Notes under the pieces: generated by a model
What the model was told of the DNA's origin: nothing
What the model saw: only the letters and a program-made list of their open reading frames with translations
The model's database searches: none
Source: Planctomycetia bacterium
GTDB taxonomy: Bacteria; Planctomycetota; Phycisphaerae; Phycisphaerales; SM1A02
NCBI GenBank assembly: GCA_005790605.1
Contig: SXUI01000062.1
Span: forward strand, 1-41,286
Direction: 5' to 3'
Length of the DNA: 41,286 nt
Part shown: positions 1-41,286 of the stretch, piece by piece
How the letters are laid out: each line of letters starts with the position of its first letter
Position numbering within the stretch: the stretch's first letter is position 1
Translations under genes and position numbers: made by a program

Positions 1-589
1 CGATCACCACTCCGGTGCCGTGATCGATGAAGAACCCTCGCGCGATCTGGGCGCCAGGATGGATGTCAATGCCAGTCAGACGGTGCGCGTATTCGCCGAT
101 CATGCGTGGCAACAATGGCACCTTGCCGCGATGTAACGCATGCGCGAGCCGATGCGCTGTCAAGGCGAAGAACCCCGGATAGCAAAGCAAGACTTCATCC
201 GTACTCTGCGCCGCCGGGTCCCCTTGATACGCCGCTTGCAGATCTGCGAGCAACAACGCTCGGACGCTCGGCAGTGCGGCGAACAACTCGCCAGTGCATG
301 CGAGTGCTCTCCCCCGCGCCGTCTCGGTATCAAGCGCTTCACCAACTCGGAATGCTGCTGCAACTTGTGCGGCGAAGCGCGATTCAAGCTCAGGCATCGT
401 GCGCCGAAGCCACTCAGACGCTTCGACCCGTCCGAGCAATCGAGGAAAGAGCGTCAGTCGAAGTGTCTCGACGCACCATGCGAGTTCCGACATCTCGGGA
501 GGTCCGCCGATTGGAGGCGGGTCGTTGCGATACTCCGCGAGGAGCGCCTGCACAGCAGCGTCGAGTGGATGCCCTTGGCTTCGCGTCAT
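1..589 (-). CDS. cysE: Serine O-acetyltransferase, 3' end cut off by window edge
   Basis: Transfers acetyl from acetyl-CoA to L-serine to give O-acetylserine, the direct precursor of cysteine; a cytoplasmic enzyme. About 196 residues are visible, starting at the ATG at 589-587 ([13 protein letters not shown]...) and running off the left edge. The last visible residues, [20 protein letters not shown], are the signature of the left-handed beta-helix of this family: the conserved His of DIHPGAQI and the His-Gly of FIDHGTG lie in the active site. The long N-terminal helical region before the hexapeptide repeats fits the EpsC/CysE type. The remaining hexapeptide turns and C-terminal tail lie outside the window. 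The next gene upstream on this strand (start 976) ends 21 bp before this start, so the two may be co-transcribed. The family call is firm; the start is reasonable but has no clear ribosome-binding site. Confidence 0.9.
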
Positions 590-610
590 GCTTGGCTCAG
601 AATTCTGCTT

Positions 611-976
611 TCACTCAGCTGGCTTCGGCATCGGCTTCTGTGAAGGTCCCCTCTTCTGATCGAAGAGGTCATCGGCGAACTCGCCAACCTTTCGCTGATA
701 CTCATTCATGTTCTCGACACGATTCTCCGCGGTCTCATACGCTTTACCGAGGACGCTCTTCCTCTTGAATCCATCGCCATCAGGATCACTCGGGTCCTTG
801 GGTGGAGGAGGCGGCGGCGGCGCGGAAGCGACGGTGTACTCTTCGCAACCCGTCGTCAGGGCGAGTGTTGGAACCAGCAGGGCTTGGCCCACCGCGACGA
901 CTCCAACACCTAGAATCAGCTGCAGCGCACGACGCGATTCGAAGTTTTTCTGCAATCGAAGCATAGGGTCATCCAT
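611..976 (-). CDS. Small membrane-anchored or lipoprotein-like hypothetical protein
   Basis: Not recognised as a known family. From the ATG at 976 the protein has 121 residues; an in-frame ATG at 964 (MLRLQKNF) is an equally good start. Visible parts are a basic N-terminus, one hydrophobic segment (LILGVGVVAVGQALLVPTLA), a cysteine directly after it (LTTGC, an imperfect lipobox because the -3 residue is Thr), a run of seven prolines, and a charged C-terminal half (residues ~65-121) rich in E, K and D that looks helical. The most economical reading is a surface-facing or periplasmic protein held by a lipid or a single membrane helix. It lies divergent to the FKBP gene (start 1063) and directly upstream of cysE. 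Function unknown. Confidence 0.55.
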   Translation of the reverse strand: MDDPMLRLQKNFESRRALQLILGVGVVAVGQALLVPTLALTTGCEEYTVASAPPPPPPPKDPSDPDGDGFKRKSVLGKAYETAENRVENMNEYQRKVGEFADDLFDQKRGPSQKPMPKPAE

Positions 977-1062
977 AGAAGCGAACCTACTGCAAGAACC
1001 GATACTACCACCCCGCGCAGCTGATCGCGCAATCTCCCCGCCAAAACCCTCACTCCCAAAAC

Positions 1063-1977
1063 ATGACCACACTCGCAAACACACTCACGGCCGCTCTCAG
1101 TGCCTTCGCATTGAGCGCATCTCTTTCGGCGCAATTCAACCCAAACATGGACTACACCACGCTGCCCCCTGAACCGGCGGAGGTCGAGCAGCAACTCACC
1201 TCAGCAACCGTCACTCTTGCCAATGCAATCAGCGCTGCCGAGGCGGCCACGAGTGGCAGCACGCTCGACGCGCGTGCGATTCTTGGATCAGGCAGTAGCC
1301 CAGTGAAGTATGAGGTGACGGTCTCGACTGGAGGCATCGCGAAGAAGGTGATCGTGGACGGCGCGACTGGCGCGTGCGTCTTCCCGAAACTCACCGCGAT
1401 GGCGGCCGGCGCGAGCGCAATCAAACTGCATCCTGGTTCTGTCCGCAGCACAACCTTCGACTTCTCCGCCGAACCGCCGACCGCGATCGTCGAGGTGTAT
1501 GACAACGGCAAGCACTGGACGGTTGTGCTGAACGCCGTCGACGGCAGCACGGTGAGCGATCGAGAGATCCCTCGGTTCCCAGGTGTCGAAGTGACTGGCG
1601 AGGCGACCACCTTGCCCGATGGCTTGATGTATTACGAAATCAAAGAAGGCACCGGCGCGATGCCGCAAGGGAAGCAGTCGACCGTCAAGGTTCACTACTC
1701 CGGCTGGCTCGTCGACGGGACCAAGTTCGACTCAAGCTACGACGGAGATCAGCCGGCACAGTTCATGCTGGGCGGCGTCATCCCGGGATGGACCGAAGGC
1801 GTTGGTTCGATGAAAATTGGCGGCAAGCGGAAGTTGATCATTCCATGGGCGCTTGCCTACGGCGAGCGAGGCCGCGGACCAATCCCACCGAAAGCGACAC
1901 TCATCTTCGATGTTGAATTGCTCGAGATCACCGAGCCCGCCGTTGCCCCGCCGGCACCTGGCTCGGCAGCTCCGTGA
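1063..1977 (+). CDS. Secreted FKBP-type peptidyl-prolyl cis-trans isomerase with PepSY-like N-terminal region
   Basis: A 304-residue protein predicted to catalyse prolyl isomerisation during folding of exported proteins. Residues 1-23 form a signal peptide (hydrophobic core ending SLSAQ). Residues ~40-165 hold a region with a repeated VxVDxxTGxV-like pattern ([26 protein letters not shown]) resembling a PepSY-type module; this is a weak call. Residues ~190-290 are a full FKBP domain with the expected [37 protein letters not shown] and [16 protein letters not shown] blocks, including the aromatic and Asp residues of the binding pocket. The tail is Pro/Ala-rich. No strong Shine-Dalgarno precedes the ATG. 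The gene is followed by the hairpins at 2022-2091 and converges on rpiB. The FKBP assignment is firm; the fusion with a PepSY-like part is the less usual feature. Confidence 0.92.
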
Positions 1978-2021
1978 TAAGCCGCGGAGCGTGCGACGAA
2001 AGTTGGACACGGTAGAAACAT

Positions 2022-2049
2022 AACGGGCGCTGCGAATGCAGCGCCCGTT
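2022..2049. terminator. Perfect 12-bp hairpin between convergent genes, probable terminator
   Basis: AACGGGCGCTGC (2022-2033), a GAAT tetraloop and GCAGCGCCCGTT (2038-2049) form a perfect 12-bp stem. It sits 44 bp after the FKBP stop and about 190 bp beyond the rpiB stop, and so between two converging transcripts. There is no long U-tract (TCTCATT follows), so intrinsic termination could be weak or Rho-assisted. Confidence 0.6.
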
Positions 2050-2065
2050 CTCATTACACATACTG

Positions 2066-2091
2066 GGGGCGGCGCGAATGCAGCGCCCGTT
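2066..2091. repeat. Second, imperfect copy of the 2022-2049 hairpin
   Basis: The right half of the first hairpin is repeated almost exactly: GAATGCAGCGCCCGTT occurs at 2034-2049 and again at 2076-2091. The left arm here (GGGGGCGGCGC) matches the first copy only partly, giving a stem with mismatches. The two copies sit in tandem about 42 bp apart, like small REP-type elements or a double terminator. Confidence 0.55.
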
Positions 2092-2234
2092 GTCGCGCTT
2101 CACATGAGATGCGCTGCACTGTCATCGCCTTTCGCCGCGCTGAGTACTGGGGAACACGGTGCGCACAGCTCGGGTGTCACAGCAGAGACGGGCGCGTCCT
2201 TCGCTGTGCCCGGTGTCATCGCGCGCGCCATTGA

Positions 2235-2693
2235 TCACGCGCGCTTGGAAAACTCTGCTTCGATCGCGAGCACTTTGTCGAGTCGTCGCTGATGCCGCGC
2301 TTCATGCGTGTAGTGAGCGTTCAGGAACGCAGTCACCATCTCCTCCGCGACCGCGGTTCCGATCACACGACCTCCAAGCACGAGCACATTCATCGCATCG
2401 TGCTCGACGCCTTGATGCGCGCTGTAGTGATCCGCGCAATTCCCAGCGCGAACACCTGGGATCTTGTTCGCCGCGACACTTGCGCCAATGCCAGAGCCAC
2501 AAAACAAGATCCCTCGCTCGACCCGCCCGCTCACAACTTCCATGGCGAGTTTCTTCGCAAAGTCTGGATAGTCCACGCTCGCGGTGGAGTCCGTGCCGAG
2601 ATCCACAACTTCATGACCCAACGCAAGTACGAATGGTTTGAGTTGCTCCTTCAGCACAAAGCCCGCGTGATCTGAGGCGAGCGCTAACTTCAT
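2235..2693 (-). CDS. rpiB: Ribose-5-phosphate isomerase B
   Basis: Interconverts ribose 5-phosphate and ribulose 5-phosphate in the non-oxidative pentose phosphate pathway; a cytoplasmic 152-residue protein of normal length for the RpiB/LacA/LacB family. Recognisable parts are the N-terminal ASDHAGF (Asp8, His9), the catalytic-cysteine block [11 protein letters not shown] (Cys65), [17 protein letters not shown] and LVLGGRVIG. The ATG at 2693 overlaps the TGA of the transketolase gene by four bases (ATGA), so the two are almost certainly translated from one mRNA by coupled re-initiation. The pairing makes biochemical sense because transketolase uses products of this isomerisation. The downstream region carries the hairpins at 2022-2091. 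Confidence 0.96.
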
Positions 2694-4828
2694 GATCGAG
2701 CTCCCGCTGTCGCTTGTGCAGCACTTCGCGCGAGCACGCGCTTGGCTGCCGCATACACCGCATCAACGGTGAAACCAAAGTGCTTCGCCACCTCGGCGCC
2801 CTTTCCGCTCGCGCCATACGAGTGCATGCCGACAGACTCGCCATCAAGTCCCGCGAAGCGCTCCCAGCCCACCGTCGAACTGGCTTCCACTGTGACTCGC
2901 GCCCGCACGCTAAATGGCAGCACGCTTGCTCGGTATCCGCTCTCTTGCCGATCGAAGAGCGACCAGCACGGGAGGCTGACGACGCGGCTCCGAACGCCTT
3001 CTGCGCAGAGCCGTTCGTGTGCACCGAGAGCAAGGTGCACTTCACTTCCGCTCGCGATCAGCATGATTTCAGGAGTTCCGTCGCAATCCGCAAGGATGTA
3101 TCCGCCGCGCTGCGCGAGATTCGCGGCCGCATACTTCGTTCGGTCGAGCGTTGGGAGATTCTGTCGCGTGAGCGCGATCGTGGCCGCGTGATGCGTGTGC
3201 CGCATCATTGCTCTGAAGCACTCCGCAACCTCGTTCGCGTCGCACGGGCGATAGAGATCCAAGTTGGGAATTGCGCGCATGCCGATCAGTTGCTCGATCG
3301 GCTCATGCGTCGGACCGTCCTCACCGACATAAATCGAGTCGTGCGTGAAGATGTTCATCACCGGCAAGCCCATCAATGCCCCAAGACGAATGCTCCCTCT
3401 CGCGTAATCGCTAAAGATCATGAATCCAGATCCGTACGCGCGAAGTCCGCAAAGCGCCATGCCGTTGATTGCAGCAGCCATCGCATGTTCACGAATACCG
3501 AAATGCAGATTACGGCCTGCGCGATTTTCGCGACTGAAACTTCCGCCGCTCTCTTCAAAGGTCAGCGTCGTCTTCGTGCTCGGCGCGAGATCGGCTGAGC
3601 CTCCCACAACCCAAGGAACCTTCTTCGCGATCGCGTTGAGAATCTTCCCTCCAGTATTGCGAGACGCATCGCCCTTGGCATCGGTCGCAAACACTGGAAT
3701 CTCTGCGTCCCAATCCTCTGGCAGGTTTGAACTCGTGAGCTGCTCAATCTCGCGAGCGAGATTCGGGTACGCCTTCGCGTACGACGCGAAAAGAACATCC
3801 CACGCAGCGCGCGCAGCGCCTCCACGAGCGCCAAGCAATGCATCGAATCGAGCGGTCACGCCTTCGGGTACGAAGAACGCGGGCTCGGTCGGCCAACCAT
3901 AAACCGCCTTCGTTGCAGCGATTTCCGCGGCTCCTAGCGCTTCTCCGTGCGCCTCCTTGGTGTCTTGACGCTTCGGACTTCCCCAACCGATGTGGCTATC
4001 AACAATGATGAGCGTCGGACGATCCGTGCAACTCTTCGCATGCGCGTACGCACGCTGCAGCGCTGGAAGATCGTTCGCGTCACCGACTCGGAGCACATTC
4101 CATCCGTATCCAATGAAGCGAGTCGCGACATCATCGGAGTACGCAAGCGAAGTCTTACCCTCAATCGTGATGTGATTGAAGTCATAGATCCAGCACAGGT
4201 TGGAAAGCCCGAGGTGCCCCGCGAGGCTTGCTGCCTCGCCTGAGATTCCCTCCATCATGCAGCCATCGCCGCAGATCGACCACACGCGATAGTCGAACAT
4301 TGGATATCCAGGCCGGTTGTATCTCGCGGCGAGTGCATAGGACGCGATTGCCATACCCACGGTCGTTGCGAGGCCTTGCCCAAGCGGTCCGGTTGTGGTT
4401 TCAACACCAACCGTGTGGTGATACTCCGGATGCCCTGGTGTCATGCTCCCGAGTTGACGAAACTGCTTGAGATCATCAAGTGTCAACGCAGGCTTCGAAC
4501 CCCCATCGTCCGCGGGGGCTTGAATCCCCGCAAGATGAATGAGCGAGTAGAGCAACATGGATGCGTGCCCATTGGAGAGCACGAATCGATCGCGATTCGC
4601 CCAATGCGGCGCTTGAGGGTCGTACTGCAGCTCATGCTGCCAAAGCGCGTACGCAACTGGCGCGAGCGCCATCGGAGTTCCCGGATGGCCAGAATCTGCA
4701 GCCTGCACGCCATCCATCGATAGCGTCCGAATCGCATTGATCGCGAGATCATCGATCGCGGCTGTGCCAGCGGGTGTTCCGGCGTTTGTCTTGAAAGAAG
4801 CAGGCGCGGCGAGAGGAATTGCGGTCAT
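2690..4828 (-). CDS. tkt: Transketolase
   Basis: Thiamine-diphosphate enzyme that moves two-carbon units between sugar phosphates in the pentose phosphate or Calvin-type cycle. At 712 residues it is slightly longer than usual (~665) because of an N-terminal tail and an insert after GIQAPADDG. Seen in order: SGHPG (46-50), [24 protein letters not shown], the ThDP/Mg motif [13 protein letters not shown] with [10 protein letters not shown] about 25-30 residues on, the pyrimidine-domain block [26 protein letters not shown], and a C-terminal domain with [10 protein letters not shown]. The ATG at 4828 has GGAG 12 nt upstream, a long but possible spacing. It is the first gene of a tkt-rpiB operon with a four-base stop/start overlap. 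A 88-bp gap separates it from the upstream K+ channel gene. Confidence 0.97.
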
Positions 4829-4916
4829 AGTGAAAGAAATCTCCGAACAATGGAAGCGCGCATCTTACGCCGACCCACACGCACGAATGACGCGAGAATT
4901 GCAGGGTTGACAGCGC

Positions 4917-5630
4917 TCAGCCCGAGTGTTTCTCATCGCTTCCCCTTGACGGCCGCACGCCACCACTGGGCGCCGATGCCAAGCGCGCGATGACGACGGC
5001 GGTGATGAACAGACCTGTTGTTGACTCAAGTGTCGTCACTGCGCGCGCCCAAGCGTTGACGGGCACAATGTCACCGAATCCGAGCGTCGTCAGCGTCACC
5101 ATCGAAAAGTACAACGCCGTGTCCCACTCGAGTGCCGTGTTCTGAGCATGCACGCTGCCCCAGTACGCGCTTGGATCGATTGCGCTGATGTAACGGTGAA
5201 GCGTGGCGAAGGCGACACCGCTCAAGAGATAAACGACAAACCCTCCGTACACGCGATCGTCGAGTTGCGCCGAGCTGCCAAGGAGTGTCGCGCCAATGAG
5301 AATCGTCGCGTACGCGTAGTAGATAAACACACAGAGCTCGAGGGGGCTGTGCGCAATCGCGTCGAGATCAAATCCATAAACAAAACCGGCGAACGCCATC
5401 ACGGTGCAAAATATGAAAACCAGCGGCGCCGCTCGCTTCCAGGTGGAAAGGACAGAGATTCCCACGAGCGGGATGACGCCGATCAGCGCTGGAAAGACGC
5501 GCATCGAATGCCCTGCTTCGTCGATGAACAGCGGGTGCAAAGCAAGGAGCGCAACGAGGACCACGAACAGTGGAAGGGTCCGGTTCTTGAGCCATCTCCA
5601 TGGATCGGAGGGAATGGTGATCACTCGCAT
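4917..5630 (-). CDS. Potassium channel family protein (ion-channel pore domain)
   Basis: A predicted inner-membrane cation channel of 237 residues from the ATG at 5630 (a GTG at 5639 would add three residues). About six hydrophobic segments are visible. The last two flank a pore loop with TLTTLGFGDIVPV (residues ~179-191), which contains the TxGFGD potassium selectivity filter. The C-terminal tail is short, with no RCK/TrkA-N domain, so gating by cytosolic ligand is not evident. The four N-terminal helices lack a clear row of arginines, so it is probably not voltage-gated. It belongs with the 'ion channel' (Ion_trans_2) proteins of 200-250 residues. It shares a 59-bp intergenic region with the divergent DUF1569 gene, and that region holds a perfect dyad at 5672-5687. 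Confidence 0.85.
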   Translation of the reverse strand: MRVITIPSDPWRWLKNRTLPLFVVLVALLALHPLFIDEAGHSMRVFPALIGVIPLVGISVLSTWKRAAPLVFIFCTVMAFAGFVYGFDLDAIAHSPLELCVFIYYAYATILIGATLLGSSAQLDDRVYGGFVVYLLSGVAFATLHRYISAIDPSAYWGSVHAQNTALEWDTALYFSMVTLTTLGFGDIVPVNAWARAVTTLESTTGLFITAVVIARLASAPSGGVRPSRGSDEKHSG

Positions 5631-5671
5631 GACGCACACACTAACCGGACGCGGTCTCGCGGATCACTCCT

Positions 5672-5687
5672 GAAACGGTATCGTTTC
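5672..5687. promoter_or_regulatory. Perfect dyad GAAACG-N4-CGTTTC, operator-like
   Basis: GAAACG (5672-5677), GTAT, CGTTTC (5682-5687) is an exact inverted repeat of 6 bp per arm ending two bases before the ATG of the DUF1569 gene and 42 bp upstream of the divergent channel gene. Its size and spacing fit a dimeric repressor site. It could also form a small hairpin over the DUF1569 translation start. Which regulator binds, if any, cannot be told from the window. Confidence 0.4.
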
Positions 5688-5689
5688 CA

Positions 5690-6196
5690 ATGGACTCGCC
5701 CATGCCAATCAACACGAAGACCGCGCCGCGTCGAATGCTTTCTTTTCACTGCTCTGCGTGCTTGAAGAGCGAACTTGATCGCATCCAAGCCGCGCACGAC
5801 GCAGGCTCCACCGCGACAACGGGAAACTGGACGGAGGGCGAGATCTTGGAACACTGCGCGAAACTCTTTGAGGTCGGCCTTGATGGAACGAATGAAAACC
5901 TCGGGATCGTCGCGCGCGCCTTCGGTTTCCTTTTCCGTGGCATGATTTTCCGCTCCAAGTCCATGCCTCCTGGTTACCAGTTACCCAAGGGCGCGAAGCT
6001 CCTTCCGACGGCTGGCGTGAGTTTCGAGCAGGGCATGCAGCGGATGCGTCGCGTGTTGCAACGACTTGATGACGGCGCGTTGATGACGAAACGAAGCCCG
6101 TTTCTCGGCGCGATGACGCACGCGCGTTGGATGCATGTAAACCTCATCCACTCCCAGCTGCATCTCGGCTTCATCACGTACGCCGGCGCGCAATAG
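5690..6196 (+). CDS. DUF1569 (DinB-like fold) protein
   Basis: A 168-residue cytoplasmic protein with the layout of the DUF1569 branch of the DinB/YfiT-like four-helix superfamily: an early GNWTEGEILEHCAKL block, a middle GYQLPKGAKLLP segment, and the C-terminal HSQLHLGF. The two histidine-containing helices (EHCAKL and HSQLHLG) are the usual metal-site positions of this superfamily. The biochemical role of DUF1569 is not established; DinB relatives include metal-dependent thiol transferases, but no substrate can be inferred here. An in-frame ATG at 5702 (MPINTK) is an alternative start. The gene ends 7 bp before the converging receiver gene (stop at 6204), and its start abuts the palindrome at 5672-5687. 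Confidence 0.8.
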   Translation: MDSPMPINTKTAPRRMLSFHCSACLKSELDRIQAAHDAGSTATTGNWTEGEILEHCAKLFEVGLDGTNENLGIVARAFGFLFRGMIFRSKSMPPGYQLPKGAKLLPTAGVSFEQGMQRMRRVLQRLDDGALMTKRSPFLGAMTHARWMHVNLIHSQLHLGFITYAGAQ

Positions 6197-6203
6197 CCCG
6201 TCG

Positions 6204-7313
6204 CTACGCGCAGTCGATCGCTGCACGAATGATCTGAGCGAACGACTCCATCGGCACAGGCTTGCGAACCAGTCGTCGAATGCCGGCAGCCTCCGCTCGA
6301 CTCTGATCAGAGGCATCGCCATATCCGGTGCAACAGACGACGCCGAGCGTGGGCCAGCGCCGATGCACTTCTGCGGCGAACGAGATGCCGTCCATTTCGT
6401 ACATCAATAGATCCGTGACAACGAGCGAGAATGCGCTGTCTGTTTCAAGCAAGCGCAAGCCCGCCTCCGCGGAATCGACCGTTCGAACCTCATATCCGAG
6501 CTCTCGGAGAAGTTCACTCGCGACTTCACGCACGACCTGCTCATCATCGACGAACAAGACGCGTTCGCCCTTGCGGGCGAGCGGCAAGGCCTCTGTCGAC
6601 CCCTGCGCGATGGGCTGCGCGCAATCAGAAAGCGACGGCGGGGCGCTCGCAAGCAACCTTGACACAATCGCCGAGGCCGAGGCAGCGACATGCATGATGT
6701 CCGCGACCATTTGTCGCTCGCGGCTCTGCAACTGCGTACTTCGTTCGAGCATCTCTCCGTTCAACTGCAACGGCCAAAGCAGACTTCGAAACTCACGCGC
6801 GATCTCCGCGCTCGCCGTCGCGACTCTCCCTTGCGCGGCTTGCTCTTGCGCCCGACCCTCGATCAAGTCTCGCGTCAATGCTGTTGAGACATGCGTTGCA
6901 GCGCGACACAGCGCCGACTTCGCCGCAGCGTCAAACTCCTCCGCGCCTTGGGGGCGCGTCGCACACAAGTCACCCCAGTAACTTCCCTCAAGCGCGATCT
7001 CGACCCGAAATCGCTCCCCGCTGATACGCAAACTCGGCTCGCTCGGATGTTCTATCCAGAGTCGCTCCACTCCAAGCATCTGAGCGAGATCAGAAGAGGC
7101 TCGGTCGAATGCGTCTTGTGTAAATCGCGAAGCGAGGAGCCGCGTTCCAAACTGCTCTACTGCAAGTGCAAGGGAATCGGGTTGGAAGGGCGCCCCCGGA
7201 TTGACGCCCTCCCTCCCGTCATGCTCACACCCCCCAGTGGTGCGCTCATCGTCTCCAGCACCGAAACTCACCTTCGGATCCACTGGGAAATTGGATCTTT
7301 GCGGGACAACCAT
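6204..7313 (-). CDS. Response-regulator receiver protein with GAF-like and degenerate histidine-kinase-like region
   Basis: Predicted cytoplasmic signalling protein of 369 residues from the ATG at 7313. A GTG at 7436 would add 41 Arg-rich residues that look non-coding. Residues ~45-150 resemble a GAF-type sensor domain. Residues ~165-225 align by eye with the dimerisation helices of hybrid kinases, where the usual IAHDFNNLL reads IAREFRSLL: Arg173 stands where the phosphorylated His should be. There is no HATPase (N/G box) domain; the chain passes through a short linker into a complete receiver domain (~250-369) with acidic pocket DDE (256-258), phospho-acceptor Asp301 in VVTDLLM, Thr329 and Lys351. 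It therefore cannot be a self-phosphorylating kinase and needs an outside phosphodonor. No output DNA-binding domain is present. Confidence 0.8.
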   Translation of the reverse strand: MVVPQRSNFPVDPKVSFGAGDDERTTGGCEHDGREGVNPGAPFQPDSLALAVEQFGTRLLASRFTQDAFDRASSDLAQMLGVERLWIEHPSEPSLRISGERFRVEIALEGSYWGDLCATRPQGAEEFDAAAKSALCRAATHVSTALTRDLIEGRAQEQAAQGRVATASAEIAREFRSLLWPLQLNGEMLERSTQLQSRERQMVADIMHVAASASAIVSRLLASAPPSLSDCAQPIAQGSTEALPLARKGERVLFVDDEQVVREVASELLRELGYEVRTVDSAEAGLRLLETDSAFSLVVTDLLMYEMDGISFAAEVHRRWPTLGVVCCTGYGDASDQSRAEAAGIRRLVRKPVPMESFAQIIRAAIDCA

Positions 7314-7452
7314 GCGTCGGTCACTCTCAGTGCTGTCGCGAGGCTCCTCAACCACGCGTCGATGGCGACCAATTGCGAGTTCGCATCGATAGCGCGAAGG
7401 TACTACCCGATGGCGCGATACAAAGTCGGTTTCCACGGTTCAGGTAGGAATT

Positions 7453-7501
7453 GGGGTTTTCACCCCACGCCCAAAAACCTGCGCCTGAAGGCCCAAGGGC
7501 C
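7453..7501. repeat. Two small inverted repeats upstream of the ThuA gene
   Basis: GGGGT-TTTC-ACCCC (7453-7466) and GGCCC-AA-GGGCC (7490-7501) lie in the divergent region between the receiver gene and the ThuA gene, the second ending 24 bp before the ThuA ATG. They could be an operator or a leader hairpin; nothing stronger can be said. Confidence 0.3.
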
Positions 7502-7525
7502 GGTTTCGGCGGGTACGGTGCGTAC

Positions 7526-8344
7526 ATGCAGCTCCACTCCACTCGGCGGCGCACACTCATCCCTTTTCTCGTCGTCATCGCCGCTTGCTTCGCAGGAGCC
7601 GGTCAGACCCCGCCCAGCACTGAGCCAGCCCAGGCTGCTCCTCAACAGAAAAGTACGCTCCCAAAGCTCCTGCTCTTCTCGAAAACAGCTAGTTTCAGGC
7701 ATGACTCGATCCCGGACGGCATCGCTTGTATTCGGGACTTGCTGGGCGCACAGTTTCAGATCGACGCCACAGAAGATGCGACTGTGTTCTCGCAGGAAAA
7801 CCTCGCTCGCTACAAGGTCGTCGTCTTCCTCTCAACTACCGGCGACATCCTCGACGCCTCTCAACAGAGAGCCTTCGAGTCCTTTGTGCACGGCGGAGGC
7901 GGATTCGCAGGCATCCACGCGGCAGCCGACACCGAGCATGACTGGCCCTGGTACGGGAAGTTGGTCGGTGCCTACTTTCTCACCCATCCGAAACCGCAAA
8001 AATCGATGATTCGAGTGGAGTCGAAATCGCATCCTTCAACCTCGATGCTCCCAGATCAGTGGGAGCGATTTGATGAGTGGTATGTCTACAAGGACAACCC
8101 GCGGTCGCGCGTCAAGGTGCTCGCGGCGCTCGACGACGCAACGATCGACGGTGCGAACATGGGAGGCGACCATCCAATCGCGTGGTATCAAGAATTCGAA
8201 GGCGGGCGCTCGTGGTACACCGGTGGCGGGCATACCAAAGAGAGCTACAAAGAGCCGCTGTTTCGCGACCACATCAAGGGCGGAATTCTCTGGGCCGCGA
8301 GTTCATCCAATGAAGTACAGAGAGCCCCATCGAACGGACCTTGA
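7526..8344 (+). CDS. Secreted ThuA-domain protein
   Basis: A 272-residue exported protein of the ThuA family (class I glutamine amidotransferase-like fold, linked in other bacteria to trehalose and other sugar metabolism). The ATG at 7526 (MQLHSTRRRT) begins a signal peptide with core FLVVIAACFAGAG; the following Cys or Gly-Ala-Gly region could be a lipoprotein or a signal peptidase I site. The ThuA domain (~45-265) shows LLLFSKTASFRHDSIPDG, VVVFLSTTGDILD, GGGGFAGIHAAADTEHDWPWYG, HPIAWYQEFEGGRSWYTGGGH and a C-terminal HIKGGILWA. These are the standard blocks. Planctomycetes carry many such proteins, often with sugar oxidoreductases, but no such partner is adjacent here. About 240 bp of non-coding DNA and then a strong terminator follow. 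Confidence 0.9.
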   Translation: MQLHSTRRRTLIPFLVVIAACFAGAGQTPPSTEPAQAAPQQKSTLPKLLLFSKTASFRHDSIPDGIACIRDLLGAQFQIDATEDATVFSQENLARYKVVVFLSTTGDILDASQQRAFESFVHGGGGFAGIHAAADTEHDWPWYGKLVGAYFLTHPKPQKSMIRVESKSHPSTSMLPDQWERFDEWYVYKDNPRSRVKVLAALDDATIDGANMGGDHPIAWYQEFEGGRSWYTGGGHTKESYKEPLFRDHIKGGILWAASSSNEVQRAPSNGP

Positions 8345-8540
8345 ACGCGTCCCCGCCTCATCCTGTCATAGACTTGCGGATCCTTGTTTCCACTGTCGTG
8401 CCAGCGGGTTACACCTGCGGCGGAGCGATGATTCCGCCAATTGGTGGAGCGGATCGCGGGACAGAAATTTTTGAAGAAAATTCTCCAAAGTTGCACGCTG
8501 CCTAGTTCCCCAAGAAGAACCTCGACGCTATATTTCTCGT

Positions 8541-8628
8541 ATCGAGTTGCGAAAGCAGCCCGACCTACATTCGATCTTTTCCCCCATGGGGCTACTGTCT
8601 AGCCGATCAGACAGTGGCCCTTTTTCTT
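8541..8628 (+). ncRNA. Candidate small non-coding RNA (about 88 nt), unknown family
   Basis: Inferred from structure, not homology. A TATATT -10-like box (8529-8534) would place a start near 8541. The predicted RNA opens with ATCGA (8541-8545), which can pair with TCGAT (8571-8575). Just inside is a 5-bp hairpin closed by a GAAA tetraloop: GTTGC (8546-8550), GAAA, GCAGC (8555-8559). It ends in a strong intrinsic terminator (8588-8625). The -35 region is poor (TTCCCC). The alternative is a plain 3' UTR plus terminator for the ThuA gene, although 244 bp is long for that. Confidence 0.4.
8588..8628 (+). terminator. Rho-independent terminator
   Basis: GGGGCTACTGTCT (8588-8600), loop AGCCGATC, AGACAGTGGCCCT (8609-8621) pair over 13 positions with two G-U wobbles, followed by TTTTTCTTT (8621-8629). 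This is the best intrinsic terminator in the window and works in the + direction; the opposite strand lacks a U-tract. Confidence 0.85.
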
Positions 8629-8678
8629 TGGTTAGAGGACGCTGATTTCGCCCTCGTGCCACCTGCGCACGAAGGTCC

Positions 8679-9857
8679 TCAGACCACTCCCGTCTTCCGA
8701 AGAAAAGCCGTCGGACCAGACAAGAGAGAGGATCGATCTTGAATCCCCTCCGCGAGCACCTTCCCAAGTACGGGAACGAACTTGAATGCATGGCCATTGC
8801 ACGCGGTCGCGACGAGGACATTCGGTGCCAAGGGATCGAGCGCGTCAATGACAAAGTGTCCGTCGTGAGATTCGGTGTAGAGACATGTCGCGGTCGAGAC
8901 AACCGTCGCCTCGCGCGCAGCTCTCACTCGTCGCGCGACGCGAGCCAAGATGGCACTCGCATCACGGCTCGACACCTCGCGATTCATGCTCGCGGGATCG
9001 ACGGCATCTCCCCCATGTTGATGCACGCCAACTTTGAGACCGCTCGGTGATCCCATCTCGGCAAATGCCGGGATTCCGTATGGCGCACCGCCTTCGCCAT
9101 CTTCAAACAGCCACACTGGCATCGCACTTGTGCCAAAAGCGGCAAGCCCATCTGTGCCGTCACTCCTCCCTATCCAAAGAATGACTTGACGCGTAGGGGT
9201 GAGATTGAACGCGCGCATGCTTGCGTATTGCGCAAGGAGTTTCGGCGCCCACGCGCCTCCTGCGACGACGAGTGCTCCAGCTTCCACCACACTTCCGTCT
9301 GCGAATCGAACACGAACTTTTCGACCATCGTCCTCAAAGTCGATCACTTCTGTGTTCGTCCGAATCGTCGCTCCAGCTGCGCGCGCGCGGCGAAGTTGCG
9401 CGCGAATCGTCTCCTCTGGTCGCACGAATCCCGCGTCGTGTTCGTACACAAGCTCCCATGCGTCAGGAAGGTCAAACGCAGGAAATCGCCTCGATGCATC
9501 GCGCCCCGTCAATGATTCGACACGCAGCCCGTGACGCTGCGCGGACGCGAGCGTGCCACGCGATATCTCGTTCCCCTCGATTCCTCCTTGCAACAGCCCT
9601 GTGCGGTGGATCAAGGACACGCCGGAGTCACGCGAGAGTCGATCGAATGATTCGAACGCCTCCCGAAGCAACGGGACATACCCCTCATGTTCAAAGTAAG
9701 CGAGCCTTATGACACGGCTTCCGCCGTGTGAGCTGCCCATCGCATGTGGGGGATCGAAGCGGTCAACTCCGAGCACCCGCAACCCACGAGTCGCAGTCTC
9801 TGCGAGGACAGAGGAACCGATGCCGCCGAGACCGAGGATGACGGCGTCCCACTGCAT
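8679..9857 (-). CDS. FAD-dependent oxidoreductase, monomeric sarcosine oxidase / N-methyltryptophan oxidase type
   Basis: Predicted to oxidise a secondary amine (N-methyl amino acid) with O2, giving the amine, formaldehyde and H2O2. The 392-residue length is normal for the MSOX/MTOX/PIPOX branch of the DAO family. It begins with the dinucleotide-binding GLGGIGSS (9-16), then SSHGGSRVIRLAY (42-54), matching the family's GSSHGxTRxxR block. TCLYTESHDGHFVID (324-338) aligns with the segment that carries the covalent 8-S-cysteinyl-FAD, so Cys325 is the probable flavin attachment residue. CNGHAFKFVPVLG (353-365) supplies the C-terminal Lys359. The gene starts 7 bp after the stop of the metzincin gene on the same strand, so they form a likely operon despite unrelated functions. 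Substrate identity within the family is unknown. Confidence 0.9.
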   Translation of the reverse strand: MQWDAVILGLGGIGSSVLAETATRGLRVLGVDRFDPPHAMGSSHGGSRVIRLAYFEHEGYVPLLREAFESFDRLSRDSGVSLIHRTGLLQGGIEGNEISRGTLASAQRHGLRVESLTGRDASRRFPAFDLPDAWELVYEHDAGFVRPEETIRAQLRRARAAGATIRTNTEVIDFEDDGRKVRVRFADGSVVEAGALVVAGGAWAPKLLAQYASMRAFNLTPTRQVILWIGRSDGTDGLAAFGTSAMPVWLFEDGEGGAPYGIPAFAEMGSPSGLKVGVHQHGGDAVDPASMNREVSSRDASAILARVARRVRAAREATVVSTATCLYTESHDGHFVIDALDPLAPNVLVATACNGHAFKFVPVLGKVLAEGIQDRSSLLSGPTAFLRKTGVV

Positions 9858-9864
9858 GAGTGAA

Positions 9865-12093
9865 TCACAGGCTCCAACGACTCAACAACACCGCAAGATC
9901 TTCCGCGCCCGTCATGCCATCAAGATTCAAGTCCGAAATGCCACTGGTATTCCAAGCGGACAGCAGGATCGCGAGATCGGCTGCGTTCACGAGACCATCT
10001 GCGTCGAGATCACCCGAGTGGAACTCCCGAGCGGCGACGATGAGCGAGAAACTCACCTCGGTGAACATGCCGGATCCATCGGTGCCTCGAAGTGTCATCG
10101 CATGCGCACCAACAGAGAGGTTTCGTTTGGAAAGCACGCGACCGGTGCCGATCGCGCCATCGATCGAGCTGCTCCACGCAACACCAGCATCGTTGAAGTA
10201 TTGGTCGTCAAGATCCCACGCGCTTGCATGAAAGATCACCGTCGAGCCTTGCGCAACCGAAAGCCCAGTGTTGGGCGAGAGAAGATGCACATCCGGTGGC
10301 GTCCCTCCGCCAACCGTAAAGCCCTGGGCGAACTCAGCGTCAATCGTATTGAACCCGTCGCTCACGCGCAGCCGAAATCGCCCCTCAGCGGAGCGGCTTT
10401 GCGGTAACGCATCCGCATCGAACTCCATCTCACCGGTTGCATCGCCGATCGCGATGGCGATCCATCCATCGCCTCCATCCGGCGAATACAGCAAGTTTGC
10501 GGAAAGCGCATCACCGTCCAAGTCAACCGCCTCCCAACCAACGCGCACCAGACCTCGCAAGGCAGTGGTCGCGGGATCGAATCGCATCGCAAGACGCTTG
10601 AGCGCCGGCTCGATACGGGTCGCCTCCACACTCGGCGCGTGTGCGCTGCGCTTCATCTCCGAGAGAATCTGCCCCGTGAAAACTTCTCGCAGTACGACGC
10701 TTGCGATCTCCTCTCCATCGTGAAATCGAGGCAAGACCGCATAGAACGAAGTGGACTGATGTTGCGAACACCCTTCCTCGCAACGCTCACGACAGCGCGC
10801 CGTGTCTCGGCGCGCTGCATAGACAAGCGCGCCGTCTGAGTCATACGCCTCGATCCACACATTACCTGTTGGGTCGTCGGCGTCGACAATGCCCGACACA
10901 AGATCGAACGCGGGCTGCAACTCCACGCGTCGATGCACATGATCATGTGTACCCGCGAACCGAATCGCTGGCTCGCCAGCGTCTGAGGCCCCACCGCCCT
11001 CCTCTTCTTCGCCACTTGCGGAAGTACACGCGGAACGCGCATCATTGATGGCGTCAAGATAGGTGGACTGGTTCACCCACGCTTCGATTGTGGTGAGACC
11101 TGCATACATGATGTCCTTCTTCGTGGTCGGCATCGGTTGGCCGATCGCGAGGGGGTCTCGCAGATGGTTCTCGACATCGAATGCGATCGCGCCGATGGTC
11201 GTCGTGTTGTGCTGTTGACCCCAGAGGTGCCCAAGTTCATGCGCGAATGTGCGCTGGTACTTGTTCTGCTGCGTATTGCCAAGAGCAGCCGCGCCTGGGA
11301 TGCCGATCGCCACACCGTTACCGCTGTACGGATTGCCCAAGAGCCAACCGTAGATGAACTCCGGCCTCGTGTAACCAGCGGCAGGAATCTGATTCTGGCG
11401 AATGTCGTTCAGGGTGTTCAGCAGCGTCGTCGCCGAGCTATTGACATCCGTCGACCAAGTCAGATTTCCAAGCGGCGAGCGATGGTAGTTCCAATCCCGC
11501 ACGCGATAGATGCCCCGAAGGAAGTTGTCGCCATCGCCTGGCTTCATCATCGTCGCGGACGGCAAGCCCCCGCCGATCGTGTAATTGATCGGGACATACG
11601 CAAGTTCGACAATCTTGCGACAGACGAAAGTTCGATCGATGACGGAGCCACTGTTGTTCGCGTAGTTCGTCTCGGCGACGGTACGAAAGGGATTTACGGT
11701 GACGACGAAATCTACATTGGTGCTCTGCGGAGGCACGAAGTAAAAGTTCAAGGTGTCATTCAGGTTTACGCTGTTGGGGACGACTGGCGCGGCGATCGGT
11801 CCATTCGTGCTGTAGAGAGGCGAGCCGGCAATCTCGACGCCGTTCGAATACACCCGCACCATGGCGTCAACGCCGCTCTGTGGCGCCGTTGCACCGTTCA
11901 GTGACACCTTCACTCGAATCGCCGTCGGGTTGAACGCAACAAGCGTCGTCGAATTCGCAGCAACTTGGTAACCCTGCGTCACCTCAACCGCGGCAACGGT
12001 CAAGTCGACCGCATGTGCCTCCACGCAGAATGCTGTAGCGACGAGGGCTGAAGCGAAAGAAGCGAGTCGACGGTTGGCCATGCGCACTTGCAT
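9865..12093 (-). CDS. Secreted metzincin-type zinc metallopeptidase with dockerin-like C-terminus
   Basis: About 742 residues from the ATG at 12093; the ATG at 12081 (MANRRLASF) is equally possible. A signal peptide ending near EAHA (residue ~28) is followed by a CARDB/Ig-like beta domain (~30-160). The catalytic domain has HELGHLWGQQH (285-295), the HExxHxxGxxH zinc site, and DIMYAG (327-332), a fitting Met-turn. Then comes a Glu/Gly-rich linker, two or three beta-rich domains (~370-690), and a C-terminal pair of calcium-loop-like repeats (DLDADGLVNAADLAILLS and DLNLDGMTGAEDLAVLLS) as found at the ends of many planctomycete secreted proteins. The frame stays open to 12543, but that extension runs into the divergent methyltransferase gene and lacks a signal peptide, so it was excluded. 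Substrate unknown. Confidence 0.88.
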   Translation of the reverse strand: MQVRMANRRLASFASALVATAFCVEAHAVDLTVAAVEVTQGYQVAANSTTLVAFNPTAIRVKVSLNGATAPQSGVDAMVRVYSNGVEIAGSPLYSTNGPIAAPVVPNSVNLNDTLNFYFVPPQSTNVDFVVTVNPFRTVAETNYANNSGSVIDRTFVCRKIVELAYVPINYTIGGGLPSATMMKPGDGDNFLRGIYRVRDWNYHRSPLGNLTWSTDVNSSATTLLNTLNDIRQNQIPAAGYTRPEFIYGWLLGNPYSGNGVAIGIPGAAALGNTQQNKYQRTFAHELGHLWGQQHNTTTIGAIAFDVENHLRDPLAIGQPMPTTKKDIMYAGLTTIEAWVNQSTYLDAINDARSACTSASGEEEEGGGASDAGEPAIRFAGTHDHVHRRVELQPAFDLVSGIVDADDPTGNVWIEAYDSDGALVYAARRDTARCRERCEEGCSQHQSTSFYAVLPRFHDGEEIASVVLREVFTGQILSEMKRSAHAPSVEATRIEPALKRLAMRFDPATTALRGLVRVGWEAVDLDGDALSANLLYSPDGGDGWIAIAIGDATGEMEFDADALPQSRSAEGRFRLRVSDGFNTIDAEFAQGFTVGGGTPPDVHLLSPNTGLSVAQGSTVIFHASAWDLDDQYFNDAGVAWSSSIDGAIGTGRVLSKRNLSVGAHAMTLRGTDGSGMFTEVSFSLIVAAREFHSGDLDADGLVNAADLAILLSAWNTSGISDLNLDGMTGAEDLAVLLSRWSL

Positions 12094-12198
12094 CGGGGGT
12101 GAATTCTCCTGCGCCGACTTTACCCCACGCTGCTCCAAACGCGAGCGCGGTATCGCAGTTTCAAGCGAATTGCTCGCGACCGAACACTCCATTTTCTG

Positions 12199-12238
12199 CG
12201 CAGCACGCGTCCGACCAGAACTCGCGAGGCGTGCTGCG
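12199..12238. promoter_or_regulatory. 10-bp inverted repeat upstream of the methyltransferase gene
   Basis: CGCAGCACGC (12199-12208) and GCGTGCTGCG (12229-12238) are exact reverse complements separated by 20 bp. The element lies 26 bp before the methyltransferase ATG and within the 171-bp divergent region shared with the metzincin gene. It could be a two-site operator or a long-loop hairpin in the leader. Confidence 0.4.
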
Positions 12239-12264
12239 ATCGAGAAGCCGTAACATCCCGCGCC

Positions 12265-13152
12265 ATGCCTCCGAGAGACCGTGATCAACCCAACATGCCC
12301 GCACGCCGAAGGGGCGGCGATGACGATGATGGGCGCCGGCGCATCGATCGGCCGCCACTGAGGGTGTTTCCCACCACGCTCTGGGAGTATCCAAGTCAAC
12401 ACTACGACAGCGTGCACCTGCGTCAATCGCGGCACGCGAGCGGCACGCGAGAGCTCAGAATTGAGGGCGATGCAGTCGTCGGTGCGGGGATGCAGGGCGA
12501 CAAGGACTATGTTGGCGCGACGCCATCGTGGGTGATCTGGCAACTGCTCACGCGTTACACGCGCGAAGGCGACAAGGTGCTCGACCCCATGTGCGGGTCA
12601 GGCACCACGCTTGATGTCTGCCGAGACCTTCATCGTGATGGCATTGGTTTCGATCTCAATCCACAACGCGACGAGATTCGCAAGAACGATTCCCGCAAAC
12701 TGCCGCTCGAAGCCGCGAGCGTCGATTTCGCCTTCATCGATCCGCCGTACTCAACACATGTTGACTACTCCGATGACCCACGATGCATCGGTCGACTTGA
12801 CTCAGGTGGAGAGGACCATGGTGCTGCGTACTATCGCGCCATGGAAGAGGTCATTCGCGAAATCACGCGGGTGCTGAAACCGCGCCGTTACATGGCCTTG
12901 TATGTGAGTGACTCTTGGCGCAAGCGCACGGGGCGAGTGGGAGGCGGCGGCGGAGAGTTTATGCCGATTGGATTCGAACTCTTCTCGATCATGCGCAAGT
13001 ACATGTCGCCCGTTGACATCATCTCCGTCGTGCGAGGCAACCGCAAACTTGAGAAAGCAAATTGGCGCAAGGCCGCCGAAGAAGGCAACTACTTCATGCG
13101 CGGATTCAACTACTGTTTCATCTTCCGGAAACTCGACGAAACGCAGCGCTAG
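12265..13152 (+). CDS. Orphan DNA methyltransferase (N4-cytosine or N6-adenine, DPPY type)
   Basis: A 295-residue SAM-dependent amino-methyltransferase. DPMCGSGTT (107-115) is the SAM-binding motif I and FIDPPYSTHVDYSD (157-170) is catalytic motif IV with DPPY. The order I-before-IV and the lead-in TPSWVIWQLLTRYT fit the N6_N4_Mtase fold. The N-terminal 30 residues are basic and acidic runs and may be disordered or lie upstream of a later true start. No restriction endonuclase or specificity gene is adjacent, so it looks like a solitary methyltransferase. An RNA-modifying role cannot be excluded for a protein of this fold. It converges on the sialate O-acetylesterase gene, and both use one CTAG (13149-13152) for their TAG stop codons. 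A 10-bp dyad precedes the start. Confidence 0.85.
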   Translation: MPPRDRDQPNMPARRRGGDDDDGRRRIDRPPLRVFPTTLWEYPSQHYDSVHLRQSRHASGTRELRIEGDAVVGAGMQGDKDYVGATPSWVIWQLLTRYTREGDKVLDPMCGSGTTLDVCRDLHRDGIGFDLNPQRDEIRKNDSRKLPLEAASVDFAFIDPPYSTHVDYSDDPRCIGRLDSGGEDHGAAYYRAMEEVIREITRVLKPRRYMALYVSDSWRKRTGRVGGGGGEFMPIGFELFSIMRKYMSPVDIISVVRGNRKLEKANWRKAAEEGNYFMRGFNYCFIFRKLDETQR

Positions 13153-15188
13153 TTCGATCCGCGACCGACATCAGCGCGAAATGGATACATCGGAAGACCT
13201 TCCGCGTTGATCATGTTCGCGGTCTCTGGAAAATTCTGATTCGCGTACGCCACGCTCATGGGCTGTGCAACAGTTGATGCGCTTAAGAGCACCGTGTCTC
13301 CGGAAACCACTGCATCGGCCCATACAAAGACGCCGTCTTTCCCAGCAATCGCGAAACCACCGGGGATGCCATTCGCGCGCGCCGCGAGGCCCTGCGCGTG
13401 ATCGAAGTGAACCGTCACCGTCTGTCCCTGCACACTCGCGCTTTTGAAGAGAGGACCTGCCCAGCCTCCCGTCGACGCGTGATAGACCTGTTCAAGCGCC
13501 CACCGTGAAAGTCGATTACCAACCTCTCGCTTGTTCTTCGGGTGGATGTCGCCCGATGCACCGATGTCAATGGCCGTGACGAGTCCTGCGCGTCCATTCC
13601 CTTCTGCTTGAATCAGGCTCACGCCATCCTCTTGCGCCTGTCGGATCGATGCCCATCCTGGTTGGACCGGCTCTGTCGGCGCGGGAGCCATGAAGCCAGC
13701 AAGTTGCACATTGCCAAAGGCGAGATTGGGCGACTTCCACACGGTGCGCCAACCATCCACGAGCGCCTTCAACAGCGCAGCATACTCAGCGTGTTGTCCA
13801 GCATTCGATTCACCTTGATACCAAATCGCTCCTTGCACGGCGAAAGGAACACACGGCGCAATCATCGCGTTGTACATCGCCATCGGAGAATCGAACGCGA
13901 CATTTGGTTCCTTCAATGGATCTGAGCGCTCTGGATACGCGATGCGCGGAACAACACTTCCCTTGTGCCACTTCCATGCGCCAGCGAGTGACACATTCCT
14001 TGCAGGATCGTCCTCTCGCACCACACGCATCGGTTGACCGCCCGCAAATCCACCGACAGCCGCGATGTCGATTACGCAAATCGAAAGCGTGTGCGTTCCT
14101 TCGCTTAGTCCCGCTGCCATGCGATACACCCGGGGCGTCGACCACTCGCCGACTGTGTCACCGAGCCGCGTCTGATCGAGGTAGGTCACATCGCTGTCGT
14201 CAATTGCAGGGAACTCAAAGCGAAGGGGAACGCCGCTCATCCCTGCAGGAATGTTGAACGAGCGGCGGAACCAAACCGTCCCGTCGTAGTCATTCAGCGA
14301 CGCATCGATACCGGCGAACATGTTGGGCAGTGTGCACGTCGCCCACGCTGCATCGTCAAATGTGGGCTTGAAGTAGCCATCGATCATGCCCTGCTCCGTA
14401 CCGAGCGTCGCGGTGAAAAACTGCTCGTCTTGGAGGCGATTGAATGCATCCGCTCGATTGAGAAGTTGCGCGATCGTGGCACCGTCAAGTTCGCGCCATG
14501 TCTTGATCGATCGATCCATCGCGTCAATCTTGCGAGTCCATCCCGGAAGCGTTGCGAATCCCTCGCGCGGAATCCACGGCTCAATGCGCGAACCTCCCCA
14601 CGAGAGGTCAAGAATGCCAACAGGAACGCCAAGTTGCGCCGCAAGCTTCTGCGCGAATGCGTAGCCAATCGCGGTGAACGATCCAACCGTGTTGGGATTG
14701 GCAACGACCCACGCGCCCGAGACGCTCGCAAGCGGCGAGGACGCCGTGGCATGTGCGCCCTTAAAGATGCGAATCTCGCTGTTGGTCGCTTCTCGCTGAT
14801 CGCGCGCGGGGTCATCGGAGTGTGCGACGACCCATTCCATATTCGATTGGCCAGATGCGATCCAAACTTCACCCACGAGCACATCGTGAATCACGACTTC
14901 ATCGCTTCCGCTCGACACCGTCAGAATCCCGGGTGTGCGACTTGCTTCAAGTGGATCAAGCGCGAGCATGAATCTCCCGTCGGCGCCCGATTGTGCCTGC
15001 ACCGCCTGCGCGCCGAACTGCGCCGTCACGACAGCGTTCGGGTTCGCGACCCCCCAGATCGGAACGGCCATGCCGCGCTGCAGCACCATCGACTCGGAGA
15101 AGGGAGATCCGAGGCGCAACTCCGCCTGAGCGGAGCACGAGAGGGCCAACGAGAGGAGCGCGCACCAAGTGGGGATTCGATCGAGCAT
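13149..15188 (-). CDS. Sialate O-acetylesterase-type SGNH hydrolase, secreted
   Basis: Predicted exported carbohydrate esterase of 679 residues that removes O-acetyl groups from sialic acid or related glycans. Signal peptide residues 1-22 (core CALLSLALSCSAQA). A beta-sandwich domain with PFSESMVLQRGMAVPIWG leads to the SGNH nucleophile block ASGQSNMEW (Ser115). A galactose-binding-like beta insertion (~260-410) interrupts the catalytic domain, as is usual for this family. The later blocks AIWYQGESNA and GDIHPKNK supply the Gly/Asn and Asp-x-x-His residues. Such genes are plentiful in polysaccharide-degrading planctomycetes. Its stop codon overlaps that of the convergent methyltransferase gene. 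The region 15189-15388 is shared with the divergent asnB. Exact substrate is not determinable. Confidence 0.92.
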   Translation of the reverse strand: MLDRIPTWCALLSLALSCSAQAELRLGSPFSESMVLQRGMAVPIWGVANPNAVVTAQFGAQAVQAQSGADGRFMLALDPLEASRTPGILTVSSGSDEVVIHDVLVGEVWIASGQSNMEWVVAHSDDPARDQREATNSEIRIFKGAHATASSPLASVSGAWVVANPNTVGSFTAIGYAFAQKLAAQLGVPVGILDLSWGGSRIEPWIPREGFATLPGWTRKIDAMDRSIKTWRELDGATIAQLLNRADAFNRLQDEQFFTATLGTEQGMIDGYFKPTFDDAAWATCTLPNMFAGIDASLNDYDGTVWFRRSFNIPAGMSGVPLRFEFPAIDDSDVTYLDQTRLGDTVGEWSTPRVYRMAAGLSEGTHTLSICVIDIAAVGGFAGGQPMRVVREDDPARNVSLAGAWKWHKGSVVPRIAYPERSDPLKEPNVAFDSPMAMYNAMIAPCVPFAVQGAIWYQGESNAGQHAEYAALLKALVDGWRTVWKSPNLAFGNVQLAGFMAPAPTEPVQPGWASIRQAQEDGVSLIQAEGNGRAGLVTAIDIGASGDIHPKNKREVGNRLSRWALEQVYHASTGGWAGPLFKSASVQGQTVTVHFDHAQGLAARANGIPGGFAIAGKDGVFVWADAVVSGDTVLLSASTVAQPMSVAYANQNFPETANMINAEGLPMYPFRADVGRGSN

Positions 15189-15388
15189 CAGAGGATGTTC
15201 CCGCCTGGTGCAGCGGGGCGCAAGGCGTGGTTACGGCAGGAACGATGCGGAAGACGCCCCAACGGGCTATGGATCTCAACTTCTGCGGGAACAGCTTCAG
15301 CGTGGAGAGCCAACTGCCGATGCAAGTGCGTCAGGCATCGCGCTTCGCGATTGCGAAAGACTGTTTCTTTGAACCAAAGCTGTTTCGC

Positions 15389-17242
15389 ATGTGTGGAGTC
15401 GCCGGCATTGCATCTTGGAGTGGACCTCAACGCGAGGTCGATCGCGAACGAGAGTGCCAATCCGTTCGACGCATGCTCGCGTCCATTACGCACCGAGGCC
15501 CTGACGATCAACGCGTCGATTGCTATGGCGCGCTCACACTTGGTCACGCGCGCCTCGCCATTCTCGATCCCGCGAGAGGAACACAACCCGTTCGCGCGCA
15601 TTGCCCTCAAGGCAGCGAAGTCGCGCTCGCGTTCAACGGCGAAATCTACAACCACCTTGACATCCGACGCGAACTCACCGCGCTCGGCGCGCAGTTTCAG
15701 ACACACGGCGACGCAGAAACGCTGGCTCTCGCGCTGAGCGCTTGGGGTGCGGAAGCCCTTCCTCGACTCCGCGGGATGTTCGCTCTCGCGGCATGGTTCC
15801 CCGAGAGCAACGAACTCCTTCTCGCACGCGATCCACTCGGCATCGTTCCCTTGCATTGGACCATCGCACGCGATGGCTCCGATACAAAGTTGATCTTTGC
15901 GAGCGAGATCCCCGCGCTCCTTCAACATCCCTCAGTGCGCAAGGCGCCTGATCTTGCCGCGATTGGCGCGTATCTCCGGATGCCGCGACGCTCCTTCGGT
16001 GAACGAACACACTTTGAGGGCATCCGCTCGCTGCGACCTGGTCATCTCCTTCATGCCAACTTGCGCGATGAGCGTGCGACGGTCGAAACGCTCGCGTTCC
16101 ATGCATTCTCAGCGTCGCAGCCTGCACAGGATCTCAGTCTCGCGGATGCAGCGGTCGCTGTCCGAGACGCGGTTGTTTCGAGCATCGTCGCACATCTGCA
16201 ATCCGATGTTCCCGTCGCATCACTCCTCTCCGGCGGAGTCGACAGCACGATCATCGCGGCAATCGCACGGGCACACGGTCACGGCGCGATGACTTTTGCC
16301 GCGGGCGCTGAAGGAGACGACATCGCCGCAACTACGGATCTTTCCCACGCGAGGCAGGTTGCGCGGAAACTTCGAAGCACACACAACGAATGCGTGGTGC
16401 ATCGAAGTGAGTTCTTCAGGCGCTGGCAGTCTGCGGTCGACCAACTCAAAGTCCCGCTCGCAACACCGAACGAGATTGCGATCGCTGCGCTCGCGCAGAG
16501 CATTCATCCGCACACCAAAGTCGCGCTCTCGGGTGAGGGCGCAGATGAACTCTTTGGCGGGTATGAGCCGGCCATCGCTGCAATCCAGGGCTTCCTCGAC
16601 CACGCGCAGCACCACGGAACCGAAGTGAGTGCAGCGCAAGCGGCGGCGTTTCACCTCGATGCGTTTTCATGGGCGCCCGGCGCGGCCGTGCCTGAGTTAC
16701 TCACGCCAAAGGCGAGACTCGCCGCTCGGATCGAGCCGCTTCTTGAACAGGAACTCGCACTCCGATTCGAGCTCGCGGGCGATCCCGCTTCACTCGAGAC
16801 ACATCTTGCGGTCCAACAAGAGTTCAATCTTCTGAACCTCCTTGAGAGATTGAATTCCAACATGATGCTGCACTCCGTCGAAGGGCGAGTGCCATTTAGT
16901 GATGTGCGGGTTGTCGAACTCGCGCGGACCATCCCCGCATCACTTCTTTTTGAGGATCGTGCCAGCGGAACAACTTGCACTCGCACGCTCGTCGGAAAGC
17001 GAGTTCTGAAGGCAGCGTTCGCAGATGTCCTTCCGCCTGCGATCGTGGCGCGGCCAAAGGCAAGTTTCCCCCTTCCATTTCAGGAGTGGATGCCGGACTG
17101 CACCGGAGTGCTCGATGGAGATGGAGCACGCGCAATTCTTTCTCCGGCAGCGCTTGAGCTTGTGCGGAATGAGCCCTCGCGTCACTGGCGCCTCTCATGG
17201 CCCGTGCTCAATATCGCGATGTGGGCGAACAGCACATTCTGA
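15389..17242 (+). CDS. asnB: Asparagine synthetase (glutamine-hydrolysing)
   Basis: Makes asparagine from aspartate, glutamine and ATP. The ATG at 15389 is chosen because it gives MCGVAG, exposing Cys2 as the N-terminal nucleophile of the class II glutaminase domain; the open frame upstream (to 14993) runs through the divergent esterase gene and is not coding. The protein has 617 residues. In the glutaminase domain: RGPDD (36-40), FNGEIYN (82-88), GDAETL, and RDPLGIVPL, close to the E. coli AsnB form. In the synthetase domain: the PP-loop LLSGGVDSTI (279-288) and LSGEGADELFGGY, which binds aspartyl-AMP, plus the helix RVPFSD. The 200-bp upstream region shows no obvious promoter or leader structure, and there is no Shine-Dalgarno. 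Confidence 0.95.
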   Translation: MCGVAGIASWSGPQREVDRERECQSVRRMLASITHRGPDDQRVDCYGALTLGHARLAILDPARGTQPVRAHCPQGSEVALAFNGEIYNHLDIRRELTALGAQFQTHGDAETLALALSAWGAEALPRLRGMFALAAWFPESNELLLARDPLGIVPLHWTIARDGSDTKLIFASEIPALLQHPSVRKAPDLAAIGAYLRMPRRSFGERTHFEGIRSLRPGHLLHANLRDERATVETLAFHAFSASQPAQDLSLADAAVAVRDAVVSSIVAHLQSDVPVASLLSGGVDSTIIAAIARAHGHGAMTFAAGAEGDDIAATTDLSHARQVARKLRSTHNECVVHRSEFFRRWQSAVDQLKVPLATPNEIAIAALAQSIHPHTKVALSGEGADELFGGYEPAIAAIQGFLDHAQHHGTEVSAAQAAAFHLDAFSWAPGAAVPELLTPKARLAARIEPLLEQELALRFELAGDPASLETHLAVQQEFNLLNLLERLNSNMMLHSVEGRVPFSDVRVVELARTIPASLLFEDRASGTTCTRTLVGKRVLKAAFADVLPPAIVARPKASFPLPFQEWMPDCTGVLDGDGARAILSPAALELVRNEPSRHWRLSWPVLNIAMWANSTF

Positions 17243-17296
17243 GAAAGCGCATGTCGTTGGACGAGCGCGGCGATCTGCGTTCAGATATACGCATTC

Positions 17297-19231
17297 ATGA
17301 GCGAAAACGCAGAGCACAAGCACGCTAGCCTCCTCGCAAGGTACGGCGATGCGGGTTCTGCGGTGCTCTGTGGAGTGCTGCTCCTCAGCGGATACCTCGC
17401 ACAAACCTCGGGCGCGAATGGCCTCGCCCTCGTGTTCTACTCCGGATCATTTGTCGCAGGAGGCTGGGAACCTGCCCTTGAAGGCACGCGCGCGCTTCTC
17501 AAAGGTCGCCTCGACATTGACTTCCTCATGATCGCCGCTGCGCTTGGCGCTGCTTCTCTTGGCGAGTACGCCGAGGGCGGACTACTGCTCTTCCTCTTCG
17601 CGACAGGACATGCGCTCGAACACTTCGCGCTCGGTCGTGCACGCAGCGCAGTTGCAGCGCTCAGCAAACTTGCGCCCGACCGCGCTCGCCGGCGCGTGCA
17701 GGGAACAACGAGTTGGGTGGCGGCATCCGCGCTCGAAATCAACGACGAGATCCTCATCCTTCCCGCCGAACGCATCGCGGCCGATGGCGTCGTCATCGAA
17801 GGCGCGACGCAAGTCGACCAGAGTCCGATCACTGGCGAATCGATGCCAGTGTCGAAAAGTTCTGGCGATGGTGTCTTTGCTGGCACGCTCAATGGTGATG
17901 CGCAAATCGTCGTGCGAGTGACGACGACCGCTTCCGAGACTGTCGTGCAGCGTATGGTGCGACTCGTTGCAGAGGCGCAGAAGTCGAAGTCCCGAGCGGA
18001 ACGCGCTGCGGAGAAGTTCGTCCGCGCGTATGTGCCATGCGTCGTCATCGCGACACTGCTCGTGTGGATCGCCTCACCGCTGCTCGGTTGGCTCAACTGG
18101 AGCGACGCGTTCTTGCGCGCGATGAGCATGCTTGTCGGCGCCTCCCCATGCGCACTCGCGATCTCGACTCCAGCCGCCGTCCTTGCCGGGCTCGCGCGCG
18201 CGGCTCGGATGGGAGTCCTCATCAAGGGCGGCGCACATCTCGAAGCGCTTGGCACGATTCGAGCGATCGCGATGGACAAGACAGGCACGCTCACCACTGG
18301 CAAACCGGCGCTCGCTGCGACTGTTCCGCTCGGAGATTGCAACGAGCAGAGACTTCTCGCACTCGCGTCTGCCGTCGAGATCGCAAGCAGTCATCCGATC
18401 GCGCAGGCTGTTGTCGCTGGCGCGCGGAATCGCAACATCAAGATCCCTGCGTGTGAGAATGCTGAACTCGTGCGGGGGAAAGGCGTAAAGGCAACGGTTG
18501 AAGGGCAATCCGTGCTCGTCGGTCGTCCTCTCCTCTTCGGCGTCGACGGACATCCGGCACTTCGGCGCGAGGTCTTCGACGCAATCAATGCACTTGAAGC
18601 GCGCGCACTCACCTGCATGATCGTTGTGGCCAACGACCAAACACTCGGCGTTCTTGGCGTTACGGATTGCGCACGGCCGGAGGCGCGCGACGCCGTTGCG
18701 CGCTTACGAACGGAGGGAGTAGAAGTCGCCATGCTCACAGGCGACAATCGCGCTACGGCACTCGCGATCGCGCAAGCGACAGGTGTTGAGGAGATCGAGT
18801 CTGACCTCCTCCCTGAACAGAAGATCGAGAGCGTGCGCCGCATGCTCGCGAAATATCGTGCGGTCGCCATGATTGGTGACGGCGTGAACGATGCCCCTGC
18901 CCTCGCAGCAGCGACCGTTGGCATCGCCATGGGGCGAGCTGGGACGGATGTCGCGCTTGAAGCCGCGGATGTCGTCCTCATGAGCGACGAGCTGCTGCGC
19001 TTGCCAGATGCGATTGCGCTCGGTCGCGCAACGCGCACCATGATCCGACAGAATGTGCTCATCGCGATGAGCGTGGTTTTCGCGCTCATTCCACTGACGA
19101 TTCTTGGCATCGTCCCACTCTGGCTCGCAGTCGTTTGTCACGAGGGATCGACGGTGCTCGTTGCGCTCAATGGTCTGCGCCTCCTCGCGTGGCGGCCGCG
19201 AATCGCGCCGCAAGCGAATCGCGCTCGTTAG
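17297..19231 (+). CDS. P1B-4-type heavy-metal-exporting ATPase (SPC motif)
   Basis: A 644-residue inner-membrane pump that uses ATP to expel divalent metal ions. Seen: TGES (179-182, actuator domain), the ion-binding SPC (283-285) in place of the usual CPC, the phosphorylated Asp327 in DKTGTLTTGKP, SSHPIAQA (the HP motif of the nucleotide domain), MLTGDNRATA, and GDGVNDAPAL. The last helix has HEGSTVLVALNGLRLL (His615). SPC plus HEG(S/G)T is the known signature of the P1B-4 group, whose members export Co2+, Zn2+, Fe2+ or related ions. There is no N-terminal CxxC metal-binding domain, only a short EHKH, which also fits P1B-4. The gene lies 54 bp after asnB with no shared function evident. Which metal is moved is unknown. 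Confidence 0.93.
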   Translation: MSENAEHKHASLLARYGDAGSAVLCGVLLLSGYLAQTSGANGLALVFYSGSFVAGGWEPALEGTRALLKGRLDIDFLMIAAALGAASLGEYAEGGLLLFLFATGHALEHFALGRARSAVAALSKLAPDRARRRVQGTTSWVAASALEINDEILILPAERIAADGVVIEGATQVDQSPITGESMPVSKSSGDGVFAGTLNGDAQIVVRVTTTASETVVQRMVRLVAEAQKSKSRAERAAEKFVRAYVPCVVIATLLVWIASPLLGWLNWSDAFLRAMSMLVGASPCALAISTPAAVLAGLARAARMGVLIKGGAHLEALGTIRAIAMDKTGTLTTGKPALAATVPLGDCNEQRLLALASAVEIASSHPIAQAVVAGARNRNIKIPACENAELVRGKGVKATVEGQSVLVGRPLLFGVDGHPALRREVFDAINALEARALTCMIVVANDQTLGVLGVTDCARPEARDAVARLRTEGVEVAMLTGDNRATALAIAQATGVEEIESDLLPEQKIESVRRMLAKYRAVAMIGDGVNDAPALAAATVGIAMGRAGTDVALEAADVVLMSDELLRLPDAIALGRATRTMIRQNVLIAMSVVFALIPLTILGIVPLWLAVVCHEGSTVLVALNGLRLLAWRPRIAPQANRAR

Positions 19232-19247
19232 CGGAACTGAGCGCGAT

Positions 19248-19281
19248 CTCCGGCGGTGCCGATTCACTCGGCCCGCCGGAG
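19248..19281. terminator. Long GC-rich hairpin between convergent genes
   Basis: CTCCGGCGG (19248-19256), a bulged T, GCCGA, loop TTCAC, TCGGC, CCGCCGGAG (19273-19281): 14 paired bases with one bulge, just 17 bp after the ATPase stop. No U-tract follows, so it may be a Rho-assisted or bidirectional terminator for the ATPase and porin genes. Confidence 0.55.
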
Positions 19282-19302
19282 TCCAAAGCGAGTGCAGCGT
19301 TT

Positions 19303-19321
19303 TTGCGGCGCTTCGCCGCAA
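19303..19321. terminator. Perfect 8-bp hairpin, second element between ATPase and porin genes
   Basis: TTGCGGCG-CTT-CGCCGCAA (19303-19321) is a perfect 8-bp stem with a three-base loop lying 43 bp beyond the porin stop on the minus strand. Ts precede it (19299-19304), so the U-tract arrangement is not canonical in either direction. Confidence 0.45.
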
Positions 19322-19364
19322 GAAACCTGACACGAGCGCTCAAAGGACGCGGGATGCGACGCGC

Positions 19365-20882
19365 TTAAAAGAGCAACTGGAACTGCGTGCGGAGCACCCA
19401 CTGTCCATCGTTGGTGGTTTCGTTCGCTGGCGTGAAATCGACGAGCGTGTTTGCACCGGCATTGGCGAAGTCTACGAGTGGGCTGAAGGCATATCCGAGG
19501 TCTGTGGTGAGCTTCAGGTTCTTGTTTGCAACTCCAGCGGGGAACCAATTCGCTCCAACCGTCAGCATGTTCAACTGCTCGTAGTTTCCATCAGCCGCAT
19601 TTCCTGTTCGGAACTGGTTCGAGTCGCTGTTGCCGACCTCCCAGCGCGCAAAGGGCTCAACATCGTCCGTCACGAAGTAACCTCCCTGAAAGACTGCTCC
19701 CCACTGATGCATGGTGTCGCTCGTTCCGCCGCCCTGCACTGCGACTTGCCCACTCAGTCCAACATTTCGGTAGTAGCCTGCCGCGAAGAAGGTCGCTCCA
19801 CCGAAGTGCATGGTGAGATCCGCCGTTGCCCCGAACATATTGTTCGCGTTCGTCGCAACGCCGGAGTTCCGCAAATTCTGACCCATCACCGCAGCGCCAA
19901 CCAACCAACCGAAGGCGTCACCGCGATAGCTGTTCAGATCGCCGAACTGCTTCCATTTTCCAGCGCCCATGTACTCCGCGCGGCCAGCGAATGCGAAATT
20001 TGTCTCGGCAACATTGAAGCCCGAGTTGGCTGACTGCGGATAAGCACCATTCGCCGCCGCATTCGTTGCGACATTCACACCGTTCGCCTGCAAGCCATCG
20101 CCGTAGTACGCACGCAATCGGAACGCGTCATTCGACCACTCGAGTTGCATGCCCTGGTCGTACTTCGTTGTGAAGAAACTGGTCACGAGAGACCGTTCCA
20201 CGGCAAGTTGAGTTGAGGAGGAAACCAGTTCTTCCTGTGAGAATGGGGCTTTGAACTGCCCAACTCTAAAGAGCACTCCGCTGCCGATGTCCTTCTGAAT
20301 GAAGGCGTTGTCGAGTGATCCGTTGCTTCCGCTCGTGGCGTTTCGCGCCCAAACCGGCTGAACCTCAAAGGTCCAGCTCGGGTCAACAACGAAGCCGGAA
20401 AAAGTGAGCTTAAGCCGACGGAGTTCGAACCCCCAATTGTCCTCAGGAGCTGTGTTCGTCCCCGAGGCCCCGGGGCCACCTCCCGTATCGCGATGATCAA
20501 ACGCCCATCGCACTTGAAGCTGACCCCTGATGTTCAGTTTGAAATCTCCTGCCGCACTTGCGAGGAAGAACCCGCCTTGGTCCTTCGCCCATCCCGCAGT
20601 CGCGCCCGAAGCCTGCAGACTCTCGCGACTACTTGAATCCGCGAGCACATCCTGCACGATGCCGCGAATCTCCGCAGCGCGCGCTTCTGTCAACCAATTG
20701 CCTCCCTGCGAAGCAATTGCTTCAAGGCGCTCAACCTTGGCTGCGAGCGCGTCATTCTGCGCTTTGAGTTCGACCAATTGACGCTGCGAATCGCTGCCTC
20801 CTTCGACAGCGGAGAACGCGTGAGGCGAGAGGAAGAGTGCGGATGAGGCAATGAAGAGGCGAAAAGTGGATGGTGATTGCAT
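19365..20882 (-). CDS. OprO/OprP-like outer-membrane porin with N-terminal coiled coil
   Basis: A 505-residue outer-membrane protein. Signal peptide 1-24 (core LFIASSALFLSPHAFSA). Residues ~30-60 (QLVELKAQNDALAAKVERLEA) have heptad spacing, suggesting a periplasmic trimeric coiled coil. From ~110 onward come alternating amphipathic beta strands typical of the phosphate-selective porin O/P family: FKLNIRGQLQVRWAFD, FELRRLKLTFSGFV, FKAPFSQEELVSS, and many short strands ending in WVLRTQFQLLF, whose terminal Phe is the usual outer-membrane insertion signal. Family members pass anions or other small solutes; the substrate here is not predictable. No phosphate-transport genes are adjacent. It lies convergent to the metal ATPase gene, with two hairpins between, and divergent from the DUF4956-like gene. 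Confidence 0.88.
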   Translation of the reverse strand: MQSPSTFRLFIASSALFLSPHAFSAVEGGSDSQRQLVELKAQNDALAAKVERLEAIASQGGNWLTEARAAEIRGIVQDVLADSSSRESLQASGATAGWAKDQGGFFLASAAGDFKLNIRGQLQVRWAFDHRDTGGGPGASGTNTAPEDNWGFELRRLKLTFSGFVVDPSWTFEVQPVWARNATSGSNGSLDNAFIQKDIGSGVLFRVGQFKAPFSQEELVSSSTQLAVERSLVTSFFTTKYDQGMQLEWSNDAFRLRAYYGDGLQANGVNVATNAAANGAYPQSANSGFNVAETNFAFAGRAEYMGAGKWKQFGDLNSYRGDAFGWLVGAAVMGQNLRNSGVATNANNMFGATADLTMHFGGATFFAAGYYRNVGLSGQVAVQGGGTSDTMHQWGAVFQGGYFVTDDVEPFARWEVGNSDSNQFRTGNAADGNYEQLNMLTVGANWFPAGVANKNLKLTTDLGYAFSPLVDFANAGANTLVDFTPANETTNDGQWVLRTQFQLLF

Positions 20883-21207
20883 GATGAGGGGAGACCTGAT
20901 GTGGAGTGAACTTCATGAGGGACTCAACCGCGTTTTCCTGGAAACTCGATCGCGCTTCGAAGGAAGGAACAGTCGTAGATTTGCCGCGCGCTGACAAGGG
21001 GGAAATGCCTCCTCGGGCGCATTCCGAAGTCTTGTCATACTTCATGCGGGCGCGGGATGTCTCAGAAACCCCATGTTTCACGCGTGCATTCGCGCGATCG
21101 CGTCGCCGCCCTACACGCAATCTGAACAAAGAAAACACGGAAAACAACGCTTGAGCGCACGCGCGTCGCGGCTTGCAATGACGCGCGGCAACCGTCAACA
21201 TATCGCG
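20883..21207. other. 325-bp divergent intergenic region
   Basis: No supported gene. It should carry the promoters of the porin (-) and the DUF4956-like gene (+). A possible + promoter is listed at 21151-21179. For the porin, TTGTCA is visible on the minus strand near 20996, but no matching -10 box was found. An in-frame upstream ATG for the + gene exists at 21178. Confidence 0.5.
21151..21179 (+). promoter_or_regulatory. Possible sigma-70-like promoter
   Basis: TTGAGC (21151-21156), 17-bp spacer, TGCAAT (21174-21179). Each box matches four of six consensus bases, with ideal spacing, and transcription would start near 21186, some 22 bp before the ATG at 21208. In a GC-rich genome such matches are weak evidence. 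Confidence 0.3.
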
Positions 21208-22005
21208 ATGAGATTTTTCCTCGCGTCGTTTTTCTTCCTCACGGCTGGACTTTGGCAAGATCCGATCACAAGCTCCGTGATGCCTGAGGTTGGATCCAAG
21301 GGAGAGTCTGCGGCGATGTTCCGTTCAACCTTGAAGGAGACTGCGAGCGCTCGCATGGAGCACGCATTCGAGCAGTTCATTCACGGCTATACCTGGGTTG
21401 AGCTCGTCGCTGGCATGTTGCTTGCCGTTGGACTTGCCTCACTCATCGCTTGGCACCCTCGAGGGCGCCGACAAGCGGACATGCTCGAAGCGCACGAGGA
21501 GCGCAAGACCTTCGTCGTCCTCGGTCTACTCGCATCCGTCGTTTCGATCCTAGTCGTCATCGATCAGACCATGGCGTTCGTTGTCTTCGGCATCGGAAGC
21601 CTCATTCGGTTTCGAACCGTGCTCGACAATCCTCGTGCGACTGGCAAAGCAATCCTTGTTGTCGTGATCGGACTCGCGTGCGGCCTCACGCAATGGGTCA
21701 CCGCGATTGCCGTTGCGTTGCTCGGCTGGGTGATTCTCTGGTGGATCGAGCGCAGCCGCGCCGCGCGCATCAAAGTTCGCATTCCCGATGGGGCAGATCG
21801 ACAAAAGGTCGCGTTGCTCCTTGCGGACTGCCTGCAACGAATGCGCTGCAAGATCAAGGGGACGCAAGTTGGGAAGTCTGGCCGCGCGATTTCGTACTTC
21901 GCACTCGTCCCATGTGCGCTCGAGGCCGACATGGTGCAGAGCAGCTTGGTCGCTTCCGTGCAGGCAGAATGCGCGTCGATCGAAGTCGAGTGCGAGTTGT
22001 CCTGA
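21208..22005 (+). CDS. DUF4956-like membrane protein
   Basis: A 265-residue inner-membrane protein from the ATG at 21208 (MRFFLASFFFLTAGLW). A first hydrophobic segment may be a signal or anchor. After a soluble stretch (~25-65) come four transmembrane segments: WVELVAGMLLAVGLASLIAW, FVVLGLLASVVSILVVI, a segment running into FGIGSLIRFRTVLDNPRATG, and VVVIGLACGLTQWVTAIAVALLG. The SLIRFRTVxxxPR block between helices, followed by a Gly-Leu-Gly-like helix, is the hallmark of the DUF4956 family (distantly MgtC-like). The ~85-residue C-terminal part is cytosolic and looks like a small alpha/beta ligand- or metal-binding domain. Function is not established. It ends 19 bp from the convergent duplicated-domain gene. 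Confidence 0.7.
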   Translation: MRFFLASFFFLTAGLWQDPITSSVMPEVGSKGESAAMFRSTLKETASARMEHAFEQFIHGYTWVELVAGMLLAVGLASLIAWHPRGRRQADMLEAHEERKTFVVLGLLASVVSILVVIDQTMAFVVFGIGSLIRFRTVLDNPRATGKAILVVVIGLACGLTQWVTAIAVALLGWVILWWIERSRAARIKVRIPDGADRQKVALLLADCLQRMRCKIKGTQVGKSGRAISYFALVPCALEADMVQSSLVASVQAECASIEVECELS

Positions 22006-22024
22006 GCCGTGCGTGGCGTCCGAC

Positions 22025-22840
22025 TCACGCTCTTCGGCGACGCACGCCCATGAACGAGGGCACCATCGTGCGCTGCGACTGCGCGGCTTCGGTCGCCTTT
22101 TGTCGCATGCGGTCGTTCCAATCGGTCACTCGCTTGCGCACTTCTCCGACTTGCTCGGCGTTCAATCCTTGCATGCACGCGGCGGCGATTGCGTTGCCGT
22201 CATCGAGAGGCCCGTATCCGAGCGTGCCCTTCTCGACATCGATCTGCAGGAATCGCACGCCGAGGTCGGAAAGCATCACCAGCGCCATGTGCAATTCAGG
22301 ATCGTCAAACTTCTTGCCAGCCTTGAGCATCGAGCCGGCGACGCGACCAGCAGCAATCACGATCGGTTCATTCACCTGCCGCATCTGACCGAGCTGCGCC
22401 GTTACCTTTTGACCAATCTCCGCGGACTGACGGGTCAAACGAATCTCTTCGTCGTTCACACGGATCGTGCGGCGGAAGGTGTTGACCGTTGCAGCGATGT
22501 ACGCCACGCCCGACTCAATCGCGCTGAATCCAATTGCGCTCGCGTCGCCACTGGCGGCGGGCGTTGGGTTCTCCTCAACGATCGTGCACATCTTCTGCTG
22601 AGGATCGACCGTAATCGATCGCGCCCCAAGCTCCGCCAACGCGCGCAGAGCGGCGTGGTACATCGGGTCAGTCGTCCCCTTCTCGCTCGCGATGAGTCCC
22701 GCTGCTTGGGCAAAAACTTGGGAAATCGGCGTGTCCCAGCTAATGCGTTGTGTCACAAGTTTCACGAGTGCCGCAAAGTGGTCCTTCGTGACTTCTCGGA
22801 GCGGAAAATACTCACCGTTGACTTTGATGGTCGCTGACAT
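22025..22840 (-). CDS. Unrecognised 271-residue protein with two tandem copies of one domain
   Basis: No known family recognised. The ATG at 22840 (MSATIKVNGEYF) is chosen because the frame upstream is antisense to purE. Residues 4-90 and 125-210 are copies of one unit. Each opens with TI(K/R)VN(G/D)E, continues with helices containing an A-G-x-(I/V)-A pattern, and closes with DPxxHxALxxLxxLGxRxxxxD: 10 of 22 positions are identical between 58-79 and 180-201. The C-terminal tail (~225-271) is a charged helix ending in RRRRA. No signal peptide or membrane segment is present, so it is probably cytoplasmic. A pseudo-dimer of a small helical-beta domain is the natural reading. It is divergent from purE (79-bp gap) and converges on the DUF4956-like gene. 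Confidence 0.75.
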   Translation of the reverse strand: MSATIKVNGEYFPLREVTKDHFAALVKLVTQRISWDTPISQVFAQAAGLIASEKGTTDPMYHAALRALAELGARSITVDPQQKMCTIVEENPTPAASGDASAIGFSAIESGVAYIAATVNTFRRTIRVNDEEIRLTRQSAEIGQKVTAQLGQMRQVNEPIVIAAGRVAGSMLKAGKKFDDPELHMALVMLSDLGVRFLQIDVEKGTLGYGPLDDGNAIAAACMQGLNAEQVGEVRKRVTDWNDRMRQKATEAAQSQRTMVPSFMGVRRRRA

Positions 22841-22919
22841 GGGTCGTAGATCGTAGCAGCCCCCAACGGCCCGACCGCATGCGACGCTTGAATCGTCCGA
22901 GTTCCCGTAGGATGCTTGC

Positions 22920-23429
22920 ATGACCACGGAAGTCGCCGAGGGCCAAGTAGGCCTCATCATGGGATCCCAATCCGATTGGGAAACCATGCAGCACGCCGCC
23001 GAGATGCTTGACAAGCTTGGCATCCGATACGAGCAACGCGTCGTCAGCGCACACAGAACACCGGATCTCCTCTTTGAGTACGCCACGAATGCGCGTGCGC
23101 GGGGCATACAAGTCATCATCGCGGGCGCGGGTGGCGCCGCACATCTTCCTGGTATGGCCGCATCAAAGACGGATCTTCCGGTTCTTGGTGTGCCTGTCGA
23201 ATCAAAGGCGTTGCAAGGTCTTGATTCACTCCTTTCTATCGCACAAATGCCCGCAGGAATTCCGGTCGGCACGCTCGCCATTGGACGCGCGGGCGCGGTG
23301 AATGCTGCGCTCCTCGCGGCAAGCATCCTCTCACTCCACGATGCAGCGATCGCAGCAAAGCTCGCAGCATTCCGAGCCGCGCAGACCGTCGCGGTGCTCG
23401 CACAGCCGATTCCGGGCGTGCGTGCATGA
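22920..23429 (+). CDS. purE: N5-carboxyaminoimidazole ribonucleotide mutase
   Basis: Converts N5-CAIR to 4-carboxy-AIR in purine biosynthesis. The 169-residue length is normal for class I PurE. Visible blocks: GSQSDWETM (substrate-binding Ser-Asp), [12 protein letters not shown] with the catalytic His, [16 protein letters not shown], and [21 protein letters not shown]. The ATG at 22920 is preceded by TAGGAT only a few bases upstream, which leaves room for a leaderless or very short-leader mRNA. Its TGA overlaps the ATG of purK by four bases, so the two are translationally coupled; together they form the two-step N5-CAIR route used by most bacteria. Confidence 0.97.
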
Positions 23430-24526
23430 CGCCGCCCATCATCGGAATTCTCGGCGGCGGTCAGCTCGGGCGAATGCTCGCGCTCGCCGGCATTCCGTTG
23501 GGATTCCGCTTCCGGTTCTTCGACCCATCGCCAGACGCTTGCGCGCAGGATGTTGGCGCACTGACTGTCGGAAGTTGGTCCGACTGCGACGCGCTTCGAC
23601 AATTCGCGCGCGGTTGCGATGCCATCACCTTCGAGTTTGAAAATGTGCCGACGGCAAGCCTTGATGCGATCGAGAGCATCGCACGAGTCCAACCGCCGCG
23701 CATCGCGCTCGCGACAACCTCGGACCGCATCCACGAGAAACAGTTCTTTCAGCGATGCGGCCTCGCGGTGCAGCCGTTTGCCGATGTGCAAACCGCTGCG
23801 GATCTCGCGCTCGCCGTCGCAACGGTGGGCACGCCTGGCGTGCTCAAGACTCGGAACCTGGGATACGACGGCAAAGGTCAACGCGTCATCCGCGACGCGA
23901 GACTCGCGAGCGAAGCATGGTCAGCTCTCGGTTCCACTCCGTGCATTTACGAAGCGTTCGTCCCGTTCGATCGCGAAGTCAGTGTGGTCGCTGTTCGCTC
24001 CAAAGTGCACGGAACGGTGCAGTTTGACGCCTATCCACTCGGCGAAAATGTGCACCGTGATGGGATCCTCCACACGACTGTCGTTCCGGCTCGCATCGAT
24101 GCTGCGCTGGTCTCCGCAGCGCGTGCACACGCACGAGTGATCGCGGATGAACTTGACTACATCGGGGTGTTCGCGATCGAGTTCTTCGTCGCCGATGGCG
24201 TCCTCATTGCCAACGAGATGGCGCCCCGTGTCCACAACTCTGGACACTGGACGATGGATGGGGCGGTCACAAGCCAGTTTGAAAATCACATCCGCGCGAT
24301 CTGTGGGCTTCCCCTTGGCTCCTGTGCGGCGCGCGGCGCGTGGAACGCAATGCTCAACATCGTCGGGCGCGTACCAACGCTTGACGACGCGCTCACAAAC
24401 TCAGAATCGAAGCTGCACATGTATGGGAAAGCAGCACGCGCCGGTCGAAAGACTGGGCACATCAACTTGCACGCGTCGAGTGAGTCTGAGTTGCGCGCTG
24501 CACTCACGCGCGCCGAGGGCGTCTAG
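23426..24526 (+). CDS. purK: 5-(carboxyamino)imidazole ribonucleotide synthase
   Basis: ATP-grasp enzyme that carboxylates AIR with bicarbonate to N5-CAIR, the substrate of PurE. Its 366 residues are typical. N-terminal [16 protein letters not shown] (preATP-grasp fold), [36 protein letters not shown] (ATP-binding glycine loop), [14 protein letters not shown], and the Mg-binding end of the grasp, [18 protein letters not shown], are all present. The C-terminal domain contains [18 protein letters not shown]. It starts with ATGA overlap to purE. The TAG stop is shared with that of the convergent methyltransferase gene through one CTAG (24523-24526). Confidence 0.97.
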
Positions 24527-25248
24527 CACCTCGACTTCGCGATCGCGACGGCCTTGGCGGACAGATCGAATCCGATGGCGTTCCGTTTGAGGCGGCGAGC
24601 CGCAACGAGTGTTGTTCCCGATCCGCAGAATGGATCAAGCACCGTTCCTCCGTCTGGACAGCATGCGGCGACGAGAAACTCCAGGAGCGCAAGTGGTTTC
24701 TGTGTCGGCCACCCGCACCGTTCCTTCGACATGTTGTTGATCGAAGGAATGTCGAGCACATCCGTGGCCTTCTTGGTTTGACCCGCCATGCGTCGGCTCA
24801 GCGCGGGCACTCGCGGGGCCGTGAAGTGCCACGCGTCACCTCGTGCGTACCAGAGCAAGTCATCGTGTTTCCGCGCGAAACAGCGCGGACTTGAACCACC
24901 GAGACCGTACTGCCAGATGAGGTGATTCAAGAACCGCTCGCTCCCGAACACCTCGTCAAGCAGCATGCGCACGCGATGGGAGGAACGCCAATCGCAATGA
25001 ACGAGCACGCTTCCCCTCGGTTTCAAGACTCGACGCGCCTGCGCGAGGCGCGGACGAAGAAACTCGAGGTAGCCATCAAGCCCCGTAAAGACATCGCGGA
25101 ACGCGCCGCGCTTGCTTCGATGTGTTCGCCCCGTGTTGAAGGGCGGATCGAGATAGATGAAATCAACACTCTCCGATGCGACCGATGGGAACAGGTCTAT
25201 GCAGTCGCCGCAGCGCACATCGAATTGCGTTCGCTTAGCGACTGCCAT
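24523..25248 (-). CDS. Orphan DNA methyltransferase, beta-type order (DPPF ... DPFCGSGTT)
   Basis: A 241-residue SAM-dependent DNA amino-methyltransferase, most likely N6-adenine. Motif IV FIYLDPPFNTG (30-40) comes first, a target-recognition stretch occupies the middle, and motif I VLDPFCGSGTT (203-213) is near the C-terminus, preceded by WPTQKPLALLE. This order defines the beta group. The variant DPPF in place of DPPY is common in this group. No endonuclease gene is nearby. It starts 14 bp inside the end of the lipoprotein gene (25235-25687) and lies downstream of xerC, so all three may be one transcript. Its stop overlaps that of purK at CTAG. Target sequence unknown. Confidence 0.88.
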   Translation of the reverse strand: MAVAKRTQFDVRCGDCIDLFPSVASESVDFIYLDPPFNTGRTHRSKRGAFRDVFTGLDGYLEFLRPRLAQARRVLKPRGSVLVHCDWRSSHRVRMLLDEVFGSERFLNHLIWQYGLGGSSPRCFARKHDDLLWYARGDAWHFTAPRVPALSRRMAGQTKKATDVLDIPSINNMSKERCGWPTQKPLALLEFLVAACCPDGGTVLDPFCGSGTTLVAARRLKRNAIGFDLSAKAVAIAKSRC

Positions 25249-25687
25249 CGTCGAGCTTTGCGTCCGCGCTCTTCCGAGTCCAAGGCCAGCTCATGAGTTC
25301 CTCGCGTCCAGTGCAAGCGTCCTTGACCATCGCGAGGCGCATCGTGTCACGAACGACTTCGACGATGTAGGTTCCCTCTTGGTCCGGGCATGTGCTCGAC
25401 ATGTGCACATTCGTGAGCGAAAGTTGAGCACCGTTTTCAACCGCCTCCAACTTCCAAGTACCAAGCGTGCGCACCTCACCTCGCTCAACCGCGAAGAGAC
25501 CAGCCTCGGAAATCGTCAGCATCGCGCCATCTTGTTCGCTCATCCACACGCCAACGACGCGCTCAGGATCCTTCGCGCTACTTCCGGCAACGCCAGCAAG
25601 CGTGGTCTCCTGATGCTTCGAACTACCGCTACAAGCGTAGAGCAGCGCCGTCGCTAGGAGAACTGACACTTGAAGAGCGTGCGGCAT
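25235..25687 (-). CDS. Small putative lipoprotein, unknown function
   Basis: A 150-residue protein from the ATG at 25687. The N-terminus MPHALQVSVLLATALLYACSGS is a lipoprotein signal peptide with a passable lipobox (LYAC), so Cys19 would be lipidated. The mature part is short and probably a small beta barrel or sandwich: GVWMSEQDGAMLTISEAGLF, VRTLGTWKLE, AQLSLTNVHMS, GTYIVEVV. Its pattern (a value that 'VGVW', then strands ending in a Trp-containing motif) recalls small calycin/lipocalin-like domains, but no family can be named. Two Cys in the mature chain (STCPDQEG and KDACTG) could form a disulfide. It overlaps the methyltransferase start by 14 bp and starts 24 bp after the xerC stop. Confidence 0.7.
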   Translation of the reverse strand: MPHALQVSVLLATALLYACSGSSKHQETTLAGVAGSSAKDPERVVGVWMSEQDGAMLTISEAGLFAVERGEVRTLGTWKLEAVENGAQLSLTNVHMSSTCPDQEGTYIVEVVRDTMRLAMVKDACTGREELMSWPWTRKSADAKLDDGSR

Positions 25688-25711
25688 GGGAAGTTCAGTG
25701 GTCGCGAGCGA

Positions 25712-26698
25712 TCAACTGGCTTCTGCGCGAGGATGGGCCTTGTCGTAGGACTGCCGCATACGCGATTGTGCGAGATGCGTGTAGACCTGCGTGGATGAGA
25801 GGGACTGGTGACCCAACAATTCTTGCACTTGGCGCAGATCGGCGCCGTTCGAGAGCAAGTGCGTCGCGAAGCTGTGACGAATGGTGTGTGGGCTGATATC
25901 CGGATCGAGACCGACCTTCGTGAGGTACTTCGCGACCTTGCGGCGCACCGATCGACTCGACAGGCGCGAACCATGCTTGTTCACAAAGAGCGGCGCGACA
26001 TCTTCCGTTCGAATGCCAGCGACCCGCATTTCAGAGTCAAGCATGTCGAGATAGTGTCGGAGCGATCGCAATGCGGGAAGGCCAAGCGGAACGACGCGCT
26101 CGCGCCGCCCCTTGCCCTTGATCACGATGCACTCTTCCGTCTCGCGCAGATCACCGCGATTGATCGCGACGACTTCGCTGACGCGAATACCGGTGGAGTA
26201 AAGCGTCTCGAGAATCGCGCGGTCGCGCGCGCCGAGCACTTCACGATCGTCAGGCGCAGAGAGCAAGCGCTCCACTTCATCGACCGTGATAGCCTTGGGA
26301 AGTCTGCGCGCTTGCTTTGGAGTTCGGATGAGCGACATCGGATTCGATGCCACGATGCCCCGCTTCTCCATCCACTTGTGGAATGATCGAAGCGTTGCAA
26401 TCTTGCGTGCCATCGTTGCTGGCGAGTACTTCGCCTCGCTCAACTTCGCGAGGAACCCGCGCACGCGCTCCACATCGAGTTGCAGAATCATGCCGGTGAG
26501 CGTCTTGGCATCAACGGTCGAGCGCTCAAACGCGAGCTTCTCTGCCGCGAGATTGAATTGAACGCCTGTCGACTCTGACAGGTGCTCGATGAACTGTCGA
26601 AGATCGAGGCCGTAGCAGCGCGAGGTGTAGGGGCTGAAATGGCGCTCGTCAGTCAGGTAACTGAGGAAGCGATCGACGATCGGGAGATTCTCGTTCAT
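25712..26698 (-). CDS. xerC: Tyrosine recombinase, XerC/XerD type
   Basis: Site-specific recombinase expected to resolve chromosome dimers at dif. At 328 residues it is about 30 longer than typical XerC/D owing to an insert near 42-75 of the SAM-like core-binding domain. All catalytic residues are visible: Arg172 (STGIRVSEV), Lys196 (IKGKGRRERVVPL), His271 and Arg274 (SPHTIRHSFATHLL), His297 (LLGHQSLSSTQ) and the nucleophile Tyr306 (VYTH). The intact set, the lack of flanking repeats, and the surrounding housekeeping genes argue for the chromosomal enzyme and not a phage integrase. Whether it is the C or D partner cannot be decided here. ATG at 26698; likely first gene of an xerC-lipoprotein-methyltransferase transcript. 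Confidence 0.93.
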   Translation of the reverse strand: MNENLPIVDRFLSYLTDERHFSPYTSRCYGLDLRQFIEHLSESTGVQFNLAAEKLAFERSTVDAKTLTGMILQLDVERVRGFLAKLSEAKYSPATMARKIATLRSFHKWMEKRGIVASNPMSLIRTPKQARRLPKAITVDEVERLLSAPDDREVLGARDRAILETLYSTGIRVSEVVAINRGDLRETEECIVIKGKGRRERVVPLGLPALRSLRHYLDMLDSEMRVAGIRTEDVAPLFVNKHGSRLSSRSVRRKVAKYLTKVGLDPDISPHTIRHSFATHLLSNGADLRQVQELLGHQSLSSTQVYTHLAQSRMRQSYDKAHPRAEAS

Positions 26699-27018
26699 GG
26701 CAGGTAACCTTCCGAACGCACGCGCGGACCAGCGACGGCCTCGCTTGCGTTCCTATGTTTGTGAAACTCGATATCGGCTATGTCGGGTCGGAGAAGTTGA
26801 CGCTTTTCGGTCATATGACTGAGAATCATTCAGACCGGAAACCTGTTCAACAGAGACCGATAGTAGGTGTGCCCCCTTCAACGGGACAAAGCAGAACTTC
26901 CGATTTCGCCCTGCATCTTCCTATCCTGTCTACATTTACCGCTCTGGAGCGCCGGAACGGGGATTTGCGTCCTTTTGACCCACTGGCGCAGATGCTCGTG
27001 GGCAACCATCCCGCCGAG
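26699..27018. other. 320-bp intergenic region upstream of xerC
   Basis: Lower in GC than its surroundings and without a credible gene; the long + frame crossing it is antisense to the lipoprotein at 27019-27789. It separates the end of the lipoprotein operon from xerC on the same strand, so it should hold the xerC promoter; one candidate is listed at 26860-26889. No clear terminator hairpin was seen after the stop at 27019. Confidence 0.5.
26860..26889 (-). promoter_or_regulatory. Possible xerC promoter
   Basis: On the minus strand TTGTCC (26889-26884), an 18-bp spacer and TACTAT (26865-26860), each matching four of six consensus bases. Transcription would begin near 26853, leaving a leader of about 155 nt before xerC. 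Confidence 0.3.
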
Positions 27019-27789
27019 TTATTCCGGCTCTTCGCTCGCGACAACCGGGTTACAGCGGTACCCCTCCTGGTGGAGCAGGTCGCGGATCAACACGTAGGAG
27101 GCGAAGCGAGCGAACAGGTCCATGCGCGTCTCGTAGGCGCGGTTGCCGAAGGTTCCGTCTTGCTCAGTCCGCCCCACCGTGTAGATGTCGAGTTCGGCCA
27201 TGGTGTCGTGGCCGCGGGCGTCGAAGAGTCGGGATGCCTGCGACATTGCAACGCGTGTGCCGTTCGTATCCGATCCCACCGATTCACTCGTCGGCATGGT
27301 GAGCTCGCGAAGGTCGATCGGACGCCGATTGTCTTCAGGAGATCCCGAAATCAGTTCAACCGCGATGCCGAGGCGAAGCGGCTTGTACGGATCGTAGGTC
27401 GTCACGGTCCCGAGGACGAGTCCATCCGCTTGCAGTGTTCGCATCAGTGTGAATGCTTGCTGACGATCGAACACGCCAGTCATGCCGAGCGACTTCATCG
27501 CGGCAATTGTGCGATTCACGGGAAGGCATCGAAGGCCATCGACGCCCTCCACTTCTTCGACGAAGCGATCCGCGACTGCCGCACCATCCACAATGCTCAC
27601 ACCGGACTCATTCCCAAACGGAACCACCGCCCACACGCGCTCCTCCGGATACGGACTTTGCAAGATGACGGGACTCGAGAGTCGTGGCGCGGCACATCCG
27701 ACAGTCGCAAGCGACGCAACCAAGCACACCGCCGTCGTGGCGATGATGCGAAGAAGAGGATGGCGGAAGATGTTCGTAAGCGTTTGCAT
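27019..27789 (-). CDS. Lipoprotein with TolB N-domain/CsgG-like fold
   Basis: 256 residues from the ATG at 27789, chosen because GGAGG lies 8 nt upstream; earlier in-frame ATGs at 27831, 27825 and 27804 lack this. The N-terminus (MQTLTNIFRHPLLRIIATTA...) is a signal peptide ending ATVGCAAP, probably lipidated at the Cys. The mature part starts VWAVVPFGNESGVSIVDGAAVADRF..., a VVPFxNxSG strand followed by a helix, then LRCLPVNRTIAAMKSLGM, a DGLVLGTVTTYDPY strand and a strand of the form LGIAVELIS. This succession resembles the N-terminal domain of TolB and related CsgG/LpoB-type lipoproteins. That resemblance is by eye only. It follows the TolB-propeller lipoprotein gene by 56 bp on the same strand. 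Confidence 0.75.
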   Translation of the reverse strand: MQTLTNIFRHPLLRIIATTAVCLVASLATVGCAAPRLSSPVILQSPYPEERVWAVVPFGNESGVSIVDGAAVADRFVEEVEGVDGLRCLPVNRTIAAMKSLGMTGVFDRQQAFTLMRTLQADGLVLGTVTTYDPYKPLRLGIAVELISGSPEDNRRPIDLRELTMPTSESVGSDTNGTRVAMSQASRLFDARGHDTMAELDIYTVGRTEQDGTFGNRAYETRMDLFARFASYVLIRDLLHQEGYRCNPVVASEEPE

Positions 27790-27845
27790 TGCGTGCGCCT
27801 CCATGCGCGTGAGTTCCCAATCCATGGGCAATGTTCAATCGATCA

Positions 27846-29249
27846 TCAAGGTGTCGTTGGACTCATTGGATCAACTCCGAGTGGATCGACCGCGCCTGCG
27901 AGCGGATCCGCAAGTGCCGGCGCAAATCCAGTCGTCGGCGCGACCGTTGTTGGCGCAAGAAGTGTCGGAGCAGCAACAGGTCGCTGCGCCATTGCTGGCG
28001 GAGGACTCATGGGAGTCGTGCTTGGCGCGGCGACCGACCAGATGTTCTCCACGCCGCCTCGGTTGCTCACAAAATAGACCCGACCATCAACGCCCCACGC
28101 AGGCTGCATATTGCGAAAGCGGCTATTCGTGAGGCTCACGCGATTCGTGCCATCGCGATAGACCGTCCAAATGTCGGATTGCGCGGGCCATTCGCTGTTT
28201 CCATCGGGATTGACCACTGTGGTGAACACGATTTGTTCTCCATCGGGCGACCAATTGGGCTGCAGCACCGCGGCATTCTTCGCGCTCACAATCTCGGTCG
28301 GGTTCTTCCCTTCGCCTCGCTCAAGTTCGATGGTCCAAAGACCATACAGACGCGATCCTCGTTGGCGCGCGCGCTGAAAGAGGAGTCGATCCTGCGATGC
28401 TTCTGGCGACCAACGAGGCAAGAATCCTTCGCAGACGAAAGTACGCGCTGCTGGCGCGGAAGTGTCAACAATCCAAATCTCCCAAGTCTCCGTGCGACCA
28501 TTCTTCCGGCTGAATCCAAGGCGTCGGCTATCCGGAGCCCAAGTCGGCTGCACTTCGTCGTCCGCGTCGCTCGTCACCTGCGTCGGAGGACCACCATCCA
28601 CGCTCATCACGAAGATGTCCCAGTTTCCATTTCGGTTTGAGGCAAACGCAATCTGCTTTCCATCCGGGGAAGCCGAAGGCATCAGATCATCCGCTGGATC
28701 CGTTGTGAGTTGCGTCGTTGTTCGTCCGTCGATCGCCTTGCGATAGACATCGAAAGTTGGTCGGTGCTGCGTTGAAGCGTAGACGACGAACCGCCCCTGT
28801 CGCTCGACATCTGGGCTGTAGTCGCCGCCTTCGGTCGCGTAGGAAACTTGCGAGAGATTGCCGCCACCTTCGGAGAGGTTCGAGTCCTGCATGCGGCGCG
28901 TGTCGCCGTAAATCCCAACGGGCATGGTGGATCGGCGCTGTCCTGCAGCCGCAGGAGTTGAGCTTCCAGTTGCCGCAGCGGATGTTGGTGAACCAAACTC
29001 GACGGGTCGAGGAGTGGGCGCGTTTCCATTGGGGGTTGCGCCCCCAACGGCATGATCTGCCGACACGAGCGCATCTCCTGCAGGGTCCGCGGCAGGAAGC
29101 GTCGGCCGCGCGGCTGCGCGCTTGGGGGCGCTGGTCGGTGCGCGTGGCGTCGAAGTCGACGAAAAATCAAACATCGAGCAACCAGAAACGGCGCCGATTG
29201 CGAGAATTGAGGTCAGAAACGAGATGGTTTGCGTCCGTGCGGTTTTCAT
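27846..29249 (-). CDS. TolB-like WD40/PD40 beta-propeller lipoprotein
   Basis: 467 residues from the ATG at 29249, which has GGAG 8 nt upstream and gives MKTARTQTISFLTS. Signal peptide with a good lipobox (AVSGC, Cys ~24). After a Ser/Thr/Pro/Ala-rich linker (~30-125) come six PD40 blades, each with a P(x)WSPDG-like corner: DYSPDVERQG, MPSASPDGKQIAFASN, QPTWAPDSRRLGFSR, PRWSPEASQDRLLF, QPNWSPDGEQIVFTT and QPAWGVDGRVYFVSN. This is the propeller found in the C-terminal half of TolB, which works with Pal and TolA in envelope integrity and division. The TolB N-domain is absent; a separate lipoprotein resembling it is encoded next. A Pro/Ala-rich low-complexity tail follows the last blade. No tolQ, tolR, tolA or pal gene is in the window. 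Confidence 0.85.
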   Translation of the reverse strand: MKTARTQTISFLTSILAIGAVSGCSMFDFSSTSTPRAPTSAPKRAAARPTLPAADPAGDALVSADHAVGGATPNGNAPTPRPVEFGSPTSAAATGSSTPAAAGQRRSTMPVGIYGDTRRMQDSNLSEGGGNLSQVSYATEGGDYSPDVERQGRFVVYASTQHRPTFDVYRKAIDGRTTTQLTTDPADDLMPSASPDGKQIAFASNRNGNWDIFVMSVDGGPPTQVTSDADDEVQPTWAPDSRRLGFSRKNGRTETWEIWIVDTSAPAARTFVCEGFLPRWSPEASQDRLLFQRARQRGSRLYGLWTIELERGEGKNPTEIVSAKNAAVLQPNWSPDGEQIVFTTVVNPDGNSEWPAQSDIWTVYRDGTNRVSLTNSRFRNMQPAWGVDGRVYFVSNRGGVENIWSVAAPSTTPMSPPPAMAQRPVAAPTLLAPTTVAPTTGFAPALADPLAGAVDPLGVDPMSPTTP

Positions 29250-29292
29250 AGCGAGCACTCCGTGCATCGGTCAGGCCACCGGACAGGATCAA

Positions 29293-29311
29293 TCGCCGTG
29301 CCAAGCGGCGA
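29293..29311. repeat. 6-bp hairpin in the TolB/tRNA intergenic region
   Basis: TCGCCG (29293-29298), loop TGCCAAG, CGGCGA (29306-29311). It lies in the 130-bp region between the divergent lipoprotein gene and the tRNA. Function unknown; chance is possible in GC-rich DNA. Confidence 0.25.
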
Positions 29312-29379
29312 ATTGGTCCGCAGGAACGCGCAAACGCTGCGGCAGAAGGGGTGATTCGGCTATCATTTCTCCCCTTCGC

Positions 29380-29452
29380 GGTTGCGTAGCTCAGTTGGTA
29401 GAGCAAGCGGCTTTTAACCGCTAGGTCCTGGGTTCAAGTCCCAGCGCAATCA
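29380..29452 (+). tRNA. tRNA-Lys (anticodon UUU)
   Basis: A complete cloverleaf: acceptor GGTTGCG (29380-29386) with CGCAATC (29445-29451, one G-U pair), D arm GCTC/GAGC around AGTTGGTA, anticodon arm AGCGG-CTTTTAA-CCGCT with anticodon TTT (29413-29415), variable loop AGGTC, T arm CTGGG-TTCAAGT-CCCAG, and discriminator A at 29452. CCA is not encoded and must be added after transcription. A TATCAT -10-like box lies at 29361-29366. The SNF2 gene begins 41 bp downstream. The 3' end shows no duplicated copy elsewhere in the window, so it gives no sign of use as an integration site. Confidence 0.97.
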
Positions 29453-29493
29453 TCCTTCCCTGCCCTGTATCTCAGACTGAACGGACTTTGCTC

Positions 29494-32400
29494 ATGCTCG
29501 TCATCCACGCTGTTTGGACGAGGGACCGCCTCCACATCTGGGGCGAAGACGCCCTTGCGGCCCAGAATCTCCGACGAAGTGTCGATGATGCACCACCTGC
29601 CGCAACGGAAGTCCTCACGGCGGTTCATGTCCATCCATTTGCGGTGCAACAAGCTGCCCTCGCGAGCACTGTGAGCACGCTCGCAGGGGGCGCGAGCATC
29701 CTCGCGCTTGATGACATCCATCCAGCGAGCGAGCGACTCAAGCTCGTGTTGCCTTCACGCGCCACCGAACGAGGAACAGAGCCGATGCCGAGCGATCGAC
29801 TCGCGCTCGCGCTGGGCTGGATGGATGTGGATGATGACATTCTGCACGCGAGCACGATTGAAGTTCCTGCAGTCGCGCTTGACGCTCCAGCGGCACTGCG
29901 TTTTCTTCTCGCGGTCGAAGAGACGGAGCACGATGCAAACCTGCTTGGCCATGAACTTGAGTGGTGGCGCGCCCTCGCGGATCTCGCAACGGACTTGCTT
30001 GCAGATATGCGCGTCGTACCGAGCCTCGTGCAGGAGAAGTCCGGTCGATTCATCGCAATGTGGCAGCCGTGGCTCGCTGATGGCGAGCCGGCGCAACGAG
30101 CGGACGCGCTCCTTCGCGCCATGCCGCCCGTCGTGCGCTGCTGCGAGGATGAGTGTCGAAACCAGCCGTGGAACTGTTTTGAGGCCGCACTCGTTGGCTT
30201 GATCGACGGCGAGATTCGAAGCATGCTCGTGCGCGAGAGTTTCGGCGACGCGATCGATGAACGAGTACCGGAGAACGATGCGCATGTCGCATGGCTGACC
30301 GGATTGCTCGGCGTACAGCGCACGGTGCAAGGCCTCAAACACAGTGACACCTATCTCATGCGCGGCGCGAGGCAATGGCTCGCGCAACTCGATGATGTTG
30401 GTGAAGGTCGGTTGGTCCGACTCTGCCTCGAACTCGAGGAGCCTGAGTCAGACGAAACCGAGACCGTCGCGCAAGATGGCCGTCACGCGCGGTGGAATCT
30501 CCAGTTCAAACTGATCACGACCGACGATCCACCAGTCGTCATTGAAGCTTCCCAAGTTTGGGCGCACGGTCGCGATGGACTGAAAGGCTTGCTTGCCCGA
30601 ATGGGCGACGAAGGCGAACCGGCTGCAAATGTATTCTTGAGTGAGCTCGCGCGCGCGGCCCGAATCTGGCCTCGCATCGAGCGCGCGCTTGAAGAGAACG
30701 AGCCTGAAGGGCTCGAGCTGTCGACGAACGAAGCATATGCGTTCCTCCGCGACTTCCGACCCATTCTCTCGGAGGCTGGGTTTGTGGTGATCGCGCCACC
30801 TTGGTGGGGTCAGGCTGCGAGCCGACTGGGCGCACGCCTTGTGATTGACTCAGGCGCTGCTGCACCGGACTTCGTCGGAGGCGCTGCGGCCTCGGGCGAA
30901 CAATCGCACCTCGGACTTCACTCACTCGTCGACTACTCGTGGCAGATTGCACTGGGTGAGCAACCGCTTTCGATCGAAGAGTTTCAGCGGCTCGCAGGGC
31001 AAGGCTCTCCGTTGCTCCGCGTAGGCGGGCAGTGGGTTGAGATTCGTCCGGAGGATCTCGTGGGCGCCATGCGATTCTTGAAAGAGCACCCTGGCGGGAA
31101 GATGACAGTGATGCAAGCACTTCGGCTTGCCAACGGTCTCGACGGTGCAGACAGCGGGCTCCCCATTCTTGGTCTTGACAGTTCGGGATGGGTGACTGAG
31201 TTACTCAGTTTCACGGGCAACGAATCGTTCTCCAAAGTCGAGCAGCCTACGAAGTTTCAGGGCACGCTTCGTCCGTACCAGGTCGTCGGCGTGTCGTGGC
31301 TTGCGTTCCTCGACAAGTTCGGACTCGGTGGATGCCTCGCCGATGACATGGGTCTTGGAAAGACCGTGCAACTCATCGCACTCCTCCAGCACGAAAGACA
31401 AGTTGCAGGCGAGCGCGTGGTGGGCCCAACCCTGCTGGTGTGTCCCATGTCCGTCGTGGGCAACTGGACGCGCGAACTCCACCGCTTCGCACCTGAGTTG
31501 CAAGTCCATGTGCATCATGGACCCGAGCGGCCGATCGAGGAGAGTTTCGTTCGCGTTGCGATGTCGAGCGATGTCATCATTACGACCTACGCACTGGTCG
31601 TGCGCGATCTCGAGTCACTCAATCGAGTGCACTGGCGTCGCATCGCGCTTGATGAAGCGCAGCACATCAAGAACCCACCGACGAAGCAAACCGCATCGAT
31701 TCGATCGCTGCGCACGAGCCATCGAGTCGCACTCACAGGTACACCTGTTGAGAATCGACTTTCTGAGTTGTGGTCGATCCTCGAGTTCTGCACGCCAAGT
31801 TATCTCGGCACCAACGGCGACTTCCGTCGGCGATTTGCGATGCCGATCGAGCGGCATAAGGATCGCCGACAAGGCGAGCGATTGAAGTCCCTCGTGCGCC
31901 CATTCATTCTTCGCCGTGTGAAGACGGATCCGACGGTGATCTCGGATTTGCCGCCGTTGATTGAGTCGCGACAGATCGTCCCGCTCACGGTCGAACAAGC
32001 GCAGCTCTATGAAGCCGTCGTCGCGGAGATGCTGCACAAGGTTGAAGCGAGCGAGGGCATTCAGCGGCGCGGTCTCGTGCTCAGTGCACTCGTGAAGCTC
32101 AAGCAAATCTGCAATCACCCGGCGCATTTCCTCCGTCAGGTGGAGCGCGGCACGGTCGAAGAGTCCGAGGACGACGATGGTGAAGTGCCAGAGAGTCCAG
32201 CCGCATCGCGTCGTAGCGGGAAGGCCACACGCCTCATCGAGATGCTTGAAGAGCTGGCTGCAAACAAGGACCGCGCGCTGATCTTCACGCAGTACCGTCA
32301 GATGGGCCACATTCTCGTGTCGATGATTCGGCGCGAGCTCGGACTCGAAGCGCTCTTCCTCCATGGGGGCACGCCGCAAGCGAAGCGCGATCAGCTTGTC

Positions 32401-32763
32401 GATCGATTCCAATCCAACGATCCTGCGTGTCCGATCTTCGTGCTCTCCCTCAAGGCCGGTGGCGTCGGTTTGAATCTCACCGCCGCCAACCATGTCTTCC
32501 ACTTTGACCGCTGGTGGAACCCCGCCGTCGAAAACCAAGCGACAGACCGGGCATTCCGTATCGGACAGCATCGCACGGTCAATGTGCACAAGATGATGTC
32601 CACCGGCACACTCGAGCAACAGATCGACGCGATGATTGAGCAGAAGACCGAGCTCGCCAAGCAGATCATCGGAACAGGCGAGCAATGGCTCACCGAACTT
32701 TCCGTCGGCCAACTCCGCGACCTTCTCACACTCAGGCGCGACGGCGTGGAGGATGAAGATTGA
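29494..32763 (+). CDS. SNF2-family DNA-dependent ATPase (Swi2/Snf2 helicase-like)
   Basis: 1089 residues from the ATG at 29494 (a TTG at 29488 would add two). The first ~580 residues are the bacterial SNF2-associated region with no catalytic motif. The ATPase core begins at LRPYQVVGVSWLAFLDKFGLGG. Motif I DDMGLGKT (617-624), motif II DEAQ (720-723), motif III LTGTPVENRLSELWSI, the helicase C lobe IFTQYRQMG, FVLSLKAGGVGLNLTAA, and motif VI QATDRAFRIGQ are all intact. An acidic spacer (EESEDDDGE) divides the lobes. Such proteins translocate on duplex DNA and remodel protein-DNA complexes; the bacterial cellular role is often transcription recycling or repair. The downstream SWIM gene overlaps its stop, so the two are coupled and probably act together. 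Confidence 0.94.
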   Translation: MLVIHAVWTRDRLHIWGEDALAAQNLRRSVDDAPPAATEVLTAVHVHPFAVQQAALASTVSTLAGGASILALDDIHPASERLKLVLPSRATERGTEPMPSDRLALALGWMDVDDDILHASTIEVPAVALDAPAALRFLLAVEETEHDANLLGHELEWWRALADLATDLLADMRVVPSLVQEKSGRFIAMWQPWLADGEPAQRADALLRAMPPVVRCCEDECRNQPWNCFEAALVGLIDGEIRSMLVRESFGDAIDERVPENDAHVAWLTGLLGVQRTVQGLKHSDTYLMRGARQWLAQLDDVGEGRLVRLCLELEEPESDETETVAQDGRHARWNLQFKLITTDDPPVVIEASQVWAHGRDGLKGLLARMGDEGEPAANVFLSELARAARIWPRIERALEENEPEGLELSTNEAYAFLRDFRPILSEAGFVVIAPPWWGQAASRLGARLVIDSGAAAPDFVGGAAASGEQSHLGLHSLVDYSWQIALGEQPLSIEEFQRLAGQGSPLLRVGGQWVEIRPEDLVGAMRFLKEHPGGKMTVMQALRLANGLDGADSGLPILGLDSSGWVTELLSFTGNESFSKVEQPTKFQGTLRPYQVVGVSWLAFLDKFGLGGCLADDMGLGKTVQLIALLQHERQVAGERVVGPTLLVCPMSVVGNWTRELHRFAPELQVHVHHGPERPIEESFVRVAMSSDVIITTYALVVRDLESLNRVHWRRIALDEAQHIKNPPTKQTASIRSLRTSHRVALTGTPVENRLSELWSILEFCTPSYLGTNGDFRRRFAMPIERHKDRRQGERLKSLVRPFILRRVKTDPTVISDLPPLIESRQIVPLTVEQAQLYEAVVAEMLHKVEASEGIQRRGLVLSALVKLKQICNHPAHFLRQVERGTVEESEDDDGEVPESPAASRRSGKATRLIEMLEELAANKDRALIFTQYRQMGHILVSMIRRELGLEALFLHGGTPQAKRDQLVDRFQSNDPACPIFVLSLKAGGVGLNLTAANHVFHFDRWWNPAVENQATDRAFRIGQHRTVNVHKMMSTGTLEQQIDAMIEQKTELAKQIIGTGEQWLTELSVGQLRDLLTLRRDGVEDED
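32748..32752 (+). promoter_or_regulatory. Ribosome-binding site deciding a TTG start
   Basis: GGAGG at 32748-32752, inside the end of the SNF2 gene, is seven bases before TTG at 32760. This is one of the few strong Shine-Dalgarno sequences in the window and supports the non-ATG start of the SWIM gene. Confidence 0.75.
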
Positions 32764-33869
32764 GTACTCCTGATCCGCGCCCACCGCAGAGCTTTCCTTC
32801 GCGCGCGCAGGCGCAGGACAACCTCGAAGCATCGTTGGACAAGACTCCGTTCGTTTCCGACGAGCCTGAAGTCATCAACACGACTTCCATCTCGATGCGA
32901 TCCTTGCAGTCGACTCAGCAGTCGAGCAACTTTTCACCAAGTTTCCGATCGCAACGCAAACAGGAAACGCCGCGACGACTCAAGCACGGCATACGATTCC
33001 GCCGCAAGGAGAATCTTGACGACCTGCCGTGGCCAGCGGCTCCGTGGACCACTCTCCTGTGCGCATCAGGCAGCGCTGACCTCTTGCCCGAAGCGCTCGA
33101 CTACGCGCGGCAGGGACAGACCGCATCGTTGATCGTGACGCCGCACGGCATCGAAGCTGCGGTGCAAGGCCGTGAGCCTCGCCCCTATCAAGTGCGCATC
33201 GACACTGATGTGTTCAGTAGCTCGGATTGGGATCGCGTGGTACAGATCATGGCGCGAGAAGCGCTGTACAGCGCCAAACTGCTCGCCGGCGAAATGCCGC
33301 CGCAAGTAGAGAGTCCCTTCCAGTCACTCGGGCTGACGCTCGTGCCGCAATCGATGCAAGAGGTGCGTTGTTCTTGCACCTGTGGATCCTGCACGCACAC
33401 GGCATCGTGTAAGCATGTGCTTTGCGTTGCAGCGCTTCTCGCGGAGCGCCTCGCGGGCGACCCCCTGCTCGCATTCACGCTCCGCGGACTTGACGGACAG
33501 AAGCTTCTTGAGCGCCTTCAAGAGGCTCGCGCGATTGCGACTCGAGGCATTGCGCGTGCGCACTCGATGCCTCCCGTTGCGCAATCCGCATCGCACGCGC
33601 CGCCGATTGACGCGTGCCTTCCGAACTTCTGGCGACCACAAGGCGATTCGATCGTTGGTTCAACGCCCTCATTGAATGAGCCCTTCGTGCCACACGCCCT
33701 GTTGAAGCGCTTGGGCCAATCACCGCTTGGCGGGAAGTTTCCGCTCGTTGGATTACTCGCGTCGATCTATGAATCGATCGCGCGCGAGGGACAAACGCTG
33801 CGCGACGAAGAAGGAACGCCGACTTCGAACTCTGACGCAGCAGATCTGACTCGCGACGCGAACACCTGA
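32760..33869 (+). CDS. SWIM zinc-finger protein, partner of the SNF2 ATPase
   Basis: 369 residues. The TTG start at 32760 overlaps the SNF2 stop (TTGA) and is backed by GGAGG seven bases upstream. Residues 1-75 are Ser/Gln/Arg-rich and probably disordered. Residues ~85-195 hold the alpha/beta region found before SWIM domains. The zinc finger is CSC-T-CGSC-THTAS-CKH (204-219), fitting CxC...CxH with Cys204, Cys206, Cys217 and His219, plus two additional cysteines (208, 211), which is unusual. A helix VLCVAALLAERL follows. The C-terminal ~120 residues are of unknown fold. SWIM domains bind DNA or protein, and SWIM genes next to SNF2 genes recur in bacteria, which suggests this subunit guides the ATPase. 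It ends 12 bp from the converging tricorn-like gene. Confidence 0.88.
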   Translation: MSTPDPRPPQSFPSRAQAQDNLEASLDKTPFVSDEPEVINTTSISMRSLQSTQQSSNFSPSFRSQRKQETPRRLKHGIRFRRKENLDDLPWPAAPWTTLLCASGSADLLPEALDYARQGQTASLIVTPHGIEAAVQGREPRPYQVRIDTDVFSSSDWDRVVQIMAREALYSAKLLAGEMPPQVESPFQSLGLTLVPQSMQEVRCSCTCGSCTHTASCKHVLCVAALLAERLAGDPLLAFTLRGLDGQKLLERLQEARAIATRGIARAHSMPPVAQSASHAPPIDACLPNFWRPQGDSIVGSTPSLNEPFVPHALLKRLGQSPLGGKFPLVGLLASIYESIAREGQTLRDEEGTPTSNSDAADLTRDANT

Positions 33870-33881
33870 ACGACGCGTGCT

Positions 33882-36800
33882 TCAATCGCCCTTCGCGCAT
33901 CGCTGCAAAAGATCATCAACCGCGGCGCGAAGTTGTGCGTCCTCGCGCTTCGATTCGGCTTCTGGAGTTTGCGCGACACGGATATCTGGTTCCGCGCCGT
34001 GCTCCTCCATATCGGTGCCGTTCATGAGATACCAGCCTCGAAACGGCATTCGAACCGTGGTCCCGTCCGCGAGCGAACTCGACCCCGTAGAAATCACGCC
34101 GCCGTAGGTCTGTTGTCCAACGAGCGATCCGCGACCGAGTGACTTGAAAGCGTGCGAGACGATCTCTGCATTCGAGAAACTCTTCTCGTTGCAGAGCATG
34201 TTCATCGGCATCGTGTAGCGCTGAATGAACAGTCGGTCCTGCGGGTAATGACCGAGGTCGGTCGGATCGCCGTCGCGCGGCATCGTGTAGGCATACGGAC
34301 GAACCATCACCGAGGCGAGGAATCGATCCGCGGTCCAGCCGCCACCGTTGTTGCGAACATCCACGATGAGTCCGCGCTTGCCGTGCGCGGCTGCATAGAG
34401 ATCGCGCTCGAAATCATCGAGCGACGGTTGATCCATGCCTTGCATGTGGATGTAGCCAAGCTTGCCGGCGGACCACTCGGAAACTAGTGCTGCCTTTTCT
34501 AGCGTGGCAGCACGGTAGCGTTGACGCCGCTCGTCCATGGAAGAGTCTGGAACGATGAGCGTGCGAAGTTCCTTGGTTGTTCCATCCGCGCTCGTGCGTT
34601 GGAACTGAACAATGCACTCCGCGCCGACCTTTCCAGCGAGAAGCAATTCAAGCGGCTTCGATGGATCCACTTTGTCCGCATCGATACTGGTGATCACATC
34701 GCCAACTCGGAGAGGAAGCAGCGCGCGAGCTGCGGCGGATTCCGGAAGAACATCGGTGACCTCGCGGCCCGTCTTCGCGGGCACGGTCCCCACGCCGAGT
34801 CGTCCCTGCGCTCGCCGATTCGCATTCGTAGGTTCGGGTGATCGCACGCCGAGGTGCGAGGCGTCAAGATGTCCGATGAAGCGATTGGCGACCCAGTCGA
34901 ACTCCTCATTGGTTCTCGCGCGCTGAGCGAGGACGCGATACTGCGCCGTCAACGCGGGCCAATCGAGACCCTTCATCGTGTGGTGATAGAAACACATCCC
35001 CATCAATCGCGAAACATCATCAAACTTCTGTCCGTTGAGCTCTCCCAAGTCCACTTCACTCACCGACGCAACATCCGCGGCTTTCGCTTCACCGGAAGGA
35101 AGCGCCATGACTTGCGCGCCTCCAGATCCAACGAGCGTCGCCTTATCTCCCTGCAATGAGAGACCAAGCACGCGCCCACTCGCGGCGAGCTTCTTGAGAT
35201 CGGTTCCATCGTACTTCACGAGTGAAAGCGAACCCTGACGCGGCGGTCCGTCACCAGGACTCGCCGAGGCCGCGGAATCTGCGGAGGAGAACAAGATCTT
35301 GTCGCCCGCGGGAAGCAGCTCAAGATTCCCTTCATTCCCTGGCATACTTGTCACTCGGCGCACGCGGCGATACGCGTCGTCGAGTTCGAGTTCGCTGAAG
35401 AGTGCGGCGGCCTCCGGCGTCACTGCCTTGGCGGAGTCTTGCTTACTCGCATCAACGGGCTTCCGCTTCTTGAGCGCTTCGTTGGCGTTCTTGAAGTACT
35501 CCTCAAGATCTTTCGGCGGCAAGCCCTCGAGGTTCTTGTCGAGAAACGCGACCCAGACATCGACTTCTTCGTTCGTTCGCTCGGAGAGAAATGCCATCAC
35601 CTTTCCGTCCGCGGAAAATCTCGGTCGATAGTCGCTATCCGGATGCTGTGTGACATTAATCGCGGCACCACTGCCATCCGCGGCGATAAACCAAATGTCC
35701 TTGTTGAAGTCCTGATCATCCTCAGCAAAGGCGATGAACGACCCATCGGGGCTCCATGTGTAGTCCAATTCTTGGTCGAAGCCCGCCCGCAAGATCTTGA
35801 CTTCCTTCGTCGCAATGTCGAGAACAGCGAGATCACCAAGGTTCCGCGTGAAGGCAATGCGCTTGCCATCTGGAGATGGCATTGGCATCGTGTCGTGGTC
35901 GGCACTCCCAACGATCGGTTGTACATCAAACCGAATCGCGTCCGCCCAGCGCGACGAGTCGTACTTCGGGTTCTTCTTTGCTTCGTCGCTCTTTTCCTCT
36001 TTCTTCTCGCCTTGCGCGACTGGCTTTGTCGCCTCTGCGACGGGCGCCTGCGTGGGTGCTTCCTTCGCGGGCTCAGCCGCTTGGGCGGCGTCTGCCTTGG
36101 CGGGCTCTGCTTGAGTTTCTTCGGGCTTGCTTGGCTTCACTGGTGCGACGGCGGCATCAATCTCCTTCTTCAAGTCCGCACGCGTCTCCGCCACAGTCGC
36201 ACCGAAAATCGAATAGGTGCCATCAGAGTCACTCACGAAGTAAAGCGTCAATCCGTCAGCACTCCACGCAATGTCGCGCTCACGGAACTCGCCCTCGGTG
36301 ACGCGGTGCGTTGGGCTCTTCTCTGCAGTAGCGCGAACGAACACATCGCCGCCGGCGACAACTGCGAGCGCGAGTCCATCGGGCGACAGCGCTGCCTCAG
36401 TCACTTCCTTACCAATGGCTCGAAACTCGCGATTTCGTAGTGCGTCATCCGGCGCAGTGAACGCGAGTTGAACTGGTTTCGCAGTTGGCGACTTGAGTTC
36501 GAGTGAGTAGAGATGGTCCATCACCGCAAAGACCGCAACCCTGCCGCTCGCGTCGGTCGTCAATGCGTTCACGTCGGTTCCATTGAACTCGGTAAGTCGC
36601 ACGGCGTTCGCGTCGGGGCCCGCGAGCGTCATTCGGAACAGATTCATCGTGCCAGCAAATGGTGCTTGGCCTCGATCCGAGACAAACAACAACTCATCGT
36701 CGCCAATCCATCGAGGGAATCCATCATTTCCGTCATAGGTCGAAACTTGACGAAACGCGTCGCCCGCCGAAGTCCACAACCAGAGATCCCGATTGTCGGG

Positions 36801-37370
36801 CCCGTTGTACCCACGGCGGGTCCACGCACTTCCACCTCGCTCGAACACGACGCGCGCACCTGACGGCGACGGCACCACCGCACTGCCGAATGCGTCGTGC
36901 ACTCGCTCGAGCGCCCCGCCGGTTAAAGGGACCGCATACGGACGAGGGGAACGGTAGAAATCCCCTTCAACGCTCGCGTCGACAAATGCACACAGTTCGC
37001 CCTGCAGGATGCCGACGCTCGTCAGCGTCAGCGACACATCACCGAAGGTAAGTTGCGTGAGATCGCTCCCATCCGTTCGCATGGACCAGAGATTTCGCGC
37101 GCCATCGCGCTCGCTCTCAAAGACGATGCGCGCACCATCAGGCGTCCACGCTGAACGCAGGTCGTTCTCCGCGTCGCTCGTCAACCGAACCGCGCCTCCA
37201 CCCTCAACTGGAGCGCGCCAAAGATCCCCACGCCAACTGAAGGTGAGGGTCGTTCCGTCCGGCGAAAGGGCGGGGTATCGCGGAAGATCGACATCTGCGG
37301 CAAAGAGCGCACTCGAAACGAGAAGCAGGGATCCGGAAGCGAAGATGCACGAAGAGTCGGTGAGTCGCAT
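33882..37370 (-). CDS. Tricorn-like serine protease, exported (family S41)
   Basis: 1162 residues from the ATG at 37370 (MRLTDSSC), which gives a clean signal peptide ending SALFAAD; the frame opens seven residues earlier. Layout: PD40 propeller blades (~30-400; ALSPDGTTLTFSW, SAWTPDGARIVFES), a charged Ala/Pro/Glu/Lys-rich linker (~405-470), a second propeller (~490-770; MPMPSPDGKRIAFTR, TWSPDGSFIAFAE), the helical C1 domain, a PDZ domain (~855-935) and the S41 core. The tricorn catalytic residues can be placed: Ser838-His839 (DASHLGV), nucleophile Ser1066 (KSFSNAE) and Glu1122/1123 (TDMEEHGAEPD). The residue after the nucleophile is Asn1067; it is Asp in the archaeal enzyme. It probably degrades peptides in the periplasm. 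It converges on the SWIM gene. Confidence 0.92.
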   Translation of the reverse strand: MRLTDSSCIFASGSLLLVSSALFAADVDLPRYPALSPDGTTLTFSWRGDLWRAPVEGGGAVRLTSDAENDLRSAWTPDGARIVFESERDGARNLWSMRTDGSDLTQLTFGDVSLTLTSVGILQGELCAFVDASVEGDFYRSPRPYAVPLTGGALERVHDAFGSAVVPSPSGARVVFERGGSAWTRRGYNGPDNRDLWLWTSAGDAFRQVSTYDGNDGFPRWIGDDELLFVSDRGQAPFAGTMNLFRMTLAGPDANAVRLTEFNGTDVNALTTDASGRVAVFAVMDHLYSLELKSPTAKPVQLAFTAPDDALRNREFRAIGKEVTEAALSPDGLALAVVAGGDVFVRATAEKSPTHRVTEGEFRERDIAWSADGLTLYFVSDSDGTYSIFGATVAETRADLKKEIDAAVAPVKPSKPEETQAEPAKADAAQAAEPAKEAPTQAPVAEATKPVAQGEKKEEKSDEAKKNPKYDSSRWADAIRFDVQPIVGSADHDTMPMPSPDGKRIAFTRNLGDLAVLDIATKEVKILRAGFDQELDYTWSPDGSFIAFAEDDQDFNKDIWFIAADGSGAAINVTQHPDSDYRPRFSADGKVMAFLSERTNEEVDVWVAFLDKNLEGLPPKDLEEYFKNANEALKKRKPVDASKQDSAKAVTPEAAALFSELELDDAYRRVRRVTSMPGNEGNLELLPAGDKILFSSADSAASASPGDGPPRQGSLSLVKYDGTDLKKLAASGRVLGLSLQGDKATLVGSGGAQVMALPSGEAKAADVASVSEVDLGELNGQKFDDVSRLMGMCFYHHTMKGLDWPALTAQYRVLAQRARTNEEFDWVANRFIGHLDASHLGVRSPEPTNANRRAQGRLGVGTVPAKTGREVTDVLPESAAARALLPLRVGDVITSIDADKVDPSKPLELLLAGKVGAECIVQFQRTSADGTTKELRTLIVPDSSMDERRQRYRAATLEKAALVSEWSAGKLGYIHMQGMDQPSLDDFERDLYAAAHGKRGLIVDVRNNGGGWTADRFLASVMVRPYAYTMPRDGDPTDLGHYPQDRLFIQRYTMPMNMLCNEKSFSNAEIVSHAFKSLGRGSLVGQQTYGGVISTGSSSLADGTTVRMPFRGWYLMNGTDMEEHGAEPDIRVAQTPEAESKREDAQLRAAVDDLLQRCAKGD

Positions 37371-37461
37371 GGAGTGCGAATCGTACGGCAATCGCCTTAT
37401 TTACCCACCCGGGCGCGGAACCACACAAGTGGATGGCTCGGATGGTTTGGGATGGCATGAC

Positions 37462-37483
37462 CGCGAAAATCCGAACTTTCGCG
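37462..37483. promoter_or_regulatory. 7-bp inverted repeat in a divergent promoter region
   Basis: CGCGAAA (37462-37468), 8-bp spacer, TTTCGCG (37477-37483). It lies between the tricorn-like gene (-) and the small gene at 37550 (+) and is operator-like in size, with centre about 100 bp from each start. Confidence 0.35.
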
Positions 37484-37549
37484 AAACCACGCCGTAGCGC
37501 ATGCCGATGCAAGCATTGCAGACGAGTCACAAACGCTTTGGAACGACGC

Positions 37550-37885
37550 ATGAGCCGCCCGATCCGCAATCCAACCCAAGTCCGCTCGATTCTTGCAAAT
37601 CTCGCGCTCTCCATCGAAGAGTCTCGCGCGCGTCGCATGGGTTCACCGACCGCGAACGCAACGCCGATGGCGCACGCTGAACCAGCGGTCTCAGCGCCGA
37701 CCTCTAGTGCAGTCACTCCCGCGCATCCGCAACGCGCGCAAGTTCCGACGCCAGCTCCCCGACTGACCCCGCGAAACAACGACTTGGGTTCTTCCGCTGG
37801 ATCGACGCCCCCTCTGCGCACGCCGAGTGAGATGTTTGACGGTGGCGCTCCAAGGCTTAAGGCCCAGCCAAAGCGTCCGAGTTGA
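37550..37885 (+). CDS. Small hypothetical protein, Pro/Ala-rich linker between two charged ends
   Basis: Not recognised. 111 residues from the ATG at 37550; the frame opens at 37433 but the extra 39 residues are Arg/Cys-rich and look non-coding. The N-terminal 30 residues (SRPIRNPTQVRSILANLALS...) form a likely amphipathic helix. Residues ~31-88 are Pro/Ala/Ser/Thr-rich and probably disordered. The C-terminus SEMFDGGAPRLKAQPKR combines a hydrophobic-acidic turn with a basic tail and looks like a binding peptide. The gap to the M42 peptidase gene is 50 bp on the same strand. With no homologue known to me, it remains possible that it is a chance frame, but its composition and position favour a real gene. 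Confidence 0.45.
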   Translation: MSRPIRNPTQVRSILANLALSIEESRARRMGSPTANATPMAHAEPAVSAPTSSAVTPAHPQRAQVPTPAPRLTPRNNDLGSSAGSTPPLRTPSEMFDGGAPRLKAQPKRPS

Positions 37886-37935
37886 CGCCACCGCATCGAT
37901 GCGACAGCAGACTTGAGTGCTAAAATCCGCGACCC

Positions 37936-39024
37936 ATGCGGACCGAGTCACTGTCGTTTCTCAAGCGTCTCCTCGACACTCCAAGCCCCTCCGGTTTTGA
38001 ACGCGCCGGCCAGCGTGTGTGGCTCGACTATGTCAAGCCTTTCGCGACGCGAACTTGGAACGACGCCTACGGAAACTGCTTTGCAGAATTGCATCCTGGA
38101 TCGAGGGACGCGCCCACAATTGCGGTCTGTGGGCACGCCGACGAAATCGGTTTGATGGTCAATCACATCGACGACAAGGGCTTCATCTACTGCAAGTCCA
38201 TTGGCGGCATCGACGCAGGATCGATCGTCGGGAAGCGCATCCAGTTTCAATCGACTGTGCCCGGTGTGTCTAACCCTGTGATCGGCGTCATCGGCGCGAC
38301 CGCGATTCATCTCCAAGACAAGGCGACCGAAGGGAAGGTTCGCAAACTCCACGAACTCTTCATTGACATCGGCGCGAGATCGGCAGACGAAGCCCTCGCG
38401 CGACTCAACCTCGGCGACGCAGGTGTGTTTCTTGAGAGCTTCATGCACCTGAACGACGACCTCGTCATCGCGCGCGCCCTGGACAATCGTGTCGGGACCT
38501 TTGCTGCAGCGGAGACTTTGCGACTTTGCTTTGAGCAGCGCGCGACACTCCAAGCACGCGTCGTCGCGGTTTCCACGGTCCAAGAAGAAGTCGGCATTCA
38601 TGGCGCAACCATGATCGCGAACGCACTCAAACCAAGCGTCGCGCTGGTGACCGATGTCGGACACGCGACCGACAGCCCCGGCATCTCCGCCGCACAACAC
38701 GGGTTCTTCCGACTCGCTGGCGGACCCAAGATTGCGATCGGTGGCGCGATGCAACCGGAAGTCGTTGCCCGTTTGATGCAACACGCCCGTGAGAAAGAGA
38801 TCCCCCTGCAACGCGCCGCCACGCCTGGTCGATCGGGCACGGATACGGACGCGATTTTCCTCCAACAAGGCGGCATTCCCTGCGGGCTTGTCAGTCTGCC
38901 TATTCGCTACATGCACACGACCGTTGAAATGACGAGCCTGAAGGATCTCGAGCGGATCGCCGAGCTCTTCGCCGCATTCTGTTTGGGTATGCAACCCGGC
39001 GAGACCTTTTCTCCCACGCTGTAG
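37936..39024 (+). CDS. M42-family metallopeptidase (glutamyl/leucyl aminopeptidase type)
   Basis: A 362-residue cytoplasmic di-metal aminopeptidase of the FrvX/TET group, in which subunits usually form a 12-mer cage that trims peptides. Metal ligands and catalytic residues are recognisable: His67 in VCGHADEIGLM, Asp in ALDNRVG (bridging), the Glu-Glu pair in VQEEVGIHGA, Asp in LVTDVGHATD and the late His in RYMHTTVEM. The PDZ-like dimerisation domain (~75-165; GKRIQFQ, LFIDIGARSADEA) is present. No signal peptide. It heads a tight + cluster with the methyltransferase (43-bp gap) and queF (26-bp gap). A pathway linking the three is not evident. The close tricorn-like protease is another peptidase but lies on the opposite strand and outside the cytoplasm. 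Confidence 0.93.
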   Translation: MRTESLSFLKRLLDTPSPSGFERAGQRVWLDYVKPFATRTWNDAYGNCFAELHPGSRDAPTIAVCGHADEIGLMVNHIDDKGFIYCKSIGGIDAGSIVGKRIQFQSTVPGVSNPVIGVIGATAIHLQDKATEGKVRKLHELFIDIGARSADEALARLNLGDAGVFLESFMHLNDDLVIARALDNRVGTFAAAETLRLCFEQRATLQARVVAVSTVQEEVGIHGATMIANALKPSVALVTDVGHATDSPGISAAQHGFFRLAGGPKIAIGGAMQPEVVARLMQHAREKEIPLQRAATPGRSGTDTDAIFLQQGGIPCGLVSLPIRYMHTTVEMTSLKDLERIAELFAAFCLGMQPGETFSPTL

Positions 39025-39067
39025 TTCACGCTCGCGTTCCCACCGTTAGAGATACGCCGGAGTTTCC

Positions 39068-39736
39068 TTGCTCGAGTTCCTCACCCAATCTGTCAAACAC
39101 TTCCGAGACACCGGCTCTATCTGGCCGTCGTCTCCGCTCCTCGCACGCGCGATGACGAAGTCGCTTGAAGGAGTTTCTGGATCTCGGCGAGTGCTCGAGG
39201 TCGGTCCTGGGACTGGCCCCTTGACGAAGGGTGTGCTTCGGCGATTACGCGCCGGCGATCACTTCGACATCGTTGAAATCAATGATGTGTTCTGCAAGTT
39301 GCTTGAGAAGGAATTGCTCCAGAAGTTTCGCACGCGACATCCACAGGTCGCGGTCAACTTGCACAACGCACCGATTGAAGATGCCGCGCTTCGCGGTGGA
39401 TACGACTTGATCGTGTGTGGGCTGCCGTTCAACAATTTTCCTCCCAAACTCGTGCGCTCCATCTTTCGCCAGCTGCTAGCGCTTCTGAGTGACTCAGGCG
39501 AGTTGGTCTACTTTGAATACGCCGGGGTCCGCGCGATGAAGGCACCTATCGCGGGAACAGCGGGCCGCGCGCAGCTCAAGCGAATTGATGCGATCGGAAA
39601 GAGTCTCCGTCGTCATCACGCGGGGTCCACTGAACTGATCCTTGGCAACTTCCCGCCCGCAGTCACCATCCGCCTCAAGGGCGGTGTGACCTCGAAGAAC
39701 GCCAAATCCCGCGTGAAAGCGACGCGTACGAAGTGA
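39068..39736 (+). CDS. SAM-dependent methyltransferase, phospholipid N-methyltransferase (PmtA)-like or KsgA-like
   Basis: 222 residues. The TTG start at 39068 is supported by GGAG (39059-39062) five bases upstream and because the first 30 residues (LEFLTQSVKHFRDTGSIWPS...) match the conserved opening of PmtA-type enzymes, FLxxPxxxGAIxPSSxxLA; the first ATG (39149) would remove it. SAM-binding motif I is VLEVGPGTGPLT (43-54), then FDIVEINDVF (motif II) and DLIVCGLPFNNFP (motif IV, near ~113-125; in KsgA the matching block is NxPY/F). The Leu-Pro-Phe-Asn form is typical of PmtA-like proteins that methylate phosphatidylethanolamine, but rRNA dimethylase relatives are close. No membrane helix. 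Placement between the peptidase and queF shows co-transcription, not function. Confidence 0.8.
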   Translation: MLEFLTQSVKHFRDTGSIWPSSPLLARAMTKSLEGVSGSRRVLEVGPGTGPLTKGVLRRLRAGDHFDIVEINDVFCKLLEKELLQKFRTRHPQVAVNLHNAPIEDAALRGGYDLIVCGLPFNNFPPKLVRSIFRQLLALLSDSGELVYFEYAGVRAMKAPIAGTAGRAQLKRIDAIGKSLRRHHAGSTELILGNFPPAVTIRLKGGVTSKNAKSRVKATRTK

Positions 39737-39762
39737 GTGGAGAGGTCGGGTAGATTGCCGCC

Positions 39763-40131
39763 ATGCCCAACGCCGCGCTCCTGGAATTTTTCGATTCGCC
39801 AACGGATGCGCCATTCCTTATCGAGCATGTGAGCGATGAGTTCACGAGTGTGTGCCCCAAGACCGGGCACCCTGACTTTGGCGTCATCACCTTGCGTTAC
39901 GTTCCGGCCGCAGTGTGCGTAGAGCTCAAGAGCCTCAAGCTCTATTACCAATCGTTCCGCAACGAAGGCATTTTCTACGAAGCCGTCACCAACCAAATCC
40001 GCGACGACCTTCAGAGCGCCATGAGCCCTCGATGGATGCAGATCATCACGGAATGGCGAGGGCGTGGCGGCATCCGATCGCGCATCGTGGCAACCGCGGG
40101 CGAAGTGCCAGCGGAATACCTACGCGCGTGA
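39763..40131 (+). CDS. queF: NADPH-dependent preQ1 synthase, unimodular
   Basis: Reduces the nitrile of preQ0 to the amine of preQ1 in queuosine biosynthesis, the modified base of the wobble position in tRNA(His, Asp, Asn, Tyr). At 122 residues it is the short T-fold type. FTSVCPKTGHPDFG carries the nucleophile Cys31, which makes a thioimide with preQ0, and Asp38. CVELKSLKLYYQSFRNEGIFYE and RGGIRSRI are the other family blocks, with the Glu of VELKSLK in the substrate pocket. Its ATG is 26 bp after the methyltransferase stop, on the same strand. No preQ1 riboswitch-like leader is seen, and other que genes are not in the window. It ends 11 bp from the converging dapL. Confidence 0.96.
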   Translation: MPNAALLEFFDSPTDAPFLIEHVSDEFTSVCPKTGHPDFGVITLRYVPAAVCVELKSLKLYYQSFRNEGIFYEAVTNQIRDDLQSAMSPRWMQIITEWRGRGGIRSRIVATAGEVPAEYLRA

Positions 40132-40142
40132 ACGCTGTGCGT

Positions 40143-41286
40143 TCAGCGCATCGCGAGTAGCCGCCGCACGACCTCTTCAACATTGGCGCGTGAGTTGAAT
40201 GCGCTGATACGAATGTACCCCTCGCCGCAACGACCGAATCCAGCGCCGGGTGTCACGACGACCCGTGCTTCTCGCAAGATGTGCTCAAAGTACGCCCAAC
40301 TGTCGTATGGCGCAGGCACTCGCACCCAAACATACGGCGCGTTCGTGCCGCCCCAGGCCGCGAGACCCTTCTGTGCGCAACCCTCTCGCAGCAATCGCGC
40401 ATTTTCAAGATAGTGCGTGACGAGTTCTGCGACTTGCTGCTTACCTTCCGTTGAGTACAGCGCTTGCGCGCCGCGCTGCACGGCGTAACTCACACCATTC
40501 GATCTCGTGTTCCATCGTCGCGTCCACAGTGGGTGCAACGGGATCTGCTTCCCTTCAGCGGTCCAAGCACAGAGCGACTTCGGCAAGACGGTGTAGCCGC
40601 ATCGGACTCCCGTGAATCCACCCGACTTCGAAAACGAGCGAAACTCAACTGCGCACTCGCGCGCGCCGTCGATTTCAAAAATGGACCTTGGCACGCGCGG
40701 ATCTTGGATGTACGCCTCATAGGCCGCGTCATAGAAAATGATTGCGCGATGCTTGCGTGCGTAGGCAACCCACGCTTCAAGACGATCGCGCGGGATAACC
40801 GTCCCTGTTGGGTTGCTCGGCGAACAGAGGTAGACGAGGTCGACCGGAGTCGCTGGAATCTCCGCGAGAAAACCATTCGCCTCTGTGCACGGGAGATAAA
40901 CGAGTCCCTCGTATCCGCCACCTTCTAACGGGGCTCCTGTATTCCCGAACATCACATTGCCATCGACATACGCGGGATACACGGGGTCGGTGATCGCAAT
41001 GCGATTGTTGTGCGCGAAGAGCTCCATGATCGATGAGCAGTCGCCCTTTGAACCATCCGAAAGAAAGATCTCGTCGTCGGCAACATCAATGCCGCGCGAG
41101 CGGAAGTCTCCTTCTGCGATCGTCTGCCGGACATCGTCGTAACCCGTTCCTGGTCCATATCCACGAAACGACGCACGATGGGCGAGTTCCTCAGTCGCGG
41201 TTTTCATCGCATCGATCGCCGCGCGAGGCAATGGTTCCGTGACATCACCAATGCCGCAGCGAATGATCTCGCCCGCGAACTGCGGA
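40143..41286 (-). CDS. dapL: LL-diaminopimelate aminotransferase, start beyond window edge
   Basis: PLP enzyme that converts tetrahydrodipicolinate directly to LL-diaminopimelate, the short lysine/peptidoglycan route of plants, chlamydiae and planctomycetes. About 381 residues are visible; the N-terminus is cut off, and the frame runs on through 41286 with IIRCGIGDVTEPLPRAA. Fold type I landmarks: GYGPGTGYDDVRQTIAE, EIFLSDGSKGDCSSI, ITDPVYPAYVD, SPSNPTGTVIPR, IIFYDAAYEAYI, and the Schiff-base Lys in SFSKSGGFTGVRCG. The Thr-Gly-Val-Arg-Cys-Gly after the Lys and the substrate-side blocks are those of DapL, as opposed to aspartate aminotransferases. It converges on queF with an 11-bp gap. Confidence 0.95.
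   Translation of the reverse strand, partial: PQFAGEIIRCGIGDVTEPLPRAAIDAMKTATEELAHRASFRGYGPGTGYDDVRQTIAEGDFRSRGIDVADDEIFLSDGSKGDCSSIMELFAHNNRIAITDPVYPAYVDGNVMFGNTGAPLEGGGYEGLVYLPCTEANGFLAEIPATPVDLVYLCSPSNPTGTVIPRDRLEAWVAYARKHRAIIFYDAAYEAYIQDPRVPRSIFEIDGARECAVEFRSFSKSGGFTGVRCGYTVLPKSLCAWTAEGKQIPLHPLWTRRWNTRSNGVSYAVQRGAQALYSTEGKQQVAELVTHYLENARLLREGCAQKGLAAWGGTNAPYVWVRVPAPYDSWAYFEHILREARVVVTPGAGFGRCGEGYIRISAFNSRANVEEVVRRLLAMR

Follow-up and report, generated by a model that had tools for sequence, protein, structure and literature searches.

TolB is a soluble, non-lipidated periplasmic protein in which an alpha/beta domain (TolB_N) is fused to a six-bladed propeller. Its origin is called unresolved in PMC12204202, which also describes OMP-TolB-like proteins and PorE, a CpoB-TolB-Pal fusion. 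The Tol-Pal set of the Planctomycetota is called largely reduced in PMC8871954. Lipoproteins whose alpha/beta domain shares this general fold are found in the CsgG/PelC/GNA1162 superfamily (PF03783 and relatives) and in LpoB, the activator of PBP1b. Little is known about how the Planctomycetota link peptidoglycan and division to their outer membrane, and for this question the pair of genes described here, A and B, is a concrete candidate. A search of the open-access literature found neither a split TolB nor the A/B pair described.

The pair is encoded by contig C50 of the 3.03-Mb, 99% complete genome of a freshwater Planctomycetota bacterium. The 41,286 nucleotides of this contig that were analyzed are referred to as the window. 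The following features are located in the window:

29289-29303, minus strand: sigma-54-like -24/-12 candidate upstream of B with one mismatch, alone not above chance in the window
29258-29261, minus strand: GGAG, possible Shine-Dalgarno sequence of B (sequence)
27846-29249, minus strand: B, TolB-type six-bladed PD40 propeller lipoprotein of 467 aa (sequence, profiles and model of a relative)
29178-29189, minus strand: lipobox VSGC of B with Cys24 (sequence)
27798-27802, minus strand: GGAGG, possible Shine-Dalgarno sequence of A (sequence)
27019-27789, minus strand: A, lipoprotein of 256 aa with a predicted CsgG/PelC/TolB_N-type fold (sequence, model and profile-profile comparison)
27694-27705, minus strand: lipobox TVGC of A with Cys32 (sequence)
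25712-26698, minus strand: XerC/XerD-type tyrosine recombinase, conserved downstream neighbor (profile and neighborhood counts)

The propeller gene comes first and A follows 56 bp downstream on the same strand. The reading frame of B starts with ATG at 29249 and its stop codon ends at 27846. The lipid-bearing Cys24 stands after ...AVSG and is separated from the propeller by a low-complexity stretch of about 90 residues. The mechanically derived frame of A opens with TTG at 27831, and the ATG at 27789 yields the gap of 56 bp (27790-27845); the lipid-bearing Cys32 stands after ...TVG. Thus, the two separate lipoprotein genes with their own Shine-Dalgarno sequences and lipoboxes, which an earlier sequence-only reading had proposed, were confirmed at these positions. 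Judged by a simple rule, the lipobox pattern is present in 33 of 37 B homologues and, after one pick was corrected by eye, in 38 of 40 A homologues. B is preceded by tRNA-Lys (29380-29452) and an SNF2 helicase on the opposite strand. The recombinase begins 320 bp after A and reached 322.2 bits with TIGR02224 (cut-off 335.15). Two further genes of the window, both on the minus strand, encode a tricorn-like protein of 1169 aa with PD40 repeats, a PDZ and an S41 peptidase domain (33882-37391) and a DNA N4/N6 methyltransferase (24523-25248; PF01555, 1.5e-45), for which no obvious restriction partner was noted.

B is a TolB-type propeller by fold and by sequence. Pfam PD40 was matched in four stretches (E 5.6e-23). 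The NCBIfam TolB profile TIGR02800 gave 113.4 bits (E 1.2e-32), which is below its cut-off of 343.15; the match was confined to the propeller, and its best stretch covered profile positions 237-393 of 418. When the B profile was compared with PDB sequences, TolB led with E 6.8e-28, with designed Cake propellers mixed among the matches. Comparison of the B profile with E. coli TolB by hhalign resulted in 98.1% and E 9.3e-14. The propeller region in the model of a close relative contains 23 strands, which is about what six four-stranded blades need. A Foldseek search with this modelled propeller returned TolB in all of the first 17 rows (E 1.8e-16, rmsd 2.7 over 250 columns). Together with the lipobox these results bear out the lipidated six-blade propeller that had been suggested for this gene.

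A is less easily assigned. At E<=10 the window protein had no match in Pfam or NCBIfam, and comparison of the A profile with PDB sequences gave chance rows only (best E 0.45). The structure of A was modelled from 39 sequences with a pLDDT of 81.8 and a pTM of 0.75. Foldseek found 36 rows at E<=0.001, CT253 among them, with PelC at the top (2.9e-6), followed by GNA1162 (3.9e-5), FlgT (2.1e-4), CsgG (2.5e-4), TolB (2.7e-4) and LpoB (3.7e-4). By VIA the Z scores were 11.9 for FlgT (rmsd 4.2, 143 aligned), 11.3 for PelC (2.5, 122), 11.1 for CsgG (5.0, 133), 10.3 for GNA1162 (6.2, 131), 9.5 for TolB (3.7, 124) and 8.9 for LpoB 4q6l (2.8, 117). In this model the scores of FlgT, PelC and CsgG are tied, and the predicted fold of A is that common to CsgG, PelC, FlgT, LpoB and the TolB N-domain. 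An unrelated fold, which would have spoken against the sequence-only reading, was not found.

The sequence comparisons were more selective. The A profile aligned with 13 planctomycete CsgG segments at a probability of 96.1% (E 3.6e-9, profile-profile), and this match includes the opening strand AVVPFGNESG and the DGLVLGTV strand. Against E. coli TolB only 8.5% was obtained, in the wrong place, in a test weakened by the use of TolB as a single sequence; the negative control, the A profile against the B profile, gave 0.4%. CsgG itself reached only 44.6% with E. coli TolB, so any kinship among the four is at most remote. Seven of the 39 A members matched Pfam CsgG (PF03783; best E 6.5e-4), the window protein not being one of them. 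Nine matched Pfam MerT (best E 0.015), which is surely spurious. TolB_N and LpoB are absent from the seven Pfam families matched by any of the 39 members at E<=1. By its sequence A is nearer to CsgG than to TolB, and TolB_N as the family of A was ruled out at this level: there was none in the genome, none in the 39 members and only the 8.5% with E. coli TolB. The opening of A had been likened to TolB-N and CsgG domains, with LpoB as a further candidate in the proposed profile search. This likeness holds for the predicted fold and, by profile-profile comparison, probably extends to the sequence of CsgG; for TolB_N and LpoB it is not supported by sequence.

A homologues were found in 78 of 101 related genomes. 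With B counted at E<=1e-30, 75 of the 101 contain both proteins, three contain A only (G018, G037, G054), none contains B only and 23 contain neither (Fisher 8e-20, a statistic that ignores relatedness). The module is therefore dispensable in some lineages. In 37 of the first 40 regions B adjoins A on the same strand; the misses are L045, which lies at a contig edge, L064 and L067. Over two partly overlapping sets (L039-L157) the same arrangement was found in 108 of 119 loci. Five of the 11 misses have less than 100 bases upstream, and six have at least 6 kb and no B. Outside the order B stands beside A in 31 of 48 loci (13/20, 0/8 and 18/20), which were drawn mostly from the best matches of a phylum-wide search with the A profile. 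That search matched 156 of 392 genomes of the phylum, many of them weakly or partially. All sets together comprise 98 distinct A sequences with B beside them. A-like proteins with no B nearby are encoded by seven loci of four other families (L213, L214, L218, L221-L224) and by eight further loci; the A-like lipoproteins of L213, L214 and L222 carry a long mid-protein insertion. No plasmid copies of A were found. The two genes are inherited together in Phycisphaerales-type relatives and in many further families of the phylum. Since the pair recurs in many distant relatives it is a real envelope module and not an accident of one genome, and, judged from the distribution of its sequences, it is old.

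The relatives are metagenome-assembled genomes whose titles read Phycisphaerales, Phycisphaerae or Planctomycetota. Those closest to the window come from lakes (Baikal-deep and ZH, the latter presumably Zurich, which is a guess). Records titled Sandaracinus, Limnohabitans, Kuenenia and Leptolyngbya also carry the pair (L086, L089, L092, L094, L152). They group by similarity with the others and are probably misnamed MAGs. Left out were L053 and L062 from alignment A1 and L039, L058, L069 and L073 from alignment A2, where the lipobox rule failed, L039 being cut by the contig end. The recombinase follows A after a gap of 333 nt (median) in 68 of the 98 distinct pair loci; of these 98, 92 have at least 1.2 kb downstream. 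No strong conserved block was found in this gap across 23 loci. Small frames of about 85-110 codons were seen by eye between A and the recombinase in L050, L068 and L076, and that of L068 had no Pfam match; a frame of 115 aa next to A clusters in six loci.

Contact between the two proteins, which the sequence-only reading had raised as a possibility, was approached through a joined model. B and A stand in one frame in 32 loci, so that read-through of the stop codons gives a natural B-linker-A chain. Such a single chain was modelled for a same-genus relative (L040) from an alignment (A3) in which 32 rows were paired, 56 contained only B and 58 only A; eight of the 66 rows with A only had been left out. 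The model reached a pLDDT of 80.7 and a pTM of 0.67 over 650 residues, 126 of which were under pLDDT 50. By our own arithmetic with assumed errors, 461 ordered residues should give a pTM of about 0.63-0.72 if the domains are packed and of 0.43-0.48 if they are not. The observed value lies within the packed range, and the model thus favors packing over independent domains. This argument takes pTM as its single measure across a flexible linker, and the prediction by AlphaFold may have been influenced by known structures of TolB; within these limits, the model suggests that the two domains pack against each other. The proposed two-chain complex is supported by adjacency, by joint inheritance and by the pTM of the read-through model. 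We regard the chance as about even that the two proteins associate in a single complex of the envelope and form a TolB-like body of two chains that is anchored to the membrane. The formation of a complex is more certain than a TolB-like function. Against this reading count the predicted lipidation of both chains, which sets them apart from TolB, the closer sequence similarity of A to CsgG, the lack of ExbD or OmpA matches on the contig of the pair, and the relatives and loci in which the pair is missing or A stands without B. Altogether the sequence-only reading is partly supported, as a two-chain, order-swapped TolB-like module.

The main rival to this reading sees A as a true CsgG/PelC-type lipoprotein which forms an oligomeric ring at the outer membrane for export or secretion, with B as an accessory propeller, so that the likeness to TolB exists only in the parts. 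The profile-profile match to planctomycete CsgG, the Pfam CsgG members and the rank of the PelC dodecamer and the CsgG rings above TolB among the best folds all speak for it. However, A of the window itself has no CsgG match, and no CsgEF, Pel or secretion partner was recognized among the conserved neighbors, most of whose clusters carry no profile annotation. The loop of A that could accommodate a membrane hairpin is short and of low confidence, residues 134-146 of the mature protein being modelled under pLDDT 50. Moreover, B resembles TolB and shares the inheritance of A. A ring of this kind appears somewhat unlikely to us.

It is improbable that A and B are ordinary envelope lipoproteins which are merely co-transcribed and make no contact. 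The separate ribosome-binding sites and the B-A gap, which has a median of 96 nt in relatives, would agree with this, as would the two loci in which the genes are about 1.5 kb apart (L053/L112). A perfect sigma-54-like site, TGGCACN5TTGC, is moreover found between the genes in ten sister-lineage loci (L042, L083, L089-L092, L094-L097), of which L091, L095 and L096 contain additional tandem copies with one mismatch; in the window a one-mismatch version stands upstream of B instead of in the B-A gap. Against mere co-transcription stand the joint presence and absence of both genes, their adjacency far outside the order and the pTM of the joined model.

In many relatives the start of A shows a strikingly conserved element that is absent from the window, GGCAGGAYGCC-ATGACAAGT, which extends across the start codon. 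With at most one mismatch a single copy was present in each of 51 genomes among the 101 examined from the order, and the reversed control gave 0. Coordinates could be compared for 27 of the 51: 26 copies lie directly upstream of A and that of G077 just after B on another contig. Examples of the leader, consisting of a GGA-loop hairpin and the conserved element, are the following:

L050:3002-3073, plus strand: leader of A
L043:7361-7432, minus strand: leader of A

The hairpin upstream of the element showed two-sided changes in 6/6 pairs among 60 sequences. Its covariation score was 0.321, compared with 0.151 for shuffled and at most 0.129 for slid alignments, for a structure that was written after the sequences had been viewed and in which 77% of the helix cells pair; relatedness inflates such scores. 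RNAalifold gave no consensus structure or pairs in the leader alignment, and the search for known RNA families found tRNAs only, in nine loci. GGA in hairpin loops over the ribosome-binding site resembles CsrA sites, and the leader of A is possibly a CsrA-type site by this analogy. The presence of CsrA was useless as a test of the leader, 101/101 genomes being positive. That the pair belongs to motility, A being a FlgT-like lipoprotein of the flagellar ring that CsrA controls, is very improbable: FlgT comes first by Z, the relatives have GGA-hairpin leaders on A and the genome has a MotA/MotB-like pair, but the FlgT score is tied with those of PelC and CsgG, no flagellar gene was recognized beside the pair in clusters that are mostly unannotated, and CsrA, which occurs with or without the leader, discriminates nothing.

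For the TolB-like reading of the pair the remaining Tol-Pal genes are of interest. A normal fused TolB, whose presence in the same genome the sequence-only reading had asked about, was not detected: neither A nor B nor any other protein of the window genome matched TolB_N (PF04052) at E<=10. None of 151 genomes of the order contained TolB_N, and across the phylum weak matches came from 11 of 392 genomes (best 1.4e-6); E. coli, Caulobacter and a Bacteroides were matched among the 14 controls. In the regions of five of the 11 weak matches (L237-L241) the B profile found nothing at E<=1e-3, and these matches thus did not look like TolB. For tolQ, tolR and pal, which were to be sought elsewhere in the genome, low-scoring matches were found. 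Five ExbD matches are distributed over contigs C1, C14 and C57 and three OmpA matches over C45, C28 and C49, that on C49 reading as MotB beside MotA; none was found on the contig of the pair. These matches stay far below the cut-offs: the TolQ models gave 57.5 and 67.9 (cut-off 221), TolR at best 47.6 (cut-off 127.3) and Pal_lipo 33.1 and 43.5 for two OmpA lipoproteins (cut-off 125.35). Two clusters (G000:C14:21500-33000, L231, and G000:C1:36500-48000, L232) each contain a TolQ-like gene and two TolR-like genes. In that of C14 these are preceded by a gene with weak likeness to vWA (VWA_3 at 7.1e-4, under its cut-off), much like the vWA force transducers of Planctomycetes in PMC12204202.

If B and A act together in a TolB-like body, both chains would be lipid-anchored after export, probably to the outer membrane, and the CsgG-type domain of A would dock on the propeller of B. 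The resulting two-chain body would correspond to TolB with its domain order reversed and split. It may serve as an immobile scaffold, held at the membrane, for a partner linked to peptidoglycan or division, and could perform TolB-like functions while differing from the TolB of Proteobacteria, which is mobile in the periplasm. A broader proposal, which we consider rather unlikely, is that much of the Planctomycetota has not lost TolB but has it in the form of two lipoproteins, one a propeller and the other a docking domain of the CsgG type, which form a membrane-fixed TolB equivalent. If true, the pair would represent either a forerunner of the TolB fusion in other Gracilicutes or a second, independent union of these folds. 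A two-chain TolB-like pair bears on where TolB came from, and a split system could escape searches which require that a single protein contain both domains of TolB.

With TolB the pair shares the propeller with its six blades, an additional alpha/beta domain that has the general TolB_N fold and, judged by its signal sequences, the envelope location. It differs from TolB in its distribution over two chains with the propeller gene first, in the failure of TolB_N to match A, in the predicted lipidation of both chains and, in the window genome, in the lack of ExbD- or OmpA-type genes beside it. The CsgG/PelC/GNA1162 superfamily shares with A the lipoprotein state, the fold and the CsgG-aligning strands, whereas A of the window is below Pfam recognition and is permanently paired with a TolB-type propeller. 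LpoB is also a lipoprotein and has the same fold in its C-terminal domain (4q6l), but none of the 39 members matched Pfam LpoB, and A has an extra C-terminal helix and a propeller partner. According to PMC12204202, OMP-TolB-like and PorE likewise combine a TolB propeller with a Rossmann-like module outside the standard fused TolB, and PorE is in addition a lipoprotein; both are single-chain fusions, whereas A and B are a split pair.
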